Source of the DNA: Clostridiales bacterium
GTDB taxonomy: Bacteria; Bacillota; Clostridia; Saccharofermentanales; Saccharofermentanaceae
Reading direction: 5' to 3'
NCBI GenBank assembly: GCA_017561715.1
Contig: JAFZBN010000012.1
Location: forward strand, 1-64,000
Length of the DNA stretch: 64,000 bases
The translations under genes and the position numbers were made by a program. The notes under the pieces are model-generated. The model was not told the origin of the DNA, searched no databases, and saw only the letters and a program-made list of their open reading frames with translations. Of this stretch, positions 1-64,000 are shown piece by piece. Position 1 is the first letter of the stretch. The number at the start of each line of letters is the position of its first letter.

Positions 1-1350
1 AAATGCCTCCAGCTCTTCTTTCGTATCAAACCGATACATCGGAAAACTGCGTTCATGGGATAGGCCCAACCGGTTGACATTTACGGCTTCACCCATCATT
101 TCATCCCAATATGGCCACTCAGGTTCATCTGAGTAAGCCACGCGGGAACCCGGAAGCTCCTCGGGCACAGCCGGTTCAGCAGCATCTTCTGTTTCTTCTG
201 TTGTGGTACTGTCCGTCACAATTGCGGAATCGCTTCCGACAGCATCTTCCTCGCTTGCCTTCGTGTCTTCAGTACTTGCTTTTGTTACTTCCTCACTTGC
301 TGTCGTTTCTTTATCACTGCCGGCCTCTGTCTTCTTCATCGGCTTCGTCAGGAAAAGCACTGACAACGCGGCACTGATGACGATCAGTCCGATAATGACC
401 CAGAAGCCCGGTTTTTTGTAATTGAGAACATTTTTCACGCGCTGCTTTACTCCCACTTCACCAAAGGCAACCGGACATGCGGCGATCGACGTCTTTCGGA
501 AGCTCAGATCGAGGAGCGTCTGTGAGTAAGATGCGGCTTCTTCTTTCTTCATCTCAGAGATGACCTTTTCATCGCAGGCCATTTCAATATCACGGCAAAG
601 AAGTATATACGCGACCCAGCAGAGAGGATGGAACCAGTACACCGAAAGGATCAGAAATCCCAGCGGTTTCCACCAGTGGTCATGTCTCTTCAGATGAGAT
701 TCTTCATGAGCGATAACATGCTTCAGCGGATCTTCTCCGATAGAAGACGGCACGTAGATGATCGGGCGGAAAACACCAAGAATAAACGGTGAACGAACCT
801 CATCACTTGCCATCACGCCTTTCCTTAGCGGGATACACGCGACAAGAGTTTTCTTCAGTCGGATATAACTGACGATCGCGTATCCGAGCATCACGGCCAG
901 ACCTGCAATCCATACATAAGATGCGACCGTAATCACCTGTCCCGTTGTCACACCGCTTTTTGCCGCTGAAACGGTCTTCGCGTTTGATCCCTGAAGGATC
1001 ATCTGCGGATTCGATTCTCTAACGTTATTGCCGGATGTAGCGATAACAGTTTCATAATTTACGTTTCCATGATCTGTATCCGGAGTGTGATCGATGACCG
1101 GAATCTCGGAATCGACTTCAGTTTCTTCCACCGAAGTGATATGTACCGGGATCACTTCGTCACTGGCAACCGGACTTAAAGGACTCTGGATCGTGACCGG
1201 ACAGAGAAGCCTGATACCGACTAACGCCCAAAGAAGACACGGGAACCATTTCGGTGCTTTTTTCGAAAAAGCACGGATCAGGATCACCGCGATTATGATC
1301 CATGTAGCTGCTATGCTCAGATTCAGCAAACGGATAAACAAAGTATTCAT
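1..1350 (-). CDS. blaR1: BlaR1/MecR1-type M56 sensor metallopeptidase (C-terminus cut by window edge)
   Basis: This is a membrane-bound zinc peptidase of the M56 family, which senses beta-lactam or cell-wall stress and cleaves the BlaI repressor. The 450 visible codons start at ATG 1348-1350 behind GAAAGG, five bases after blaI. The sequence shows N-terminal membrane segments (start MNTLFIRLLNLS), a Ser/Thr-rich outer loop, a further membrane segment, the zinc motif HEESH within VIAHEESHLKRHDHWW, a second HPLCW membrane segment, and after KKPGFW a last membrane segment and an acidic Ser/Thr-rich stretch. The C-terminal sensor domain lies beyond position 1, so the ligand cannot be judged. Many clostridial M56 proteins lack a penicillin-binding sensor. 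Confidence 0.85.
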   Translation of the reverse strand, partial: MNTLFIRLLNLSIAATWIIIAVILIRAFSKKAPKWFPCLLWALVGIRLLCPVTIQSPLSPVASDEVIPVHITSVEETEVDSEIPVIDHTPDTDHGNVNYETVIATSGNNVRESNPQMILQGSNAKTVSAAKSGVTTGQVITVASYVWIAGLAVMLGYAIVSYIRLKKTLVACIPLRKGVMASDEVRSPFILGVFRPIIYVPSSIGEDPLKHVIAHEESHLKRHDHWWKPLGFLILSVYWFHPLCWVAYILLCRDIEMACDEKVISEMKKEEAASYSQTLLDLSFRKTSIAACPVAFGEVGVKQRVKNVLNYKKPGFWVIIGLIVISAALSVLFLTKPMKKTEAGSDKETTASEEVTKASTEDTKASEEDAVGSDSAIVTDSTTTEETEDAAEPAVPEELPGSRVAYSDEPEWPYWDEMMGEAVNVNRLGLSHERSFPMYRFDTKEELEAF

Positions 1351-1355
1351 GCTTA

Positions 1356-1718
1356 TTAACCTTTCTTAAAGGCATCGATCATCTTCTGGATTTCTTCGGC
1401 CTCCTCGGCGGTAAGTTTTTTCCTTGAGATGAAAGATGCGACGAACGCAGGAAGCGAACCCTGATACGAATCTTCCACGATCTGCTCGGATCGTGCAGAA
1501 TAGAATTCTTCCTTCGGGATCAACGAAGTGACGATACCGTCCTGATTCTGAAGAAGTCCCTTTTCACAGAGTTTACGAAGGACCGTATATGTTGTCGGTT
1601 TCTTCCACGAAAGTTCCTTTTCGCATATCTTTACCAGATCGCCCGAAGCGATCGGCTCATGTTCCCAAACAATATCTGCAAAGCGCATCTGAACTGCGCC
1701 CAGTTCCATATCCTGCAT
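1356..1718 (-). CDS. blaI: BlaI/MecI-family transcriptional repressor
   Basis: This 120-residue winged-helix repressor belongs to the penicillinase-repressor family. Such proteins bind dyad operators as dimers and are inactivated by proteolysis through the cognate M56 sensor, here encoded immediately downstream. The N-terminal half has the family pattern (IVWEHEPIASGDLV, then KKPTTYTVLRKLCEKGLL), and the C-terminal helix region (RKKLTAEEAEEIQKMIDAF) is the dimerisation segment. Its start is about 80 bases downstream of a promoter that carries two matching palindromes, which strongly suggests autoregulation of the blaI-blaR1 operon. Confidence 0.9.
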   Translation of the reverse strand: MQDMELGAVQMRFADIVWEHEPIASGDLVKICEKELSWKKPTTYTVLRKLCEKGLLQNQDGIVTSLIPKEEFYSARSEQIVEDSYQGSLPAFVASFISRKKLTAEEAEEIQKMIDAFKKG

Positions 1719-1796
1719 ATTGATATCTCCTGTTTTCTGATAGCGGATTCAGCTGAAAAATAGTTCCGCTATCCATGCATTTTTGCGCGCGATGAT

Positions 1797-1842
1797 GGTT
1801 TATTCGAATAGACCACTTGTCTGCAGTTTACTCGGATAAACC
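1797..1842. promoter_or_regulatory. Tandem BlaI-type operator (two 18-bp palindromes)
   Basis: Two near-identical dyads, GGTTTATTCGAATAGACC (1797-1814) and AGTTTACTCGGATAAACC (1825-1842), share the symmetric consensus GGTTTATTCGAATAAACC. Their centres are 28 bp apart. One covers the -10 box and the other the expected transcription start. BlaI-family repressors bind such dyads, so repression of blaI-blaR1 is inferred. Confidence 0.7.
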
Positions 1843-1853
1843 ATATTTGTCAA
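1825..1853 (-). promoter_or_regulatory. blaI-blaR1 promoter
   Basis: The minus strand reads TTGACA (1848-1853), a 17-base spacer, then TAAACT (1825-1830), pointing to blaI. The -35 box is perfect and the -10 box matches 4 of 6. The -10 box lies inside the upstream copy of the palindrome pair. Confidence 0.75.
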
Positions 1854-1871
1854 CAGGCTTCGGAAACTTTT

Positions 1872-2783
1872 TCACTCTTTTTCTATGTCGATGATGCAGT
1901 ACTCGCAGATCGTGCCCGTCTTATACGGAACTAATAATCCTCCGATTCCGGATGTAACGATGAAGGTCGTATCGCCTTCTTTTTTCTTTCCGTAGGTTTG
2001 ATCATAGGCGCCGATCATGTCCGTCAGAAGCCGGATCGGGATCATCTGGCCGGCATGCGTATGTCCGCTCAAAACCAGATCACAACCTGCTTTCCTTTCC
2101 GCGTCATAGTCATTCGGCTGGTGATCCAGCACGATGATGTATTTCGATTTGTCGAGCGGTTCCGTCAGTTCAGAGATCGGCTTTCGATCCATGCTCCTGT
2201 CGATTCTTCCGACGATATAAAAGTCGTCTCCGACCTCGGCTACTTCATCGAGAAGAACATGAACTCCGTTCTTTTCAAGCTCAGCGACAAGCTCGTCAAA
2301 ACCAAAATCCATCTTGTCGATGTCGCCTATGTCGTGGTTTCCCGTAACGTAGTACACACCATATGTTGTCTTTATCTTCCCAAGTGCTTCACAACTGGTG
2401 ATCATGTCTTCTTTCTTCGTTTCTCCATCGACAAGATCACCCGTGATGACCAGCATATCTACTTGCTGCTCCTCGATCTCTTCGATACGGTCTGCGAAGC
2501 CTTCTCCATCGAAGCAGGCACCCAAGTGCGAGTCGGAAATAAGCGCGATGCGAAGCGGAGCGACATCCTTGGACGTCTGCACGCTGTAACTCGTTTTGTA
2601 CATATGCGTTCCCAGGAAAAACGCGACCGACATGTAGATAATCGTGACCGGAATAGCGATCGCCACAGAAAGCCACTTTGGTGTCTTCTTTTTCTTATTC
2701 ACAAAGAAAAGGATACTTGCGGTGATCAGCCAGAAGATCAGAAGATGACCGAGCGGAATGGCGATCAAAAGAAATGTACGCAT
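1872..2783 (-). CDS. Membrane-anchored calcineurin-like metallophosphoesterase (YkuE/YaeI type)
   Basis: The 303-residue protein has two N-terminal membrane segments (about residues 3-28 and 38-60) followed by a dinuclear-metal phosphoesterase domain. The metal ligands appear in order as SDSHLG, GDLVDG, TGNHD, LDHQP and SGHTHAGQ. Close relatives act on the outer face of the membrane, and some remove phosphate from UDP or lipid substrates; the substrate here is unknown. Its start lies two bases after the stop of the GH43 gene, so the two genes are probably cotranscribed. Confidence 0.85.
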   Translation of the reverse strand: MRTFLLIAIPLGHLLIFWLITASILFFVNKKKKTPKWLSVAIAIPVTIIYMSVAFFLGTHMYKTSYSVQTSKDVAPLRIALISDSHLGACFDGEGFADRIEEIEEQQVDMLVITGDLVDGETKKEDMITSCEALGKIKTTYGVYYVTGNHDIGDIDKMDFGFDELVAELEKNGVHVLLDEVAEVGDDFYIVGRIDRSMDRKPISELTEPLDKSKYIIVLDHQPNDYDAERKAGCDLVLSGHTHAGQMIPIRLLTDMIGAYDQTYGKKKEGDTTFIVTSGIGGLLVPYKTGTICEYCIIDIEKE

Positions 2784-2785
2784 CC

Positions 2786-4375
2786 TCAGTTACCTCCCAG
2801 TCGAAAATCCGAGAAACCGGCCTTTCCTCCGGACTCTTTCGTCGAGTACAGAAACAGTCCGAATCTTGCTCCGGTAAAGTGATCCAGTCGGAAACGAAGT
2901 TTATGTGTGCCGCCGATCTTTTTCCATGCATTATCTTCTTCGACAAAGCATACCGCTTCATCTTTTTCGTCTGCGAAATTTGTCTCTATACGGAGCCGGA
3001 AAATGCTTTCGTTTGCTTCTCTTTCTTCCAGAAGCTCCGCCGGTTTTTTACTAAGATCCCAGACACCTCTTTCTTCGTTTTGTGAATACATAACGGCAAA
3101 GAGTTTCCCGTCTCTTTTTTCCAAACCGACCCAGCAATAATCTCCCTGCAGGACGCAAAGTCCCGCGCAATCTCCGTCGCGAAGTTGCGAAGCGTCAACA
3201 GATACTTCCGCGGTGCATCCCGGATAAGTCATGCGCTGCGTCAAAGTGTTTCTTGCGTGATTCAGATCCTGACTCAATTTGTCTGTTGTGATCCAGAGTT
3301 TTCCTTCTTTTTCATCACGGAAAACCAGATCAAGATCCGGCTCGTGATTGAACTGCCAGATGCTTCGAAGACCGAATGTACCAAACGCTCTTTTGAACTC
3401 TTCCGTGTCTTTGTTTTCGCCCCAGGAAAAACCGTATTTGAAATCATCCGAATCGATGATCGGCGCGTATGAATAGTCTTCACCGGCTTTATCAGAAACA
3501 GGAAGTGTCATTTCATGCGGTACTTTTTTGTTGATACCAAATACGATTCTGTCGCCATCCCAGGTTACCGGAACTACAACAGGGATACGTCCGACGGCAC
3601 CGCTGTCCTGGAAAAGGATCGCGTTCCAAGTTCCGTCTACACCACAGACGATACCGCCCTGCGCGACACCGGAATCTCTAAATCCCATATCGTCATCGAG
3701 GATATCTCCACCCGTGAATTCACCTTCCAGAGAGTCCGAAGAAAAACATGCTTCGACTCGTCTCCATCTTTCTTTCAGAGAGTGGATGAAGAACAGATAA
3801 TATCTGCCGTTGATCTTATACAAGTGTGAGCCTTCGTATCCCAGACGAGTCTCATCTGAATCTTCTACGATCAGGCGGTGGATGCCGCCTTCTTTCGGAC
3901 CCGTCATATCGCTTCTTAGTTCCGTCAGATAGATCTGTCGGTTGCCGTATACGATATAGATCCGATCGTCATCGTCGAACAGAAGTGAGCAGTCGTGATA
4001 GAATCCTTCGATCTCACTTTTTCTCCATGGTCCTTCGATCTTTTCAGAACGGAAAAGATACGTTTTCCATGTATCGTTACAAACAAACGCTACGTAGAAA
4101 GTACCCTTGTGGTAGCGCAGACTTGCCGCCCACATGCCCTTGCCGTAGACATACTTATCGTCACATAATTTCTGCGCGTCCGTTCCGTCTAAAAAGTCGA
4201 AAACATATGCCGCATGTTCCCAGTGAAGAAGATCGTAGGACCTAAGGATCTGACCACCGGGAAGAAAATGCATCGTGGTGGAGATCATGTAATACACACC
4301 ATCCACAAAGATCACATCCGGATCCGGGAAGTCCATTTTCAAAATCGGATTGCTGTCGGTGATGAGTTTACTCAT
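2786..4375 (-). CDS. Glycoside hydrolase family 43 (beta-xylosidase/arabinofuranosidase-like)
   Basis: This 529-residue protein has no signal peptide, so it is likely cytoplasmic. An N-terminal five-bladed propeller domain (about 1-300) carries the family's three acidic positions: the base Asp in DFPDPDV near the start, the Asp in FYHDCSLLFDDD, and the acid Glu in GYEGSHLY. The last 200 residues resemble the beta-sandwich domain found in GH43 beta-xylosidases. It would trim short plant xylan-type oligosaccharides after import. The downstream phosphoesterase gene follows at two bases. Confidence 0.85.
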   Translation of the reverse strand: MSKLITDSNPILKMDFPDPDVIFVDGVYYMISTTMHFLPGGQILRSYDLLHWEHAAYVFDFLDGTDAQKLCDDKYVYGKGMWAASLRYHKGTFYVAFVCNDTWKTYLFRSEKIEGPWRKSEIEGFYHDCSLLFDDDDRIYIVYGNRQIYLTELRSDMTGPKEGGIHRLIVEDSDETRLGYEGSHLYKINGRYYLFFIHSLKERWRRVEACFSSDSLEGEFTGGDILDDDMGFRDSGVAQGGIVCGVDGTWNAILFQDSGAVGRIPVVVPVTWDGDRIVFGINKKVPHEMTLPVSDKAGEDYSYAPIIDSDDFKYGFSWGENKDTEEFKRAFGTFGLRSIWQFNHEPDLDLVFRDEKEGKLWITTDKLSQDLNHARNTLTQRMTYPGCTAEVSVDASQLRDGDCAGLCVLQGDYCWVGLEKRDGKLFAVMYSQNEERGVWDLSKKPAELLEEREANESIFRLRIETNFADEKDEAVCFVEEDNAWKKIGGTHKLRFRLDHFTGARFGLFLYSTKESGGKAGFSDFRLGGN

Positions 4376-4401
4376 ATTCCTGCTGTCTCTTTCTACTTGT
4401 C

Positions 4402-4977
4402 TTATCGTCCTTTTAGAATCAGGATCGGGATCGGCGGGCAGTTGCTTCTGTTTACAAAAGGCATCTCGACGACCGTATACTTAGAACTGTCGATCGTCGG
4501 AAGATATTCAAGGAGCGCATCCTTTTCTTCAAAGCCGGTCTCCCTTCCGTAGTAGAGGATCAGCGTCATGATGCCGTCTTCTTTCAGAAGTTCAAGCCCT
4601 GCTTCGATCGCGGGGATACTGGTTTCTTTTTTCGTGAAGATATTATGGTCACCTTTCGGAAGCCATCCGAAATTAAAAGTGATGCAGGATACCGTCCCTT
4701 TTTCGGCATGCTTTCCCATCTCACTATGACTTTCCAGAAGCACTTCGGCACGATCGGAAAGACCCTTCTTTTCGAGAAGTTCCTTGGTACTTCTTACCGC
4801 GTCTTCCTGAATATCGAACGCGATGACTTTGCCGGATTCGCCGACAAGCTCACAGAGCATCGCCGTATCGTTGCCGCGTCCTGCCGTCGCGTCGATACAG
4901 AGATCGCCTTCTTTTACGTGTTCACGGATAACTTTGGAAATGATGTCGAGCGCGCTGAAAGAGGGTCTTCTGTCCAT
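4402..4977 (-). CDS. mnmM: MnmM-type tRNA wobble-uridine methyltransferase (YtqB family)
   Basis: This is a 191-residue class I SAM methyltransferase of the family formerly called rRNA methylase-like (PF06962). Motif I is DATAGRGNDT and motif II is VIAFDIQ. The family signature NFGWLPKGDHNIFTKKETS is present. Family members convert nm5s2U34 to mnm5s2U34 in tRNA in organisms lacking the MnmC methylase domain. The gene follows the ArsR regulator by six bases and is last in the operon with shikimate kinase. Confidence 0.8.
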   Translation of the reverse strand: MDRRPSFSALDIISKVIREHVKEGDLCIDATAGRGNDTAMLCELVGESGKVIAFDIQEDAVRSTKELLEKKGLSDRAEVLLESHSEMGKHAEKGTVSCITFNFGWLPKGDHNIFTKKETSIPAIEAGLELLKEDGIMTLILYYGRETGFEEKDALLEYLPTIDSSKYTVVEMPFVNRSNCPPIPILILKGR

Positions 4978-4983
4978 GGAAGA

Positions 4984-5340
4984 TCACAGCTCCTCGATAT
5001 GCTCTTGTCCGATCTCGAGGATCGACTTTACATGCTCATCTGCCAGTTCATAAAGGATCGCTTTTCCGGCACGGGTATTCTTTACGAGCTTATTCTGCTT
5101 TAAGATCTTCAGCTGGTGAGATACCGCTGACTGATTCATTTCCAGCTCCGCTGCCAGATCACCGACACAAAGGGATCCGTCCATCAGAGCATAAAGGATA
5201 CGGATACGTGTGGAGTCACCGAATACCTTAAACAGATCGGCCAGATCATAAAGCATTTCTTCCTGCTTCTTCACCGCAGCCGTTTTCTTCGTAACTGTCG
5301 GCTTCTTCGTCTCAGTTGTTTTCTTCACTGCTTTCGGCAT
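4984..5340 (-). CDS. ArsR/SmtB-family metal-responsive repressor
   Basis: The 118-residue winged-helix regulator starts with a Lys/Thr-rich tail (residues 1-25). The recognition region is LCVGDLAAELEMNQSAVSHQLKILKQNKLV. The last helix, ADEHVKSILEIGQEHIEEL, keeps Asp, His two later, His eleven after that and Glu three later. That is the spacing of the alpha-5 zinc site of SmtB (D104, H106, H117, E120), so zinc sensing is predicted. The first 29 bases overlap the end of the shikimate kinase gene. The target operator was not identified. Confidence 0.85.
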   Translation of the reverse strand: MPKAVKKTTETKKPTVTKKTAAVKKQEEMLYDLADLFKVFGDSTRIRILYALMDGSLCVGDLAAELEMNQSAVSHQLKILKQNKLVKNTRAGKAILYELADEHVKSILEIGQEHIEEL

Positions 5341-5872
5341 TGTTTTCTCCTTTCGGTTCTTCCCTTCCCTGTCCGGTCAGAACGTCGAGCACTCTCTGCG
5401 CGACTGTTCTTGGTCTTGTATGATAAGTACGGATCCGGATATCCGCGTATCGCAGATAAAGCGGACGTCTTTCTCTATATACGCCCATGATCGTCTGGTT
5501 CGGAGCCAGAACGACACCGCGTTTTTTCGGATCGCCCATACGGCGCATCAGCATGTTTATATCCGTTTCCAGATATACGACTGTCGCGATCGAGCTTAAG
5601 TAGACCATGCCGTGTGAACAAAGCACGGCGCTTCCTCCGGTCGCTACGACCTTCGGCGAATCGTCTAAAGAAAAGAGCGCGTTCTCTTCTGCCTGAAGAA
5701 AGTACTGCATTCCCTTTTCCTGCTGGATCTGCGAAAGCGGCATTCCTTCCGACTCGGCGATCAGCACGTCCGTATCGACAAACGGAACTTCCAGTTCCTG
5801 GGCAAGGATGCGTCCGATCGTACTCTTTCCGCACCCGGGCATACCGATGAGGATGATCATTTTATCTAACAA
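5312..5872 (-). CDS. aroK: Shikimate kinase
   Basis: The protein phosphorylates shikimate in the chorismate pathway. Its 186 residues include Walker A GMPGCGKST, the shikimate-binding DTD and TGGSAV motifs, and the lid region KKRGVVLAPN with VYRERRPLY. The C-terminus carries an extra acidic tail (GREEPKGENNAESSEENN) because its end is shared with the following regulator. The start is TTG (5870-5872) with AAAGGGGG eight bases upstream. An in-frame ATG four codons later has no ribosome site at the right distance. Confidence 0.88.
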   Translation of the reverse strand: MLDKMIILIGMPGCGKSTIGRILAQELEVPFVDTDVLIAESEGMPLSQIQQEKGMQYFLQAEENALFSLDDSPKVVATGGSAVLCSHGMVYLSSIATVVYLETDINMLMRRMGDPKKRGVVLAPNQTIMGVYRERRPLYLRYADIRIRTYHTRPRTVAQRVLDVLTGQGREEPKGENNAESSEENN

Positions 5873-6037
5873 ATTCTCGTCCCCCTTTCATGCCCTGATC
5901 CGGCTCGGAAATATCCTTTGCCATCACTATTAGTATATCAATACATAAGCGAAAAGGCAGACCGAAAAAAGAAACTCGTGGGAAAAATCACGAAATTTCG
6001 TGCAATATCTCTTATTTCCCGATCACCACCCCTTTGC

Positions 6038-6043
6038 TATAAT
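6038..6043 (+). promoter_or_regulatory. Extended -10 promoter for the MATE gene
   Basis: TATAAT is preceded by TG and one base (TTTGCTATAAT), an extended -10 element that does not need a strong -35 box. It lies about 90 bases upstream of the MATE start. Confidence 0.6.
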
Positions 6044-6055
6044 GATTTTTGTTCG

Positions 6056-6094
6056 GAAACGGCTTTCAGAAGGACTTTTTCCACGGGCCGTTTC
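6056..6094 (+). promoter_or_regulatory. Leader hairpin upstream of MATE gene
   Basis: GAAACGGC (6056-6063) pairs perfectly with GCCGTTTC (6087-6094), followed by TTTTCGATTTT. It begins near the predicted transcript start and could be a weak attenuator. The large loop of 23 bases keeps confidence low. Confidence 0.35.
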
Positions 6095-6132
6095 TTTTCG
6101 ATTTTCCGTAAGAAAGAAAGGTTTCCGCCGTT

Positions 6133-7515
6133 ATGTCTGCGTCTTCATCTGACCAGAAACAATTCAAGAGAATGACTGAAGCACCGGTTCGCCGCCTGAT
6201 CTTAAAACTGGCGGTTCCGACGACGGTCAGCATGCTCGTGACCGGAATCTATAACACGGCAGATACCTACTTCGTATCCCAGCTCGGAAAGAGCCAGTCT
6301 GCCGCCGTCGGTGTCGTTTTTTCTCTCATGGCTCTCATCCAGGCCATCGGCTTTACGCTCGGTATGGGCTCCGGAAGTATCCTTTCCCGTTCGCTCGGCG
6401 CAAAGGATAAGGACACCGCCAACCGCGCGCTCTCCACGAGTTTTTTCTCCGCGCTCGGCATCGGTACCTTGATCACGATCTTCGGTCTTATCTTTATCGA
6501 ACCGATCATGAACATGCTCGGTTCCACACCGACCGCGCTTCCCTACGCGAAGACCTATGCCACATATATTCTTTTCGGCGCGCCTGTCATGATGGGCACC
6601 TACGTTCTTAACAACCTCTGGAGATGGGAAGGAAAAGCATTCTTCTCCATGATCGGTATCGGTCTCGGAGGCGTGCTCAACATCTTCCTCGACCCGCTCA
6701 TGATCAACGTCATGGGACTCGGTGTCGCGGGTGCCGCGATCGCAACCTTGATCTCACAGTGCGTTTCCTTCTGTCTTCTTCTGATCCCCGTTATCCTGAA
6801 GAAGAACATCGCCAAACTCAGTATCAAACACTTTTCCAAGGACATTTCGTTCCACGGCAACATCTGGTTTACCGGACTTCCGTCCCTTCTTCGTCAGGGC
6901 CTTGCCAGCATCTCCACGATCTTTTTGAATCAGCAGGCCGGATACCTTGCCGACGATGCCGCGCTGTCCGCGATGGGTATCTTTTCCAAGGTCGTCATGC
7001 TGATCTTCTGTATCCTCCTTGGTATCGGTCAGGGTTACCAGCCGGTCCTCGGATATAACTTCGGTGCCAAGAAATGGGACCGCATGAAGACCGCGTATAC
7101 GTTCACCTGGATCTTCGGTACCGCGGTCATGCTCGTCTTCGCGATCCCGCTTTATATCTTCGCGCCGCAGCTGGTGCCGCTCTTTATCGACGACGCGGAG
7201 GTCATCTCCATCTGTACAAATGCCCTGCGCCTGGAAGCCTTCATGCTCCCCCTTCTGACCATTAACGTCATGTGCAACATGACCTTCCAGTCCATCGGCG
7301 AACGCTTCAAGGCATCGTTCCTTTCGTGCCTGCGCCAGGGTCTTTATTTCATCCCGTGCATCTTCATTCTTCCGTACTTCTTCGGCATCCGCGGAATCGA
7401 AGGTGTCTATCCGTTATGCGACCTTCTGACCTGTCTGACAAGCCTTCCGTTCGCGCTTCATTTTCTCTTTGTTCTGCGCGGCAGAGCGTCGGCCGAGAAG
7501 AAAGAAGCGATCTGA
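6133..7515 (+). CDS. MATE-family multidrug/toxin exporter
   Basis: The 460-residue polytopic protein has about 12 membrane segments in two homologous halves, as in NorM/DinF-type cation-coupled exporters. Family landmarks include AVPTTVSMLVTGIYNTADTYFV at the first helix, GMGSGSILSR, and in the second half GLPSLLRQGLAS and QGYQPVLGYNFGA. The substrate cannot be predicted. The gene stands alone and converges on the TIGR03915 gene with 29 bases between the stops. A dense set of in-frame sequence without gaps argues for an intact gene. Confidence 0.93.
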   Translation: MSASSSDQKQFKRMTEAPVRRLILKLAVPTTVSMLVTGIYNTADTYFVSQLGKSQSAAVGVVFSLMALIQAIGFTLGMGSGSILSRSLGAKDKDTANRALSTSFFSALGIGTLITIFGLIFIEPIMNMLGSTPTALPYAKTYATYILFGAPVMMGTYVLNNLWRWEGKAFFSMIGIGLGGVLNIFLDPLMINVMGLGVAGAAIATLISQCVSFCLLLIPVILKKNIAKLSIKHFSKDISFHGNIWFTGLPSLLRQGLASISTIFLNQQAGYLADDAALSAMGIFSKVVMLIFCILLGIGQGYQPVLGYNFGAKKWDRMKTAYTFTWIFGTAVMLVFAIPLYIFAPQLVPLFIDDAEVISICTNALRLEAFMLPLLTINVMCNMTFQSIGERFKASFLSCLRQGLYFIPCIFILPYFFGIRGIEGVYPLCDLLTCLTSLPFALHFLFVLRGRASAEKKEAI

Positions 7516-7544
7516 GAAGCTGTTCCCCGACAGATCTTCTTCCC

Positions 7545-8330
7545 TTATCCATCCGTCACTTCACACCACAGCCTTTTCCGCATCTCGTTAAGCGCGTATC
7601 TCTGATTCATCGGCGTCTCGATATGGATGTTTTCGTAGCGCGGCTTCCAGAGATTCTCATACACGTTCATCTCATCGTAAAGCACCGGAAGATTCATACA
7701 CTTCATGCGCGTCACCATCGTCCCCTCTTCTCTGTGCACGGCCGCCATCTGATGCGTCTTGTCGTAAAGAAGAAAATTCGTATCCCCCAGTTTCTTCTCG
7801 AAGAATTCCGCCAGGTCCGGGAGCACCAGATTCCTCGGTGTTATGCACGAGATCATGACATCTGAAAAAGAACGGAAACGAAGATGCCCCTCGATGTTCT
7901 TTACTTCCGCACGATAATTTCTCGACGCGAAAAGCACCTGCTGGATCAGATCCTTCGAATCATTCGAGAGCTTTTCCCCGCCATAGGAATTACTCTCTTC
8001 GGAGTCCCCCTCGAAAAGGATCTTTCTTCCCATCCAGTAGCCAAGACGGATATATCGGAACAAGATCTCCTCTTTGTTCGGAAGGTGCGTCAGAAAGACT
8101 TCCTTGACGATATCCTGTGCTTCCATACCGATCTTCTTACTTAAAGAAACATATACGCTCTGCGCCTTTTCCCATTCCGTCGGGATCCATGTCGCCGTCT
8201 CCCCCAGGAGCGGAACGCCGTCTTCCACATAGATACATCTCGGGATCTCCCTGCGCACATAACTTGCGTAGATACAACATAAAAAACCTTCAAATGTGCC
8301 GTCGTAAATATATTCCAGGTCGTTCTCCAT
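7545..8330 (-). CDS. TIGR03915-type putative DNA metabolism protein (DUF4130)
   Basis: The 261-residue protein opens with YIYDGTFEGFLCCIYASYVRREIP, the signature of TIGR03915/DUF4130. The C-terminal half holds DKTHQMAAVHREEGTMVTRM, close to uracil-DNA-glycosylase-fold members. The family normally sits next to a TIGR03916 radical-SAM/helix-hairpin-helix protein, and the pair is thought to modify or repair DNA by an unknown reaction. No partner is present in this window. The promoter region holds SOS-like boxes, which fits a DNA repair role. Confidence 0.85.
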   Translation of the reverse strand: MENDLEYIYDGTFEGFLCCIYASYVRREIPRCIYVEDGVPLLGETATWIPTEWEKAQSVYVSLSKKIGMEAQDIVKEVFLTHLPNKEEILFRYIRLGYWMGRKILFEGDSEESNSYGGEKLSNDSKDLIQQVLFASRNYRAEVKNIEGHLRFRSFSDVMISCITPRNLVLPDLAEFFEKKLGDTNFLLYDKTHQMAAVHREEGTMVTRMKCMNLPVLYDEMNVYENLWKPRYENIHIETPMNQRYALNEMRKRLWCEVTDG

Positions 8331-8377
8331 TTCAGGTCCTCCTTTCGTTTCCGAATTTATGTTCGATTTGTGAGGTC

Positions 8378-8406
8378 ATTCTAATACCGAACATTCGTTT
8401 TGTCAA
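8378..8406 (-). promoter_or_regulatory. Promoter of the TIGR03915 gene
   Basis: On the minus strand TTGACA (8401-8406) is followed after 17 bases by TAGAAT (8378-8383). Both boxes are near consensus. A perfect 14-bp palindrome, TCCGAATATTCGGA, lies just upstream at 8407-8420. Confidence 0.75.
8388..8401. promoter_or_regulatory. Candidate LexA (SOS) box in the promoter spacer
   Basis: CGAACATTCGTTTT matches the Gram-positive LexA consensus CGAACRNRYGTTYC at 12 of 14 positions. It lies between the -35 and -10 boxes, where a repressor would block transcription. A second, weaker match (CGAATTTATGTTCG, 8352-8365) lies just downstream of the start point. No binding evidence exists in the sequence itself. 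Confidence 0.45.
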
Positions 8407-8530
8407 TCCGAATATTCGGACAGGAAAAATGAGATGATGTGCCAAATAAAAAATCAGGAAAACGAAATAAAGAGGTGGTACTTATTATGAGATAATTGAC
8501 GTACAGAATTCTCTTAAGGAGAAAGATCCG

Positions 8531-9313
8531 ATGGAAAAACAACTGAAGATACTGATCACAAACGATGACGGGATCGAGGCCTCCGGGCTTCGCCGGCTGG
8601 CAGAAGCCTCGACCGAATACGGAGAGGTATGGGTCGTCGCGCCGGACGGACAAAGAAGCGCCGCTTCTCACAGTCTTACGATCGACAAGCCCCTGGATGT
8701 GTATCCGGTCGACTGGGGGAACCCGAAGATACACGCGTTTTCCTGCACGGGACTTCCGTCAGACTGTTTCCGTCTCGGCTGCAAATATGTGATGCCCGAA
8801 GAACCCGATGTTGTCTTTTCCGGGATCAATAACGGCTTTAACGCCGGCTGCGATATCCAGTACTCCGCGACCGTCGGTGCCGCGTTTGACGCGGCGATGT
8901 GCGGCTACCCGGTCATTGCTTTTTCCGAAGGATTTTTAAACGATCCGAGAAGCTGCGGTCACGGAAGGAGAATCACCGAGAAGTACCTTCCCGTCGTCAT
9001 GAAGGCGCTTCTTACACCTGAAGAGAACAGTGCTTTTACCGAGGAAGAAAGACCGGTCCTAACACCCGGTCAGGTCATCAACATCAACTTCCCGGACTGC
9101 CCGATCGAGGACTGCAAGGGGATCCTTTGGAACTGCAGAGCCAGCATGAACACGCCGTACGTCGACACATATACCGTGGACGAAGAACTCCCCGGCGGCG
9201 GCAAACGCTACTCGATCCACTGGGTGGACCGCGACCATGCCGACGAGGGCACGGACCTTCGCGCCCTTTTAGACAACTATGTATCGGTCGGTATCGTAAA
9301 TAACATCAGCTGA
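8531..9313 (+). CDS. surE: 5'/3'-nucleotidase SurE
   Basis: SurE is a metal-dependent nucleoside monophosphatase linked to survival in stationary phase. All signature segments are present in the 260 residues: ILITNDDGI at the N-terminus with the metal-binding Asp pair, VAPDGQRSAASHSLT, CTGLPSDC, SGINNGFNAG and YSATVGAA. The start is ATG 8531 with AAGGAG eight bases upstream. The AraC-type gene follows 74 bases later with no obvious terminator between. Confidence 0.95.
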   Translation: MEKQLKILITNDDGIEASGLRRLAEASTEYGEVWVVAPDGQRSAASHSLTIDKPLDVYPVDWGNPKIHAFSCTGLPSDCFRLGCKYVMPEEPDVVFSGINNGFNAGCDIQYSATVGAAFDAAMCGYPVIAFSEGFLNDPRSCGHGRRITEKYLPVVMKALLTPEENSAFTEEERPVLTPGQVININFPDCPIEDCKGILWNCRASMNTPYVDTYTVDEELPGGGKRYSIHWVDRDHADEGTDLRALLDNYVSVGIVNNIS

Positions 9314-9387
9314 AGAACTGTGCAAAAAAAGTCGAGAATCGAAACGACCTTCTACGTTAAGATGAGCTCACAAAGGAGGTAGGCCAA

Positions 9388-10260
9388 GTGGACGAACATA
9401 AAGAAGCGGTACGAGCCATGCAGGATTACATCAGTGAGCATTTAAGCGAAGAGATCACTCCCGCGGATCTTGCGAAGGTATCGTCGTTCTCTCCCTGGTA
9501 CGCAAGGAGGCTCTTTATCGAGCACCTCGGGATGACGCCGGCAGTTTACACCAGGCGCCTGAAACTGTCGAAATCGGCCCTGCGTTTAAGAGATGAAAAT
9601 GTATCCGTACTTGATGTGGCCACGGAGATGGGATTCGGAAGTGTTGACGGATACCAGCGCGCATTCAGACGTGAGTTCGGCTGTAATCCGAAAGAGTACT
9701 CCACCAGCCCGGTCCCGATCTGGCTCTTCACTCCTTCGTTGATCATTGAAAGAGAAAGGAATGACGATAATATGAGTGAGATCAGAAACGTATTTATTCA
9801 GGTAATCGAAAAGCCGGCCAGAAAGGTCATCATCAAAAGAGGCATCAAAGCCACTGAATACTGGAGCTACTGTAACGAAGTCGGATGCGACGTCTGGGGA
9901 CTTCTGACGAGCATCAAGTCCTTAAGCGGTGAACCGGTCTGCCTGTGGCTTCCGGAACACCTGAGAAAGCCGATCACGAACGAGTACGTTCAGGGTGTAG
10001 AAGTCGAGCCGGATTATTCCGGAAACATCCCGGAAGGTTTCGAGGTCATCGATCTTCCTGCCGCGACATATCTTCTCTTCAGAGGTGAGCCTTTCGCCGA
10101 GGAGAACTACGAATCCGCGATCACGGAGATCTGGGATGCCGAGAAAAAGTATAATCCGGAATTCATCGGATACGCCTGGGACGACAAGAACCCGAGAATT
10201 CAGCTGGAGCCTCGCGGAGAACGTGGCTACATCGAACTCGTTCCCGTAAAGAAGATCTGA
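9388..10260 (+). CDS. AraC-family regulator with GyrI-like effector domain
   Basis: The 290-residue protein carries two helix-turn-helix motifs at the N-terminus (EEITPADLAKVSSFSPWYARRLF, then NVSVLDVATEMGFGSVDGYQRAFRREFG) and a C-terminal GyrI/Rob-like small-molecule binding domain (about 130-290, beginning IRNVFIQVIEKPARKV). This layout is that of Rob/BmrR-like multidrug or stress regulators. The start is GTG 9388 with AAAGGAGG (9372-9379) eight bases upstream, one of the best ribosome sites in the window. Its targets are unknown. Confidence 0.9.
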   Translation: MDEHKEAVRAMQDYISEHLSEEITPADLAKVSSFSPWYARRLFIEHLGMTPAVYTRRLKLSKSALRLRDENVSVLDVATEMGFGSVDGYQRAFRREFGCNPKEYSTSPVPIWLFTPSLIIERERNDDNMSEIRNVFIQVIEKPARKVIIKRGIKATEYWSYCNEVGCDVWGLLTSIKSLSGEPVCLWLPEHLRKPITNEYVQGVEVEPDYSGNIPEGFEVIDLPAATYLLFRGEPFAEENYESAITEIWDAEKKYNPEFIGYAWDDKNPRIQLEPRGERGYIELVPVKKI

Positions 10261-10299
10261 ACCGATCTTAATTGAAAAACACATAACCCCTTCAAACAA

Positions 10300-10336
10300 A
10301 AAACCTCGCTCCGGCTTAACGTCGGAACGAGGTTTT
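10300..10336. terminator. Bidirectional terminator between the AraC gene and clpC
   Basis: AAAACCTCGCTCCG (10300-10313) pairs with CGGAACGAGGTTTT (10323-10336) with one mismatch. There is a T run on the + side and an A run on the other, so it can serve both converging genes. Confidence 0.85.
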
Positions 10337-10365
10337 CTGATATCAAAACACTTTCGGAGGGTGTT

Positions 10366-13050
10366 TTACTCTTCTGCTTCCGCCATGGCCGGAGCCTTGA
10401 CTTCCGCTTCCTTCTTGCGGATGACGATCTCATCGCCTTCCGCGTCTACCAATGCGGTGGATCCGGAATCAACGGTTCTGTCGAGAAGTGCCTCGGAGAA
10501 CTTATCCTCGACCATGGACTGGATGACACGCTTGAGCGGTCTTGCGCCGTACTGCGGGTCGTAGCCCTTCTTCGCAAGGAGTTCTCTTGCGGCGTCTGTC
10601 AGCTCGATCTCGATACCGAGTTCCTTGACGCGCTTGCTGAGGCTCTCTGTCAGCAGGTCAACGATCTTGAGGATCGACTGCTTGCCGAGCATTCTGAAGA
10701 AGATGATCTCATCGACACGGTTGATGAACTCAGGATTAAAGGCCTTCTTCAGTTCCTCGAGAACGAGTTCTTTTGCCTCGCTGTAGGACTTGCCGCCGTA
10801 GAGCTTATCTGCGTCCGCCTCATCGAAGAACGGATCGTCCGTCTTCTTTTCCGTCGGGATCGAGAAGCCGATATGGCGTCCCGCGGATGTGGTCAGCATT
10901 CTGGCACCGATGTTCGATGTCATGATGATGATCGTATTCTTAAAGTCAACGACACGTCCCTGACCATCTGTCAGACGACCGTCATCGAGGATCTGCAGCA
11001 TGGAGTTGAAGATCTCCGGATGCGCTTTTTCGATCTCATCGAAAAGCACTACGGAATACGGCTGACGGCGTACCTTCTCGGTGAGCTGTCCGCCCTCTTC
11101 GTAACCGACATAACCCGGCGGCGAACCGATGAGTTTCGCGGAGTCGTGCTTCTCCATGTATTCGGACATGTCGACTCGGATCAACGCGTTTTCGTTACCG
11201 AACATGACCTCGGCAAGTGCTTTTGCCAGCTCGGTCTTACCAACACCGGTAGTACCGAGGAAGATGAACGAACCGGAAGGACGCTTCGGATCTTTCAGTC
11301 CGAGACGGGATCTTCTGATCGCCTTGGCGATCGCCGTGACCGCCTCATCCTGGCCGATAACACGCTTCTTAAGTTCTTCTTCGAGAGTCTTCAGACGCTC
11401 GGCGTCGCTCTCGGTGATCTTCTTGACCGGGATACCTGTCCAATGAGCTACGATGTCCGCGATGTCGTCAGGTGTCAGCGCGAGATCCTTCTCGGAGCTT
11501 ACGACCTGCTGACGGAGTGTGCTGAGTTTTTCCTCGAGCACGGTCTCTTCGTCACGGAGCTTCTGCGCAGTCTCGAAGTCCTGATTGTTCACGGCTTCCT
11601 GCTTCAGACGCATGATCTCGTTGATTCTCTCACCGATCTTCTTTGTCTCGTCCGGCTCGGTCGAAGACTTGATGCGGAGTCGGGAAGCGGCTTCGTCGAT
11701 CAGGTCGATCGCCTTATCCGGCAGGAATCTGTCGGTGATATAACGGCTGCTCAAGATAACGGCCGCGTCGATCGCGTCATCCGGGATCTTGATGCCGTGA
11801 TGCTCTTCGAATTTGCTTCGGATACCCTTTAAGATCAGGATCGTATCCGTTGTGCTCGGCTCCTTAACGAGGACCTGCTGGAAACGACGCTCCAGAGCGG
11901 AGTCCTTTTCGATATGCTTTCTGTACTCATCCAGTGTCGTCGCGCCGATGACATGCAGATCACCTCTTGCCAGAAGCGGCTTGAGCATGTTGGCTGCGTC
12001 CATTGCGCCGTCTGCGTTACCTGCGCCCATGATGGTGTGGAGCTCATCGATGAAAAGGATAACATCGCCGGCCTTTGTCGCCTCTTCCAGAGACTTCTTG
12101 AAACGGTCTTCGAATTCACCTCTGAACTTGGTGCCTGCGACCATGGAAGCGAGGTCCAGAGAGAGCACTCTCTTTCCTGCGAGAAGATCCGGAACGTCCT
12201 TGTTGTAGATCTTCTGGGCAAGGCCCTCGGCGATCGCCGTCTTACCTACACCAGGTTCACCGATCAGGACCGGATTGTTCTTCGTTCTTCTTACGAGGAT
12301 CTGCATGACACGGGAGATCTCTTCTTCACGTCCGATAACAGGATCGATACGTCCTTCTTTTGCCTCTGCCGTCAGGTCTTTGCAGAACTTGTCGAGTGTC
12401 TTTGTTTTGCCGCCGTCCTTTTCTTTTCCGCCGCGCTTGCTTGTGGCTCGGGACTTTCTGGAAGGCGCCTGCCCTCCGAAGAATTTCGCTACCGGATCTT
12501 CATCCTCGGACTCGTCGGAATCTTCGACCTCGTCCTCTTCGCCCTCATCTACATCACCTTCGTCGTCGCCTTCGAATTCTTCGTTCTCTTCTCTGGCGCG
12601 CTCTCTTAAGATATCGATCAGGTCTTCGGCAGCTTCCTTTGCGTCGAAGTCATGGTAGGCAAGGATACGGAACGCCGTGCACTGGCCGTCCTTAAGGATC
12701 GCAAGCAGCACATGCTCCGGCTCGACTACATTCTTGCCCGTCTTCTTTGTGAGGAACTCGGCAAGGTACAGAAGTCGCTTGGTTCGGTTCGTGCAGTGCG
12801 TGAAGATCTCGTTCGGATCTCCTTCTCTTTCGACAAACGCGCCGGGCTCTCTACCTGTGATCTTTACGATCTCGCCCATGACGACGTTCTGGCCGACGCC
12901 ATATCGGCTTAAGATCTCATCGACCGGCGTCATCGAAGCATCCGACAGCGCCAGGAGGATGTGCTCCGTACCGATGAAATTCAGGTTAAAAGATGCCGCG
13001 TACATATGCGCACGGGAAAGCATCTCCATTGTTCTTTTCGATATATTCAT
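10366..13050 (-). CDS. clpC: ATP-dependent Clp protease ATPase subunit ClpC
   Basis: This 894-residue Hsp100 unfoldase feeds ClpP and recognises arginine-phosphorylated proteins. The N-domain repeats span about 1-145. They are followed by an unusually acidic linker (about 150-200, [15 protein letters not shown]) and a Lys-rich stretch. AAA1 Walker A GEPGVGKT is near residue 264, a UVR-type middle domain ([15 protein letters not shown]) follows, and AAA2 Walker A GTTGVGKT is near 598. The acidic linker is longer than in Bacillus ClpC (about 810 residues). It is the last gene of the ctsR operon, 13 bases after mcsB. Confidence 0.96.
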
Positions 13051-13063
13051 AGGTCATTCCCCC

Positions 13064-14107
13064 TTACTCATTATCGTTCTTTTTCTCTTCTTTTTTGAGG
13101 AGCACTTCTCTTACGAGCTCGGCCCTCTTCGTATCTATATCCTTCGGCAAAAGCTCCTCTCCGCTGCTCTTTTGCACCGTCGCGTCTCCGATCGTATTCA
13201 AAAGAAGCATCAGCTGCCGCTCGTCCACGTCCTTCATGAATCCGCAGGCAACACCAAGTCGTAAGTCACTTAGTCGGTTCATCGCCTCGCCCGCCGGCAG
13301 CATCCTCGCGAAAGTGAGTTCACCGAGGGATCTGTAGACTTTGTCTTCGAGCTTGTCTTTGCTCTTTTCGTAGTAGTCCTTCCGTAGCTTTCTTTCGAGC
13401 GTGATGACCTCGTTGATCATCTTCGCGAAGTTCTGAAGAGTTCTCGTCTCCGAAATACCCAGCGTGATCGTATTTGAGATCTGGTAGATATTTCCGGCCG
13501 GCTGGCTCTTCTCGCCGTATACACCGCGGACCGTGTAGCCCGCTTTTGACAGGGAGTCCGTCAGTTTCTGCATCCTTCCGATGCTGGTGACTACCGGAAG
13601 ATGGACCATCACGGAAGCTCGAAGTCCGGTACCCGTATTACTCGGATATGCGGTCAGGAATCCGTACTTTTCGGAAAACGCGACCGGAAGTTCTTTTTCC
13701 AGATAGACCGCGAGTTCCTCGGCTTCTTTGTATGTGTTTTCGAGCGCGAATCCCGGTGCCATGACCTGGATACGGATGTGGTCTTCTTCGTTGACCATAA
13801 CGCTGATGTTCTCGTCCTGCGAGATGAAAACGCTCTGTCCTTCAAGGCCCTTGGCCAGTTCTTCCGAGATCAGGTGCTTTTCGATCAGTGCGCGTCTGTC
13901 CGTCTGCGGCAGCGGCGCGATATCCATTCTCATCAGATTGTTCTTCGAATACTTAAGAAGTTTTTCCGAGATGAGATCGAGTGCTTTCTTTCTCGTCTCG
14001 TCATTCATCTTATTCGGGAACGGCATGCCTTCCAAGTTTCTCGCCAGTCGGATCCTGCTGGAGAGGACGATGTCGCTGTCATTTCCTGCTTCTAAATACC
14101 AGCTCAT
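13064..14107 (-). CDS. mcsB: Protein arginine kinase McsB
   Basis: McsB phosphorylates arginines on CtsR and on damaged proteins, marking the latter for ClpCP. The 347-residue sequence has the phosphagen-kinase fold signatures: SSRIRLARN near residue 16, SVFISQDENISVMVNEEDHIRIQ, and TAYPSNTGTGLRASVMVHLP. The substrate-specificity loop EDHIRIQ is intact. The start codon overlaps the mcsA stop (ATGA, 14104-14107), indicating translational coupling with its activator McsA. Confidence 0.95.
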   Translation of the reverse strand: MSWYLEAGNDSDIVLSSRIRLARNLEGMPFPNKMNDETRKKALDLISEKLLKYSKNNLMRMDIAPLPQTDRRALIEKHLISEELAKGLEGQSVFISQDENISVMVNEEDHIRIQVMAPGFALENTYKEAEELAVYLEKELPVAFSEKYGFLTAYPSNTGTGLRASVMVHLPVVTSIGRMQKLTDSLSKAGYTVRGVYGEKSQPAGNIYQISNTITLGISETRTLQNFAKMINEVITLERKLRKDYYEKSKDKLEDKVYRSLGELTFARMLPAGEAMNRLSDLRLGVACGFMKDVDERQLMLLLNTIGDATVQKSSGEELLPKDIDTKRAELVREVLLKKEEKKNDNE

Positions 14108-14781
14108 TTCTTGTCCTCCTCTCCCTTTAATGCCTGGATCTCATCACGAAGTTTCGCCGCTTCGATGTAGTTTTCTTCCTGCACGGCTTTCTTGAGGAGC
14201 CTCTCTTTTTCAAGGATCGTCAGGTGCTTCGCCTTCTCTTCGTCCGGCAGTTCGTCAGCCTTGGTCTCGACCTGCGTAAATACCGGAACCTCTTCTTCAG
14301 GATCCTCATTCACCTTCGAAGTATCCGAGACCCCCGGCTTTCTTCCGACGTGCTTCGAACCCATCTGGGTACGAAGGAACAGCGGATCGATCGACTGTGA
14401 AAATACCTTATAGCAATCCGGACATCCGAGGAATCCGCTCTTCGTGAACTGACCCTGCGTAATGCCGCATGTCGGGCAGGTCACCGAATCGTCCTCATCG
14501 ACCATGCCTTCGAGGCCGAGTCCGAATGGTGTTTCAAAAGCACTGGCAAACATATCCAGCGGGTTGGTCAGGGCATCGAGCCCCAGCCTTCCGAGTCCCG
14601 CGCCCATCGGGTTTCCCGACGCGCCACCGAAAAGTCCTCCGCCAAGGAGGTTCCCCGGCATCGCGATCCCGAGTTCTCTGGCGCACTCATCGCAAAGCAT
14701 GAGCATCTGCGGTGCTTTTCCCGTCGTCTGCTTCATGATCTTTACATTCGCTTCTCTTTCCTTACAACGTTGACATTTCAT
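14104..14781 (-). CDS. mcsA: McsA, zinc-finger activator of McsB
   Basis: The 225-residue protein has one zinc site from MKCQRCKERE with MLCDECARELG, a Gly-rich spacer with Met and Leu (about 48-80), a second pair CPTCG and GCPDCYKVF, and a C-terminal UVR coiled coil (LLKKAVQEENYIEAAKLRDEIQ). This is the standard McsA layout; it activates McsB and adapts it to ClpC. The spacer is longer and more glycine-rich than I expect for the family. Confidence 0.93.
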   Translation of the reverse strand: MKCQRCKEREANVKIMKQTTGKAPQMLMLCDECARELGIAMPGNLLGGGLFGGASGNPMGAGLGRLGLDALTNPLDMFASAFETPFGLGLEGMVDEDDSVTCPTCGITQGQFTKSGFLGCPDCYKVFSQSIDPLFLRTQMGSKHVGRKPGVSDTSKVNEDPEEEVPVFTQVETKADELPDEEKAKHLTILEKERLLKKAVQEENYIEAAKLRDEIQALKGEEDKK

Positions 14782-14858
14782 ATTATGTTCCTTACCTTAA
14801 CGACCGGTTCTCCTTTCCGGTACTCATCCTTTCCTTCGTATTTTCCTGCTCCCGATTC

Positions 14859-15320
14859 CTACTTCGTGATCAGGCTTATCAGCATATTTTTAAAGATGTC
14901 CATTCGGACCGAGGCTTTCTTATCCGAATCGATCCCCGACAAAGCCTTATCCGAGATCGCCGCCTTGATCAGTCTTGCGGTCTTCTCATCCATGACCCCA
15001 TAGTCCATGAAGTTCAGAAGGAAGATCTCCGCCTCCTGCTGCGAGATCGTATCTCCCAGGGAGTTGACGCTGTGCATCAGGTAACTTGATGCCGGCATAC
15101 GCTGGACTCTGGAGATACGGATCTGTCCGCCGCCGCCTCTTCGGCTCTCCACGATGTAGCCCTGGCCGTTCGTAAATCTCGTGGAAATGACGTACGTGAT
15201 CTGGGACGGCACACAGTTCACACGCTCAGCCAGATCACTTCTGTTGATTACCGCTGCACCGTTATTCTCGTCAAGCATTTCCTTGATCATCATCTCGATC
15301 ACATCGACTAATCTTGCCAT
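14859..15320 (-). CDS. ctsR: Class III stress repressor CtsR
   Basis: CtsR represses clp genes and is released by heat and by McsB. The 153 residues include the winged-helix DNA-binding half (RSDLAERVNCVPSQITYVISTRF) and the glycine-rich heat-sensing wing RGGGGQIRI, both well conserved. The ATG at 15318-15320 is preceded by AAGGAG. It is the first gene of ctsR-mcsA-mcsB-clpC, and its own promoter carries a perfect CtsR box. Confidence 0.95.
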   Translation of the reverse strand: MARLVDVIEMMIKEMLDENNGAAVINRSDLAERVNCVPSQITYVISTRFTNGQGYIVESRRGGGGQIRISRVQRMPASSYLMHSVNSLGDTISQQEAEIFLLNFMDYGVMDEKTARLIKAAISDKALSGIDSDKKASVRMDIFKNMLISLITK

Positions 15321-15428
15321 ACCCTCTCATCTCCTTATATATTCTGAAGTTCCCGGCCTCTTCGGTATCACCCGCTCAGCCCGGAAACTCTCTCGTCTTC
15401 ATCACTATTTTGTCTTTTGACATTTGAC

Positions 15429-15445
15429 TTTGACTTTCTTTGACT
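15429..15445 (-). promoter_or_regulatory. CtsR operator (heptad direct repeat)
   Basis: The minus strand reads AGTCAAAGAAAGTCAAA, an exact match to the CtsR consensus RGTCAAANANRGTCAAA, placed at the transcription start. Extra overlapping GTCAAA heptads continue downstream to about 15418, which may give tighter repression. Confidence 0.9.
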
Positions 15446-15451
15446 AATTTC

Positions 15452-15479
15452 ATTATACAACGTCCTTTTCATAAGTCAA
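15452..15479 (-). promoter_or_regulatory. ctsR operon promoter
   Basis: TTGACT (15474-15479) and TATAAT (15452-15457) on the minus strand are separated by 16 bases, giving a SigA-type promoter about 130 bases upstream of ctsR. Confidence 0.8.
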
Positions 15480-15526
15480 CACCCTTTTTTCGAAAGATCT
15501 TTCACAAACAAAAAAGCGTAAAAAGA

Positions 15527-15580
15527 ATCCCTCAGGCGGCGAGTTTTGCTTTAGCAAACTGTATGAGCCGCAAGAGGGAT
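15527..15580 (-). terminator. Terminator after the GlsB-family gene
   Basis: A long branched stem has outer arms ATCCCTC and GAGGGAT, then GCGGC with GCCGC, then AGTTTTGCT with AGCAAACT. In the minus direction it is followed by a T-rich tract (TTCTTTTTACGCTTTTTT). Both sides are T-rich, so it may also work in the + direction. Confidence 0.75.
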
Positions 15581-15615
15581 ATCTTTTTACTCTTAACTTT
15601 TGATCGTGAAATATC

Positions 15616-15861
15616 TTACTTCTTCAGTACATTATTCCACAGCCAGATCAGTGCGCAGGCACCGATGACCGACAGGATAAAGGATCCGATATTGCTCGTC
15701 GCGCCCAGTCCGAGAAGACCGAAGATAACACCTGCAACGATACCGCCAACAACACCAAGAATGATGTTCATGATCAGGGTTGAGTTGACTTTCATGATCT
15801 TACTTGCGCAAAAACCTGCAAGACCACCCACGATAATACCGATAATCAAACTTACTAACAT
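15616..15861 (-). CDS. GlsB/YeaQ/YmgE-family small membrane protein
   Basis: The 81-residue protein has three membrane helices (about 2-21, 29-50 and 57-76) rich in glycine (IIGIIVGGLAGFCAS, IILGVVGGIVAGVIFGLLGLG). It matches the transglycosylase-associated/GlsB family of stress-induced membrane proteins, whose biochemical role is not established. The ribosome site is GAGGAGGA. A TATACT box about 35 bases upstream suggests its own promoter. It is monocistronic between two terminators. Confidence 0.88.
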   Translation of the reverse strand: MLVSLIIGIIVGGLAGFCASKIMKVNSTLIMNIILGVVGGIVAGVIFGLLGLGATSNIGSFILSVIGACALIWLWNNVLKK

Positions 15862-15966
15862 ACTATTCTCCTCCTCAAGATGTTTTCAGATGTATTTAGT
15901 ATAGCACGCTTCCTTTAATCTGACTTAAAAGATTACTTTGTAAAAAGCACCTGCCCGGGAAACAAA

Positions 15967-15994
15967 AAAGGAGCGCCATTCTTGGCGCTCCTTT
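15967..15994 (-). terminator. Terminator after the NlpC/P60 gene
   Basis: AAAGGAGCGCC and GGCGCTCCTTT form a perfect 11-bp stem with a 6-base loop, followed by TTTGTTT in the minus direction, 20 bases after the stop codon. Confidence 0.92.
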
Positions 15995-16013
15995 GAGTTT
16001 CAACCATTATCCT

Positions 16014-17462
16014 TTATCCGATAAATCTACGATAAGTCAGGATCTTACCCATATCGAGGCTTCCGTATACTACGGCGTCCTTACTCGAGGATGCGTGGAT
16101 GACCTGGCTGTTACCGGCATAGATGGCAACGTGATCGGCTTTACCGTCATTACCCTTGAGGTCATATACGATTACGTCTCCGAGTCGAAGATCCGAACGG
16201 GATACTTCGCTGCCGCGCGTCTTGATCGAGTTCGATTGATGCGGGACCGACAGTCCGACCTGACGGTAGCAGTATACGACCAGACCGGAGCAGTCTACAC
16301 CGTTTTTCGACTCACCGCACCATACATAGTCAACACCAAGCATGGATTTTGCGATGTTTACGATACTCTCGCCGTTTACACCAGTGATCTTCGGTGGCGG
16401 ATTGTTATTCGTGCTTCCGCTCTTACCGCTCTTGCCACCGCTCTTCGGCTTCGGTGTCGGCTTTGGTGTCGGTGTCGGCGGTGGTTTCTGCGTCGTGTAG
16501 GACTTATAAACGTAACCTTCTGTTCCGTCGTCCAAAGTAACACGATACCACTGGTCGTTCGCAACACCGGTACAGTGCAGGCGCGTCCAGCGCTTCATCT
16601 CTTTAATGACTTCACAGTTCGTGTTCGGCTCGGAACGGAGCTTAAGTCCGCTGGCGTCTACCCAAACGGTTCTGTCGATCGAGTTAAATACCATCTCTAC
16701 GGAGAGGGAGTTTGTAAGAACGTATCCCTCCGCGCCGGATTCCAAGCGGATCAGCGACCATGTGTCACCTTTCGCGATACGTGTGACCTGAGTAGATCTT
16801 GCGACCGAAGCGACCGTGATGGAGTCCATGTTCGGTTCCTGCTTGAGGATGGTATCTGTCGTCTTGATATAGAATACTTCGTCAGTCGGAATAAAAGCGG
16901 TGGTATCGAGAAGTTCGATCGGAAGATCGGAGGAGTCATAGGTCTGCACGATCTGTGCCGTCAGAACGCCCGCGTACTTCTTCTCGATCTGTTCACTGTT
17001 ATCGATATAAGACTCGCTGACCGCAGTCTCACCTTCACCGACCTCGATGAGCGCAAGACCTGTTTCCGGGTCGATCGTCTGGATCGGCATAAATCCCTCT
17101 TCCGGCTCATCCGGCTCTTCGCCGCCTTCACCTGTCGGATCCGTAAGGCTCGGATCGATCGAAGGATCTGTATTTCCCGTGGGATCAGCTGTCGGGTCTG
17201 TCGTCGGATCTGTTGAGTCCGGATCCCCTGTCGGGTCCGTCACATCCGTGCCGCCCGGAACGAGCGCCCAGTCCTCGACATAAACTTCTTCCTGGTCATT
17301 ATAGGGATAAGCTGCCGCATACGCACGGCCGACAATAACTCCCGGAGGTGTACTTTCGCGCAGGCCGACAGGAATCATCAGCACCGGGAATGTAATCATG
17401 GTACAAATCGCGATGATGACAACAGATAGTCTTCTGTCTCTGCTCTTTTTATGCTGCCGCAT
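16014..17462 (-). CDS. Secreted SH3-domain NlpC/P60 cell-wall hydrolase
   Basis: The 482-residue exported peptidoglycan hydrolase has a signal anchor (about 14-35), then a linker of DPT/DPS repeats (about 72-107). Two bacterial SH3 domains follow (about 190-250 and 265-320), then a Pro/Lys/Gly-rich linker and a C-terminal NlpC/P60 endopeptidase domain. The catalytic Cys is in GVDCSGLVVY, one His is in ADHVAIYAG, and the third position is in VIHASS. I place the start at ATG 17460-17462 because GAAAGG lies six bases upstream; an upstream in-frame start at 17498 lacks a ribosome site. Confidence 0.9.
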   Translation of the reverse strand: MRQHKKSRDRRLSVVIIAICTMITFPVLMIPVGLRESTPPGVIVGRAYAAAYPYNDQEEVYVEDWALVPGGTDVTDPTGDPDSTDPTTDPTADPTGNTDPSIDPSLTDPTGEGGEEPDEPEEGFMPIQTIDPETGLALIEVGEGETAVSESYIDNSEQIEKKYAGVLTAQIVQTYDSSDLPIELLDTTAFIPTDEVFYIKTTDTILKQEPNMDSITVASVARSTQVTRIAKGDTWSLIRLESGAEGYVLTNSLSVEMVFNSIDRTVWVDASGLKLRSEPNTNCEVIKEMKRWTRLHCTGVANDQWYRVTLDDGTEGYVYKSYTTQKPPPTPTPKPTPKPKSGGKSGKSGSTNNNPPPKITGVNGESIVNIAKSMLGVDYVWCGESKNGVDCSGLVVYCYRQVGLSVPHQSNSIKTRGSEVSRSDLRLGDVIVYDLKGNDGKADHVAIYAGNSQVIHASSSKDAVVYGSLDMGKILTYRRFIG

Positions 17463-17649
17463 CTGACACCTTTCCGTCGTTTTCTGCTCCAAAAGCACCT
17501 GTCTTTCGGGGCTTTATCTTCTGTTCGCGCATAGAACTGCCCGATATTAAGGCATTCTCTGTTACTTTGTATTTTACTATCGGTCAATATCCAACACAAC
17601 AAATGTGACGTTTCGCTTATTTTACAATCCTGTTTCCGAAGATAAAAAA

Positions 17650-17677
17650 GGACTGCCCCACTTTTGTGAGGCAGTCC
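17650..17677 (-). terminator. Terminator after rpoC
   Basis: GGACTGCCCCAC pairs with GTGAGGCAGTCC with one mismatch over a TTTT loop, followed in the minus direction by TTTTTTATC. The stem sequence is nearly the same as the terminator after oadB (60608-60631). Confidence 0.9.
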
Positions 17678-17705
17678 GAAAACTTTTCAGTTCAGTTGAG
17701 AGTTA

Positions 17706-20700
17706 TCAAACTTCGCTTGTCGCCGGGATCGTGCTCGGAATAACTACCGGATCCTTGCCGAGAAGTTCATTGTTCTCAGGCAGTACAGGAACTGCTGTGA
17801 GATTGCGGTAACGCGGCATACCGGTACCTGCCGGGATGAGCTTACCGATGATAACGTTCTCCTTAAGACCATAGAGCGGGTCGATCTTACCCTTAACTGC
17901 TGCGTCTGTAAGAACACGTGTCGTCTCCTGGAAGGAAGCAGCGGAGAGGAAGGAATCTGTAGCAAGAGAAGCCTTGGTGATACCGAGAAGAACTCTCTTA
18001 CCCTTAGCCGGCTCTTTGCCTTCTGCCTCTGCCTTGGTGTTCGCGTCTTCGAAATCGAACATGTCGACTGTGGAACCGGTCATGAGATCTGTCTCACCCG
18101 GATCGTCGATACGAACCTTACGCATCATCTGACGTGTGATAACTTCGATGTGCTTGTCGTTGATGGTAACACCACCGCTCTTATATACGCCGATAACTTC
18201 GCTTACGATGTACTTCTGTACACCACGAACGCCCTTGATCTTCATGATCTCCTGCGGGCTTACCGTACCGTCTGTGAGGAGGTCGCCTGCCTCTACGAAC
18301 TCGCCGTCCTTGACCTTGATGGTCGCGGAGTAAGGAATCGCGTAGTGCTTCTCTTCGATAACGATCTCGCTGTCCGGATTCGGGTTCTCTGTGATCGCTT
18401 CACCTTCCGGTGTGGACGGTGTAACGATGATGACCTTCTTATGCTTCGCGTCTTCGGTGATCTTTACGATACCGTCGATCTCGGAGATGATCGCCTGGCC
18501 CTTCGGCTTTCTTGCCTCGAAGAGCTCCTCAACACGCGGGAGACCCTGTGTGATGTCATCGCCGGAAGCGATACCACCGGTGTGGAACGTTCTCATTGTA
18601 AGCTGTGTACCAGGCTCACCGATGGACTGAGCAGCCATGATACCGACTGCCTCACCGCCGATGGTCGGCTGGCCGGAAGCAAGGTTGATACCGTAGCACT
18701 TGCTGCAGACACCATGACGTGCGCGGCAGTCAAATACGGAACGGATCTTAACCTTCTCGTAACCGCACTCTTCGATCTTCTTGGCAATATCTGCCGTGAT
18801 CAGTTCGTTTCTGGCAACGAGGAGCTTCTTCTTATTCTTCAGGTCGTAGATGTCTTCAGCAGCGTAACGGCCTGTGAGACGATCGCTCAGAGACTTAACA
18901 ACGTCTTTCTTTGTACCAGCGACCTTAGCGATCTCCTTGACCCATGTAAAGTCATCTGTACCGCAGTCTTCCTCAGTAACGATAACGTCCTGAGCAACGT
19001 CTACGAGACGACGTGTGAGGTAACCGGAGTCAGCCGTCTTAAGAGCCGTATCGGAAAGCGCCTTACGGGCACCGTGAGAACTGATGAAGAACTCGAGTAC
19101 GTTCATACCTTCACGGAGGTTGGACTTGATCGGGATTTCAATGGTCTTACCGGATGTATCCGCCATGTTACCACGCATTCCGGCGAGCTGCTTGATCTGC
19201 TGCGAGGAACCACGGGCTCCGGAGTCAGCCATCATCTTGATCGGGTTGTACTCACCGAGAGAATCGATAAGTGCTTTTGTGATCGCGTCTGTAGTAGAAG
19301 ACCAGATCTTAACGACGGATGTATAACGACCGTCCTCATCGAGAAGACCTCTCTTGTACATCTTGTTGACGTACTCAACCTTCTCCTCAGCTTCGTGAAC
19401 CATCTTCTCCTTAACATCCGGCACGATCATGTCCTCGATACCGATGGAAATACCACCGCGTGTGGAGTACTTATAACCCATAGCCTTGATGTTGTCGAGG
19501 AGCTTGGATGTAGCGCCGATACCATGGATACGGATGGAACGGGAGATTACGTCAGCGAGCTGCTTCTTACCTACTACGAAGTCGCACTCGAGAACGAGCT
19601 CGTTGCCTTCCTTCGTACGATCTACATAACCGAGGTCCTGCGGGATGATCTCATTGAAGATGAAACGTCCGAGTGTGGACTTAACGATTCTTGTCATCGG
19701 CGCGCCGTTGAATTCACGGGTAACGCGGATGGAGATCGGAGCATGGAGCTCGAGGTGATGATCGCCGTAAGCCATGATCGCTTCGTCAACGGAAGAGAAT
19801 ACCATTCCTTCACCCTTTTCGCCCGGCTTGGTGATCGTCAGATAATAGCATCCGAGGATCATATCCTGTGTCGGAACGGTTACCGGGTTACCATCCTGAG
19901 GCTTCAGGAGGTTGTTGGTGGACAGCATGAGGAATCTTGCCTCAGCCTGTGCCTCTGCAGAAAGCGGTACGTGTACAGCCATCTGGTCACCGTCGAAGTC
20001 GGCGTTGAACGCGGTACAAACGAGCGGGTGGAGCTTAATCGCACGACCTTCTACAAGTACCGGCTCGAATGCCTGGATACCGAGTCTGTGGAGCGTAGGA
20101 GCACGGTTGAGCATAACCGGATGGTCCTTGATAACGTCTTCGAGGATATCCCAAACGATATCGGAAGCACGCTCTACCATACGCTTAGCTGTCTTGATGT
20201 GCTGCGCGTGTCCTTCGAGGACAAGACGCTTCATTACGAAAGGCTTGAAGAGCTCGAGAGCCATCTCCTTCGGGAGACCGCACTGGTGCATCTTCAGTTC
20301 AGGTCCTACAACGATAACGGAACGACCGGAATAGTCAACACGCTTACCGAGGAGGTTCTGACGGAAACGACCCTGCTTACCTTTGAGCATGTCGGACAGG
20401 GACTTGAGAGCTCTGGAAGAAGCACCCGTTACCGGACGACCACGACGGCCGTTGTCGATCAGGGCGTCAACTGCTTCCTGAAGCATTCTCTTCTCGTTTC
20501 TTACGATGATCTCAGGAGCACCCAGCTGGAGGAGCTTGCTGAGACGGTTATTTCTGTTGATAACACGACGATAGAGATCGTTGAGGTCAGATGTCGCAAA
20601 ACGACCACCGTCGAGCTGAACCATAGGACGCAGTTCCGGCGGAAGTACCGGGATAACATCCAGGATCATCCATTCCGGCTTGTTTCCGGACTTCTTGAAG

Positions 20701-21347
20701 GACTCGAGTACCTCGAGTCTCTTGATGATACGAGCCTTCTTCTGGCCTGTAGCGGACTGGTAATCCTCGTGCAGCTGAGCTGTCAGAGCTTCGATATCCA
20801 GTTCCTGGAGCAGGAGCTTAACAGCCTCTGCACCCATCATAGCCTTGAAAGCGGACTTACCGTACTTTTCAACGTTCTCCTGATACTCGGTCTCGTCGAT
20901 GATCGCGCACTTGGCAAGGCCTGTCGTGCCCGGATCAACTACGATGTAAGCACCAAAGTAGAGAACTCTCTCGAGCTGCTTCGGGGAAACGTCCAGGAGC
21001 AGGCTCATACGGGAAGGTGTACCTCTGAAATACCAGATGTGGGATACCGGAGCAGCCAGCTCGATATGGCCGAGACGCTCACGACGTACCTTGGAACGTG
21101 TAACTTCAACGCCGCAACGGTCGCAGATGATACCCTTATAACGGATCTTCTTGTACTTACCGCAGTGGCACTCCCAGTCCTTGGAAGGTCCGAAGATCTT
21201 TTCGCAGAAAAGGCCGTCACGCTCCGGCTTGAGCGTACGATAATTGATCGTTTCCGGCTTTTTTACCTCACCGTGGGACCAGCTCTTGATGGTCTCCGGA
21301 GAAGCCAGGCGAATGCCGATCGATTCGAAATGATTCATTTCAAACAT
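17706..21347 (-). CDS. rpoC: DNA-directed RNA polymerase beta' subunit
   Basis: The 1213-residue catalytic subunit is of the usual Gram-positive length. Visible landmarks are the N-terminal zinc finger CHCGKYKK with CDRCG (about 60-80), the active-site [12 protein letters not shown] near residue 450, the bridge-helix/trigger-loop region, and the second zinc site [13 protein letters not shown]. It follows rpoB by 22 bases. The opposite strand happens to be open for more than 1100 codons, which reflects codon choice and is not a gene. Confidence 0.98.
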
Positions 21348-21369
21348 ATATTGCTATCTCCTTCCCTAC

Positions 21370-24300
21370 TCACATATCTTCATTTTCCATGGAAGCGAGA
21401 TCGTCCATGCTCGGTTCTTCATCTTCCGGAGAATCGTCGATCAACTCGCCGTCTTCACCGACCTCAGAGAAACCTGCGGCACCCATCTCACTCTCTGCCA
21501 GCGAATCGAACTTCATGAGAAGTTCCGGATCCGGAGACGGCAGATTCTCTTCTTCATCAGCAGCATCCTTGAGCTTGTACTCTTCGTCGCCGGAGTAGAT
21601 GCGAACATCCAGAGCCAGGGACTGAAGCTCACGAACGAGTACCTTAAAGGATTCCGGAATACCGGCCTCAGGTACGCTCTGACCCTTAACGATCGCCTCA
21701 TATGTCTTCGTACGTCCGGTGATATCGTCCGACTTGACTGTGAGGATCTCCTGCAGGGTATGTGCTGCGCCGTATGCCTCGAGGGCCCAAACTTCCATCT
21801 CACCGAAACGCTGACCACCGAACTGGGCTTTACCGCCGAGAGGCTGCTGCGTAACGAGGGAGTATGGTCCGATCGAACGGGCGTGGATCTTATCGTCAAC
21901 GAGGTGGTGGAGCTTGAGGTAATACATAACACCAACGGTGATACGGTTCTCGAAAGGCTCACCTGTACGTCCATCGTAAAGGATCGTCTTACCGTCTTCA
22001 TCGATTCCGGCAAGCTGGAATGCCTTGATGATGTCGCTCTCGTTAGCACCGTCGAATACCGGTGTAGCTACCTTCCAGTTGAGTGCACGGGCAGCACGGC
22101 CGAGGTGAACCTCGAGGAGCTGACCGATGTTCATACGGGACGGAACGCCGAGAGGATTGAGTACGATGTCAAGCGGTGTACCATCCGGCAGGAACGGCAT
22201 ATCCTCTTCCGGCAGGATTCTGGAAACAACACCCTTGTTACCGTGACGACCGGCCATCTTATCACCGACGGAGAGCTTTCTCTTCTGTGCGATGTAAACA
22301 CGAACCAGTTTATTCACGCTGCCCTTAAGGACATTCTCGTCTTCCTTCGTAAAGGTCTTAACGTCAACAACGATACCGGACTCACCGTGCGGAACACGTA
22401 CGGATGTGTCACGGACCTCACGGATCTTCTCACCGAAGATCGCGCGGTACAGTCTCTCTTCAGGTGTAAGCTCAGTTTCACCCTTCGGAGTAACCTTACC
22501 AACGAGGATATCGCCCGCACGGACCTCGGCACCGATACGGATAACACCGTTCTCGTCGAGTTCTTTCAGAGCGTCGTCGGAAACGTTCGGGATCTCACGT
22601 GTGATCTCCTCGGCACCGAGCTTGGTGTCACGAGCTTCACACTCATATTCTTCAATGTGGATGGATGTATAAACATCATCACGTACCATACGCTCGTTGA
22701 TAAGAACGGCGTCCTCGTAGTTGTAACCTTCCCAGGTCATAAAGCCGATGAGTACGTTCTTACCGAGAGCAAGCTCACCGTTCTCAGTGGAAGGACCGTC
22801 AGCGATAACGTCGCCCTTCTTGACCTCTTCACCCATTCTTACGATCGGGCGCTGGTTGATGCAGGTGCTCTGGTTGGATCTCTGATACTTAGTAAGGTTA
22901 TATTCATGCTCCTTACCGTCAGAGGATGTAACTACAATCTTGTCAGCGGAAACGAATGTTACCTGACCGTCTTCCTTAGCTACCTTACATACACCGGAGT
23001 CCTTAGCGGCACGATACTCCATACCGGTACCGATGATCGGTGCTTCCGGCTTGATGAGCGGTACTGCCTGACGCTGCATGTTGGAACCCATGAGAGCACG
23101 GTTAGCGTCGTCGTTTCCGAGGAACGGAATAAGCGATGTAGCAACGGATACGAGCTGCTTAGGAGATACGTCCATGTAATCGACACCGGACGGATCAACC
23201 TCGATGAACTGGTCGAGGTGACGGCAGACGACCTTCTTGCTGATAAAATGGCCGTTCTCGTCGATCGGCTCATTTGCCTGTGCGATGTTGTAGTTATCTT
23301 CCTTATCCGCTGTCATGTAAACAACTTCGTTAGTAACTACGCCATTCTCCTTATCGTATACACGGTAAGGTGTCTCAACAAAACCATAGTGGTTGACCTT
23401 GGCGTATGTAGCCAGGGAGTTGATAAGACCGATGTTCGGACCTTCAGGTGTCTCGATCGGGCACATACGGCCGTAGTGAGAGGAGTGAACGTCACGGACT
23501 TCGAAGTTAGCACGGTCACGGGAAAGACCGCCAGGACCGAGTGCGGACAGACGGCGCTTATGAGTAAGCTCTGCCAGCGGGTTCGGCTGATCCATGAACT
23601 GGGACAGCTGGGAAGAACCGAAGAACTCCTTAACTGCTGCGCTTACCGGACGTGTATTTACGAGCTGGTTCGGATGAGTCGGCTCTTCGTCGGAAGCTGC
23701 GTTCATGCGCTCACGGATGTTTCTTTCCATACGGGAGAAACCGATACGGATCTGGTTCTGGAGGAGTTCACCAACAGAACGGATACGACGGTTACCGAGG
23801 TGGTCGATGTTATCTCTAACGCCGACACCATACTGCAGACCGAGCAGGTAGCTGACGGAAGCAACGATATCCTCGAATACGAGGTGCTTCGGCATGAGCT
23901 CTGTGACCTGAGCACGGAGAGCTTCCATGAGTTTTTCAGCATACTCGCTCTTCTTTGCTGTAGAACGAACCTCAGCGATGATGCCGCGGAGGATCTTTGT
24001 ACGAACCATTTCGTTAACAGGGGTCTCGTTGATATCGAAGCCCTTGAGTTCCTTAGCAGAGAAGCTGCTGCGGATGAACTTGTCAGCGTCTACACGGGCA
24101 TTACCGATGACCTTGAACGGCTGATCGGAGATTCTGTCCGTATCACCGATCTTAGTGATCGGATATACATATACTTCATTAATACCGGCATCCTGGATCT
24201 CCCAAGCCTTGTCGGAGGTGATGATCTCACCGGCCTTGAGGAGCAATTCACCGTCGTCGGTAACGATATCGGAAACTGCCTTGTGACCCTTGATACGGGA

Positions 24301-25146
24301 AGCGAGGGACAGCTTCTTATTCAACTTATAAATACCTACGCGCGCAAGGTCATATCTCTTCGGATCGAAGAACATGCCGTTGAGGAGAGATTCCGCACCT
24401 TCGAGAGATGTCGGCTCACCCGGACGGAGCTTGTGGTAGAGCTCGGCAAGACCTTCCTCACGGGAGTGGGAAGTATCTTTTGCGATCGTATCCGTAAGGA
24501 ACTTCTCGTCGCCGAAAAGATCGATGAGCTCTTCGTTTGTGCCGATACCCAGAGAACGCAGGAAAACGGTCAGCGGGAACTTTCTTGCACGGTCAACACG
24601 GACGTAGATAACGCCGTTTGCGTCTGTTTCATATTCCAGCCAGGCACCACGGTTCGGGATGACCTGAGAGGTATAAAGATAAGCATCGGATTTATCGTGG
24701 ATGACGTCAAAATACGCACCCGGGGAACGGACAAGCTGGCTGATGATAACACGCTCAGCACCGTTGATGATAAATGTACCGTGTTCGGTCATGATCGGGA
24801 AATCACCGATGAAGACATCCTGGTCTTCCACCTTACCGGTACGTTTATTCAAAAGGCGAACTTTAACTTTGAGCGGAGCTGCGAAATTGCAGTCTTTTTC
24901 TTTACACTGCTCAATTGTGTTTGCCGGGTTATCGATATCGAATTCCTTGCCAACGAAGGATAATTCCATATCGCCCGAAAAGTCCTTGATCGGAGATACT
25001 TCTTCGAGTACTTCCATAAGGCCCTCGTCGAGGAACCATTTATAGGAATTCTTCTGTACTTCAATAAGATCCGGGACTTCGATGACTTCGTCGATATGAG
25101 AATAGGACATTCTCTCTGCTCTTCCCTGCTTGATGGGACGCACCAT
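21370..25146 (-). CDS. rpoB: DNA-directed RNA polymerase beta subunit
   Basis: The 1258-residue beta subunit has the rifampicin-pocket region ([23 protein letters not shown]), which looks wild type, with Asp and His at the usual sites. [12 protein letters not shown] and the C-terminal clamp [21 protein letters not shown] are conserved. The C-terminus ends in an acidic tail of about 40 residues. Unlike most bacteria, rplJ-rplL do not lie upstream; a SurA-like gene does, and rpoB has its own promoter and a 150-base leader. Confidence 0.98.
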
Positions 25147-25167
25147 TACACATCACCTCTCGACTTC

Positions 25168-25209
25168 GTAAACTACTTTGTTTACGTGTACGCAAAAAAG
25201 ATCGCGTAC
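25168..25209 (-). promoter_or_regulatory. Two tandem hairpins in the rpoB leader
   Basis: GTAAAC (25168-25173) pairs with GTTTAC (25180-25185), and GTACGC (25188-25193) pairs with GCGTAC (25204-25209). They end about 20 bases before the rpoB start. A third potential hairpin, ATGGGTA with TACCCAT, lies at 25266-25288. A role in control of rpoB is inference. Confidence 0.4.
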
Positions 25210-25304
25210 CTTCCTATACACTCCAAAAGCAGGCTTTGCAAGCTCCGCCGTGCTTTTACGTCAAAATGGGTAAAGTACCCCTACCCATTGTAACGCAGTA
25301 TAGA

Positions 25305-25333
25305 ATGATACCACGATCTTTTTCTAGTGTCAA
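25305..25333 (-). promoter_or_regulatory. rpoBC promoter
   Basis: The minus strand has TTGACA (25328-25333), a 17-base spacer and TATCAT (25305-25310), in the gap between the SurA-like gene and rpoB. Confidence 0.75.
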
Positions 25334-25365
25334 TGCAAATTTTCTTTATCGCAAAAGATTTTCTA

Positions 25366-26949
25366 TTACGTAAAGAAATCGATCAGACCGTTGTTTACTA
25401 CCGTCGAATAGGATGTGTCACCGATCAGTCCATTGTACCAGTCGTTATACTTCTCGGTGATCATATCTGTGCGGATGTCGTTCTGGTAACCCGGGATGAC
25501 ATCGATGTAGTAGAAGATCTTAACAGAGCTTGCGCAGTCGATGATGATCATGTCGCCGCGCTTTCTGTCTGCGCTGTAGAGCCACTCGATGAGCTTAGCG
25601 TCCTCTTCCGGAAGTACCGGATCAGCGCCTTCCTCAAGGATCGTCGGCTTGAAGTAGTTGGTGTTGTCCTGTCTGATGCCGTACATCATACCACCGTTCA
25701 TATATGTAGAAGAGTCTGTAGAATGCTCTTTTACAGCAGCGATGAACTCGTCCTCGGAAGTAATGCCGGCCATGATCTCTTCTGCCTGCTTGTGATACTT
25801 CTCGAAAGAAGCCTTCTTGTCGTCCGGTGTCTTGGAAAGATCCTGCATGAGATCGTCATTCAGCTGGAGGAAACGGAGCTGAGCTGTCGGCTCCTCGTCG
25901 ATGTACTTCTTCTCGAAAAGCACTGCGAACGCGCCCTGCTGCTCGCTGTCCTGGAATACCATGCTGGTGTTTTCCTTGGTTCCGTCCGCGAAGCAGAGCT
26001 CTGCGAACTCCTCGTTGTACTGCTTTACCTGCTCCTTGGTAAGATCCTTGACTGTTGTCGGATCTTCGCCGTTGACCATACGGTTTCTGTATTCCTCTGT
26101 GCAGAACATCTTGACCTTGGTCTGGAACTCGACTGCGTTTACGCAGTTATCAGCGATCTGGTGAGCCTTCTTTTCAGCTTCTTCCAGAGCCTTTGTCTTT
26201 TCATCGCCCAATGTATCCGCGGTAAGGTTTGCGCTGATGAAGTAGACCTGGATCTGAACTCTCTCGTAAGAAGAAGGATCCTCGTTGTACTTCGCCATGA
26301 TCTCATCCTGTGTCGGAGCGCACTTAACGAGCTTGTAGTAAGCCGTGTACTCATCGATCAGTGCTTTTCTCTGCATGATCTTACGGTATGTTCCGACCGT
26401 CATGCCCGGGCCGTATGTGCTCTGCAGATACTGGTCCAGTGTCATGTTCGTGCCACGGATCGTGTTATAGTATTCCGTCATGGAACGCATATCGTCGACC
26501 ATGACCTCTGCATATCTCTTGGCAGCTCTGGAATCAAAGCCGTCGTCGGAAGCAGCCTTAGCCAGGATGTATTCCTGCTGGACATTGTTTGCCGCAGTCT
26601 CCCAAATTCTCTGACGATATGTCTGACCGGATGTCGTGTCGACAACCAGATCGAGGTCAGTCTCGTAATCGATGATGCCGCTGTTGATCATCTGACTGTA
26701 CGCCAGAGCGTAGTAGTAGTTCATCTCTACGATCGGGACGTTTCTGACCGTCTTCTCTTTGCCGTCAACCGTGTGCTTGATCGAAGCGCCCGGCAGGACT
26801 TTCGCCCAGAAACCCGTGATATGAGCAAAATACAAGAAGCAGGTAAGAACGAGCGCGATCACAACGAGGATCACGATGATCTTATTCTTCTTGGAAGTTT
26901 TCATATGTTTCTTGGTCTTTGCTTTCCCTGACCTATCCTTATTAGACAT
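25366..26949 (-). CDS. SurA-like N-terminal domain membrane-anchored chaperone/foldase
   Basis: The 527-residue protein has a cytoplasmic Lys-rich head, one membrane helix (about 24-46, KIIVILVVIALVLTCFLYFA) and an outer portion resembling the helical SurA/PrsA-type chaperone fold (TYRQRIWETAANNVQQEYILAKAASDDG, TLDQYLQSTYGPGM). I see no clear parvulin active site, so isomerase activity is doubtful; a chaperone for exported proteins is plausible. ATG 26947-26949 is chosen because AAGGAAGG lies eight bases upstream; a longer reading frame to 26991 lacks a site. Confidence 0.7.
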   Translation of the reverse strand: MSNKDRSGKAKTKKHMKTSKKNKIIVILVVIALVLTCFLYFAHITGFWAKVLPGASIKHTVDGKEKTVRNVPIVEMNYYYALAYSQMINSGIIDYETDLDLVVDTTSGQTYRQRIWETAANNVQQEYILAKAASDDGFDSRAAKRYAEVMVDDMRSMTEYYNTIRGTNMTLDQYLQSTYGPGMTVGTYRKIMQRKALIDEYTAYYKLVKCAPTQDEIMAKYNEDPSSYERVQIQVYFISANLTADTLGDEKTKALEEAEKKAHQIADNCVNAVEFQTKVKMFCTEEYRNRMVNGEDPTTVKDLTKEQVKQYNEEFAELCFADGTKENTSMVFQDSEQQGAFAVLFEKKYIDEEPTAQLRFLQLNDDLMQDLSKTPDDKKASFEKYHKQAEEIMAGITSEDEFIAAVKEHSTDSSTYMNGGMMYGIRQDNTNYFKPTILEEGADPVLPEEDAKLIEWLYSADRKRGDMIIIDCASSVKIFYYIDVIPGYQNDIRTDMITEKYNDWYNGLIGDTSYSTVVNNGLIDFFT

Positions 26950-26996
26950 AATTATGCCCTTCCTTTTTCTATTCTTATAAAATATCAGCACGCCCC

Positions 26997-27025
26997 ATTA
27001 TAATTCGCAAGTCCCGATAATGCAA
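26997..27025 (-). promoter_or_regulatory. Promoter of the SurA-like gene
   Basis: TTGCAT (27020-27025) and a perfect TATAAT (26997-27002) are spaced by 17 bases on the minus strand. Confidence 0.65.
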
Positions 27026-27038
27026 GAAAAGATTAAAA

Positions 27039-27064
27039 GCGCCCCGATTTTTCCCTCGGGACGC
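27039..27064 (-). terminator. Terminator after the M1 peptidase gene
   Basis: In the minus direction GCGTCCCGA pairs with TCGGGGCGC (nine pairs, one G-T), followed by TTTTAATCTTTTC. The + side also has a run of seven T. Confidence 0.8.
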
Positions 27065-27096
27065 CTTTTTTTCTTCTAGAAAAGCACTTTTCGCCG

Positions 27097-28788
27097 TTAA
27101 CCGATATCAATGCCTTCGAAGCATCCTTCAACGAGCGTGTTCAGAAGATCGTTATTCGGTCCCGCCGCCTCGAAAAGCACCTCGAAGAAGCGGTCCGCGG
27201 TCGAATTGGTAAATGCGTTCCTTCTGACATATTCACGGATGATGCCGTGGAACTGCTCTCTTCCGAGGATCTCTTCCATCTGGTAAAGCGCCATCTTGCC
27301 GTATTCGTACGCCGCGTTGATATAGGCATATTCACTGGAAAATGAATAGAAGGATCTGTTGATCGGGCAAATGTCCTGTGACTTCAGGAAGTCCTGCTGG
27401 TTCTTATCCGTCAGATCCATCATACGCCTCGAATAGTAGCCCGGTTCTTTATCGATACCGAGATACTCGTAATACACGAGTTCCGTATATGACGCGAAGG
27501 ATTCGTCCAGCCACGGTTCCAGACCGGAATTGCTTCCGACGATACCCATGAACCACTGGTGTCCGATCTCATGTGCCACAACGACCGAAATAAGTTCGTA
27601 TGGGATATCTTCAGCTGTGTTCGATGAACAGTAGAAGCTGTCTGCGGTAATGATGACCAGGTTCGGATATTCCATGCCTCCGGCATCGATCGGCGCGAGG
27701 ATGACATCCAGTTCCGGATACGGGTATTTTCCGAACGCTTCGTTAAACGCGGCGAGCGAATCCTGCGAAGCCTTAAGGCAGGCCTTCGCGCATTCGTCTA
27801 TCTCTCTGGACGCCGGGTGCGCCTTGTCATAGACGACATTGATATGCGTCCCGTCATAATCGCCTTCGATCTTTTCAAAGCCCTTGCTCGCACTGAACAC
27901 GAAATCACGGACATTCGGCGCGTCGAACTTATAGACCGTCTTTCCGTCTTTTGTATCCGAGGAGACTTCCGTTCCCGTGGAAAGCACCATGTATTCTTCC
28001 GGTGCCGTAAGTGTTACGTCGTACTGGGAAACTTCCGAGAAGAAGCATTCACCCATGTTGTAGAACGCCTCGTGCGACCATCCGTCAGCCGTATATTCGG
28101 CAAGGATCGGGTAGAAATTCGTGACGTTAAACACGTCGTCTTTTACGCCATACCGGTCGGCAAGTGTCGGGATCGTGGCCATGAAATCATAAGAAAGCGT
28201 CATCTTCTCCTGCGGAGCAAGCGGCGAAGAAAGCGGGACCCATACGACAGATATATCGGCAACATCGCGCTTGTAATCGATCTTTTCTCCGGAACGGCTG
28301 TCCGTGATGTTGTTGATCTCGGTCTGTGCGCCGTATGTATGTGTATTCGACGACACTGCCAGACCGCTTCCTTCTTCAAAAAGACTGGAGTAGTCGCGGA
28401 AACAGAGCTTTTCCCACGTGTCGCCCGTGTAGTTGAAAAGTTCGATATCGACATGTCCGCCGACCGTGTTCTTCTCTGTATCCAAAGTCAGATCCATGGT
28501 GTAGCGGAAAGTTTCCGCCGTCGGAAAATCGATCGCGCAGTTTTCCTCCGGGACCGTGATCAGAAGATCCGGGTAATCCGAGGAGGACTCGGATGGTTCT
28601 TCCGTGGTTTCAGTTGTGGTATCTGTCGGCACCAAAGATCTCTTGGTCGTTTCCGATTCTTCGACCTTAGTGGTCTTCTTCGTCTTTCTCTTCTTTCTCG
28701 TTTCTTTTGTTTTTTTCGAGCAGGCGGCAAGCGGGACGATCAATGACGCCGCAAGCACCAACGCCGTTATCTTCACATTCTTTTTCAT
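27097..28788 (-). CDS. Lipoprotein zinc aminopeptidase of family M1
   Basis: The 563-residue surface lipoprotein has signal peptide and lipobox LAAC with the lipid Cys at residue 23, then a Lys/Thr-rich tether (KKTKETRKKRKTKKTTK). The M1 catalytic domain has GGMEYPNLVI (the GAMEN-type exopeptidase motif) and HEIGHQWFMG, with the third zinc ligand Glu in DESFASYTEL. It probably removes N-terminal residues from peptides at the cell surface. ATG 28786-28788 has AAAGGAG seven bases upstream; an in-frame start at 28836 is less likely. No C-terminal ERAP-like domain is present, so it is the short form. Confidence 0.88.
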   Translation of the reverse strand: MKKNVKITALVLAASLIVPLAACSKKTKETRKKRKTKKTTKVEESETTKRSLVPTDTTTETTEEPSESSSDYPDLLITVPEENCAIDFPTAETFRYTMDLTLDTEKNTVGGHVDIELFNYTGDTWEKLCFRDYSSLFEEGSGLAVSSNTHTYGAQTEINNITDSRSGEKIDYKRDVADISVVWVPLSSPLAPQEKMTLSYDFMATIPTLADRYGVKDDVFNVTNFYPILAEYTADGWSHEAFYNMGECFFSEVSQYDVTLTAPEEYMVLSTGTEVSSDTKDGKTVYKFDAPNVRDFVFSASKGFEKIEGDYDGTHINVVYDKAHPASREIDECAKACLKASQDSLAAFNEAFGKYPYPELDVILAPIDAGGMEYPNLVIITADSFYCSSNTAEDIPYELISVVVAHEIGHQWFMGIVGSNSGLEPWLDESFASYTELVYYEYLGIDKEPGYYSRRMMDLTDKNQQDFLKSQDICPINRSFYSFSSEYAYINAAYEYGKMALYQMEEILGREQFHGIIREYVRRNAFTNSTADRFFEVLFEAAGPNNDLLNTLVEGCFEGIDIG

Positions 28789-28841
28789 CTGAAAACTCCT
28801 TTTCCCTTTTCCTTGGAAATATTCCTTTTTAACCAACTTAA

Positions 28842-28847
28842 ATTATA
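28842..28847 (-). promoter_or_regulatory. -10 box of the M1 peptidase gene
   Basis: A perfect TATAAT on the minus strand lies about 55 bases upstream of the start, immediately after the terminator of the hemolysin III gene. No good -35 box is seen because the terminator stem occupies that place. Confidence 0.45.
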
Positions 28848-28853
28848 AAAGGA

Positions 28854-28879
28854 AAATCCCTTATTGCGATAAGGGATTT
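28854..28879 (-). terminator. Terminator after the hemolysin III gene
   Basis: AAATCCCTTAT and ATAAGGGATTT form a perfect 11-bp stem with a four-base loop, followed by TTCCTTTT in the minus direction. Confidence 0.85.
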
Positions 28880-28913
28880 GTCACTTTTCCTTTATTCTGT
28901 TTTACCTGTCTTC

Positions 28914-29708
28914 TCACATGAAGAAGCAAAGAGCGATCACGTGGCAGATCGCGCCGAAATCTACCAGCAGGTGGAAGATCATGTGCGCGAACTTAAAGCG
29001 CATGAAGAAAAGGATGACGCTTGTCGTGTAGCAGATACCGCCCGCGAGGATCAGCCAGAAAGTTACCGGATTTGCCTGTTCGTAAAGGATCGGGAAGCAA
29101 AGCACGATCATCCAGCCCATCAGAAGATAAAGAAGGGCGGAGAAAATATACGAGATCAATGACTTGGAAAAAGCGATCGCCTTAAGGAGCGTTCCCGCGA
29201 TAACGACGAGCCACTGGGCGACGCAAAGACCGATACCCCATTTCCCGCCGATGATCGTCAGGCAGATCGGCGTATACGCGCCGGCGATAGCGTAGAAGAT
29301 CATGATGTGGTCGAGACGATTAAAGACTTCCTTCTGCTTTGTACCGTGCATCATGGTGTGGTCGATCGTCGACATCAGGAACATCAGGAATGTGCCGATG
29401 CAGAAGATCGAGACCGCGACCGAATCCAGGATAGCGTTTCCGCTTCTTGCCTGAAGATACGCATGGACAGAAGCGAACGGCAGGATACACAGCATGAAGA
29501 GCGCCATGACACCATGTGTCGTCGCGTTACCGATCTCTTCTCCGAAAGTCTCTTCGGTCTTTACCTTCTTTGCAGATTCTTCATCCGACCATGTCAGGTC
29601 AGCAAGACCCTCTTCAAGCGGATCGACAACGGCTTCCGCGTCTTTCGTCTCCTTATGTGATTTCGAACCCTCCAGCCATACCCGCCAGAATGCTTTGTTC
29701 GTTGACAT
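28914..29708 (-). CDS. Hemolysin III / PAQR-family membrane protein
   Basis: The 264-residue protein has a charged N-terminal extension of about 55 residues, followed by seven membrane segments typical of the HlyIII/YqfA/PAQR fold. Conserved metal-site residues are GEEIGNATTHG before the first helix, LDHIMIF in the middle, and HMIFHLLVDFGAICH at the end. Distant eukaryotic relatives are hydrolases; bacterial roles include membrane fluidity control. The name hemolysin reflects family history and does not prove toxicity. Confidence 0.9.
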   Translation of the reverse strand: MSTNKAFWRVWLEGSKSHKETKDAEAVVDPLEEGLADLTWSDEESAKKVKTEETFGEEIGNATTHGVMALFMLCILPFASVHAYLQARSGNAILDSVAVSIFCIGTFLMFLMSTIDHTMMHGTKQKEVFNRLDHIMIFYAIAGAYTPICLTIIGGKWGIGLCVAQWLVVIAGTLLKAIAFSKSLISYIFSALLYLLMGWMIVLCFPILYEQANPVTFWLILAGGICYTTSVILFFMRFKFAHMIFHLLVDFGAICHVIALCFFM

Positions 29709-29770
29709 GTTATCTTCCTCCTGTTACTCAGTTCCTATCTTCTTTTCGTTATACTTTTGCGACGATCCGG

Positions 29771-30829
29771 TCAGTCCAGATCATTGTCGCCGAAAACATC
29801 TATCTTCTCTGCCTCACCGTGCACATCCGGGAAATCAAGGTGCTCGTCATCCTTCTTCTCGTCGCTCGGTGCTTTTGCCTCGGATTTGATTTCCTCGGCA
29901 GGCATGTCCCCGGCCGGTGCTTTTTCCGAGGAAACGGGGATCTCGTCCTCTTTCGTAATATCCGGTGCCGATGTCGGCGCGTGAGCCGCCAGAGCGATCA
30001 CCTGTGTGTCCTCCTTTGAGGTCGGCGCGTGAGCCGCCAATGCGATCACCTGCGTTTCCTCCGTTGCTTTTGACGTAGGAGCGTGGGCAGCGAGCGGGAT
30101 CACCGCGGTCGCGTCTCCTTCCGGAAGCTTGGCCGGATCCTCCGACGAAAGGACATTGGTCACAGTCTGCGCGTTATCCTGCGGCTTGACCGGGAAAGTC
30201 TCTTTTTCGATCTCGGCCTTTTCATTCAGAACGATCGTGCCCAGCGGCGATGGTGCTTCTTCCGGAACATCGAAAGCCATGACCGGCGTTCTGGTCTCAC
30301 TCGTCTTTCGGAAATGGTTGAAATCGTGGATCTGCTTCTTTTCCTTCACATAAGCGTCGTGGTAGAAAACGACGATCCTTGAACATACATATCCGATCAA
30401 CGCGACCGGAAGGATCATGTACGGGAGCTTTTCGGCCGTCTTTTCGGACACCGTTCCGAGAAGGCCGGTAAACGGGGCATGCGTCAGTTCATGGATGCGG
30501 CAAAGGAGCATCGAGAAGAAAGAGTCCAGAAGGCTCTTGCCGTTCTTGGCGATCCGCGCGTCGATCTTCGGAAGGAACCACTTCGGCATATATGCCAGGA
30601 GCCCGAACGCGCAGATACCGAGCATGACCCAGACCTTTTTCTTCCAGCACGCCCAGATGATGGTCAATACCAGTCCCAGAATGAAGCAGACGCTCATGAG
30701 TCTTTCCACAAGGGAAATGTCGCGCGGCACGTTCACGTTGTAGCAGAAGTATGCCGGAAAAGAGAACAGGAAGAGCAGAGAAAGAAGGACTCCGCCGAGA
30801 AAAATATCCCCGATGATGTCGCGTTTCAT
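29771..30829 (-). CDS. Unknown membrane protein with triple LAAHAPTS repeat
   Basis: I do not recognise this 352-residue protein. It has about four to five membrane helices in the first 155 residues (LGGVLLSLLFLFSFPAYF, LMSVCFILGLVLTIIWA, VWVMLGICAFGLLAYM, LPYMILPVALIGYVCS), then a long hydrophilic tail rich in Glu, Pro and Ala. The tail holds three tandem copies of VI-(P/A)-LAAHAPTS (about 255-295). The start at 30827-30829 has AAAGGAG eight bases upstream; an in-frame start at 30931 lacks one. It lies 62 bases upstream of the hemolysin III gene and may share its transcript. Confidence 0.7.
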   Translation of the reverse strand: MKRDIIGDIFLGGVLLSLLFLFSFPAYFCYNVNVPRDISLVERLMSVCFILGLVLTIIWACWKKKVWVMLGICAFGLLAYMPKWFLPKIDARIAKNGKSLLDSFFSMLLCRIHELTHAPFTGLLGTVSEKTAEKLPYMILPVALIGYVCSRIVVFYHDAYVKEKKQIHDFNHFRKTSETRTPVMAFDVPEEAPSPLGTIVLNEKAEIEKETFPVKPQDNAQTVTNVLSSEDPAKLPEGDATAVIPLAAHAPTSKATEETQVIALAAHAPTSKEDTQVIALAAHAPTSAPDITKEDEIPVSSEKAPAGDMPAEEIKSEAKAPSDEKKDDEHLDFPDVHGEAEKIDVFGDNDLD

Positions 30830-30992
30830 CTTCGATTCTCCTTTCCGTAAAAGATTTCTCGTGTTCCTTCGGACATAATGACCCAGTTTCACACAGTAAT
30901 GTATTATACCCCTTCCCCATTCCCTTGTCACTTGCCGACGTGCGTGATAAAATCGAAAAAAGCCTTTTTCTTACTGGTAAACTTATATTATT

Positions 30993-31021
30993 TTGACAGC
31001 GGGAAAAGCACTTTCTTAAAA
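30993..31021 (+). promoter_or_regulatory. nadBC-maf promoter
   Basis: A perfect TTGACA (30993-30998) is followed after 17 bases by TTAAAA (31016-31021). The spacer contains the repeated word AAAAGCAC at 31004-31011. Confidence 0.6.
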
Positions 31022-31047
31022 GGCTATTTTGTTAGGGGGATCGTAAT

Positions 31048-32355
31048 ATGTCCTATTCCACTACCACAGCTGATGTCGTTATCGTCGGCACCGGCGCCGC
31101 AGGTCTTTTCTGCGCGCTTCATCTTCCGGAAAATCTTTCCATCTACATGATCACAAAGGATACTCTCGAGAACAGCGCTTCCTATCTCGCCCAGGGCGGT
31201 ATCGCGGCGCTTAAGGACTCCGAGGATTACGAAGACTATTTCGAGGATACTCTCCGTGCAGGTCACTACGAGAACTCGAGAAAAGCGGTCGATACCATGA
31301 TCCGTCAGTCTCCGGTCATCATCCGCGAGCTTCTCGACTATCACGTTAATTTCGATAAGAAGGGCGACGATCTCGACCTGACCAAGGAAGGCGGCCACTC
31401 CGCTTCCCGTATCCTCCACCACGAGGACATCACCGGCCAGGAGATCACCAGTAAGCTCCTTCAGAACGTTCGTGAAAAGAAGAACATCGATCTTCACGAG
31501 CACACCACCATGGTCGACCTGATCTGCGAAAAGAACGTCTGCAAGGGCATCATCACCAAAGACGCGGACGGCAACTTCCACGCCATCTTCGGTAAAGCCG
31601 TAGTACTCGCGACAGGCGGTATCGGCGGACTCTTTAAGCACAGTACCGCTTTCCGTCACATCACGGGCGACTCCCTCGCTATCGCGCTGAAGCACAACGT
31701 CCTTCTCAAGGACATCAACTATATCCAGATCCACCCGACATCCCTTTATTCCGAGAAGCCGGGAAGATCCTTCCTCATCTCCGAGGCAGTCAGAGGCGAA
31801 GGCGGCGTTCTTCGTAACAAGAACATGGAGCGTTTCACCGACGAGCTTCAGCCTCGTGACGTCGTTTCCGCGGCGATCAAAAAGCAGATGGAGATCGACG
31901 GCAGAGGCTTCGTATGGCTCGATGTCACACACCTCGATCCGGAACTCGTAAAGAGCCACTTCCCGAACATCCTCGAGCACTGCAAAGAGGAAGGCTACGA
32001 TATCCTGAAGGAGCCATTCCCGGTAACACCTGCCCAGCACTACTTCATGGGCGGTATCGAGGTAGACCTCAAGGGCAGAACGTCCATGGACAACCTCTAC
32101 GCGATCGGTGAGACATCCTGCACAGGCGTTCACGGTAAGAACCGTCTCGGCAGTAACTCTCTCCTCGAGAGCCTCGTATTCGCGAAGCGTTCCGCACAGA
32201 ACATCGAAGAGACGATCCCGTACGAGCCGACAGAGACCGAAGAAGTAGATTTCAGCCAGTATGAAGGAAGAGATTTCGCGAAGGAATATCGTGAGATCGT
32301 ACTTGAAGAGATCAAGAGAAGGGACAAAGATTTCTATGAACAATGGTGTACTTAA
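31048..32355 (+). CDS. nadB: L-aspartate oxidase
   Basis: NadB oxidises aspartate to iminoaspartate, the first step of NAD synthesis; in anaerobes fumarate is the usual electron acceptor. The 435 residues include the FAD-binding VVIVGTGAAGLFCAL, the substrate loop LAQGGIAA, the catalytic RILHHEDITGQEI segment and the C-terminal GETSCTGVHGKNRLGSNSLLESLVF. The ATG at 31048 follows AGGGGG. The protein is shorter than E. coli NadB (540 residues) because the C-terminal helical domain is trimmed. The gene overlaps nadC; nadA is not present in the window. Confidence 0.95.
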   Translation: MSYSTTTADVVIVGTGAAGLFCALHLPENLSIYMITKDTLENSASYLAQGGIAALKDSEDYEDYFEDTLRAGHYENSRKAVDTMIRQSPVIIRELLDYHVNFDKKGDDLDLTKEGGHSASRILHHEDITGQEITSKLLQNVREKKNIDLHEHTTMVDLICEKNVCKGIITKDADGNFHAIFGKAVVLATGGIGGLFKHSTAFRHITGDSLAIALKHNVLLKDINYIQIHPTSLYSEKPGRSFLISEAVRGEGGVLRNKNMERFTDELQPRDVVSAAIKKQMEIDGRGFVWLDVTHLDPELVKSHFPNILEHCKEEGYDILKEPFPVTPAQHYFMGGIEVDLKGRTSMDNLYAIGETSCTGVHGKNRLGSNSLLESLVFAKRSAQNIEETIPYEPTETEEVDFSQYEGRDFAKEYREIVLEEIKRRDKDFYEQWCT

Positions 32356-33193
32356 TACGATCCTTTGGGACGACTATATCATGCGCGCTCTGCGCGAAGA
32401 CATCACATCCGATGATGTCACCACACAGGCCATCATGCCGGAACCGTTCATGGTCACGGTCGACCTGATCTGCAAGCAGGACGGTGTCCTCTGCGGTATC
32501 GATGTTTTCACACGTGTCTTCGAAATGCTCTGCGACAACTCCTCTTTCCGCGCCAACTTCAAAGACGGCGACGAGATCCATAAGGGAGATGTCATCGGCG
32601 TTCTCGTCGGCGACGGCCGCGCAGTATTGAGCGGTGAAAGAACCGCTCTTAACTTCCTGCAGCGCATGAGCGGTATCGCTACCCTCACCCGATCCATGAC
32701 CAAAGAGCTTGCGGGCTACGACACGAAGCTGCTCGACACCAGAAAGACCACTCCGAACATGCGTCCTTTCGAAAAGTACGCGGTACGTATCGGCGGCGGC
32801 ACGAACCACCGCTATAACCTGTCCGACGGTGTCCTCATCAAGGACAATCACATCGGCGCCGCAGGCTCCATCGCCAAGGCGGTAGAAATGGCTCGCGCAT
32901 ATGCTCCGTTCGTAAGAAAGATCGAAGTCGAAGTCGAAAACCTCGAGATGCTTCAGGAAGCACTCGACGCCAAGGCCGACATCATCATGCTCGACAACAT
33001 GACCGATGAGATGACCGCTCAGGCAGTCGCTATGGCTAAGGGCAAGGCAGAACTCGAAGCTTCCGGTAACATGAGTATCGAAAGACTCAAGGCACTCGCC
33101 GAGATCGGTGTTGACTACATCTCCTGCGGTGCGCTTACCCACTCTGCTCCGATCCTCGACTTCTCCATGAAGAACTTAAAGCCGATCGAGTAA
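32336..33193 (+). CDS. nadC: Nicotinate-nucleotide pyrophosphorylase (carboxylating)
   Basis: NadC converts quinolinate and PRPP to nicotinate mononucleotide. The 285-residue sequence shows REDITSDDVTT, FLQRMSGIAT, DTRKTTPNMRPFEKYAVRIGG, DGVLIKDNH and the C-terminal GVDYISCGALTHSAP. I place the start at ATG 32336, inside the nadB end (20-base overlap), giving the normal length. The in-frame extension to 32261 is not family sequence. Confidence 0.95.
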   Translation: MNNGVLNTILWDDYIMRALREDITSDDVTTQAIMPEPFMVTVDLICKQDGVLCGIDVFTRVFEMLCDNSSFRANFKDGDEIHKGDVIGVLVGDGRAVLSGERTALNFLQRMSGIATLTRSMTKELAGYDTKLLDTRKTTPNMRPFEKYAVRIGGGTNHRYNLSDGVLIKDNHIGAAGSIAKAVEMARAYAPFVRKIEVEVENLEMLQEALDAKADIIMLDNMTDEMTAQAVAMAKGKAELEASGNMSIERLKALAEIGVDYISCGALTHSAPILDFSMKNLKPIE

Positions 33194-33204
33194 GGATTAC
33201 CGGC

Positions 33205-33849
33205 ATGTCCAGAATTATCTTAGCAAGCAAATCACCCCGTCGTTTAGAGCTTCTCTCTATGACGGGGCTTTCTTTTGAAGTCATCACCTCGCACGTCGAC
33301 GAAGATAAAGTCGAAGAGTCCGTTATGCGCAAATACAGAGACGGCGCGATCCGCGCGGATATGTATCAGATCGCCGAGGAAGTCGCCTGCGCGCAGGCAA
33401 GCGCCAAGGCTTCCGCCGTTCTGGAAAGCGTAGGAGATTCCGACGAAGAGACGATCGTGATCGGCTCCGATACCGTCGTCGTCACCGACGAGGAGATCCT
33501 CGGAAAACCGTGTGATGAAGAAGATGCAAGACGCATGCTGACAGTTCTTTCCGGGCGGACGCACCGCGTGTATACGGGTGTCGCGATTCTCTCCAAAGGC
33601 GGCAAGTCTGTCTCCCAAAGCCGCGTGTTCAGCTCTTTTGCCGACGTAAAGTTCCACGTGCTCGACGATCTTCAGAAAGAACTCATCGAGCGCTATATCG
33701 CCACGGGTTCGCCCATGGATAAAGCCGGCGCTTATGGGATCCAGGACGAGGGCGCGCTCCTGATCGACTCGATCAGCGGCGACTACTACGCCGTTGTGGG
33801 TCTCCCCGTCGCGCAGGTCAACAGAGAGCTTCGAAAGATCCTCGGATAA
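33205..33849 (+). CDS. maf: Maf-family nucleotide pyrophosphatase
   Basis: Maf proteins hydrolyse non-canonical or modified nucleoside triphosphates and influence septation. The 214-residue sequence carries the family signatures LASKSPRRLELL, GSDTVVV, LSGRTHRVYTGVA and GSPMDKAGAYGIQ. An insertion near residues 38-75 (EESVMRKYRDGAIRADMYQI) makes it longer than typical 190-residue members. It follows nadC by 11 bases and is last in the nad operon. Its stop codon lies inside the first downstream hairpin. Confidence 0.93.
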   Translation: MSRIILASKSPRRLELLSMTGLSFEVITSHVDEDKVEESVMRKYRDGAIRADMYQIAEEVACAQASAKASAVLESVGDSDEETIVIGSDTVVVTDEEILGKPCDEEDARRMLTVLSGRTHRVYTGVAILSKGGKSVSQSRVFSSFADVKFHVLDDLQKELIERYIATGSPMDKAGAYGIQDEGALLIDSISGDYYAVVGLPVAQVNRELRKILG

Positions 33850-33883
33850 GATCAAATCGTCAATATCCGTCTTTTGATCCTAT
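33846..33883 (+). repeat. Hairpin unit A of the TAAGATCAAATCG repeat cluster
   Basis: ATAAGATCAAA (33846-33856) pairs with TTTGATCCTAT (33873-33883) with one mismatch. It overlaps the maf stop codon and is followed by TTTTC, so it may terminate the nadBC-maf transcript. Confidence 0.6.
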
Positions 33884-33917
33884 TTTCTGCTGATAGGAAG
33901 TTGTGGAATCATCTCAA

Positions 33918-33957
33918 GATAAGATCAAATCGCGAAAAATCGTGATTTAGTCTTATC
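33918..33957. repeat. Hairpin unit B of the TAAGATCAAATCG repeat cluster
   Basis: GATAAGA (33918-33924), AAATC and CG pair with CG, GATTT and TCTTATC (33951-33957), with a two-base mismatch and one G-T pair. It repeats the 13-base core TAAGATCAAATCG of unit A. Confidence 0.6.
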
Positions 33958-34077
33958 CAGGTGGGGGTATCTGATAGGAAATCAGCCGTTTTCAAAAAGG
34001 AGAATCAGACTAAATCGCTGCTTTTCTCGAAAAAGTCTTATTTCTTACGACAAGAATTGCTTTCCCTTGCAAAAAAT

Positions 34078-34115
34078 ATAGGATCAAATTGCCAGAAAAC
34101 GCAATTTGATCCTAT
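34078..34115. terminator. Hairpin unit C, bidirectional terminator between maf and cysK
   Basis: ATAGGATCAAATTGC (34078-34092) and GCAATTTGATCCTAT (34101-34115) form a perfect 15-bp stem. T-rich sequence follows on the + side (TTGTTTTCC) and an A run precedes it, which suits the cysK transcript from the minus strand. Its core is a compensated variant of units A and B. Confidence 0.8.
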
Positions 34116-34128
34116 TTGTTTTCCTCAC

Positions 34129-34145
34129 ATACCCCCTGGGGGTAT
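34129..34145. promoter_or_regulatory. CsoR/CstR-like palindrome
   Basis: ATACCCCC-T-GGGGGTAT is a perfect inverted repeat of the type bound by CsoR-family copper or persulfide repressors. It sits 40 bases beyond the cysK stop, not at a visible promoter. A half-site GGGGGTAT occurs at 33963-33970. A function is uncertain. Confidence 0.35.
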
Positions 34146-34185
34146 ATCTCGAAAGAAGCTGACAAGCTCCTGCTCGATTAAAAAA

Positions 34186-35115
34186 TCACTCAAAAAGCGG
34201 TGTCGAGAAATATCTCTCGGCAGTATCCGGAAGGACGGTAACGACGGTCTTTCCTTTTCCGAGCTTCTTTGCCATGGCGATCGCCGCAGCGACATTGGAA
34301 CCGGAAGAGATACCGCACATCAGGCCTTCCTTACGAGCCAGATCCTTCGCTGTTTCCAGAGCCGCTTCGTCAGATACGACATATACATCTTCGTAGATCT
34401 CGGTGTTGAGGTTCTCCGGGATCAATCCGTCGCCGATGCCCATCTGCAGGTGGGAACCGATGTTACCGCCGGCAAGGATCGCCGCGTTTTCCGGCTCGAC
34501 TGCCCAGATCGTGATGCCCGGGTTCTGAGCTTTCAGAACTTCACCGATACCGGACAGGGTTCCGCCCGTGCCGATGCCTGCGCAGAATCCGTCGATCGGA
34601 CCTGCGACCTGCTCTAAGATCTCGACGCCTGTGTGATGGCGGTGGACCATCGGGTTGGCGGGGTTCGTGAACTGCTGCGGAACAAATACGTTCGGATCTT
34701 CCGCGGCCATCTTTTCAGCAAGCTTCAGGCACTCGTCGATCGCTTTTCCGATATCGCCGTCATCGTGGATGAGCTTGACTTCCGCGCCGTAGTGCTCAAC
34801 GAGGTAGCGGCGTTCGCATGAAACGGAGTCCGGCATGATGATGATCGTCTTATAGCCTCTGACAGCTCCGACCAGCGCAAGTCCGATACCCTGATTTCCG
34901 GATGTCGGCTCGACAATGATCGTATCTTTCGTGATCTTGCCGTCCTTTTCCGCCTGCTCGATCATGTTCAAAGCGGTTCTGGTCTTAATGGATCCGCCGA
35001 CGTTTAAGCCTTCATATTTTACGAGGACACGTGCCGAATCCTCACCTACCATGCGGGAGGAGAGCTCGATCATCGGCGTATGTCCGACTGCTTCCAATAC
35101 ATTCTTATAAACCAT
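34186..35115 (-). CDS. cysK: Cysteine synthase family (O-acetylserine sulfhydrylase-like)
   Basis: The 309-residue PLP enzyme has the family fold. The PLP lysine is in NVGGSIKTRTALNMI, the phosphate loop is GIGTGGTLSG, and SSGSNVAAA is near the C-terminus. The substrate loop reads TSGNQGIGLA where the family usually has TSGNTGIGLA. GlySer before the lysine resembles the cystathionine-beta-synthase branch as much as CysK. It most likely makes cysteine from O-acetylserine and sulfide. The ribosome site is weak (AGGA). The promoter diverges from the speD promoter. Confidence 0.85.
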   Translation of the reverse strand: MVYKNVLEAVGHTPMIELSSRMVGEDSARVLVKYEGLNVGGSIKTRTALNMIEQAEKDGKITKDTIIVEPTSGNQGIGLALVGAVRGYKTIIIMPDSVSCERRYLVEHYGAEVKLIHDDGDIGKAIDECLKLAEKMAAEDPNVFVPQQFTNPANPMVHRHHTGVEILEQVAGPIDGFCAGIGTGGTLSGIGEVLKAQNPGITIWAVEPENAAILAGGNIGSHLQMGIGDGLIPENLNTEIYEDVYVVSDEAALETAKDLARKEGLMCGISSGSNVAAAIAMAKKLGKGKTVVTVLPDTAERYFSTPLFE

Positions 35116-35195
35116 TTTCTATCCTGCTTTCTAAGGGGAAACCCCAAAGAGTAATTACCCTATTGACCTTAGGTCGTGAGGGCAAATGCTCTACT

Positions 35196-35224
35196 ATTTT
35201 ATATCCCGATCGACCTTCGCGCAA
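35196..35224 (-). promoter_or_regulatory. cysK promoter
   Basis: TTGCGC (35219-35224) and TAAAAT (35196-35201) on the minus strand are 17 bases apart. Downstream, in the 80-base leader, lies the dyad GACCTTAGGTC (35165-35175), a possible operator. Confidence 0.5.
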
Positions 35225-35242
35225 GAAAAACACCGAAAACTA

Positions 35243-35271
35243 TTGCAAAGTCTAGCTATCCGTGATATCTT
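35243..35271 (+). promoter_or_regulatory. speD-speA promoter
   Basis: TTGCAA (35243-35248) and TATCTT (35266-35271) are 17 bases apart, back to back with the cysK promoter. They would start a leader of about 255 bases. Confidence 0.5.
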
Positions 35272-35288
35272 TTTGTCATTGCGGCGAG

Positions 35289-35319
35289 TGCCGAAGCGGC
35301 AGTTTTTTCAAGGACTGCC
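35289..35319 (+). promoter_or_regulatory. Candidate terminator/antiterminator in the speD leader
   Basis: TGCCG (35289-35293) pairs with CGGCA (35297-35301), followed by G and TTTTTT, an intrinsic-terminator shape. GGCAGT (35298-35303) can instead pair with ACTGCC (35314-35319), excluding the first stem. This mutual exclusion suggests attenuation. Confidence 0.45.
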
Positions 35320-35394
35320 TTATTGAGTGGGAAGTAAGAATTCCCTTAATGTTTATAAGTTGGTTACTTTATAACCAAAGGAAGCGCTTCGATC

Positions 35395-35465
35395 AGAGGT
35401 GTGAGGACGCGACCTGACTTGTGAATAATCAATAAGAGTGCGATGAGCTTTGGCACAGGACCTCT
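35395..35465 (+). ncRNA. Structured part of the speD leader, no known riboswitch class recognised
   Basis: GAGGTGTG near 35395 can pair with CAC-AGG-ACCTC ending near 35463, closing inner elements AGGT/ACCT and GTGC/GCAC. Upstream helices are GGGAA/TTCCC near 35330-35346 and TTGGTTA/TAACCAA near 35351-35371. I could not match it to SAM, guanidine, THF or other classes from memory. It could be a polyamine- or SAM-responsive element, or an incidental fold. Confidence 0.3.
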
Positions 35466-35534
35466 TCTTTTCCGGGCAAAGTAGCCTCGGTTCTTTTATT
35501 CTCAGGACAGGAAAAACGGGAAAGGATGGTTCAT

Positions 35535-36326
35535 ATGGCGCACGAAAAGCTCCGCCTTTATGGCTTTAACAATTTGACCAAATCCCTCAGTTTCAATATT
35601 TACGACGTATGCTACGCCAAGACCGCGCGTGAGCAGAAAGATTATATTGCGTACATTAACGAGCAGTATAACTCCGAACGTCTTACCAAGATCCTCACAA
35701 ACCTCACCGAGATGATCGGCGCAAAAGTACTGAGTATTTCCAAGCAGGACTACGAACCGCAGGGCGCGTCTGTTACGCTGCTCATCGCGGAAGAGTCCAT
35801 GATCCCGCACATGGAAGCAGAGACGGTCGTTGCTCACCTCGATAAGAGCCACGTTACCGTTCACACGTATCCGGAGTACCATCCGGACACCGCTATCGCG
35901 ACTTTCCGCGTAGACATCGATGTCGCTACCTGCGGCGAGATCTCCCCGCTTTCTACTTTGGATTATCTGATCGGAAGCTTCGATTCCGATATCATCACGA
36001 TGGACTATCGTGTCCGCGGATTTACGCGTGACGTATCCGGAAAGAAGATCTTCCGCGACAAGAACATCGTTTCGATTCAGAACTATATCGACAAGAAGAC
36101 TCTTGAGCGCTATGACGCCATCGACATCAACGTCTATCAGGCAAACCTGTACCACACCAAGATGCTCATCAAGGATGTGGATCTGCAGAACTACCTGTTC
36201 AAGACCGATGTCTACGAGATCGCGCCGAAGACCCGACTGGAGATCACCAACAATCTCCGCAAGGAAATGATCGAGATCTTCTCCGGAGACAATGTATTTG
36301 AAGCACCGGAGGAAGAAAACGATTAA
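35535..36326 (+). CDS. speD: S-adenosylmethionine decarboxylase proenzyme (E. coli-type)
   Basis: SpeD makes decarboxylated SAM, the aminopropyl donor for spermidine. The 263-residue proenzyme closely follows the Gram-negative class 1A form: the self-cleavage site is in [14 protein letters not shown], where the Ser becomes pyruvoyl, with the catalytic Cys in [10 protein letters not shown] and [10 protein letters not shown] downstream. Most Gram-positive bacteria carry a shorter (about 120-residue) form, so this longer type is notable. ATG 35535 is eight bases after AAAGGA and preferred over ATG 35526. The arginine decarboxylase starts directly at its stop. Confidence 0.95.
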
Positions 36327-37811
36327 GTGGAAAAGGATTTCCTGAAAAGACAGAGTCGTGCCCCCATCGCCGAAGCACTGGAAGATTACACTTCCGAACG
36401 CGTCGTTCCTTTTGACGTGCCCGGACATAAGCATGGCCGTGGAAATCCCGAACTGACAGACTTCTTAGGCGAGCGCACCATGACGCTCGACGTCAATTCC
36501 ATGAAGCCCCTGGACAATCTCTGCCACCCGGTCTCCGTCATTAAGGAAGCCGAGGAGCTCGCGGCGGAAGCATTTGGAGCAAGAGCCGCTTTCTTTATGG
36601 TCGGCGGCACGACCTCTTCCGTTCAGGCAATGGTATTTACCGTCGCGGCCAGAGGCGACAAGATCATCGTCCCGCGAAATGTCCACAGAAGCGTCATCTA
36701 CGCGATGGTCCTGTGCGGTGCGATCCCGGTCTATGTCGATCCGGGCGCCCATGAGCATTTGGGCATCGCTCTCGGCATGCAGCTCTCCGACGTGGAAAAA
36801 GCGATCATTGAAAATCCCGACGCAAAAGCCGTCTTCGTCAACAATCCGACCTACTACGGTATCTGCAGTGACGTCCGCGGCATCGTAAAACTCGCGCATT
36901 CCCACGGCATGCAGGTCATCGTCGACGAAGCGCACGGCACGCATCTTTCGTTCTCGGAGAAGCTTCCCGTTTCCGCGATGGAAGCCGGCGCGGATATGGC
37001 CGCCGTTTCGATGCATAAGTCCGGCGGATCCCTGACACAGAGCGCCTTCCTTCTGGTCGGTGGCGCCGAGAGTGAGGAGAACAAAGCTCCTCTGATCTCC
37101 CCTGCCTATGTCCGCCAGATCATCAACCTGACTCAGACAACTTCCGGTTCGTACCTTTTCCTTTCGAGCCTGGATCTTTCCCGTAAAAGACTTGCTCTTC
37201 ACGGAAAAGAACTGTTCGACAAAGTCATCGAGATGGCCGAGTACGCCAGAGAAGAGATCAACAGTATCGGCGGTTATTACGCCATCGGTTCGGAGCTCAT
37301 CGACGGGAAGGCGATCAGCGATTTCGACAAGACCAAGCTCGTCATCCACACGCTCCCGGTAGGACTTGCCGGCATCGAGGTCTATGACCTTCTTCGTGAT
37401 GAATATGATATCCAAATGGAATTCGGCGACTTCGGAAACTGCCTCGCGTATCTTTCGGTAGGCGACCGTGTCCGTGACCTCGAGCGCCTCGTAGGCGCGC
37501 TTTCCGAGATCCGTCGTCACTTCGGAAAAGCACCGCTCGTGTCTCTTCCGAACAGCTATATCGCTCCGTCCGTAGTGCTTTCCCCGCAGGAAGCATTCTA
37601 CGCGGATACCGAACATGTCGAGTTTGATTCTTCCGTCGGAAAGATCTCCGCAGAAAGCATCATGTGCTATCCTCCGGGAATCCCGGTCCTGGCTCCGGGC
37701 GAAAAGATCACTGAGGAAGTTCTTGAGTATCTGCGTTTCGCGCAGGAAAAGGGCTGCCAGATCACAGGCGCCGAGGACAGCAGTCTTCGCACGATCAGAG
37801 TCGTAAAGTAA
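36327..37811 (+). CDS. speA: PLP-dependent arginine (Orn/Lys/Arg-type) decarboxylase
   Basis: This 494-residue fold-type I decarboxylase is of the SpeA/YaaO branch. N-terminal VPFDVPGHKHGRG, the PLP-binding region MVGGTTSSVQAM, VDEAHGTHLSF and the PLP lysine in SMHKSGGSLTQSA are present. Arginine is the likely substrate because speB (agmatinase) is nearby, though lysine or ornithine cannot be excluded. The start is GTG 36327 immediately after the speD stop, with GGAGG within the speD end. The pair forms one transcription unit. Confidence 0.9.
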   Translation: MEKDFLKRQSRAPIAEALEDYTSERVVPFDVPGHKHGRGNPELTDFLGERTMTLDVNSMKPLDNLCHPVSVIKEAEELAAEAFGARAAFFMVGGTTSSVQAMVFTVAARGDKIIVPRNVHRSVIYAMVLCGAIPVYVDPGAHEHLGIALGMQLSDVEKAIIENPDAKAVFVNNPTYYGICSDVRGIVKLAHSHGMQVIVDEAHGTHLSFSEKLPVSAMEAGADMAAVSMHKSGGSLTQSAFLLVGGAESEENKAPLISPAYVRQIINLTQTTSGSYLFLSSLDLSRKRLALHGKELFDKVIEMAEYAREEINSIGGYYAIGSELIDGKAISDFDKTKLVIHTLPVGLAGIEVYDLLRDEYDIQMEFGDFGNCLAYLSVGDRVRDLERLVGALSEIRRHFGKAPLVSLPNSYIAPSVVLSPQEAFYADTEHVEFDSSVGKISAESIMCYPPGIPVLAPGEKITEEVLEYLRFAQEKGCQITGAEDSSLRTIRVVK

Positions 37812-37963
37812 GCACTTCGCATGAAACGGAGTGCTTTTCTTTTCGCTCATTGGAAGTGATCCTTCTGATCCGGCTTAATAAAACTTCGGCAATTTCCTTA
37901 ACCGTTTCTTTATCTTCGTTTTGTACAATGACCTCATGACAAGAGAAAGTGAGGGTCATTACG

Positions 37964-38959
37964 ATGCTTACAAAAATCGAAACCAACATGAAAGTATTTG
38001 CCGAGAATTTCAAGGCAGCTAAAAAAGCGTATGTGCTCAATTCGAGCATGGAAGCTTCCGCTTGCGCGGCCGCTTTTATCGGAGAAGATGAGCCGGTAAC
38101 GGTCGACGAACTGAAAGATGCCAAGCACATCCTCAGTCACAACGCGAGATTCCTTTCTACGCTCAGACACGGTAACGCCAGACAGGTCGTCGCCGCGGTG
38201 ATCGCCAAAGATCCGAATCCGGAGATCGCCATGAAGCGTATCGCGGAGATCCATAAGGCGCTCGACAAGAAGTTCTTCAACTCCGACTATCTCGTACTTG
38301 CCGCGACGATCATTTATCAGAACAGCAAGCCGAGCGAATATGACGCGGTAGTCGACAGGACCAGAAAGATCTTTAAGAAACTGCGTGCCGATCATCCGAT
38401 GATCACCGGCCGCGAGGATCTCGCCAACTGTGCCCTGATGGCACTCTCGGGCTACGATCCGGGAAAGATCACGGACACATGTGAGCAGGATTTCCAGTAC
38501 CTGAAGAAGTCTTATGTCTTAAAGAACAAAGTACAGTTCCTCGCGTGCATCACGAGTCTGTTTGACGGCGCGCCGGATGAAAAGGCCGCTGCCATCGAAG
38601 AGACGAGAAAACTGCTCAAGGAGTACGGTGTGCGTTTTGACACCAGCGCTTATTCTATCGTCGGCGCGCTCGCCATGCTCGTAGACAAGGCAGACAGAAG
38701 CCTGGTCTGCGGCCACATCGCAGAAGTCAGCGCCAAACTTAAGAGCGTTCGCGGTATGGGTTCTCTCGGCGCAGGCAAGAAGATCCGCAACATGATCGCT
38801 ACCGCGATCGTGATCGATGCCTATGCAGACGGTATGGATGACAAGATCAAGAACAGCGCGATCTCCGCGATCATCTCCGCGGTCATTGCCGCAGAGATCG
38901 CAGCGATCTGTGCCGCAGCCGCTGCCTCCTCTGCCGCGGCAGCCAGCAGCTCCTCCTGA
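37964..38959 (+). CDS. DUF4003-like protein of unknown function
   Basis: The 331-residue alpha-helical protein resembles the DUF4003 family (FIGEDEPVTVDELKDAKHIL, FNSDYLVLAATIIYQ, DREDL-type repeats of an all-helical fold). The last 40 residues turn into a hydrophobic Ala/Ile segment and an Ala/Ser run (AAAAASSAAAASSSS), which may be a membrane-associated tail. The start at 37964 is preceded by GAGG at nine bases; a longer start at 37949 is weaker. TACAAT at 37924-37929 is a possible -10 box. Confidence 0.65.
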   Translation: MLTKIETNMKVFAENFKAAKKAYVLNSSMEASACAAAFIGEDEPVTVDELKDAKHILSHNARFLSTLRHGNARQVVAAVIAKDPNPEIAMKRIAEIHKALDKKFFNSDYLVLAATIIYQNSKPSEYDAVVDRTRKIFKKLRADHPMITGREDLANCALMALSGYDPGKITDTCEQDFQYLKKSYVLKNKVQFLACITSLFDGAPDEKAAAIEETRKLLKEYGVRFDTSAYSIVGALAMLVDKADRSLVCGHIAEVSAKLKSVRGMGSLGAGKKIRNMIATAIVIDAYADGMDDKIKNSAISAIISAVIAAEIAAICAAAAASSAAAASSSS

Positions 38960-39001
38960 TCAGGGAAGCTGCCTCGACAGGCGCTTTTCAAAAGAAAAAA
39001 G

Positions 39002-39031
39002 AAAGTCCCGGCGGAAATTCCCCGGGACTTT
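39002..39031 (+). terminator. Terminator after the DUF4003-like gene
   Basis: AAAGTCCCGG and CCGGGACTTT form a 10-bp stem followed by TTCCTTT. Confidence 0.85.
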
Positions 39032-39054
39032 TCCTTTGCATATCCGGACATGAA

Positions 39055-39081
39055 AAAAGGTCCTCATGACGAGGACCTTTT
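39055..39081. terminator. Bidirectional terminator before the small membrane protein gene end
   Basis: AAAAGGTCCTC and GAGGACCTTTT are a perfect 11-bp stem with a five-base loop. It serves the minus-strand gene ending at 39105 and backs up the previous terminator. Confidence 0.9.
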
Positions 39082-39104
39082 ATTCGTTAATCGTGTTCGA
39101 TCGA

Positions 39105-39593
39105 TTAAGCCTGCGGAACTTCCGGAGCCTGCGGCTGAGCCGGAGCGCCCTTCTTGAGGCTCTTTGTTACAAAGAAGATAGCAGCGCCAACAGCGATGAT
39201 ACCAAGGATCAGAACGAAGAAGCCGAACTGGTAAGAAACGGACATGTAATCTTCATAGCCCTTGATTTCCTTCTTAGCGTCGGAAACGTCTTTGATAACG
39301 GCGATGAGACCCCAGATACCGAAAGCAGCCATTGCACCAAGAGCACCACTGAGGAACTTTTCCTTATCCAGGCCGAGAACCAGGATTACAACAGTAGCGA
39401 TGGCAAGGAGCAGAAGGAAGATTCCCTGGTGAGCATAATCACCCATCAAAGAAGATGACTCAGATTCGCTCATACCAAACATCTTAACGGTAGCTTTTGC
39501 CTGCGGCAGGAAGCTCGCGAGCAACATAAGGAAGCTGCCAACGAGAACGCAGATCGTTGCCGGATCTTTAAAATCAGGTTTTTTGAAATTCAT
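39105..39593 (-). CDS. Small four-helix membrane protein of unknown function
   Basis: The 162-residue protein has four predicted membrane helices (near 13-30, 55-72, 80-98 and 117-138) and ends in a Pro/Gln/Ala-rich tail (APAQPQAPEVPQA). No family is recognised. ATG 39591-39593 follows AGGAGGGG at a good distance; an upstream in-frame start at 39632 is not supported. A TATAAT box lies at 39631-39636 on the minus strand. Confidence 0.75.
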   Translation of the reverse strand: MNFKKPDFKDPATICVLVGSFLMLLASFLPQAKATVKMFGMSESESSSLMGDYAHQGIFLLLLAIATVVILVLGLDKEKFLSGALGAMAAFGIWGLIAVIKDVSDAKKEIKGYEDYMSVSYQFGFFVLILGIIAVGAAIFFVTKSLKKGAPAQPQAPEVPQA

Positions 39594-39834
39594 AAAATAT
39601 ACCCCTCCTAATGAGATTTTAACAATTTCCATTATACAACAACACTTTTCAAAAAAACTACCCGAAAATCCGATTTATTCGATAAATTGTCATAAAGATT
39701 TGTCGGATTAACGTGGTTTAAAACCCCTTCATTCTCCGAAGTAGTGCAAAATCAGTTTTTAAACGGTCGGAAAATGCGGAAATAAGTTCCTCTACTTACC
39801 ACATGTTATGTTATGCCAAGTGCTTTTAAGGTGG

Positions 39835-39840
39835 TATTAT
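39835..39840 (+). promoter_or_regulatory. Extended -10 promoter for the speE operon
   Basis: TATTAT preceded by TGG forms an extended -10 element. A weak -35 (TTATGC, 39811-39816) lies 18 bases upstream, and the spacer contains GTGCTTTT at 39820. Downstream, CGCGCCG and CGGCGCG form a perfect 7-bp leader hairpin with a 10-base loop (about 39856-39879). The rest of the 317-base gap is featureless. Confidence 0.5.
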
Positions 39841-39910
39841 ATAGATGTTGGTTTCGCGCCGTTTTTCTTTTCGGCGCGCCCTCGAAATCTCGAAAACGAA
39901 GGAGTAGAAA

Positions 39911-40810
39911 ATGGATCTTTGGTTTTCTGAATTTCATACCCCGCACGTCAAGCTCGCGATCAAAGTCGACAAGCAGCTCTATAGCGGCAAGAGCGACTTC
40001 CAGCAGATCGATGTTTTCGAGTCGCCGGAGTTCGGCCGATTCTTAACGCTCGACGGCTACATGATGCTCACGCAGAAGGACGAGTTCATCTATCACGAGA
40101 TGCTGGTCCATGTGCCGATGTGCGTGCATCCCGATGTGCGAAAAGTACTGGTCATCGGCGCTGGTGACGGCGGTGTCGTTCGTGAGCTCACACGCTACGA
40201 AACGATCGAGCATATCGACGTCGTCGAGATCGATGAAGAAGTCGTCAAAGTCGCGAAGGAATATCTCCCCTTCACCGCCTGCGGTTTCGATGATCCGCGC
40301 GTGCAGTGCCATTTCGAAGACGGTCTTAAATATGTCCGTCACCACGAGAACGAATACGATCTGATCCTCGTCGATTCCACCGATCCGTTCGGCCCCGGCG
40401 AAGGTCTTTTCACCAAAGAGTTTTACGGAAACTGCTACACCGCGCTCAAGGAAGACGGCATCATGGTCAACCAGAACGAGAGCCCCTTCTACGCGAACGA
40501 CGCACGCGCCATGCAGCGCGCACACAAGCGCATCCACACGAACTTCCCGATCTGCCGCGTTTATCAGGCGCACATCCCGACCTATCCGTCCGGCCACTGG
40601 CTCTTCGGATTCGCGTCAAAGAAGTACCACCCGGTACGTGACATGCACGCCGCCGACTGGAAAGAACTCGGCATCGAGACAAAGTACTACAACACGAATC
40701 TGCACAGAGGCGCGTTCGCGCTTCCGAACTACGTGCAGAAACTTCTGGAAGCGATGGAAGAGCTTCCGAATAACGACACGACGAATACTCTGGGAGGTGA
40801 GAAAGCATGA
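39911..40810 (+). CDS. speE: Spermidine synthase (aminopropyltransferase)
   Basis: SpeE transfers the aminopropyl group of decarboxylated SAM to putrescine. The 299-residue protein has the N-terminal beta domain (QIDVFESPEFGRFLTLDG) and a Rossmann methyltransferase-like domain with VIGAGDGGVVRELTRY and DSTDPFGPGEGLFTKEFY. It is the first gene of speE-speB and probably the dehydrogenase. It shares a 4-base overlap with speB. Use of agmatine as acceptor, as in some thermophiles, is a possible alternative because the ureohydrolase follows directly. Confidence 0.95.
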   Translation: MDLWFSEFHTPHVKLAIKVDKQLYSGKSDFQQIDVFESPEFGRFLTLDGYMMLTQKDEFIYHEMLVHVPMCVHPDVRKVLVIGAGDGGVVRELTRYETIEHIDVVEIDEEVVKVAKEYLPFTACGFDDPRVQCHFEDGLKYVRHHENEYDLILVDSTDPFGPGEGLFTKEFYGNCYTALKEDGIMVNQNESPFYANDARAMQRAHKRIHTNFPICRVYQAHIPTYPSGHWLFGFASKKYHPVRDMHAADWKELGIETKYYNTNLHRGAFALPNYVQKLLEAMEELPNNDTTNTLGGEKA

Positions 40811-41673
40811 TCGACCGTATCGAAAAGAACTTCTTCGCTCTAAACTGCTCTTACGAAGATGCCGAGGCGGTCCTCTTAGGCGCCCCGTTTGACGGCACCA
40901 CTTCTTTCCGCCCGGGAACGAGATTCGGCCCTTCCGCGATGAGAAATGAGAGTATCGGTCTCGAATCCTTCAGCCCCTATCAGGACATGGATCTCGAGGA
41001 CGCTCCGATCTGCGATTCGGGTGACCTGGACCTTCCTTTCGGTGACGCGGAAAAAGCACTTGCCCTCATCGAAGAAGAAACAAAGACGATCTTAAATGAC
41101 GGCAAGCTTCCGATCATGCTCGGTGGCGAACACCTGGTGTCCTTAGGTGCTTTTCGCGCGGTAGCGGAAAAATATCCGGACGTCGTCGTTCTTCACTTCG
41201 ACGCGCACTGCGATCTTCGTGAAGACTATATCGGATCTAAACTCTCACACGCATGCGTGCTCCGCCGCATCCACGACATCGTCGGCGACGGCAGGATCTA
41301 CCAGTTCGGTATCCGCTCCGGCACGAAAGAAGAATTCGAGTTTGCGAAAACGCACACGAAGATGGAGCGTTTCAGGGCAGATAATTTCGACGAAGTGCTC
41401 GCGCTTCTGAGACTTTCCGAAAAGCCCGTTCCGGTCTATCTGACGGTGGACCTCGACGTACTCGACCCGAGAGAATTCCCGGGAACCGGAACACCGGAAG
41501 CCGGCGGACTTTCCTTCGAGGATCTTCGCATCTGCCTGATGCAGCTTAAGGACATCAACCTCGTGGGCATGGACTTCGTAGAGCTCTCCCCGCCGTATGA
41601 TCAGAGCGGCTGCAGCACAGCACTCGCGCTGAAGATCTTACGAGAGACGCTCATCATGAAATACGGAAAATAA
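40807..41673 (+). CDS. speB: Agmatinase (ureohydrolase family)
   Basis: SpeB hydrolyses agmatine to putrescine and urea. The 288-residue sequence has the dinuclear manganese motifs GGEHLVS, VLHFDAHCDLRED and LTVDLDVLDPREFPG. PPYDQSG, close to the C-terminus, is typical of agmatinases. ATG 40807 overlaps the speE stop. With the upstream decarboxylase it completes arginine to putrescine. Confidence 0.94.
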   Translation: MIDRIEKNFFALNCSYEDAEAVLLGAPFDGTTSFRPGTRFGPSAMRNESIGLESFSPYQDMDLEDAPICDSGDLDLPFGDAEKALALIEEETKTILNDGKLPIMLGGEHLVSLGAFRAVAEKYPDVVVLHFDAHCDLREDYIGSKLSHACVLRRIHDIVGDGRIYQFGIRSGTKEEFEFAKTHTKMERFRADNFDEVLALLRLSEKPVPVYLTVDLDVLDPREFPGTGTPEAGGLSFEDLRICLMQLKDINLVGMDFVELSPPYDQSGCSTALALKILRETLIMKYGK

Positions 41674-41753
41674 GCAGGCGGAAGATGCCGGACAGACTTT
41701 AGAAGACAGACGGCTTTTATGGCCGAATAACAAATAGAAAAGGAGTGATTATT

Positions 41754-42956
41754 ATGGGAAAAGCATTGATCATTGGTTGTGGCGGTGTAGCATCTGTTGC
41801 CATCGCGAAGTGCTGTCAGAACAGCGAGGTCTTCACGGAGATCATGATCGCGAGCAGAACGCTCAGCAAGTGTGACGCACTGAAGGAGAAGCTTCAGCCG
41901 ACGACAAAGACCATTATTCATACAAGACAGGTAGACGCGGATAAGGTCCCGGAACTGATCGCCATCATGGAGGAATTCAAGCCGGACGTATGCCTCAACC
42001 TCGCGCTTCCTTACCAGGATCTGACCATCATGGACGCATGCCTCGCGACCAAGACTCCTTACGTCGATACCGCGAACTACGAGCCGCTCGATACCGCGAA
42101 GTTCGAGTACAAGTGGCAGTGGGCATATCACGACAGATTTAAGGAAGCCGGTATCACCGCGCTTCTCGGCAGTGGATTCGATCCGGGCGTAACCGGTGTC
42201 TTCTCCGCATATGCTCTGAAGCATCAGTTCGACGAGATCAACTACATCGATATCCTCGACTGTAACGGCGGTGACCACGGTTATCCGTTCGCCACGAACT
42301 TCAACCCGGAGATCAACATCCGTGAAGTCTCCGCGAAGGGCAGCTACTGGGAAGACGGCAAGTGGGTCGAGACAGAACCGATGGAGATCAAGAGAGTCTA
42401 TAACTTCGATCAGGTCGGCGAGAAAGATATGTATCTTCTCCACCACGAAGAACTCGAGTCCCTCGGCAAGAACATCCCGGGCATCAAGCGTATCCGCTTC
42501 TTCATGACATTCGGCCAGAGCTATCTGACACACCTCAAGTGCCTCGAGAACGTCGGCATGACATCCATCGAGCCGGTCATCTACGAAGGCCACGAGATCG
42601 TTCCTCTGCAGTTCCTGAAGTTCATGCTCCCGGATCCGGCAACACTCGGCCCGAGAACCGTCGGTAAGACAAACATCGGCTGTATCTTCAAGGGCAAGAA
42701 GGACGGCAAGGAAAAGAAGTATTACCTCTACAATGTATGTGACCACCAGGAGTGCTATAAGGAAGTCGGCTCTCAGGCCATCTCCTATACCACCGGTGTT
42801 CCGGCCATGATCGGCGCGATGCTCATCATGAACGGCACATGGAAGCGTCCCGGCGTTTACAACATCGAAGAGTTTGATCCGGATCCGTTCATGGATGCCC
42901 TTAATAAGTGGGGACTTCCGTGGATCGAGGACTTTAACCCGGTCGAAGTAGAGTAA
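41754..42956 (+). CDS. Carboxy(nor)spermidine dehydrogenase (saccharopine dehydrogenase family)
   Basis: The 400-residue enzyme reductively condenses aspartate semialdehyde with putrescine (or diaminopropane), giving carboxyspermidine (or carboxynorspermidine). The N-terminal Rossmann fold KALIIGCGGVASVAIAKC and the family segments TPYVDTANYEP, LLGSGFDPGVTGVFSAYA and DCNGGDHGYPFATNFNPEINIRE are clear. ATG 41754 has AAGGAG eight bases upstream. It follows speB by 80 bases. Its partner decarboxylase is encoded at 46605. Confidence 0.92.
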   Translation: MGKALIIGCGGVASVAIAKCCQNSEVFTEIMIASRTLSKCDALKEKLQPTTKTIIHTRQVDADKVPELIAIMEEFKPDVCLNLALPYQDLTIMDACLATKTPYVDTANYEPLDTAKFEYKWQWAYHDRFKEAGITALLGSGFDPGVTGVFSAYALKHQFDEINYIDILDCNGGDHGYPFATNFNPEINIREVSAKGSYWEDGKWVETEPMEIKRVYNFDQVGEKDMYLLHHEELESLGKNIPGIKRIRFFMTFGQSYLTHLKCLENVGMTSIEPVIYEGHEIVPLQFLKFMLPDPATLGPRTVGKTNIGCIFKGKKDGKEKKYYLYNVCDHQECYKEVGSQAISYTTGVPAMIGAMLIMNGTWKRPGVYNIEEFDPDPFMDALNKWGLPWIEDFNPVEVE

Positions 42957-43020
42957 GCCATAGAAGTGCTTTTCGCACGGAAAATGTCGGAACGTGAATC
43001 TGATCCAGCTAAGAGAAAAC

Positions 43021-43046
43021 CGGCTTCGGTCAAATGACCGGAGCCG
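43021..43046 (+). terminator. Terminator after the dehydrogenase gene
   Basis: CGGCTTCGGTC pairs with GACCGGAGCCG (11 pairs including one G-T) over an AAAT loop, followed by TCTCTTTTG. Confidence 0.85.
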
Positions 43047-43080
43047 TCTCTTTTGTGACGGTTCTCTTATCGCATGTTAA

Positions 43081-43109
43081 TTGTTTAGACACACTCGGCA
43101 TGTTAAAAT
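43081..43109 (+). promoter_or_regulatory. Promoter of the TlpA-like operon
   Basis: TTGTTT (43081-43086) and TAAAAT (43104-43109) are 17 bases apart, directly after the terminator. Confidence 0.5.
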
Positions 43110-43169
43110 TCTCACAAAGAAAGAATATAGGAAAAAGAAAACAAATCAGAGAAAAGAGGTGCACTGCAC

Positions 43170-43871
43170 ATGAAAAAGAAACTGGCTATTGTACTTGCCG
43201 CTTTGATGTCGACAGCGCTTGTCGCCTGCTCGCGCGAAAAGGCAGAAGAACAGAAAGATAAGTTTTCGAAGAATCTCGAAAAGGAGATCGAAAAGATCGG
43301 TGACGGTATTTCCGAATACATCGATGACGAGACCGATCTCGGAGATATCACAAAGGGTCTGACGGACGAATCTTCCGATGTGACCGAGGCTCCTTCCTCT
43401 TCTGACGAAACACCCGTCACCGTGGATAACGGAAACTTCGATCCGGATCTGACATTCAAGACAACTGACCTCAACGGAAACGAGATCACGGAGAATGTTT
43501 TCGTCGGACACAAGGTCACCATGATCAACTTCTGGGAGCCCTGGTGCGGACCGTGCGTCGCCGAGATGCCTGAGCTCGAAAAGCTCTATGAGGCTTACAA
43601 GGATCAGGGATTCCAGATCATCGGCGTATTTAGCGCTTCCGATCAGATGGACGAAGTCAATCAGGTCATCTCCGATGCCGGCATCACCTACCCGATCGCG
43701 AACTACGTATCCGAATTCGACAGATTCCAGACCGGCTATGTTCCGACAACGATCTTTGTCGATGAAAACGGAAAACTCTACCCGGTCTCCAACGGCTATG
43801 GTGATAACGTGATCGTCGGATCCGCTTCCTACGAGCAGTGGGAACAGACCCTTCAGGAGCTTATGAAATAA
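43170..43871 (+). CDS. TlpA/ResA-like thiol-disulfide lipoprotein
   Basis: The 233-residue surface lipoprotein has lipobox LVAC with the lipid Cys at residue 20, then an acidic spacer. The thioredoxin-fold domain begins near residue 88; its active site WCGPC lies in NFWEPWCGPCVAEMPELE near residue 126, and the cis-proline is in YVPTTIF. It should act as an extracytoplasmic thiol oxidoreductase. Two downstream genes, a CXXC peptide and a 4Fe-4S membrane protein, are likely its electron-transfer partners. Confidence 0.92.
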   Translation: MKKKLAIVLAALMSTALVACSREKAEEQKDKFSKNLEKEIEKIGDGISEYIDDETDLGDITKGLTDESSDVTEAPSSSDETPVTVDNGNFDPDLTFKTTDLNGNEITENVFVGHKVTMINFWEPWCGPCVAEMPELEKLYEAYKDQGFQIIGVFSASDQMDEVNQVISDAGITYPIANYVSEFDRFQTGYVPTTIFVDENGKLYPVSNGYGDNVIVGSASYEQWEQTLQELMK

Positions 43872-43908
43872 GATCCTGAAATCAGATAATACTTGTAAAA
43901 GAAGGCCC

Positions 43909-44064
43909 ATGAAAAAGCACGTCCTTGTTGAAAAGAACATCCTCGCGATCGCCGTCATGCTCGTCGGCATCGCCCTGATCGCGTACGGTATCTCGACCGG
44001 TCAAGTCACGGCTGTCCTCAATAAGGCGATCCGCGTCTGCATGGAGTGTATCGGAATTGGCTAA
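43909..44064 (+). CDS. CD1871A-family small CXXC-motif membrane peptide
   Basis: This 51-residue product is MKKHVLVEKN, one membrane helix (about 11-29), then a short outer part ending CMECIGIG. The C-terminal CxxC with IGIG matches the small peptide named for C. difficile CD1871A, found beside TlpA-like and 4Fe-4S genes. It lies 37 bases after the thioredoxin-like gene, and its stop overlaps the start of the next gene by eight bases, so it is translationally coupled. It probably relays electrons or reducing power across the membrane; this is inference. Confidence 0.8.
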   Translation: MKKHVLVEKNILAIAVMLVGIALIAYGISTGQVTAVLNKAIRVCMECIGIG

Positions 44065-44917
44065 GGATAAGATAAAAACCGAAAGCCGAAAAGCCGGCAT
44101 GCCGAAAGGCGCGCACCTGGGTATCCAGGCGGTTGCGACGCTTCTTCAGAACGCCAATTTCAAAGGTTTTTTCACGGGAAAGATCTACAATGGCGCAAGC
44201 AAAAAAGTCTGCGTGCCGGGACTGAACTGTTATTCATGTCCCGGCGCGGTCGGCGCCTGTCCCGTAGGTTCCCTTCAAAACTTTCTCAGCGGACTTAAGT
44301 TCCGCTTCCCATACTATGTACTGGGCATCCTGCTCTTCGTCGGTGCCCTTCTCGGCCGTATCGTATGCGGCCTTTTGTGCCCGTTCGGATTTCTGCAGGA
44401 TCTCCTTTACATGATCCCTTTCTACAAGAAGAATCAGTTTAAGATCGACAGGTTCCTTCGCTATCTGAAGTATGCTGTCCTTTTATTCCTCGTGATCCTT
44501 CTTCCGCTTTCGCATCCGCTGACACCGACATTCTGTAAATACGTCTGTCCCTCCGGAACGATCGCGGGCATTATCTCCTGGCTGACGCAGCCGGCGATCC
44601 GTTCGCAGTTCGGCTGGCTATTCAACTGGAAGCTGATCGTTCTCGGGATCATCATCGTGAGCGGTCTGATCGTCTACCGCCCGTTCTGCAAATACCTCTG
44701 CCCGCTGGGTGCTTTTTACGGCTTCTTCAACAAGTTCGCGTTCTTCCGCATGCACTTAAACGAGAGCAAATGCGTGCACTGCAACGCCTGTGCCAAAGCC
44801 TGCAAGATGAACGTCGATCCGAGTAAGACACCGAACAGCATGGAATGCATCCGCTGTGGTGACTGTGTCCGCGCCTGTCCGCAAAAAGCACTGCACATCG
44901 GCATGAAGGAAAAGTGA
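44057..44917 (+). CDS. NapH/YccM-like polytopic 4Fe-4S membrane protein
   Basis: The 286-residue protein has about five membrane helices. Cytoplasmic Cys-Pro motifs GLLCPFGFLQDL and KYLCPLGAFYGF are as in NapH/NosR/CcoG relatives. Two [4Fe-4S] ferredoxin clusters occur at the C-terminus (CVHCNACAKACKMNVDP and CIRCGDCVRACPQ). An extra Cys-rich stretch, NCYSCPGAVGACPVG, is near residue 58. It starts at TTG 44057, within the end of the CXXC peptide gene. It likely moves electrons from a cytoplasmic donor to the TlpA-like protein via the peptide. Confidence 0.88.
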   Translation: MAKDKIKTESRKAGMPKGAHLGIQAVATLLQNANFKGFFTGKIYNGASKKVCVPGLNCYSCPGAVGACPVGSLQNFLSGLKFRFPYYVLGILLFVGALLGRIVCGLLCPFGFLQDLLYMIPFYKKNQFKIDRFLRYLKYAVLLFLVILLPLSHPLTPTFCKYVCPSGTIAGIISWLTQPAIRSQFGWLFNWKLIVLGIIIVSGLIVYRPFCKYLCPLGAFYGFFNKFAFFRMHLNESKCVHCNACAKACKMNVDPSKTPNSMECIRCGDCVRACPQKALHIGMKEK

Positions 44918-44950
44918 TTTTCCTAAGCCCCAAGTGACCGGATCCTGATC

Positions 44951-45145
44951 CTACTTTGAAAGGCTTTTGATCACGCTGTCGATGCTTTTCTCCGCGTTAT
45001 CACAGCGGAACTTTTTCATCGAAGGACAAGATTCCTTTTCATGACCGAAGAAATTCGATTTTTCCAGCATCAGCCCGACGATGAGAAAAGCGATGCCAAG
45101 AGCCGCCACGATCGCGCATCCGTAAAGAAATATACCGAGTATCAT
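44951..45145 (-). CDS. Small membrane protein of unknown function
   Basis: This 64-residue protein has one hydrophobic helix (about 2-28, ILGIFLYGCAIVAALGIAFLIVGLML) and a charged tail with two Cys (KESCPSMKKFRCDNAEK). No family is recognised. Its start overlaps the stop of the zinc-ribbon gene by four bases, which supports it being real and coupled to that gene. Confidence 0.6.
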   Translation of the reverse strand: MILGIFLYGCAIVAALGIAFLIVGLMLEKSNFFGHEKESCPSMKKFRCDNAEKSIDSVIKSLSK

Positions 45146-46392
45146 TTGGAATCCCCCTGTCTCTTTTTCGAAAAGATAAATGTAACGACGGACTTGGTCC
45201 TGTTCAGGTTATCGAGAACGTGCTTGAACTTCGAAAAGCCGATGCCCAGCATCGCCAGTGCGCCGGAGCCCGCCAGGAAACCGATGCCGATCTCCGCGTA
45301 GATAACGTTCTCTCCGCCCTTTTTCATATGTGTAAGCAGATGTAATTCTTTGTCCGCGATCTGTCTGTAGAGACCTTCCTTGAAAAAGAGGATCGTGACC
45401 ACCGCCGCCAAAGCGGCAAAGATCGTCGTGATGATCGCGCCCGCCAGAACGCGGTTCCAAGGGACCGTGCCGACGACTTTTCCGGTCTGTCCGTTTACAA
45501 GGAAAGTGTACGGTGTTCCGTCTTTATCGAGAGTGATGAACCAGACAGGAAGGAGCGCATAACCTGTTCTCTCCAGTTCGTATTTCGGAACCGAAGAAAC
45601 TCTCTTTTTCCGGAAGCTCGTCGGAGGCTGCTGCATCATCTCCCAGTCAAAAACAGCCCTGGCTTTCTGACCGGCAGCGGCCTTCGCCGCGCGCATTTCG
45701 AGGTCAGCGATATTCGAATAAAAACCCATCAGATACGACGTATCGAAATCCACTGTCTCGTTCATGAAATACGGATCGAGAAGTTCCGAGGTCTTATCGG
45801 CCAGGACTTTACAGGCCTCGACCGGAAGGTCATGGAACTCACAGCTGCCGTCTCTGATGATCGGTTCTTTTCCGATCATAAAGCGCTGGGTATCCGAATA
45901 TACGCCGTCATAAAGATAGTACGGGACGTAGATGCCGCGCACGCATTCCGGGTCGATCTTCTTAAAGAACCTCGGAACGAAAGGACCTGACAGCAGCTTC
46001 TTTTTTACGTTCGCAAGCGCTTCTTCTTTCGTGATCTTAAACGGAATGATGTAGTCCGGACGGACTTCCTTGGCGATACGGTTAAACACAAGCGTCGTGG
46101 ATCCGCAGTAAACGCACCTTGTCGAAACTTCCGTTCCCGAAACAATGACTTCACCGCCGCACTGTGTGCACTGATGTATGTGACAGTCATATGTTTCCCC
46201 TGTGATCTCTTCTTCCTCGAGAAGATCTTCGAGCGCTACGGGATCTTCACCGGATCCCATGTTGAGATAAAAATCATCGGCGTCTGCAAGCGTCTTCGGA
46301 TCGATGATATTTCCGCATGTCTCGCAGACGAGCGAGTCGAATCCCGGATCGTAGATCAGCGGCGCGCCGCAGCCCGGGCAATTCCTTGCCAT
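45142..46392 (-). CDS. Zinc-ribbon membrane protein of unknown function (TFIIB-type zinc ribbon)
   Basis: The 416-residue protein starts with a zinc ribbon (C5, C8, C23, C26: CPGCG and CETCG), followed by an acidic stretch and a second ribbon (CTQCGG and CVYCG). A large soluble domain (ITKEEALANVKKKL, IYVPYYLYDG) and two membrane helices near the C-terminus follow (about 305-325 and 350-370). This layout matches a clostridial family often annotated as TFIIB-type zinc ribbon or PriA-like, without known function. ATG 46390-46392 has AGGAGG at five bases. Confidence 0.75.
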   Translation of the reverse strand: MARNCPGCGAPLIYDPGFDSLVCETCGNIIDPKTLADADDFYLNMGSGEDPVALEDLLEEEEITGETYDCHIHQCTQCGGEVIVSGTEVSTRCVYCGSTTLVFNRIAKEVRPDYIIPFKITKEEALANVKKKLLSGPFVPRFFKKIDPECVRGIYVPYYLYDGVYSDTQRFMIGKEPIIRDGSCEFHDLPVEACKVLADKTSELLDPYFMNETVDFDTSYLMGFYSNIADLEMRAAKAAAGQKARAVFDWEMMQQPPTSFRKKRVSSVPKYELERTGYALLPVWFITLDKDGTPYTFLVNGQTGKVVGTVPWNRVLAGAIITTIFAALAAVVTILFFKEGLYRQIADKELHLLTHMKKGGENVIYAEIGIGFLAGSGALAMLGIGFSKFKHVLDNLNRTKSVVTFIFSKKRQGDSK

Positions 46393-46515
46393 ATTATCCT
46401 CCTGTCTCCCCAAAAAAACAAAAAATCGATATTCATATATTACCATTAGCGAACTCGTTCGAAAAACTGTCGCCGCTACGAAATACCGTGTCGGTTTTCG
46501 GCGACCTTGCCAAGA

Positions 46516-46544
46516 TTGTCTTCTCCCCCTCATCATGCTACAAT
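46516..46544 (+). promoter_or_regulatory. Promoter of the carboxy(nor)spermidine decarboxylase gene
   Basis: TTGTCT (46516-46521) and TACAAT (46539-46544) are separated by 17 bases. Confidence 0.6.
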
Positions 46545-46604
46545 TTTCCCAGCGGCTCCCTTTATTTCGAGCCTGCCAAAACCATTTCTTTTCGAGGTAT
46601 TATT

Positions 46605-47831
46605 GTGGAAAAGCGCCTTCCTTTGCAGCAGGTCCCGACACCCGCATATGTGATCGACCTTCCCGCCCTCCGCAAAAACGGTGAGCGTCTGAAGTATGTC
46701 TCCGACAATTCCGGAGCGCACATCCTTCTCGCGCAGAAGGCGTTCTCTTCTTACTCTGTATATCCGGAGCTTGCCAAGTACATCTCGGGAACGACCGCGA
46801 GCGGATATTTCGAAGCACAGCTCGGCTACGAAGAAATGGGAAAACCATTTGGAAAAGAAACGCACGTGTACGCGCCCGCGTTCACATCGGAAGACATGGA
46901 TAAACTCCTTCCGATCTGCGACCATATCATCTTTAATTCCATCGCGCAATGGAAGACACATCGCGCAAAGGCAAGTGCTTTCAGCAAGGAAAACGGAGGC
47001 GTTCAGTCCTTCGGACTTCGCATCAATCCGGAGTATTCCGAGATCGAGACCGATCTTTATAACCCCTGCGTCACGGGCTCTCGCCTGGGCATCCGAAAGT
47101 GCGACCTCGACAATGAGCTCTCGGACTTTTATGCGTCCTCCGATGACCCGGAATCACGAAAGGTCGAGGGGACGATCTTAGAAGGTCTTTCGGGTCTTCA
47201 CTTCCACACGCATTGTGAGCAGGGATTTGAGCCGCTCTTCAGAACGATCAAAGTCATCGAAGAAAAGTTCTCTGAGATCCTGATGCTTCCGTCGATCACA
47301 TGGTTGAACTTAGGCGGCGGCCATCACATCAGTAAAGACGATTACGACAGAGACGGCTTGATCTCCGAGGTCAAGCGCCTTTCGAAAAAATACAATGTCA
47401 CCGTATATCTCGAGCCCGGCGAAGCCGTCGCGATCGATGCCGGTTATCTCATCGGCTCCGTGCTCGATATCGTGGAAAACGGGATCAGGATCGCGATCCT
47501 TGACGTATCCGCCGCATGCCACATGCCGGACGTTCTGGAGATGCCGTACCGCCCGCCGCTCCAAGGTTCTTTTGAAGCAGGCGAAAAAGAATACACCTAT
47601 CGTCTCGGCGGCAACACCTGCCTGGCCGGAGATGTCATCGGCGACTATTCCTTCGAAGCGCCGCTTGAGGTCGGATCACGCCTTTATTTCACGGATATGG
47701 CGATGTACACGATAGTCAAGAACAACACCTTCAACGGCATGCCGCTTCCGTCCATCTGGATCCTCGGCGACGACGGACTCTGCACATTGGTCAAAGAATT
47801 CGGCTACGAAGATTTTAAGATGCGCCTCTGA
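46605..47831 (+). CDS. nspC: Carboxynorspermidine/carboxyspermidine decarboxylase
   Basis: The 408-residue fold-type III (alanine-racemase-like) PLP enzyme decarboxylates carboxyspermidine to spermidine. The N-terminus has VPTPAYVIDLPALRKN, the PLP lysine is in HILLAQKAFSS, and further family motifs are GLHFHTHCEQG, WLNLGGGHHI, YLEPGEAV and GNTCLAGD. The start is GTG 46605 with GAGG seven bases upstream; the reading frame stays open upstream to 46317 but has no family sequence there. It is separated from the dehydrogenase gene by about 3.6 kb. Confidence 0.92.
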   Translation: MEKRLPLQQVPTPAYVIDLPALRKNGERLKYVSDNSGAHILLAQKAFSSYSVYPELAKYISGTTASGYFEAQLGYEEMGKPFGKETHVYAPAFTSEDMDKLLPICDHIIFNSIAQWKTHRAKASAFSKENGGVQSFGLRINPEYSEIETDLYNPCVTGSRLGIRKCDLDNELSDFYASSDDPESRKVEGTILEGLSGLHFHTHCEQGFEPLFRTIKVIEEKFSEILMLPSITWLNLGGGHHISKDDYDRDGLISEVKRLSKKYNVTVYLEPGEAVAIDAGYLIGSVLDIVENGIRIAILDVSAACHMPDVLEMPYRPPLQGSFEAGEKEYTYRLGGNTCLAGDVIGDYSFEAPLEVGSRLYFTDMAMYTIVKNNTFNGMPLPSIWILGDDGLCTLVKEFGYEDFKMRL

Positions 47832-47837
47832 TAAGGA

Positions 47838-48848
47838 TCAGACTGTAAACTCGGCCAGATCGTACTGAAAATGGCCGGTACCTTCTACGCTCAGATCGAC
47901 CAGTGCCGCGTAGTCTCCCTTCGGAAGATATCCGCATCTCATGTCAAGGTCGACGCTTTCTCCCCCAAACAGAGGCAGCCCGTCTGTGGAATAGTACAAG
48001 ATCCTTTCCGTTAAGGACGGATCCTTCGGAACCAGGTACCACTCTCCGTCGATCTTCGTAAAGACCGTTGCGTCTTTCTCACCATATAAAAGCATCGAAG
48101 CGGAGACATTATTGATCGTTACCGTGATCCTCTCTGAATCCATGGATTTAAACTCCGCGTTCCATCCTTCAGCCTCTGTGATCGTCATGCTGTCATTCAA
48201 GATTTTGGTTTTCAGGTAGTCTTCCAAAGGCATCATGTTCTCCGGATACCACTTGTCGTGCCAAAGCGCGCTTACACGCGAGTACACGCGCATGTTAATT
48301 CCGTAGTTATCCAGTTCGAAGCGTTCACCCAGACATTCACAGAGTTTTTCAAAATCGGTATCACACTCAAGGACATCTCCGGAAGCCGCGATTAGATATC
48401 CATTCGACCAGCAGAAACCAAAAGCGAGATTCGCCTCTTTTTTCTGGTCAGCGGTCATTTTCGACTCATCTATAGTCGAATCATATGTTCGCAAACTGAT
48501 CTCATAGACAGGATATGTAAGTTTGCCGGGATCCCAGTCATCCACATACTCCATATCCACTTCGAGCAGCGCGTTGACGAACTCTTTCATCTCATATTCA
48601 AAAGAGTTATATTCTTCGGTTTTCCCGTCGATCTTCGATACCCCTCCATGAAGAGAGTACTTCACTCCGGCCTCTGTTCTCATTTTCAATTCGTTCAGTT
48701 TGTCCAGAGAATCGTGATTTGAAACATATTTCGGATCCGGAGCTGCTTTCTTCTTACACCCCGGAACTACCGCGATGCCGAGCAGAAGACTTGCCGAAAG
48801 CACGGCCGCGCACAACCTGTTTTTATTTCCCCAAATACCCATATTCAT
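47838..48848 (-). CDS. Lipoprotein of unknown function
   Basis: The 336-residue protein has a signal peptide and lipobox VPGC (lipid Cys near residue 31), followed by a soluble domain with many acidic and aromatic residues and no recognised motif (KYVSNHDSLDKLNELKM, WHDKWYPENMMPLEDYL). Starting at ATG 48846-48848 leaves GAAAGG five bases upstream; a GTG two codons earlier is possible. The stop is six bases from the end of the converging nspC gene, leaving no room for a terminator. Confidence 0.75.
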   Translation of the reverse strand: MNMGIWGNKNRLCAAVLSASLLLGIAVVPGCKKKAAPDPKYVSNHDSLDKLNELKMRTEAGVKYSLHGGVSKIDGKTEEYNSFEYEMKEFVNALLEVDMEYVDDWDPGKLTYPVYEISLRTYDSTIDESKMTADQKKEANLAFGFCWSNGYLIAASGDVLECDTDFEKLCECLGERFELDNYGINMRVYSRVSALWHDKWYPENMMPLEDYLKTKILNDSMTITEAEGWNAEFKSMDSERITVTINNVSASMLLYGEKDATVFTKIDGEWYLVPKDPSLTERILYYSTDGLPLFGGESVDLDMRCGYLPKGDYAALVDLSVEGTGHFQYDLAEFTV

Positions 48849-48865
48849 TGCCACCTTTCTATTAC

Positions 48866-48894
48866 GTTATAGCATCCTTTGCCTATATAAACAA
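48866..48894 (-). promoter_or_regulatory. Promoter of the unknown lipoprotein gene
   Basis: TTGTTT (48889-48894) and TATAAC (48866-48871) on the minus strand are 17 bases apart. Confidence 0.55.
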
Positions 48895-48952
48895 ATAAGA
48901 AGCTCGAACCGACAGCGCTCCCTTCACTTTTTTCGCGGCTCGAAAAGCACTC

Positions 48953-49163
48953 GTTTTGCAACATTTGTGATCGCAAGTTTCAAAATGGTTTTTCACGTGG
49001 CATTTGCCTTTGATATCGTATTTATCAACATATTCCGACATATATCTATACCTTTTCCGAGAGTTCCCGTGTGAAAAAACGTGCTGTTTTTTGCAACGAT
49101 TTTTATTCTTCTTGCAAAAATCTCTATATTCCTATTTGCAAATGCTAATCGGGGTTGTATAAT
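48953..49163 (+). promoter_or_regulatory. gdhA promoter with repeated TTGCAA elements
   Basis: TTGCAA (49136-49141) and TATAAT (49158-49163) are 16 bases apart and form the promoter. The 370-base gap contains further TTGCAA copies near 48956, 49091 and 49122, twice as TTTTGCAAC. They may bind a regulator, or one may be an alternative -35. The leader also holds GTGCTTTT at 49195. Nothing else was seen in the gap. Confidence 0.55.
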
Positions 49164-49240
49164 GACAAATGTTGAGCCAGAGGTCCGTGGACGAGTGCTT
49201 TTCGAAAGGAAACATCTTCTCGGGCGCGAAGGCAATTTGA

Positions 49241-50617
<1,377 letters not shown>

Positions 50618-50644
50618 TACCTCGATCATTTAAATGACAACTAA

Positions 50645-50677
50645 AAATCCCGCCGCGGTTCGCCGTTGGCGGGATTT
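50645..50677 (+). terminator. gdhA terminator
   Basis: AAATCCCGCC and GGCGGGATTT form a 10-bp stem followed by CTTTTT, 28 bases after the stop codon. Confidence 0.93.
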
Positions 50678-50877
50678 CTTTTTCTTGCGACTCGACCATT
50701 CGTCATATAGAGGTTTGTCTGAATGAAAACTGCAAATGAAATGTCCTTTTCGGCGCGAAAAGCACCTGTATTCGTCATTCTGTTCGATATTTTCAAAATA
50801 GTTCAAACAAAACGGTAAATGGCGCCCCGAAAATGCCTTCTCTGCCTTTCCATTGGTAGATTTCGATCTCGTGAATA

Positions 50878-50916
50878 CAAAAATGTCCAACGGCGATATG
50901 CCATTGGACATTTTTA
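50878..50916 (-). terminator. Terminator of the NADAR gene
   Basis: AAATGTCCAA (50881-50890) and TTGGACATTT (50904-50913) form a 10-bp stem flanked by A and T runs, usable from both sides. The rest of 50678-50951 shows no gene or recognisable signal apart from AAAAGCAC at 50758. Confidence 0.85.
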
Positions 50917-50951
50917 CATTCTATAGTTCAATAACATCAAATGGTCGGCGC

Positions 50952-51791
50952 TTACTCTTCCTCGTCCTCGTCGTATTCGCCGGACGCGTTATCCAGGCGG
51001 CGGGAGATGTCGTAAATGTCCTGTTTCATTTCGTAGAATCCCGCGATCGGAAGTCCGTGGGAAGCGGCCATGCCGCCCTTGATCAAGGCTTCCCAGTCGG
51101 AAAAGGATCTTTCGAAGAAGAATGCCTGACGGCTCTCTTCCGATCCGGATACGCAGCCGATCGTATCTGTATAAGCAAGGACCGTATTCTTAAACTGCGG
51201 GATACGGATCAGTTCGCCCGGGAGAAGTTCCCACTCGGGGATCGGTTCTTTTTCCTTAGAATCTTCATAAGGAAGCACTTCACCGTTTTCAGTCACACGA
51301 AGTTCCTCACGGAGTTCTTCTCTAACCTCCATCAGTACCTGTCCGAGAAGGTTCTCGCCTCTCCATTTCGTGATGTCCTGCACCTCCGGATCCGATGTGG
51401 AAAGGAGGATACCCCAGTCTTTATCACGAGGAGAGCACTCGGCGAGGATCGCGTTCCCCGTCGCAAGGAGCGTCTCCATCATGGAAGGATTCTGTGAAAA
51501 CTTCGCGCGGATACCGCGCTTAACGACAACAAAGCGAGTTCTTTTCCAAAGGGCAGCGTCAAATCCGTCGAAGAATTCTCTTCCCAGGATCTTGCACTGT
51601 TCAGGATCGGCGGTGCGCATGATCTCATCGCCCAGCGCGGTCTGTCCGAACATCATGACCTTCTGGTACATCATGAACTGCTCGGAGTGGAGATAGTGAC
51701 GGCCTGCATAGTCAAACTCGGCAGGATACCAGTTGCAGAAACAACCGTTGTCTTCGTACTCGCGGTGAAAACCGATGATCTCGTTTTTCAT
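50952..51791 (-). CDS. NADAR-family (YbiA-like) protein with extra C-terminal domain
   Basis: The 279-residue protein begins with a NADAR domain (about 1-160): GCFCNWYPAEFDYAGRHYLHSEQFMMYQKV, then FSQNPSMMETLLATGNAILAECSPRDKDWGI. NADAR proteins are N-glycosidases or ADP-ribosyl-guanine hydrolases; some reverse DNA ADP-ribosylation in DarT-like systems and others act in riboflavin damage control. A second part (about 165-279) with FKNTVLAYTDTIGCVSGSEESRQAFFFERSFSDW is not part of NADAR and not recognised by me. It is monocistronic. Confidence 0.85.
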   Translation of the reverse strand: MKNEIIGFHREYEDNGCFCNWYPAEFDYAGRHYLHSEQFMMYQKVMMFGQTALGDEIMRTADPEQCKILGREFFDGFDAALWKRTRFVVVKRGIRAKFSQNPSMMETLLATGNAILAECSPRDKDWGILLSTSDPEVQDITKWRGENLLGQVLMEVREELREELRVTENGEVLPYEDSKEKEPIPEWELLPGELIRIPQFKNTVLAYTDTIGCVSGSEESRQAFFFERSFSDWEALIKGGMAASHGLPIAGFYEMKQDIYDISRRLDNASGEYDEDEEE

Positions 51792-51847
51792 GGTAACGCC
51801 CTCCTGTTCTTCGGGACTGCTTTGTGTTTTTCAACATTATATCACGG

Positions 51848-51880
51848 GCTTAAGGTTCGCTTAAAGTCTGCTTGTTAAAC
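51848..51880 (+). promoter_or_regulatory. Three 11-bp direct repeats upstream of the VTC operon
   Basis: CTTAAGG (51849), CTTAAAG (51860) and CTTGTTA (51871) recur at exactly 11-bp intervals, each 7 bases with a 4-base spacer. This is the layout bound by OmpR/PhoB/PhoP-type response regulators. The operon downstream encodes such a regulator. The -10 box is unclear (CAATAAAA near 51887). Confidence 0.55.
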
Positions 51881-51915
51881 TGACCTCAATAAAACAAAGA
51901 TGAGGATCGGAAAAA

Positions 51916-52647
51916 ATGACATACCAAAGCGTTTTTCAAAGATATGAATATAAGTACATGCTTTCGAGAGAGCAGGCTGCTTCTTTCAAAGATCAGCTCG
52001 CGTCAAAGATGCACATCGACGAGTATGGTCCGACGACCATCCGGAATATCTACTTTGACACAGACGATTACCGCCTGATCCGAACTTCCCTCGACAAGCC
52101 CGTCTATAAGGAAAAGCTCCGCCTGAGAAGTTACCGATTCGCGGATAAAGACGATCTCATCTTTGCCGAACTGAAGAAAAAGTATAACGGAGTCGTCTTT
52201 AAAAGAAGGACCGAATCGACATACTTCGAGATCATGGACTGGCTCACGGCATTCGGCGAGGCACCGAGGGATGAACAGATCATGAGAGAGATCACCGCCT
52301 TCCGGGATCACTATCGGGACTTAAAGGCGAAGGCGTTTCTTTCTTACAAAAGAGAAGCCTATGTGGCAGAGGACGGTTCTCAGCTCCGAGTCACATTCGA
52401 CACGGACATTTTCGGAAGAGACCGCGATATCAGTTTCAACAGCGCGATCTACGGCGAGCGGATCCTCCCGCGAGACAAAGTCCTGATGGAGATCAAGTTC
52501 TCCGGCGCCATGCCCTTCTGGCTGGTCCAGCTTCTCAAAGAAAACGGCCTTCACCGCCGGGGCTATTCCAAGTACGGCGAATACTACATGAATTATTTGA
52601 AAGACAACATCGACAACAACATGAAAGGAGCGCTTCTCTATGCTTAA
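51916..52647 (+). CDS. VTC-domain polyphosphate polymerase-like protein
   Basis: The 243-residue protein is a single VTC (triphosphate tunnel) domain. The charged residues lining the tunnel are visible: RYEYKYML, IRNIYFDTDDY, KEKLRLRSYR, FAELKKKYNGVVFKRR, FLSYKREAY, RVTFDTDIF, LMEIKFSG and SKYGEYY. In yeast the VTC core makes polyphosphate from ATP; bacterial standalone copies are assumed similar but little studied. It overlaps the next gene by eight bases and begins a five-gene operon. Confidence 0.9.
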   Translation: MTYQSVFQRYEYKYMLSREQAASFKDQLASKMHIDEYGPTTIRNIYFDTDDYRLIRTSLDKPVYKEKLRLRSYRFADKDDLIFAELKKKYNGVVFKRRTESTYFEIMDWLTAFGEAPRDEQIMREITAFRDHYRDLKAKAFLSYKREAYVAEDGSQLRVTFDTDIFGRDRDISFNSAIYGERILPRDKVLMEIKFSGAMPFWLVQLLKENGLHRRGYSKYGEYYMNYLKDNIDNNMKGALLYA

Positions 52648-53326
52648 GAACATCTACGACACACTGATGGGGAATACAACGATCTCCATCACCTCATTTT
52701 TACTTCCGGTATTCAGCGCCCTGCTTCTCGGCCTTTTCCTGGCCCTGATCTTCAAGTTGAAAAGGCGTTCCAGCAGTTCCTTTATCGGAACTCTCGCCAT
52801 CCTTCCCGCCGTTGTCTGCGTGGTCATCATGGCCGTTAACGGCAACATCGGCGCAGGCGTCGCGGTAGCAGGCACATTCAGTCTCGTGCGTTTTCGTTCC
52901 GCACAGGGTTCGGCCAGCGAGATCGCCGCGATCTTCATCGCCATGACCGTCGGTCTTCTGACCGGAATGGGCTTCATCATCTATGCCGCACTCTTCCTTC
53001 TGATCATCGGGATTGCGATGTTCCTCTTCTCCGAGATCGGCCTGGGAACAGAAAATTCCGAACTCAAAAGAAGCCTTCGCGTGGTCATCCCGGAAGACCT
53101 GAACTACGCAGAAGTTTTCGAAGAAGATTTCAAACAGTACACGACTTCTCACCGCCTCATCTCCTCTAAAACTGCCGAGATGGGCTCCATCTTCAAGCTG
53201 ACCTATGAGATCCATCTTCGCGACGCTTCCTCGGAAAAAGCACTGATCGACGCCATCCGCTGCAAGAACGGAAATCTGGCGATCCTCTCAACCACAGTCA
53301 TGCCAAAGGAAACACCCGAACTGTAA
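52640..53326 (+). CDS. DUF4956 membrane protein
   Basis: The 228-residue protein has four membrane helices (about 17-40, 49-70, 75-97 and 105-130), the conserved GTFSLVRFRSAQGSASEIAAIFIAM segment typical of DUF4956, and a soluble C-terminal domain of about 80 residues. The family is repeatedly found beside VTC-domain genes in Bacillota and is presumed to work with them, perhaps as a channel or membrane anchor. Its function is unproven. Confidence 0.88.
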   Translation: MLKNIYDTLMGNTTISITSFLLPVFSALLLGLFLALIFKLKRRSSSSFIGTLAILPAVVCVVIMAVNGNIGAGVAVAGTFSLVRFRSAQGSASEIAAIFIAMTVGLLTGMGFIIYAALFLLIIGIAMFLFSEIGLGTENSELKRSLRVVIPEDLNYAEVFEEDFKQYTTSHRLISSKTAEMGSIFKLTYEIHLRDASSEKALIDAIRCKNGNLAILSTTVMPKETPEL

Positions 53327-53378
53327 GACACGGTGAAAAAGAAAAGGAAACTACTGAAACTGAAAAAGGAGAAAGACT

Positions 53379-54779
53379 ATGAAGAATAAGACACTTACGA
53401 AAAAGATCATCCTGACGATCGCCGTCTGCGCGGTACTTGCCGCGTCTATCGGAGCTGTCGCTTACTTCAGCAGCCGAAATAAAACATCCACTACGGCATC
53501 AAATCAGGTCACCAATAACAACACAAAAACAAACTCCGGAAACGCTGCCTCCGGAACCGGCAACGCGACCGTCAGCAATATGGCACTGAAGATCACCGAA
53601 AAAGATAACGAGACGACTTACGATACCGCTGACAGCACGCTCATCGATCTTGCTGACACAACGGGTCCCGTAAAGATCACCGAAGCGGGTACCTATATCG
53701 TAACGGGAAAGACCGATGACGGCATGATCATCATCGAGGTCGATAAAGAAAATGACGATGTACACCTGATCCTTCGAGACGCCACGATCAACAGCACTTC
53801 TTCTGCAGCGATCTACGTGAAATCCGCGGACGAAGTCTACATCACTTTGGAAGGTGAGAACATCTTAAGTAACGGCGGCAAGTATGAAGCGATCGACGAG
53901 AATGACATCGACTCCGTGATCTACGCAAAGGACGATCTGACGATCAACGGCAGCGGTTCTCTTTCGATCGACGCGGCTGTCGGACACGCGATCGTATGTA
54001 AAGACGATATGGTCATCACGGGCGGTACATACAACATCACGGCCGAGACGGATGCCATCAACACCAACGATTCTCTCGCAATCACAAACGGCACATTCAA
54101 TATCACGGCCGGTGATGACGCGATCCACACGGACGGGATCCTGCAGATCGATAACGGCACATTTGAGATCACGGCTGCAGAAGGACTCGAAGGCACCTAC
54201 ATCACGATCAACGACGGAACCTTCACGATCAGCGCAAGTGATGACGGCATCAACGCCGCGCAGAAAGTCGAAGACTACCTGGCGACCCTGATCGTAAACG
54301 GCGGCAACATCAAGATCACGATGGGCGCAGGAGACACCGACGGAATCGACAGTAATGGCGACATCTACATCAACGGCGGAACGATCGATATCACCGGTCA
54401 GTCGACGGTAGACTATGACGGAACCGCGGTAAAGAACGGCGGTACACTGATCATCAACGGTGTTGAGACAGACACCATTCCGAACCAGTTTATGGGCGGC
54501 CCGGGCGGTATGCAGGGCGGCCCGAACGGCGGTCAGAACGGCAATGCCAACTTCCCGGGCGGCAACTTCGACCCCGACAATATGCCGGCTGATTTCGACC
54601 CGGAAAACATGCCATCTGACTTCGATCCGAACAATATGCCCGCGGATTTTGATCCCAATAACATGCCCGGTAATATGCCGGGTAATATGCCCGGAAACGG
54701 TAACCGTCCCGACCGCGGAGCCGACGGTAAAACAGATGACAGCGAGTCGGTGTATAATGATGAAAAGACCAAGTTCTGA
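53379..54779 (+). CDS. Secreted Cthe_2159-like beta-helix carbohydrate-binding protein
   Basis: The 466-residue exported protein has a signal anchor (about 8-28), a Ser/Thr/Asn-rich linker, and then a beta-helix built from repeats (DDLTINGSGSLSI, GTYNITAETDAINTND, GTFNITAGDDAIHTDG, GTFTISASDDGINA). It resembles the DUF4353/Cthe_2159 family, which binds acidic polysaccharide and calcium. After residue 370 comes a Gly/Asn/Pro tail with at least four copies of (P/S)(A/S)DFDPxNMP. It is third in the VTC operon with RBS AAAGGAG. Confidence 0.85.
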   Translation: MKNKTLTKKIILTIAVCAVLAASIGAVAYFSSRNKTSTTASNQVTNNNTKTNSGNAASGTGNATVSNMALKITEKDNETTYDTADSTLIDLADTTGPVKITEAGTYIVTGKTDDGMIIIEVDKENDDVHLILRDATINSTSSAAIYVKSADEVYITLEGENILSNGGKYEAIDENDIDSVIYAKDDLTINGSGSLSIDAAVGHAIVCKDDMVITGGTYNITAETDAINTNDSLAITNGTFNITAGDDAIHTDGILQIDNGTFEITAAEGLEGTYITINDGTFTISASDDGINAAQKVEDYLATLIVNGGNIKITMGAGDTDGIDSNGDIYINGGTIDITGQSTVDYDGTAVKNGGTLIINGVETDTIPNQFMGGPGGMQGGPNGGQNGNANFPGGNFDPDNMPADFDPENMPSDFDPNNMPADFDPNNMPGNMPGNMPGNGNRPDRGADGKTDDSESVYNDEKTKF

Positions 54780-54804
54780 TTCTTGAGAAAGGAGGCCGTA
54801 CATC

Positions 54805-55479
54805 ATGCGTATTCTTTTGGCAGAAGATGAAAAATCCATGTCACGCGCTCTTTGCGCGATCCTGACGAAGAACAACTATGCCGTTGACGCGGTCTTTGAC
54901 GGGCAGGACGCTCTGGATTACCTTTTAGAAGGTTCATATGACTGTGCGATCCTGGATGTCATGATGCCGAAGATGGACGGCTTCACCGTTCTCAAAAAGA
55001 TCCGCGAAAAAGGGATCACGATCCCCGTGATGATGCTTACGGCAAAATCCCAGATCGATGACAAAGTCGAGGGACTGGACCTCGGCGCGAACGATTATCT
55101 GACCAAGCCTTTTGAGAGCCGGGAACTCCTGGCTCGTCTTCGCGCCATCACCAGATCCGTAACGCCTGTCGCCGATAATCTTCTGCGCTACGGCAACGTC
55201 ACCTTAAACCGCGGCACATTCGAACTGAAGTCGAAAGACGGCTCCGTCAAGCTCGCCGCAAAAGAATTCCAGATGATGGAATACCTCATGGCGAATCCCG
55301 GAGTTCTCATCTCCACCGACCGCTTCATGGAAAAGGTCTGGGGACTGGACTCCGACGCGGACATCAACGTCGTATGGACGAACCTTTCGTATCTTCGAAA
55401 GAAGCTCACATCGATCGGCGCGAACATAAAGATCAAGGCCACGCGTAATGCCGGCTATTCTCTGGAGATCGACTCATGA
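54805..55479 (+). CDS. OmpR-family response regulator
   Basis: The 224-residue regulator has a receiver domain (acidic pocket AEDE, phospho-Asp near residue 50 in AILDVMMPKMDG, Lys in LTKPF) and a C-terminal winged-helix OmpR/PhoB DNA-binding domain (LAAKEFQMMEYLMANPGVLISTDRFMEKVWG). Its stop overlaps the kinase start (ATGA). The direct repeats at 51848-51880 are its likeliest target. The signal is unknown. Confidence 0.95.
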   Translation: MRILLAEDEKSMSRALCAILTKNNYAVDAVFDGQDALDYLLEGSYDCAILDVMMPKMDGFTVLKKIREKGITIPVMMLTAKSQIDDKVEGLDLGANDYLTKPFESRELLARLRAITRSVTPVADNLLRYGNVTLNRGTFELKSKDGSVKLAAKEFQMMEYLMANPGVLISTDRFMEKVWGLDSDADINVVWTNLSYLRKKLTSIGANIKIKATRNAGYSLEIDS

Positions 55480-56822
55480 TTAGAAAGCTTCGCATAAGAC
55501 TCATATTGATCTCTATGATGGCCGTCCTTCTCGTCATGATCATCCTGATCGGCGGCATCAACATCAGCAACTACCGTCAGGTCGTTTCCGAGAGTGACGA
55601 TATCCTCGAGCTCCTCATGAACAACGGCGGTGCTTTTGCCGCGCTCAGCCAAGACCGTGATCCGATGGGCATGGTCGATCCGAGGACCGGCGACCCCCTT
55701 CTCGAGCTCCCCGATTTCGAAACGACCATTATCGTGGATGAAGAAGATCCGCCAAGAGGCGGGCGCTCCTTCATGCGCTTTGACGAGAACCGCATGGACT
55801 CCCCGGAGCTCGCGTTCGAGACCAGATATTTCACCGTCATCTTTGACGAAAACGAGGACGTCGTCATCGCCGACACGAACCGCATCTCCGCCGTTTCCGA
55901 AACAAAGGCCGTCGAATATGCGCAGAAAGCACTGCACAAGAGTAGGTCCTCCGGCTTTATCGGCGACTACCGCTATCTGGTCGGAAAGCCGGACGAGTTC
56001 GGCAACACCATGGTCATCTTCCGCGACTGCGGCGTCAGCCTCGCGAACTTCCGAAACTTCCGAAACATCAGTATCTTCGTCGCCCTCCTCTGCCTTCTCG
56101 GCGTAGGGATCCTGGTCTTTATCGCCTCCGGACGCATCGTACGTCCTGTCGCAGAAAGCTACGAGAAACAGAAGCGATTCATCTCTGACGCGGGCCACGA
56201 GATCAAGACACCTCTGGCGATCATCTCCGCGGATGCCGAAGTCCTCGAGATGGATCTTCCGGAAGGAAGCGAGTGGCTTTCTGACATCAAGAATCAGACG
56301 CGCCGTCTTACCGACCTGACGAATGACCTCATCCTTCTTTCTAAGATGGAGGAGCGAAAAGACGAGCTCGACATGAAGGATCTTGATCTTTCGAAGCTTG
56401 CGGAAGAGCAGGTAAATTCTTTCCGCGCGGTTGCCACTTCCTCGGAAAAAGCACTGTCCCCGGACATCGAAAAGGACGTCCATATCACGGCCGACCGCCG
56501 CTCGATCGAATCACTCCTTACGATCGTTCTCGACAACGCCGTAAAGTACTGCCCGAAAGGCGGAAATATCGACGTTAAGCTCACTAAGGGCAAGCGCCAC
56601 GTGCACCTCGATATCACGAACGACACTGAGGATGTGATCTCGGAAGAATCCGTTAAACATCTCTTCGACCGATTCTACAGAACGGACGAATCGAGAAACT
56701 CCGAGACCGGCGGCTACGGCATCGGTCTTTCCATGGCCAAGGCGATCGTGGAGAAACACAAAGGCCGCATTGCTGCGGCCTCTGATCCGGAGAAGAAACT
56801 TACGATCTCCATTACTCTTTGA
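55476..56822 (+). CDS. Sensor histidine kinase
   Basis: The 448-residue kinase has two membrane helices (about 8-30 and 193-215) flanking an extracellular sensor of about 165 residues (acidic and Arg-rich). No clear HAMP domain follows, then the dimerisation box FISDAGHEIKTPL (His near 243), N box IVLDNAVKYC and G box GGYGIGLSMAKAIVEKHKG. It is the last gene of the VTC operon and overlaps the regulator by four bases. The end of the gene holds the stem AGGCCGCA/TGCGGCCT without a T run, so termination is unclear. Confidence 0.95.
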   Translation: MIRKLRIRLILISMMAVLLVMIILIGGINISNYRQVVSESDDILELLMNNGGAFAALSQDRDPMGMVDPRTGDPLLELPDFETTIIVDEEDPPRGGRSFMRFDENRMDSPELAFETRYFTVIFDENEDVVIADTNRISAVSETKAVEYAQKALHKSRSSGFIGDYRYLVGKPDEFGNTMVIFRDCGVSLANFRNFRNISIFVALLCLLGVGILVFIASGRIVRPVAESYEKQKRFISDAGHEIKTPLAIISADAEVLEMDLPEGSEWLSDIKNQTRRLTDLTNDLILLSKMEERKDELDMKDLDLSKLAEEQVNSFRAVATSSEKALSPDIEKDVHITADRRSIESLLTIVLDNAVKYCPKGGNIDVKLTKGKRHVHLDITNDTEDVISEESVKHLFDRFYRTDESRNSETGGYGIGLSMAKAIVEKHKGRIAAASDPEKKLTISITL

Positions 56823-56832
56823 TTTATTCGCG

Positions 56833-59370
56833 TCAGTACTCCTGCACGATGATCTTCGTTCGGTTCTGGATATTCTTCAGAACATCGTCGATCGTTCTGT
56901 CTCCCGCGAAGTAGCCCGCTGCTTCCTCGGCAATGATATTAAATACGGCTTCATCGTCCGAGATGATCGTATCTGCCTTTTCGACCAGAGAGGTGAGCGT
57001 ATCGATATCCTCCTGCTTGACCTCCGGATAGAATGTGACCTTTCCGACCATATACGGATTCTGCTCAAAATACTCGGTGTGAGCCTTATTCGCCGTTTCC
57101 ATATCGTAACGGCATTCCTCGGTAAAAGCACTTCTCTTAAGAGGCAGACCTCCTCTTCCCGCGGCATCGTCACCGTCCATCTCGATATATGCCTTGATGA
57201 ATTCCCAGGCCAGATCCTTGTATTTACTCAAGGAGGAAATGCCCATGGACAGATCTGATCCGACCGCCATCGATTTTTTCTCGTAGGAAGGGAATCCGAG
57301 GAAGTCACCATGGCCGATGAGCATTTCTCTTAACTGTCCGATCATGGTCACGTTGTACAATAAAGTTTCCCATGATCCGGCGATCCCGTTTTTGAATCTC
57401 TCACGTGAAAGATCGGTAGCGTATGTTCCTGTAACAAAACCCTCTTCCCCTTCATTGCCGATAGTGTAACTATCCGTTTTGTATTTTTCTTCGGAAGGGA
57501 TCTTTTCTACGGCAAATTCTTTAGTCGCTTCCAGGATCTTCCTCATGTCATCATTTTCGAAATCGACCGTGTGTTTCTCATAGTCGACAAATCTCGAGAT
57601 CGAAGTACTCAGGAAGTAATACAGAAGATCGTTTTGGAGCATGGATTTCGAAACGGCCTTATCCTGCCCGGCAAGGCTCCTTGCCGACTCGATGAATTCA
57701 TCGTATGTCCAGCCGTCGGTGTACGGGAGAAGATCGGAATTCACATAAAGTCCCTTCAGATAGAACTCGACCGGAAGGTGGTAAAGCTTTCCGTCCTTTT
57801 CAAAAGCGCGCAGGATATTGTCGAAATACTCATCGCGCTTGATTCCGTTTTCTCCGTCGATGTACTGATTCAGATCCTCCATGACAGCTCCGTTTCGAAG
57901 TGCCTCATAGTCGCCCATATTGACGATGACATCCGGTCCGGATCCAGAGATGAGATCCAGATAGATCCTCTGCTCGAGAGCGCCGTCCTCATCATCCGAT
58001 CCTTCGACATAGTCAAGGAGAGCCACGCGGACATTCTTTTCCGGATCGGAATTGAATTTATTGACCACAGGTAAGATCCCCGATTCGGAAAGGTGCTTTC
58101 CGCCGACCACGATGATCTTTTTACCTGCATGCGGGTTCTTTTCGGCACGTGTCAGATGGATCAGATACGGACCTTTCAAGTTATTGTACATGTCACAGGC
58201 AATGACACAGAGTTCGTTGTCACTGACCGGTGTCGTCTTCGACATGCCCAGGATGGAACGGTCCATGTCCGTGTAGTTCCAGCTGAAGATCTCTTCGAAG
58301 CTTCCCGTATCCGGATCGAATTTCAGACATCCGTTGAATGTATCGACAAAGATACCGGACCTGTTCGTGATGATCTGGTCATAAGCCAAAAGTGCGTTCG
58401 CATCCGTTCCCGCGCTGAGTTTTCCTGTTTTCAGATCGACTTCTTTTACCTGCAGCGTCACATCATCAGGGTTCGAATAACTCACGGACTTAGTAACGAC
58501 ACAGTACTTCCCTTTATTCATGAAAAGTCCGCCGACGAAGGTATGCGACGCGTCGTCGAATTCACAGAGTTTTCCTCCGTTGATGCCGTCATATACGGCG
58601 ATGTGCTCGGATCCGCCGATGCAGACATTCCCGTCATCCAGGAGCATCATCGTCATCTTCGTGCGGATCTGATTGACCTCTGTCTCTCCGACGTTAGGAT
58701 CGAAGATCTCCTCGGTTCCTCCGTCATAAAGATCCGTCGGCGGATCGGAAAGATCGATCACTCGCTGGACTTCGCCTTTTCCGTCGAGCACTCTGACCTC
58801 GAATCCGTCCATCATATTGTAACCGTCATAGTAGCGAAGCATCAGATAGATGTTTCCGTTTCCGTCCGTATCCATCGCGCAGAGTCTGAAATTGGATTTG
58901 AACTTGATCTCATCTTCCCGGCCCGTTATGGTCTGGTCGTATTCGCCCGTAAGATCCCTGGGCTCGTCGCTATATGAGTCTTCGTCGATCTTGGAGATCA
59001 GATTTCCTTCACTGTCGAAAAGCGCCGTGACTCTGACGCGATACTCTGCCCACTCCTGATCGGTGAGCTCGCGATGCTTCATTTCTTCCGGCATTTCGTA
59101 TTCGACGTTATAGGTAGCGACGGCAAAGCCACCGACATACTCATAATCCTCTACGACTTTAAACATGACCTTTTTATCCGGGTCCAACGGGATCTTAAAC
59201 TCATTGATCTTCGATTCAAAATACGGATCGGTCTCCAGGATCTCTTTTCCGGATTCAAATTCGTTTTTCTTTGTATTCTTTTTGCATGCTGTAAGTGAAA
59301 ATAATAAAGACACGACCAGAGTGGATGCAATCACTCTTGTTCTGCTAACCGAGTAGTGCACGTTTGCCAT
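56833..59370 (-). CDS. Large lipoprotein: beta-propeller-like N-half fused to a sugar-type solute-binding domain
   Basis: The 845-residue protein has lipobox LTAC (lipid Cys 29). Residues about 60-420 are beta-strand-rich with repeated short blocks (NGNIYLMLRYYDG, DGNVCIGGSEHIAVYDG, NKGKYCVVTKSVSY) like a propeller. Residues about 430-830 resemble family 1 extracellular solute-binding proteins (VVNKFNSDPEKNVRVALLDY, ISGSGPDVIVNMGDYEALRNGAVMEDLNQYI, FYLKGLYVNSDLLPYTDGWTYDEF). No permease genes are nearby. It converges on the kinase with 10 bases between stops. Confidence 0.75.
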   Translation of the reverse strand: MANVHYSVSRTRVIASTLVVSLLFSLTACKKNTKKNEFESGKEILETDPYFESKINEFKIPLDPDKKVMFKVVEDYEYVGGFAVATYNVEYEMPEEMKHRELTDQEWAEYRVRVTALFDSEGNLISKIDEDSYSDEPRDLTGEYDQTITGREDEIKFKSNFRLCAMDTDGNGNIYLMLRYYDGYNMMDGFEVRVLDGKGEVQRVIDLSDPPTDLYDGGTEEIFDPNVGETEVNQIRTKMTMMLLDDGNVCIGGSEHIAVYDGINGGKLCEFDDASHTFVGGLFMNKGKYCVVTKSVSYSNPDDVTLQVKEVDLKTGKLSAGTDANALLAYDQIITNRSGIFVDTFNGCLKFDPDTGSFEEIFSWNYTDMDRSILGMSKTTPVSDNELCVIACDMYNNLKGPYLIHLTRAEKNPHAGKKIIVVGGKHLSESGILPVVNKFNSDPEKNVRVALLDYVEGSDDEDGALEQRIYLDLISGSGPDVIVNMGDYEALRNGAVMEDLNQYIDGENGIKRDEYFDNILRAFEKDGKLYHLPVEFYLKGLYVNSDLLPYTDGWTYDEFIESARSLAGQDKAVSKSMLQNDLLYYFLSTSISRFVDYEKHTVDFENDDMRKILEATKEFAVEKIPSEEKYKTDSYTIGNEGEEGFVTGTYATDLSRERFKNGIAGSWETLLYNVTMIGQLREMLIGHGDFLGFPSYEKKSMAVGSDLSMGISSLSKYKDLAWEFIKAYIEMDGDDAAGRGGLPLKRSAFTEECRYDMETANKAHTEYFEQNPYMVGKVTFYPEVKQEDIDTLTSLVEKADTIISDDEAVFNIIAEEAAGYFAGDRTIDDVLKNIQNRTKIIVQEY

Positions 59371-59521
59371 ACCGCTTCACTCTCCTTTCAGAGATCACAA
59401 CTGTTTCCAAATTAGCTGATAAAGCGGGTCATTCACCTCTCCCCAAATGCCAACGACCCGATATCAGAATACAATGAAAGATCTTGAAGGAAAATAACTA
59501 TCCTGTCACATCCGGGATTTA

Positions 59522-60535
59522 CTAGACCCAGTAGCAGACGATTGTATGATCCCGATAGCAGACCACTCCACGGTCGATCACGAAATACCTGTCGCTCTCC
59601 GGAAGTTTCAGGCGCGCGTCTCGGGACTCCGGGATCCCTTTGCCACGCCACTCCCCACTTAGTATGCCCGTATAATAAAACTGTCCGTCTTTGCGGTACA
59701 TATAGTCATCTCGGCAAGCATAAAACTGTCCGTCCTCAAATACCGCTATTTCCGTAACATATGCGTCTTCTTGGGCAGAATAAAAGGAGATGGTATACGC
59801 TTGATTCCTCGTATAAGCGATGTCCCTGTTGAGTCCGATGATCTCTTCCTCAATCGGAGTTATCTTCGCGTCGTCATATAAATGTATGATTGAATTGTCC
59901 TTCCCAACACCATAATAGTCAGATACCAGTTTCAGATCATCACCTATTAACTCGGAAGAAAGATATCGGTCCACGAGATACTCATCCGTATCCGTGTGCG
60001 CTAAGGACATGCGGAAGGCTCTGCCGTCTTCCAGAACATAAACGCACTTATCGGAGTAACCACAGTACATGTGCGTTACGATTCCCGGGACCGAAACACT
60101 GTCTGTTTCTTCGTACTTTCCGTCATTATACTGATACAGATGGATCGTCTGATCTTCCAGCGCAACGGTTAGTTCAGCCTTTGTATCATACACTACTTCA
60201 TTATTTCCGATCGCCGTCACATTACTTTTATACCGGAACTCGCCAAGAGCCTCTCCGTCTTCCCCGACGATACGGATCTCATTTCCGTTTACAAGATATA
60301 CAAAACCGTTTCCTTGTGGAAGAAGATCGTTCAGTTCATCATGCTCATTAAGTTCGATCTCGAATCGTTTATCAAGTCTCGGTGTCGTTCTGTTCGTCTG
60401 TGAAAGAATGAAAGCCACACAGCCGAAACACAAGACAAGCGGGATGATAAACGCAAAAAATATGATCATCATCAGACGTACGGTCTTTTTTCTTGGCCAA
60501 TGGATAATAGTGAATTGTTCATCAACGGCATGCAT
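59522..60535 (-). CDS. Membrane-anchored protein with propeller-like strand repeats, unknown function
   Basis: The 337-residue protein has one membrane helix near the N-terminus (about 20-46, LMMIIFFAFIIPLVLCFGCVAFIL) and a strand-rich outer domain with repeats such as GNGFVYLVNGNEIRIVGEDG and EDGQFYACRDDYMYRKDGQFYY. It may be related to the propeller half of the neighbouring large lipoprotein, 151 bases downstream and likely in the same transcript. I do not recognise a named family. Confidence 0.65.
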   Translation of the reverse strand: MHAVDEQFTIIHWPRKKTVRLMMIIFFAFIIPLVLCFGCVAFILSQTNRTTPRLDKRFEIELNEHDELNDLLPQGNGFVYLVNGNEIRIVGEDGEALGEFRYKSNVTAIGNNEVVYDTKAELTVALEDQTIHLYQYNDGKYEETDSVSVPGIVTHMYCGYSDKCVYVLEDGRAFRMSLAHTDTDEYLVDRYLSSELIGDDLKLVSDYYGVGKDNSIIHLYDDAKITPIEEEIIGLNRDIAYTRNQAYTISFYSAQEDAYVTEIAVFEDGQFYACRDDYMYRKDGQFYYTGILSGEWRGKGIPESRDARLKLPESDRYFVIDRGVVCYRDHTIVCYWV

Positions 60536-60607
60536 ATCGATTCACCCTGACTTTTGCTATTTCAACATTTTCCATTCTCCCCACGAGGTCATTATAACAC
60601 GAAAAAA

Positions 60608-60631
60608 GGACTGCCTCGAAAGAGACAGTCC
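60608..60631 (-). terminator. Terminator after oadB
   Basis: GGACTGCCTC and GAGACAGTCC form a stem over a GAAA loop, followed by TTTTTTCG in the minus direction. The stem core matches the rpoC terminator. Confidence 0.9.
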
Positions 60632-60702
60632 TTGATGATCTATCCTATTGAGAAGCACCTTCGTTGTCAGCTGAAAGCGGAGCGTGTGCTTTTCGATCGG
60701 GA

Positions 60703-61887
60703 TCAGCCGAAGAGAGCGAGCAGAGTACCTGCTGCTACGGCAGAACCGATAACGCCTGCAACGTTCGGACCCATGGCGTGCATGAGAAGGAAGTTACTGG
60801 GATCTGCTTTCTGACCTTCGAGGTTAGATACACGAGCAGCCATCGGAACAGCGGATACACCGGCAGAACCGATCAGCGGGTTGATCTTGCCCTTTGTCAG
60901 GAAGCACATGAGGTTACCGATGAGAAGACCACCGAATGTGGAGAACGCGAATGCGATCAGACCGAGAAGGATGATCTTCAGTGTGTCGATCTGCAGGAAG
61001 TTCTCACCCATAGCCGTTGCACCTACGGTAACGCCGAGGAAGATCGTTACGATGTTGCAAAGAGCGTTCTGAGCTGTATCGGAAAGACGCTCTGTAACAC
61101 CGGACTCCTTGAAGAGGTTACCCAGCATCAGCATACCGAGAAGAGGTCCTACGGATGGAAGGATCAGTGTGCAGACAACAGTTACGATGACCGGGAAGCA
61201 GACCTTCTCGACCTTGGAAACCGGACGAGCCTGCTTCATCTTGATCTTTCTGGTCTTCTTGGATGTCATCGCCTTCATGATCGGCGGCTGGATGATCGGG
61301 ATCAATGCCATGTAGGAATACGCCGCGATGGCGATCGCCGAGAGAAGATGCGGAGCAAGTTTAGATGTCAGGTAAATCGCTGTCGGGCCGTCAGCACCAC
61401 CGATGATGGCGATGGAGGAAGCCTCTGCCGCAGTAAAGCCCAGAACGGAAGCCATTACGAAAGCAAAGGAAATACCGAACTGTGCGCCGGCGCCCATGAA
61501 CAGGGACGAAGGTCTGGAGATGAGCGGACCGAAGTCTGTCATCGCACCAACTGCCATAAAGATCAGGCACGGGAAGATACCGAGCTTAACACCTAAGTAG
61601 ATGTAGTCGAGAAGACCCGCGGAAATACCCAGATCATTCTCATGTCCTGAAAGAAGGTCCCAGTGAACATGTCCGCCCGCGAAGATCTCGGAATGGTAGA
61701 GACCTGCGATCGGAAGGTTACTCAGTAACATACCAAAAGCAATCGGGAGAAGAAGGAGCGGTTCGCACTTTCTGCCGATCGCCATGTAGATCAGCACACC
61801 GGCAACCACAAGCATGACGCCCTGCTGCCAGGTGATGGAGTAGATGCCGCTCGACTCCCATATATTCTTTAATGCATCAATAAACAC
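60703..61887 (-). CDS. oadB: Sodium-pumping decarboxylase beta subunit (OadB type)
   Basis: OadB decarboxylates carboxybiotin and pumps sodium out of the cell. The 394-residue polytopic protein has the family signatures GGADGPTAIY, the paired Asp/Ser residues of the sodium path, and the C-terminal VSAVPMAARVSNLEGQKADPSNFLLMHAMGPNVAGVIGSA. It is the last gene of the operon oadA-oadG-biotin carrier-oadB, 18 bases after the carrier. It allows anaerobes to gain energy from oxaloacetate. Confidence 0.94.
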   Translation of the reverse strand: MFIDALKNIWESSGIYSITWQQGVMLVVAGVLIYMAIGRKCEPLLLLPIAFGMLLSNLPIAGLYHSEIFAGGHVHWDLLSGHENDLGISAGLLDYIYLGVKLGIFPCLIFMAVGAMTDFGPLISRPSSLFMGAGAQFGISFAFVMASVLGFTAAEASSIAIIGGADGPTAIYLTSKLAPHLLSAIAIAAYSYMALIPIIQPPIMKAMTSKKTRKIKMKQARPVSKVEKVCFPVIVTVVCTLILPSVGPLLGMLMLGNLFKESGVTERLSDTAQNALCNIVTIFLGVTVGATAMGENFLQIDTLKIILLGLIAFAFSTFGGLLIGNLMCFLTKGKINPLIGSAGVSAVPMAARVSNLEGQKADPSNFLLMHAMGPNVAGVIGSAVAAGTLLALFG

Positions 61888-61905
61888 GATTTGCGACCTC
61901 CTAAC

Positions 61906-62295
61906 TTAAGAAATAGTCAAGAGTACGTCGCCGGTGGCAACCGTCGCGCCCTTAGATGTGAGGATCTGTCCGACCGTACCTGCGCACGGAGCATAGATCT
62001 CGTTTTCCATCTTCATAGCTTCGAGAACACCTACCAGGTCGCCTTCCTTAACTGCCTGACCGGCTGTTACGTTGACCTTGAGGATCGTGCCCGGAAGCGG
62101 TGCGTTGACCGGTGTGCCGGAAACCGGACCAGCCGGTGCTGCTGCCGGAGCCGGTGCAGCTGCAGGAGCTGCAGCAGGAGCCGCCGGTGCCGCAGCCGGA
62201 GCTGCAACTACAGCAGTTGTCTTAAGAAGGTTTGCTTTACCCTTCTCAACTTCTACTTCATATACTTTATCGTTGATCGTTACGTTATAAATCAT
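61906..62295 (-). CDS. Biotin carboxyl carrier protein of the decarboxylase
   Basis: This 129-residue protein has an N-terminal strand region, a flexible Ala/Pro hinge (about 37-65), and a C-terminal biotinyl domain with [12 protein letters not shown], whose Lys carries biotin. A free carrier protein, separate from the alpha subunit, is common in clostridial versions of the complex. The gene lies 15 bases after oadG. Confidence 0.93.
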
Positions 62296-62310
62296 TTTGG
62301 CGTCTCTCCT

Positions 62311-62694
62311 TTACTTTTCTTCCACCAGCGAAATGGACTTGAATATCAGTTCATTGAGCGGGATACCGGTGTTGTCGCTGACGATCGCCATGATCATGGC
62401 TGCCGTCTTCTCATCACAGCCCTTGAGCTTCAGGGAACCGGAAGAGAACTCCTCGCCGGAATCCGCTGCTGCAGCTGCCGGAGCTGCAGTCGGGGCTGCA
62501 GGGGCAGTGTCCTTTTTCTTGGAAAAAGAACCGACGACTGCGCCGAAGACACGGATGCAGACGAAGATAATGAAGAGAACCGCAAATACGATCGCCCAGG
62601 TAAAAAGGGCAACGCCGAGTGCTTCTCCGACACTATACTTTCTCAGTCCGTCTTCTACGGAAAGAATTACTAATTCGGGATTCATGAAGATCAA
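62311..62694 (-). CDS. oadG: OadG-type gamma subunit of the decarboxylase
   Basis: The 127-residue protein has one N-terminal membrane helix (about 26-50, ALFTWAIVFAVLFIIFVCIRVFG), then a hydrophilic region (KKKDTAPAAPTAAPAAAA) and a short C-terminal domain. This small, poorly conserved subunit anchors the alpha subunit to OadB. It overlaps oadA by four bases (ATGA). Confidence 0.82.
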   Translation of the reverse strand: MIFMNPELVILSVEDGLRKYSVGEALGVALFTWAIVFAVLFIIFVCIRVFGAVVGSFSKKKDTAPAAPTAAPAAAAADSGEEFSSGSLKLKGCDEKTAAMIMAIVSDNTGIPLNELIFKSISLVEEK

Positions 62695-64000
62695 TCCTCC
62701 TTCTTCTCGATCGTGTAGTTCACGGTATTGCTTTCTTTTTCCTCACGGAAGTCGAAGTACTTCTCGGCTACCTGCGGGAAAGCGATGTAAGAGAGGACAT
62801 CCTCGTCAGAACGAGCGCGCTTGCCGAGTTCTGCCTTTGTCTTCTCGAATGCCGGCTCGAGGGTATCTGCGAATCTGCCCTTAACGATCTCTTCCGGCTT
62901 CCAGCATCTGTCGATGAGTTCCTGGCTGACTTCGCCCGGTGCTCTACCGTATTCGCCACGGAGATAAGCCTTGATCTCCTTGGAGATGTTCTTATAACGC
63001 TCGCCGAGGAGAACGTTCTGTACTGCCTGGTTACCGACCATCTGGGAAAGAGGTGTAACGAGCGGCGGATAACCCATGTCCTTACGAACTGCCGGGATCT
63101 CTGCGAGAGCTTCGTCGAACTTATCAAGAGCGTTCATATCCTTGAGGTTAGCGATCATGTTGGAGAGCATTCCGCCCGGAACCTGATACTTGAGGATGTC
63201 AGCCTTGATACCCATAACTGTCGGATTGAGTGTACCGTTGTCGAGGAACTTCTTTCTTACAGGAACGAAGAAATCAGCGATCTCCTTGAGCTTGTCTGTA
63301 TCCAGACCGGACTCATAACCGAACTGACCCATCGTGTATGCCATTGTCTCTGTGCAAGGCTGGGATGTACCGCCTGCGAAAGAGGAGATAGCACAGTCAA
63401 TACCGTCAACACCTGCCTCGATCGCCTTCATGAGAGTCATCGGGCCCATGCCTGTGGTGTGGTGAGTGTGGAAGAAGAGCGGAACGGAGATCTTCGCGTC
63501 TTTGATCGCCTTTACGAGATCGTAAGCTTCCTTCGGAGAGCAGATACCTGCCATGTCCTTGATCGCGATGGAGTCAACGCCCATGCCCTCGAGTTCTTTG
63601 CACATCTCAACGTACTTTTCGAGTGTATGTACAGGAGAGGTTGTGTAGCAGATGCAGCCCTGTGCATGCTTGCCGCACTTCTTAACTTCGTCAATGCAGA
63701 TCTCGATGTTACGGAAATCGTTGAGAGCGTCGAAGATACGGAAGATGTCCATGCCGTTTTCTGCGGACTTTCTGATGAAGAGACGTACGACGTCATCCGG
63801 ATAGTGCTTGTAGCCGAGGAGGTTCTGACCACGGAGAAGCATCTGCAGCGGAGTCTTCTTGACTTTCGCCTTGATCTTTCTCAGTCTCTCCCACGGATCT
63901 TCGTTGAGGTAACGCAGGCAAGAATCAAATGTCGCGCCTCCCCAGCACTCGAGCGAGTAGTAACCCGCGTCGTCCAGTTTTTCCAGAATGTCTTCGAAAT
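62691..64000 (-). CDS. oadA: Oxaloacetate decarboxylase alpha subunit, carboxyltransferase domain (N-terminus cut by window edge)
   Basis: The reading frame runs from the right edge through 436 codons to the stop. The visible part starts at DILEKLDDAGYYSLECWGGATFDSCLRYLNEDPWERLR, the classic carboxyltransferase barrel. QMLLRGQNLLGYKHYPDDVV, FRIFDALND, and the metal-site His pair in LFFHTHHTTGMG follow. C-terminal helices without a biotinyl domain end the protein, so the biotin sits on the separate carrier. It transfers the carboxyl group from oxaloacetate to biotin. Transcarboxylase 5S is a close alternative, but the partner genes favour the decarboxylase. Confidence 0.92.
   Translation of the reverse strand, partial: FEDILEKLDDAGYYSLECWGGATFDSCLRYLNEDPWERLRKIKAKVKKTPLQMLLRGQNLLGYKHYPDDVVRLFIRKSAENGMDIFRIFDALNDFRNIEICIDEVKKCGKHAQGCICYTTSPVHTLEKYVEMCKELEGMGVDSIAIKDMAGICSPKEAYDLVKAIKDAKISVPLFFHTHHTTGMGPMTLMKAIEAGVDGIDCAISSFAGGTSQPCTETMAYTMGQFGYESGLDTDKLKEIADFFVPVRKKFLDNGTLNPTVMGIKADILKYQVPGGMLSNMIANLKDMNALDKFDEALAEIPAVRKDMGYPPLVTPLSQMVGNQAVQNVLLGERYKNISKEIKAYLRGEYGRAPGEVSQELIDRCWKPEEIVKGRFADTLEPAFEKTKAELGKRARSDEDVLSYIAFPQVAEKYFDFREEKESNTVNYTIEKKED

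Follow-up and report, generated by a model that had tools for sequence, protein, structure and literature searches.

The leader of speD in the window (the whole 64,000-nucleotide stretch of DNA analysed here) contains a genuine RNA structure, conserved in evolution, which, judged from its sequence relatives, recurs before polyamine genes in many Firmicutes. We observe by computation the module itself, covariation within it, its association with polyamine genes, complementarity between one of its strands and downstream terminators, and selection that outlasts a natural deletion. The leader is a real and interesting cis-regulatory RNA, and comparison of sequences makes a riboswitch function likely. 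Specifically, we consider it rather probable that it represents one module, a three-way junction, of a large leader RNA of polyamine genes found across Bacillota and that it operates through the switch proposed below. The RNA is probably polyamine-responsive; we infer polyamine binding, the off direction and a translational step in the window.

The polyamine gene directly downstream in the window is speD, which belongs to a cluster at 35535-41673 that continues with an Orn/Lys/Arg decarboxylase gene and two more ORFs. We take the ORFs at 39911-40810 and 40807-41673 to be SpeE and SpeB, respectively, and they served as search seeds under those names. Transcription likely starts near 35278, downstream of a promoter-like element whose TTG.AA and TATCTT letters are kept in 21 of 21 aligned loci of the genus, including two that lack the RNA module. 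The features of the region are as follows.

35243-35271, + strand: promoter-like TTGCAA-17-TATCTT, weak by consensus and absent from the scan's list
35288-35297, + strand: GTGCCGAAGC, 5′ strand of a closing helix of the lineage (partner 35446-35455; 10 bp, minimum-energy fold)
35289-35301, + strand: TGCCG/CGGCA hairpin of the first-pass annotation, pair probability 0.00, judged non-functional
35298-35319, + strand: P0 hairpin GGCAGT/ACTGCC, probability 0.83-1.0; six of six pairs change on both sides in relatives
35320-35326, + strand: P1 5′ strand TTATTGA (partner 35429-35435), probability 0.62, also in the covariance model
35329-35345, + strand: P2 hairpin GGGAA...TTCCC, probability 0.90; three of four pairs covary in relatives
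35352-35360, + strand: P3 5′ strand TTTATAAGT (partner 35417-35425), 9 bp, probability 0.82-0.98
35362-35376, + strand: P4 hairpin GGTTACTTTATAACC, probability 0.98; three of four pairs change on both sides
35377-35416, + strand: variable, lineage-specific insert at the P5 position, found in L002, L003, L007 and L008
35417-35425, + strand: P3 3′ strand ACTTGTGAA, proposed to act as the switch in relatives (from its complementarity to terminator arms)
35429-35435, + strand: P1 3′ strand TCAATAA, from fold probability and covariance model
35434-35466, + strand: P6 (AAGAG...CTCTT), conserved in relatives and absent from the window's predicted ground state
35446-35455, + strand: GCTTTGGCAC, 3′ strand of the closing helix (partner 35288-35297), minimum-energy fold
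35459-35474, + strand: strand predicted to hide the ribosome-binding site (partner 35517-35531), pair probabilities 0.87-1.0
35517-35531, + strand: Shine-Dalgarno region CGGGAAAGGATGGTT, predicted hidden, about 0.00 unpaired versus 0.49 with a shuffled leader
35535-36326, + strand: speD, S-adenosylmethionine decarboxylase (TIGR03331, 400 bits, cut-off 255.8)
36327-37811, + strand: Orn/Lys/Arg decarboxylase, OKR_DC_1 (PF01276, 229.5 bits)

Folding of the leader and covariation among its relatives

As the first-pass annotation had proposed, the speD leader folds strongly: positions 35279-35534 (256 nt) reach −86.5 kcal/mol, compared with −69.2 ± 4.7 for 200 dinucleotide shuffles, none of which is as stable (z −3.67). 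The letters it had named also lie where it had placed them (TGCCGAAGCGGCA at 35289-35301, T6 at 35303-35308, GGCAGT at 35298-35303, ACTGCC at 35314-35319 and CACAGGACCTC at 35454-35464, with GAGGTGTG beginning at 35396). The annotation had the correct type of element but the wrong structure. Of its two competing stems, GGCAGT/ACTGCC (P0, −10.4 kcal/mol) is predicted to form, whereas the terminator-like TGCCG/CGGCA stem (−5.3 kcal/mol) is not. Its closing GAGGTGTG/CACAGGACCTC pairing, said to reach over 180 bases, spans 69 nt, has a predicted probability of 0.00 and falls partly inside the insert at 35377-35416, which is seen in 4 of the 19 module-bearing loci of the genus. The mutually exclusive switch with a closing helix is unsupported, whereas the idea of a structured, sensing cis-regulatory leader for polyamine genes finds good support in phylum-wide covariation and gene association.

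These results also bear on whether the leader is an ordinary stable 5′ UTR, or the terminator-based attenuator of the first-pass annotation, with no special conserved domain. Such a reading would accommodate the good folding of the leader, as well as a pattern scan in which TGCCGAAGCGGCA-GTTTTTT is among three terminator-like sites listed (0.6 expected). However, we rejected an intrinsic terminator at 35289-35308: the hairpin probability is 0.00, and only 7 of 19 genus loci, counted by eye in the alignment, retain a T-run of at least five after CGGCAG, which leaves an early terminator near 35309 unsupported. These observations, together with a covarying module that extends across the phylum, make this reading very improbable.

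The module was traced by several searches. Records located with a pattern derived from the conserved stretch number at least 119 and come from Clostridia, Bacillus, Paenibacillus, Acetobacterium and Acidaminococcus; in all of them, parts of P1, P3 and P6 are fixed by the search pattern itself. A covariance model, R1, was built from 54 sequences and comprises P0, a three-way junction formed by P2, P3 and the closing helix P1, P4 within P3, and P6. A further model, R3, was trained on 51 sequences found by R1 in phylum and class searches, three of them from a sister genus and none from the window's genus. R3 has a sole match in the 64 kb at E ≤ 10, at 35290-35465 (44.4 bits, E 7e-7), which contains hairpin P0 and the three-way junction (P1-P4).

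The first-pass annotation had named a covariance search among relatives as a check, and covariation is present among relatives across the phylum. In the alignment of the 51 relatives found by R1, both sides change in 16 of 31 pairs (82 cells) and 97.0% of cells are paired, with none of 500 shuffles reaching any of five covariation measures; these counts lean towards the model because the alignment was fitted to it. In a MAFFT alignment (A1) that is independent of the model, both-sided change is found in 10 of 31 pairs (54 cells), again with none of 500 shuffles as high. P1 and P3 show little variation among relatives; P3 can be extended to 9 bp, TTTATAAGT/ACTTGTGAA, which is 96.9% paired in relatives with no both-sided changes. 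The helices backed by the relatives are P0, P1, P2, the 9-bp P3, P4 and P6.

Long-range pairing differs between the relatives and the window. In the relatives, a 5′ linker pairs with the loop of P6, with a mean duplex energy of −8.28 kcal/mol for native combinations versus −6.96 for permuted ones (0 of 20,000 permutations), in a test that ignores kinship and covers 42 of the 51 loci, among which the pairing covaries. Nine loci that misfit the P6 pattern (L009, L023, L066, L071, L081, L090, L099, L127 and L167) were dropped. This restricted native-versus-permuted test was used in place of an unrestricted duplex search of the whole region, which returned long spurious duplexes. In the window the linker is deleted, according to the alignment, and a different long-range helix, 35288-35297/35446-35455, is predicted instead. 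Of 19 genus loci, 18 retain the core of this helix, GCCGAAGC/GCTTTGGC, which is one base short in L005, and the GTGCCGAAGC region carries the 3′ remnant (TGCCGA) of a lost module described below. The AAGAG and CTCTT letters of P6 are present in the window and match the covariance model; the helix has a predicted probability of 0.00, and forcing it into the fold costs 13.6 kcal/mol.

To classify the genes downstream of the module, we used six polyamine proteins as seeds on the 164 loci whose downstream region could be read; six further loci misfit the locating pattern. A polyamine gene starts within 700 nt in 156 of the 164: decarboxylase in 50, SpeD in 49, PotA in 31 and CANSDH (carboxynorspermidine synthase) in 26. 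The other eight comprise six that reach a contig edge and two (L101 and L149) that precede a lipoprotein-like ORF. Family models back the gene names, with one example each; the CANSDH example scores 418 bits, under the NCBIfam cut-off of 800.

Three observations lie to the side of this pattern. L101 and L149 carry both the junction and the ldcC module 5′ of the lipoprotein-like ORF, with no known polyamine gene. L145 (5839-6188, − strand) has tandem junction-module matches (45.7 and 32.9 bits) behind a single ldcC module. In a more distant genome, L029 (2312-2491, − strand) gives a weak R3 match 5′ of speD (21.3 bits, E 0.024), perhaps a diverged copy.

The ldcC module and the copies that lack it

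The first-pass annotation had recognised no known class, which holds for the window as scanned by Rfam but not for its relatives, where RF02440 lies directly upstream of the same module. RF02440, “SpF59_sRNA (ldcC RNA)”, is recognised by Rfam 5′ of the junction in both same-genus loci that were scanned, L009 and L020, and in L023 (same family), and genome searches gave matches in 15 genomes of the genus. The Rfam model found no match in the window or in the window's own genome, and our own ldcC model, R2, found none in the window. The junction module in the window matches no Rfam family, and in 20 such loci scanned against Rfam the junction likewise gave no match. RF02440 itself is a 54-nt model of the 5′ module only, typed as an sRNA gene. 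It and the junction-module leaders share a common position and the same polyamine genes, but it covers only the 5′ module. F59 is reported to be a pneumococcal RNA of 82 nt located between SP0915 and SP0916 (PMC3395615).

The two modules co-occur asymmetrically. In a phylum sample of 398 genomes, R1 matches 25 and RF02440 17; compared by eye, each of the 17 RF02440 places has an R1 place on its own strand no more than 14 nt away. In a family sample, R1 matches 59 of 113 genomes and RF02440 49 of 115, with all 49 within the R1 set (also by eye). R2 detects the ldcC module in 126 of 170 loci, and four of the remainder are cut at the 5′ end. The co-occurrence counts indicate that the junction is the constant part of the leader, to which the ldcC module is an optional addition on the 5′ side. 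The window copy is a shortened form, minus the sole part catalogued so far.

We compared the aligned regions upstream of speD in 21 loci of the genus. A very conserved stretch corresponding to window positions 35289-35466 is found in 19 of them and is missing from L021 and L022. Both parts are present in 15 loci, the junction module only in four and neither in two; thus, 15 of the 19 module-bearing loci carry the ldcC stretch, and the window, L003, L007 and L008 do not. The same 15 lack the insert at the P5 position in the alignment. In L021 and L022, the promoter and TGCCGAAACGGCAG-like letters are kept 5′ of speD, with both modules lost.

This series could mean that the window copy is a decaying remnant that no longer regulates, in a genus that is losing the element stepwise. 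Consistent with this, a single genus contains full copies, copies with the junction module only and loci with neither (L021 and L022), and in the window the linker pairing of other lineages is gone and P6 is not predicted to form. However, over 35320-35466 the window differs from L007 and L008 at 1 of 147 columns, whereas the spacer that follows P6 differs at 14 of 52 positions and speD at 49 of 104 fourfold sites. This contrast provides evidence that selection continues to act on the junction even though the ldcC module has been lost. All four module-only species are within 1 of 147 columns of the window in the junction and P6, and all four keep the 10-bp closing helix and the predicted burial of the ribosome-binding site. 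We therefore regard decay as quite improbable.

Terminators, the ribosome-binding site and a proposed switch

An intrinsic terminator lies between the module and the start codon in 97 of 155 loci, compared with 13.8 expected from shuffles. The 5′ arm of the terminator is complementary to ACTTGT, in the 3′ strand of P3, in 44 of 94 loci (shuffled mean 7.3, maximum 12 in 200), and ACTTGT ranks first for such complementarity among all positions of the module. After dereplication, the best position lies one base upstream, with 16 of 43 loci; in 300 shuffles, no position exceeds 11. Allowing any of three adjacent positions, complementarity is found in 21 of 27 decarboxylase, 23 of 31 SpeD, 18 of 20 CANSDH and 2 of 16 PotA loci. 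As read from the sequences, the 5′ leader has a conserved, aptamer-like fold, and the layout of the relatives is that of a riboswitch in which a putative aptamer strand is shared with the antiterminator.

A full copy consists, 5′ to 3′, of a hairpin and linker, the optional ldcC module, P0, the junction (P1, P2, P3, P4 and a variable P5) and P6, often followed by an intrinsic terminator ahead of the start codon. We propose that, at low polyamine levels, the 3′ strand of P3 (ACTTGT) would pair with the 5′ arm of the terminator, so that the gene is transcribed through; at high levels, the junction would fold and keep ACTTGT in P3, allowing the terminator to form and turn the gene off. The off direction is suggested by the genes under control.

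The same conserved elements could instead form a site for a regulatory protein or a trans-acting RNA that controls polyamine genes, rather than a small-molecule riboswitch. Conserved unpaired letters would fit a protein site equally well, and a regulon that spans the gene family fits a protein regulator too. However, three features typical of riboswitch leaders are seen here, namely the size of the element, a second module that is optional and a terminator that overlaps the P3 strand, and we judge a protein or trans-RNA site to be unlikely.

How the riboswitch that we favour would work in the window lineage is a separate matter. There, the 5′ linker and ldcC module were deleted and no comparable terminator was found, with the junction still conserved. 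Specifically, the pattern scan of the window is empty of terminator-like sites from P6 to the start codon; in L078, of the window lineage, our own terminator finder gives a weak candidate. Regulation has probably shifted to the translational level: the ribosome-binding site of speD would be buried by 35459-35474, and the folding of the junction would decide its release. The ribosome-binding site is predicted to be fully paired in L002, L003, L007 and L008, the four loci of the window lineage. Among the other genus loci, 15 of 16 have it 0.47-0.61 unpaired and L013 has it 0.04 unpaired (L011 is outside this count). The translational step is a guess because no cheap competing fold opens the site: no alternative fold that frees it was found in the window, opening it costs 9.9 kcal/mol, and forcing P6 only partly frees it. 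In addition, single-sequence folding may be wrong about the burial. The absence of P6 from the predicted ground state in the window and the weak complementarity in PotA loci (2 of 16) are points against the model, as are the low variation of P1 and P3, the parts of helices fixed by the search pattern in the 119 pattern-found loci, and the two loci (L101 and L149) that precede another gene.

Known polyamine leaders and the place of the module

Polyamine riboswitches have long been sought. In the literature covered, as far as the portions available extend, the sole polyamine riboswitch class described is a rare variant of SAM-I (PMC10853860). This spermidine riboswitch is reported to be a leader before speD, speE, speB or ldcC, turns its genes off via transcription termination when spermidine is present, has a four-way fold and is represented by 13 examples in a few Gram-positive genera (Salvail et al. 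2023, PMC10853860). Both it and the window leader precede speD, but their helices differ. We rejected SAM-I or another known class for the window on the basis of the Rfam scans; across 35100-35600, no SAM family matches up to E 10.

Other structured leaders before polyamine genes are described in the excerpts available, namely odc1 and potE (PMC8632094) and speF (PMC11477304); the odc1 element is headed there as uORF-incorporating and potE as restricted to Veillonella (PMC8632094). These motifs resemble the window's leader in preceding polyamine genes, but no Rfam match of such families is found there. Polyamine terms have no match in the available parts of PMC11109978 and PMC6429828, and no description of the junction module was found in the literature searched, a partial selection that lacks most subscription papers. 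The ligands suggested by the first-pass annotation fare differently: a polyamine fits the whole gene set, whereas arginine and SAM fit some of the genes only.

These comparisons have implications beyond the window. It is possible, although we would put it slightly short of an even chance, that the junction is the core of a widespread and undescribed class of polyamine riboswitch in Bacillota, and that the 54-nt entry in Rfam, labelled an sRNA, is no more than an accessory fragment of it. In that case, full copies would hold two separable sensor modules, and the deletions would show that the junction works alone and can shift from transcriptional to translational control. The element is common, is linked to genes of both polyamine synthesis and uptake, and is big enough for a specific binding pocket. 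It predicts a testable ligand and explains what the catalogued “ldcC RNA” belongs to, and natural deletions separate its two modules.

Two minor observations concern the neighbouring genes. SpeD is present in 37 of 59 related genomes in a search of relatives, and in-frame stops were flagged in speD of L019, L025, L026, L027, L031 and others. Recoding of speD was rejected: in the eight loci examined, a set that excluded the split-match loci G035, G037, G041, G043, G052 and G053, the stops lie at or after the normal C-terminus or just before the start (in L027, one extra stop immediately 5′ of the start codon) and are nothing unusual. In L183 and L184, a c-di-GMP-I riboswitch lies on the opposite strand, about 1 kb from a decarboxylase-associated element.
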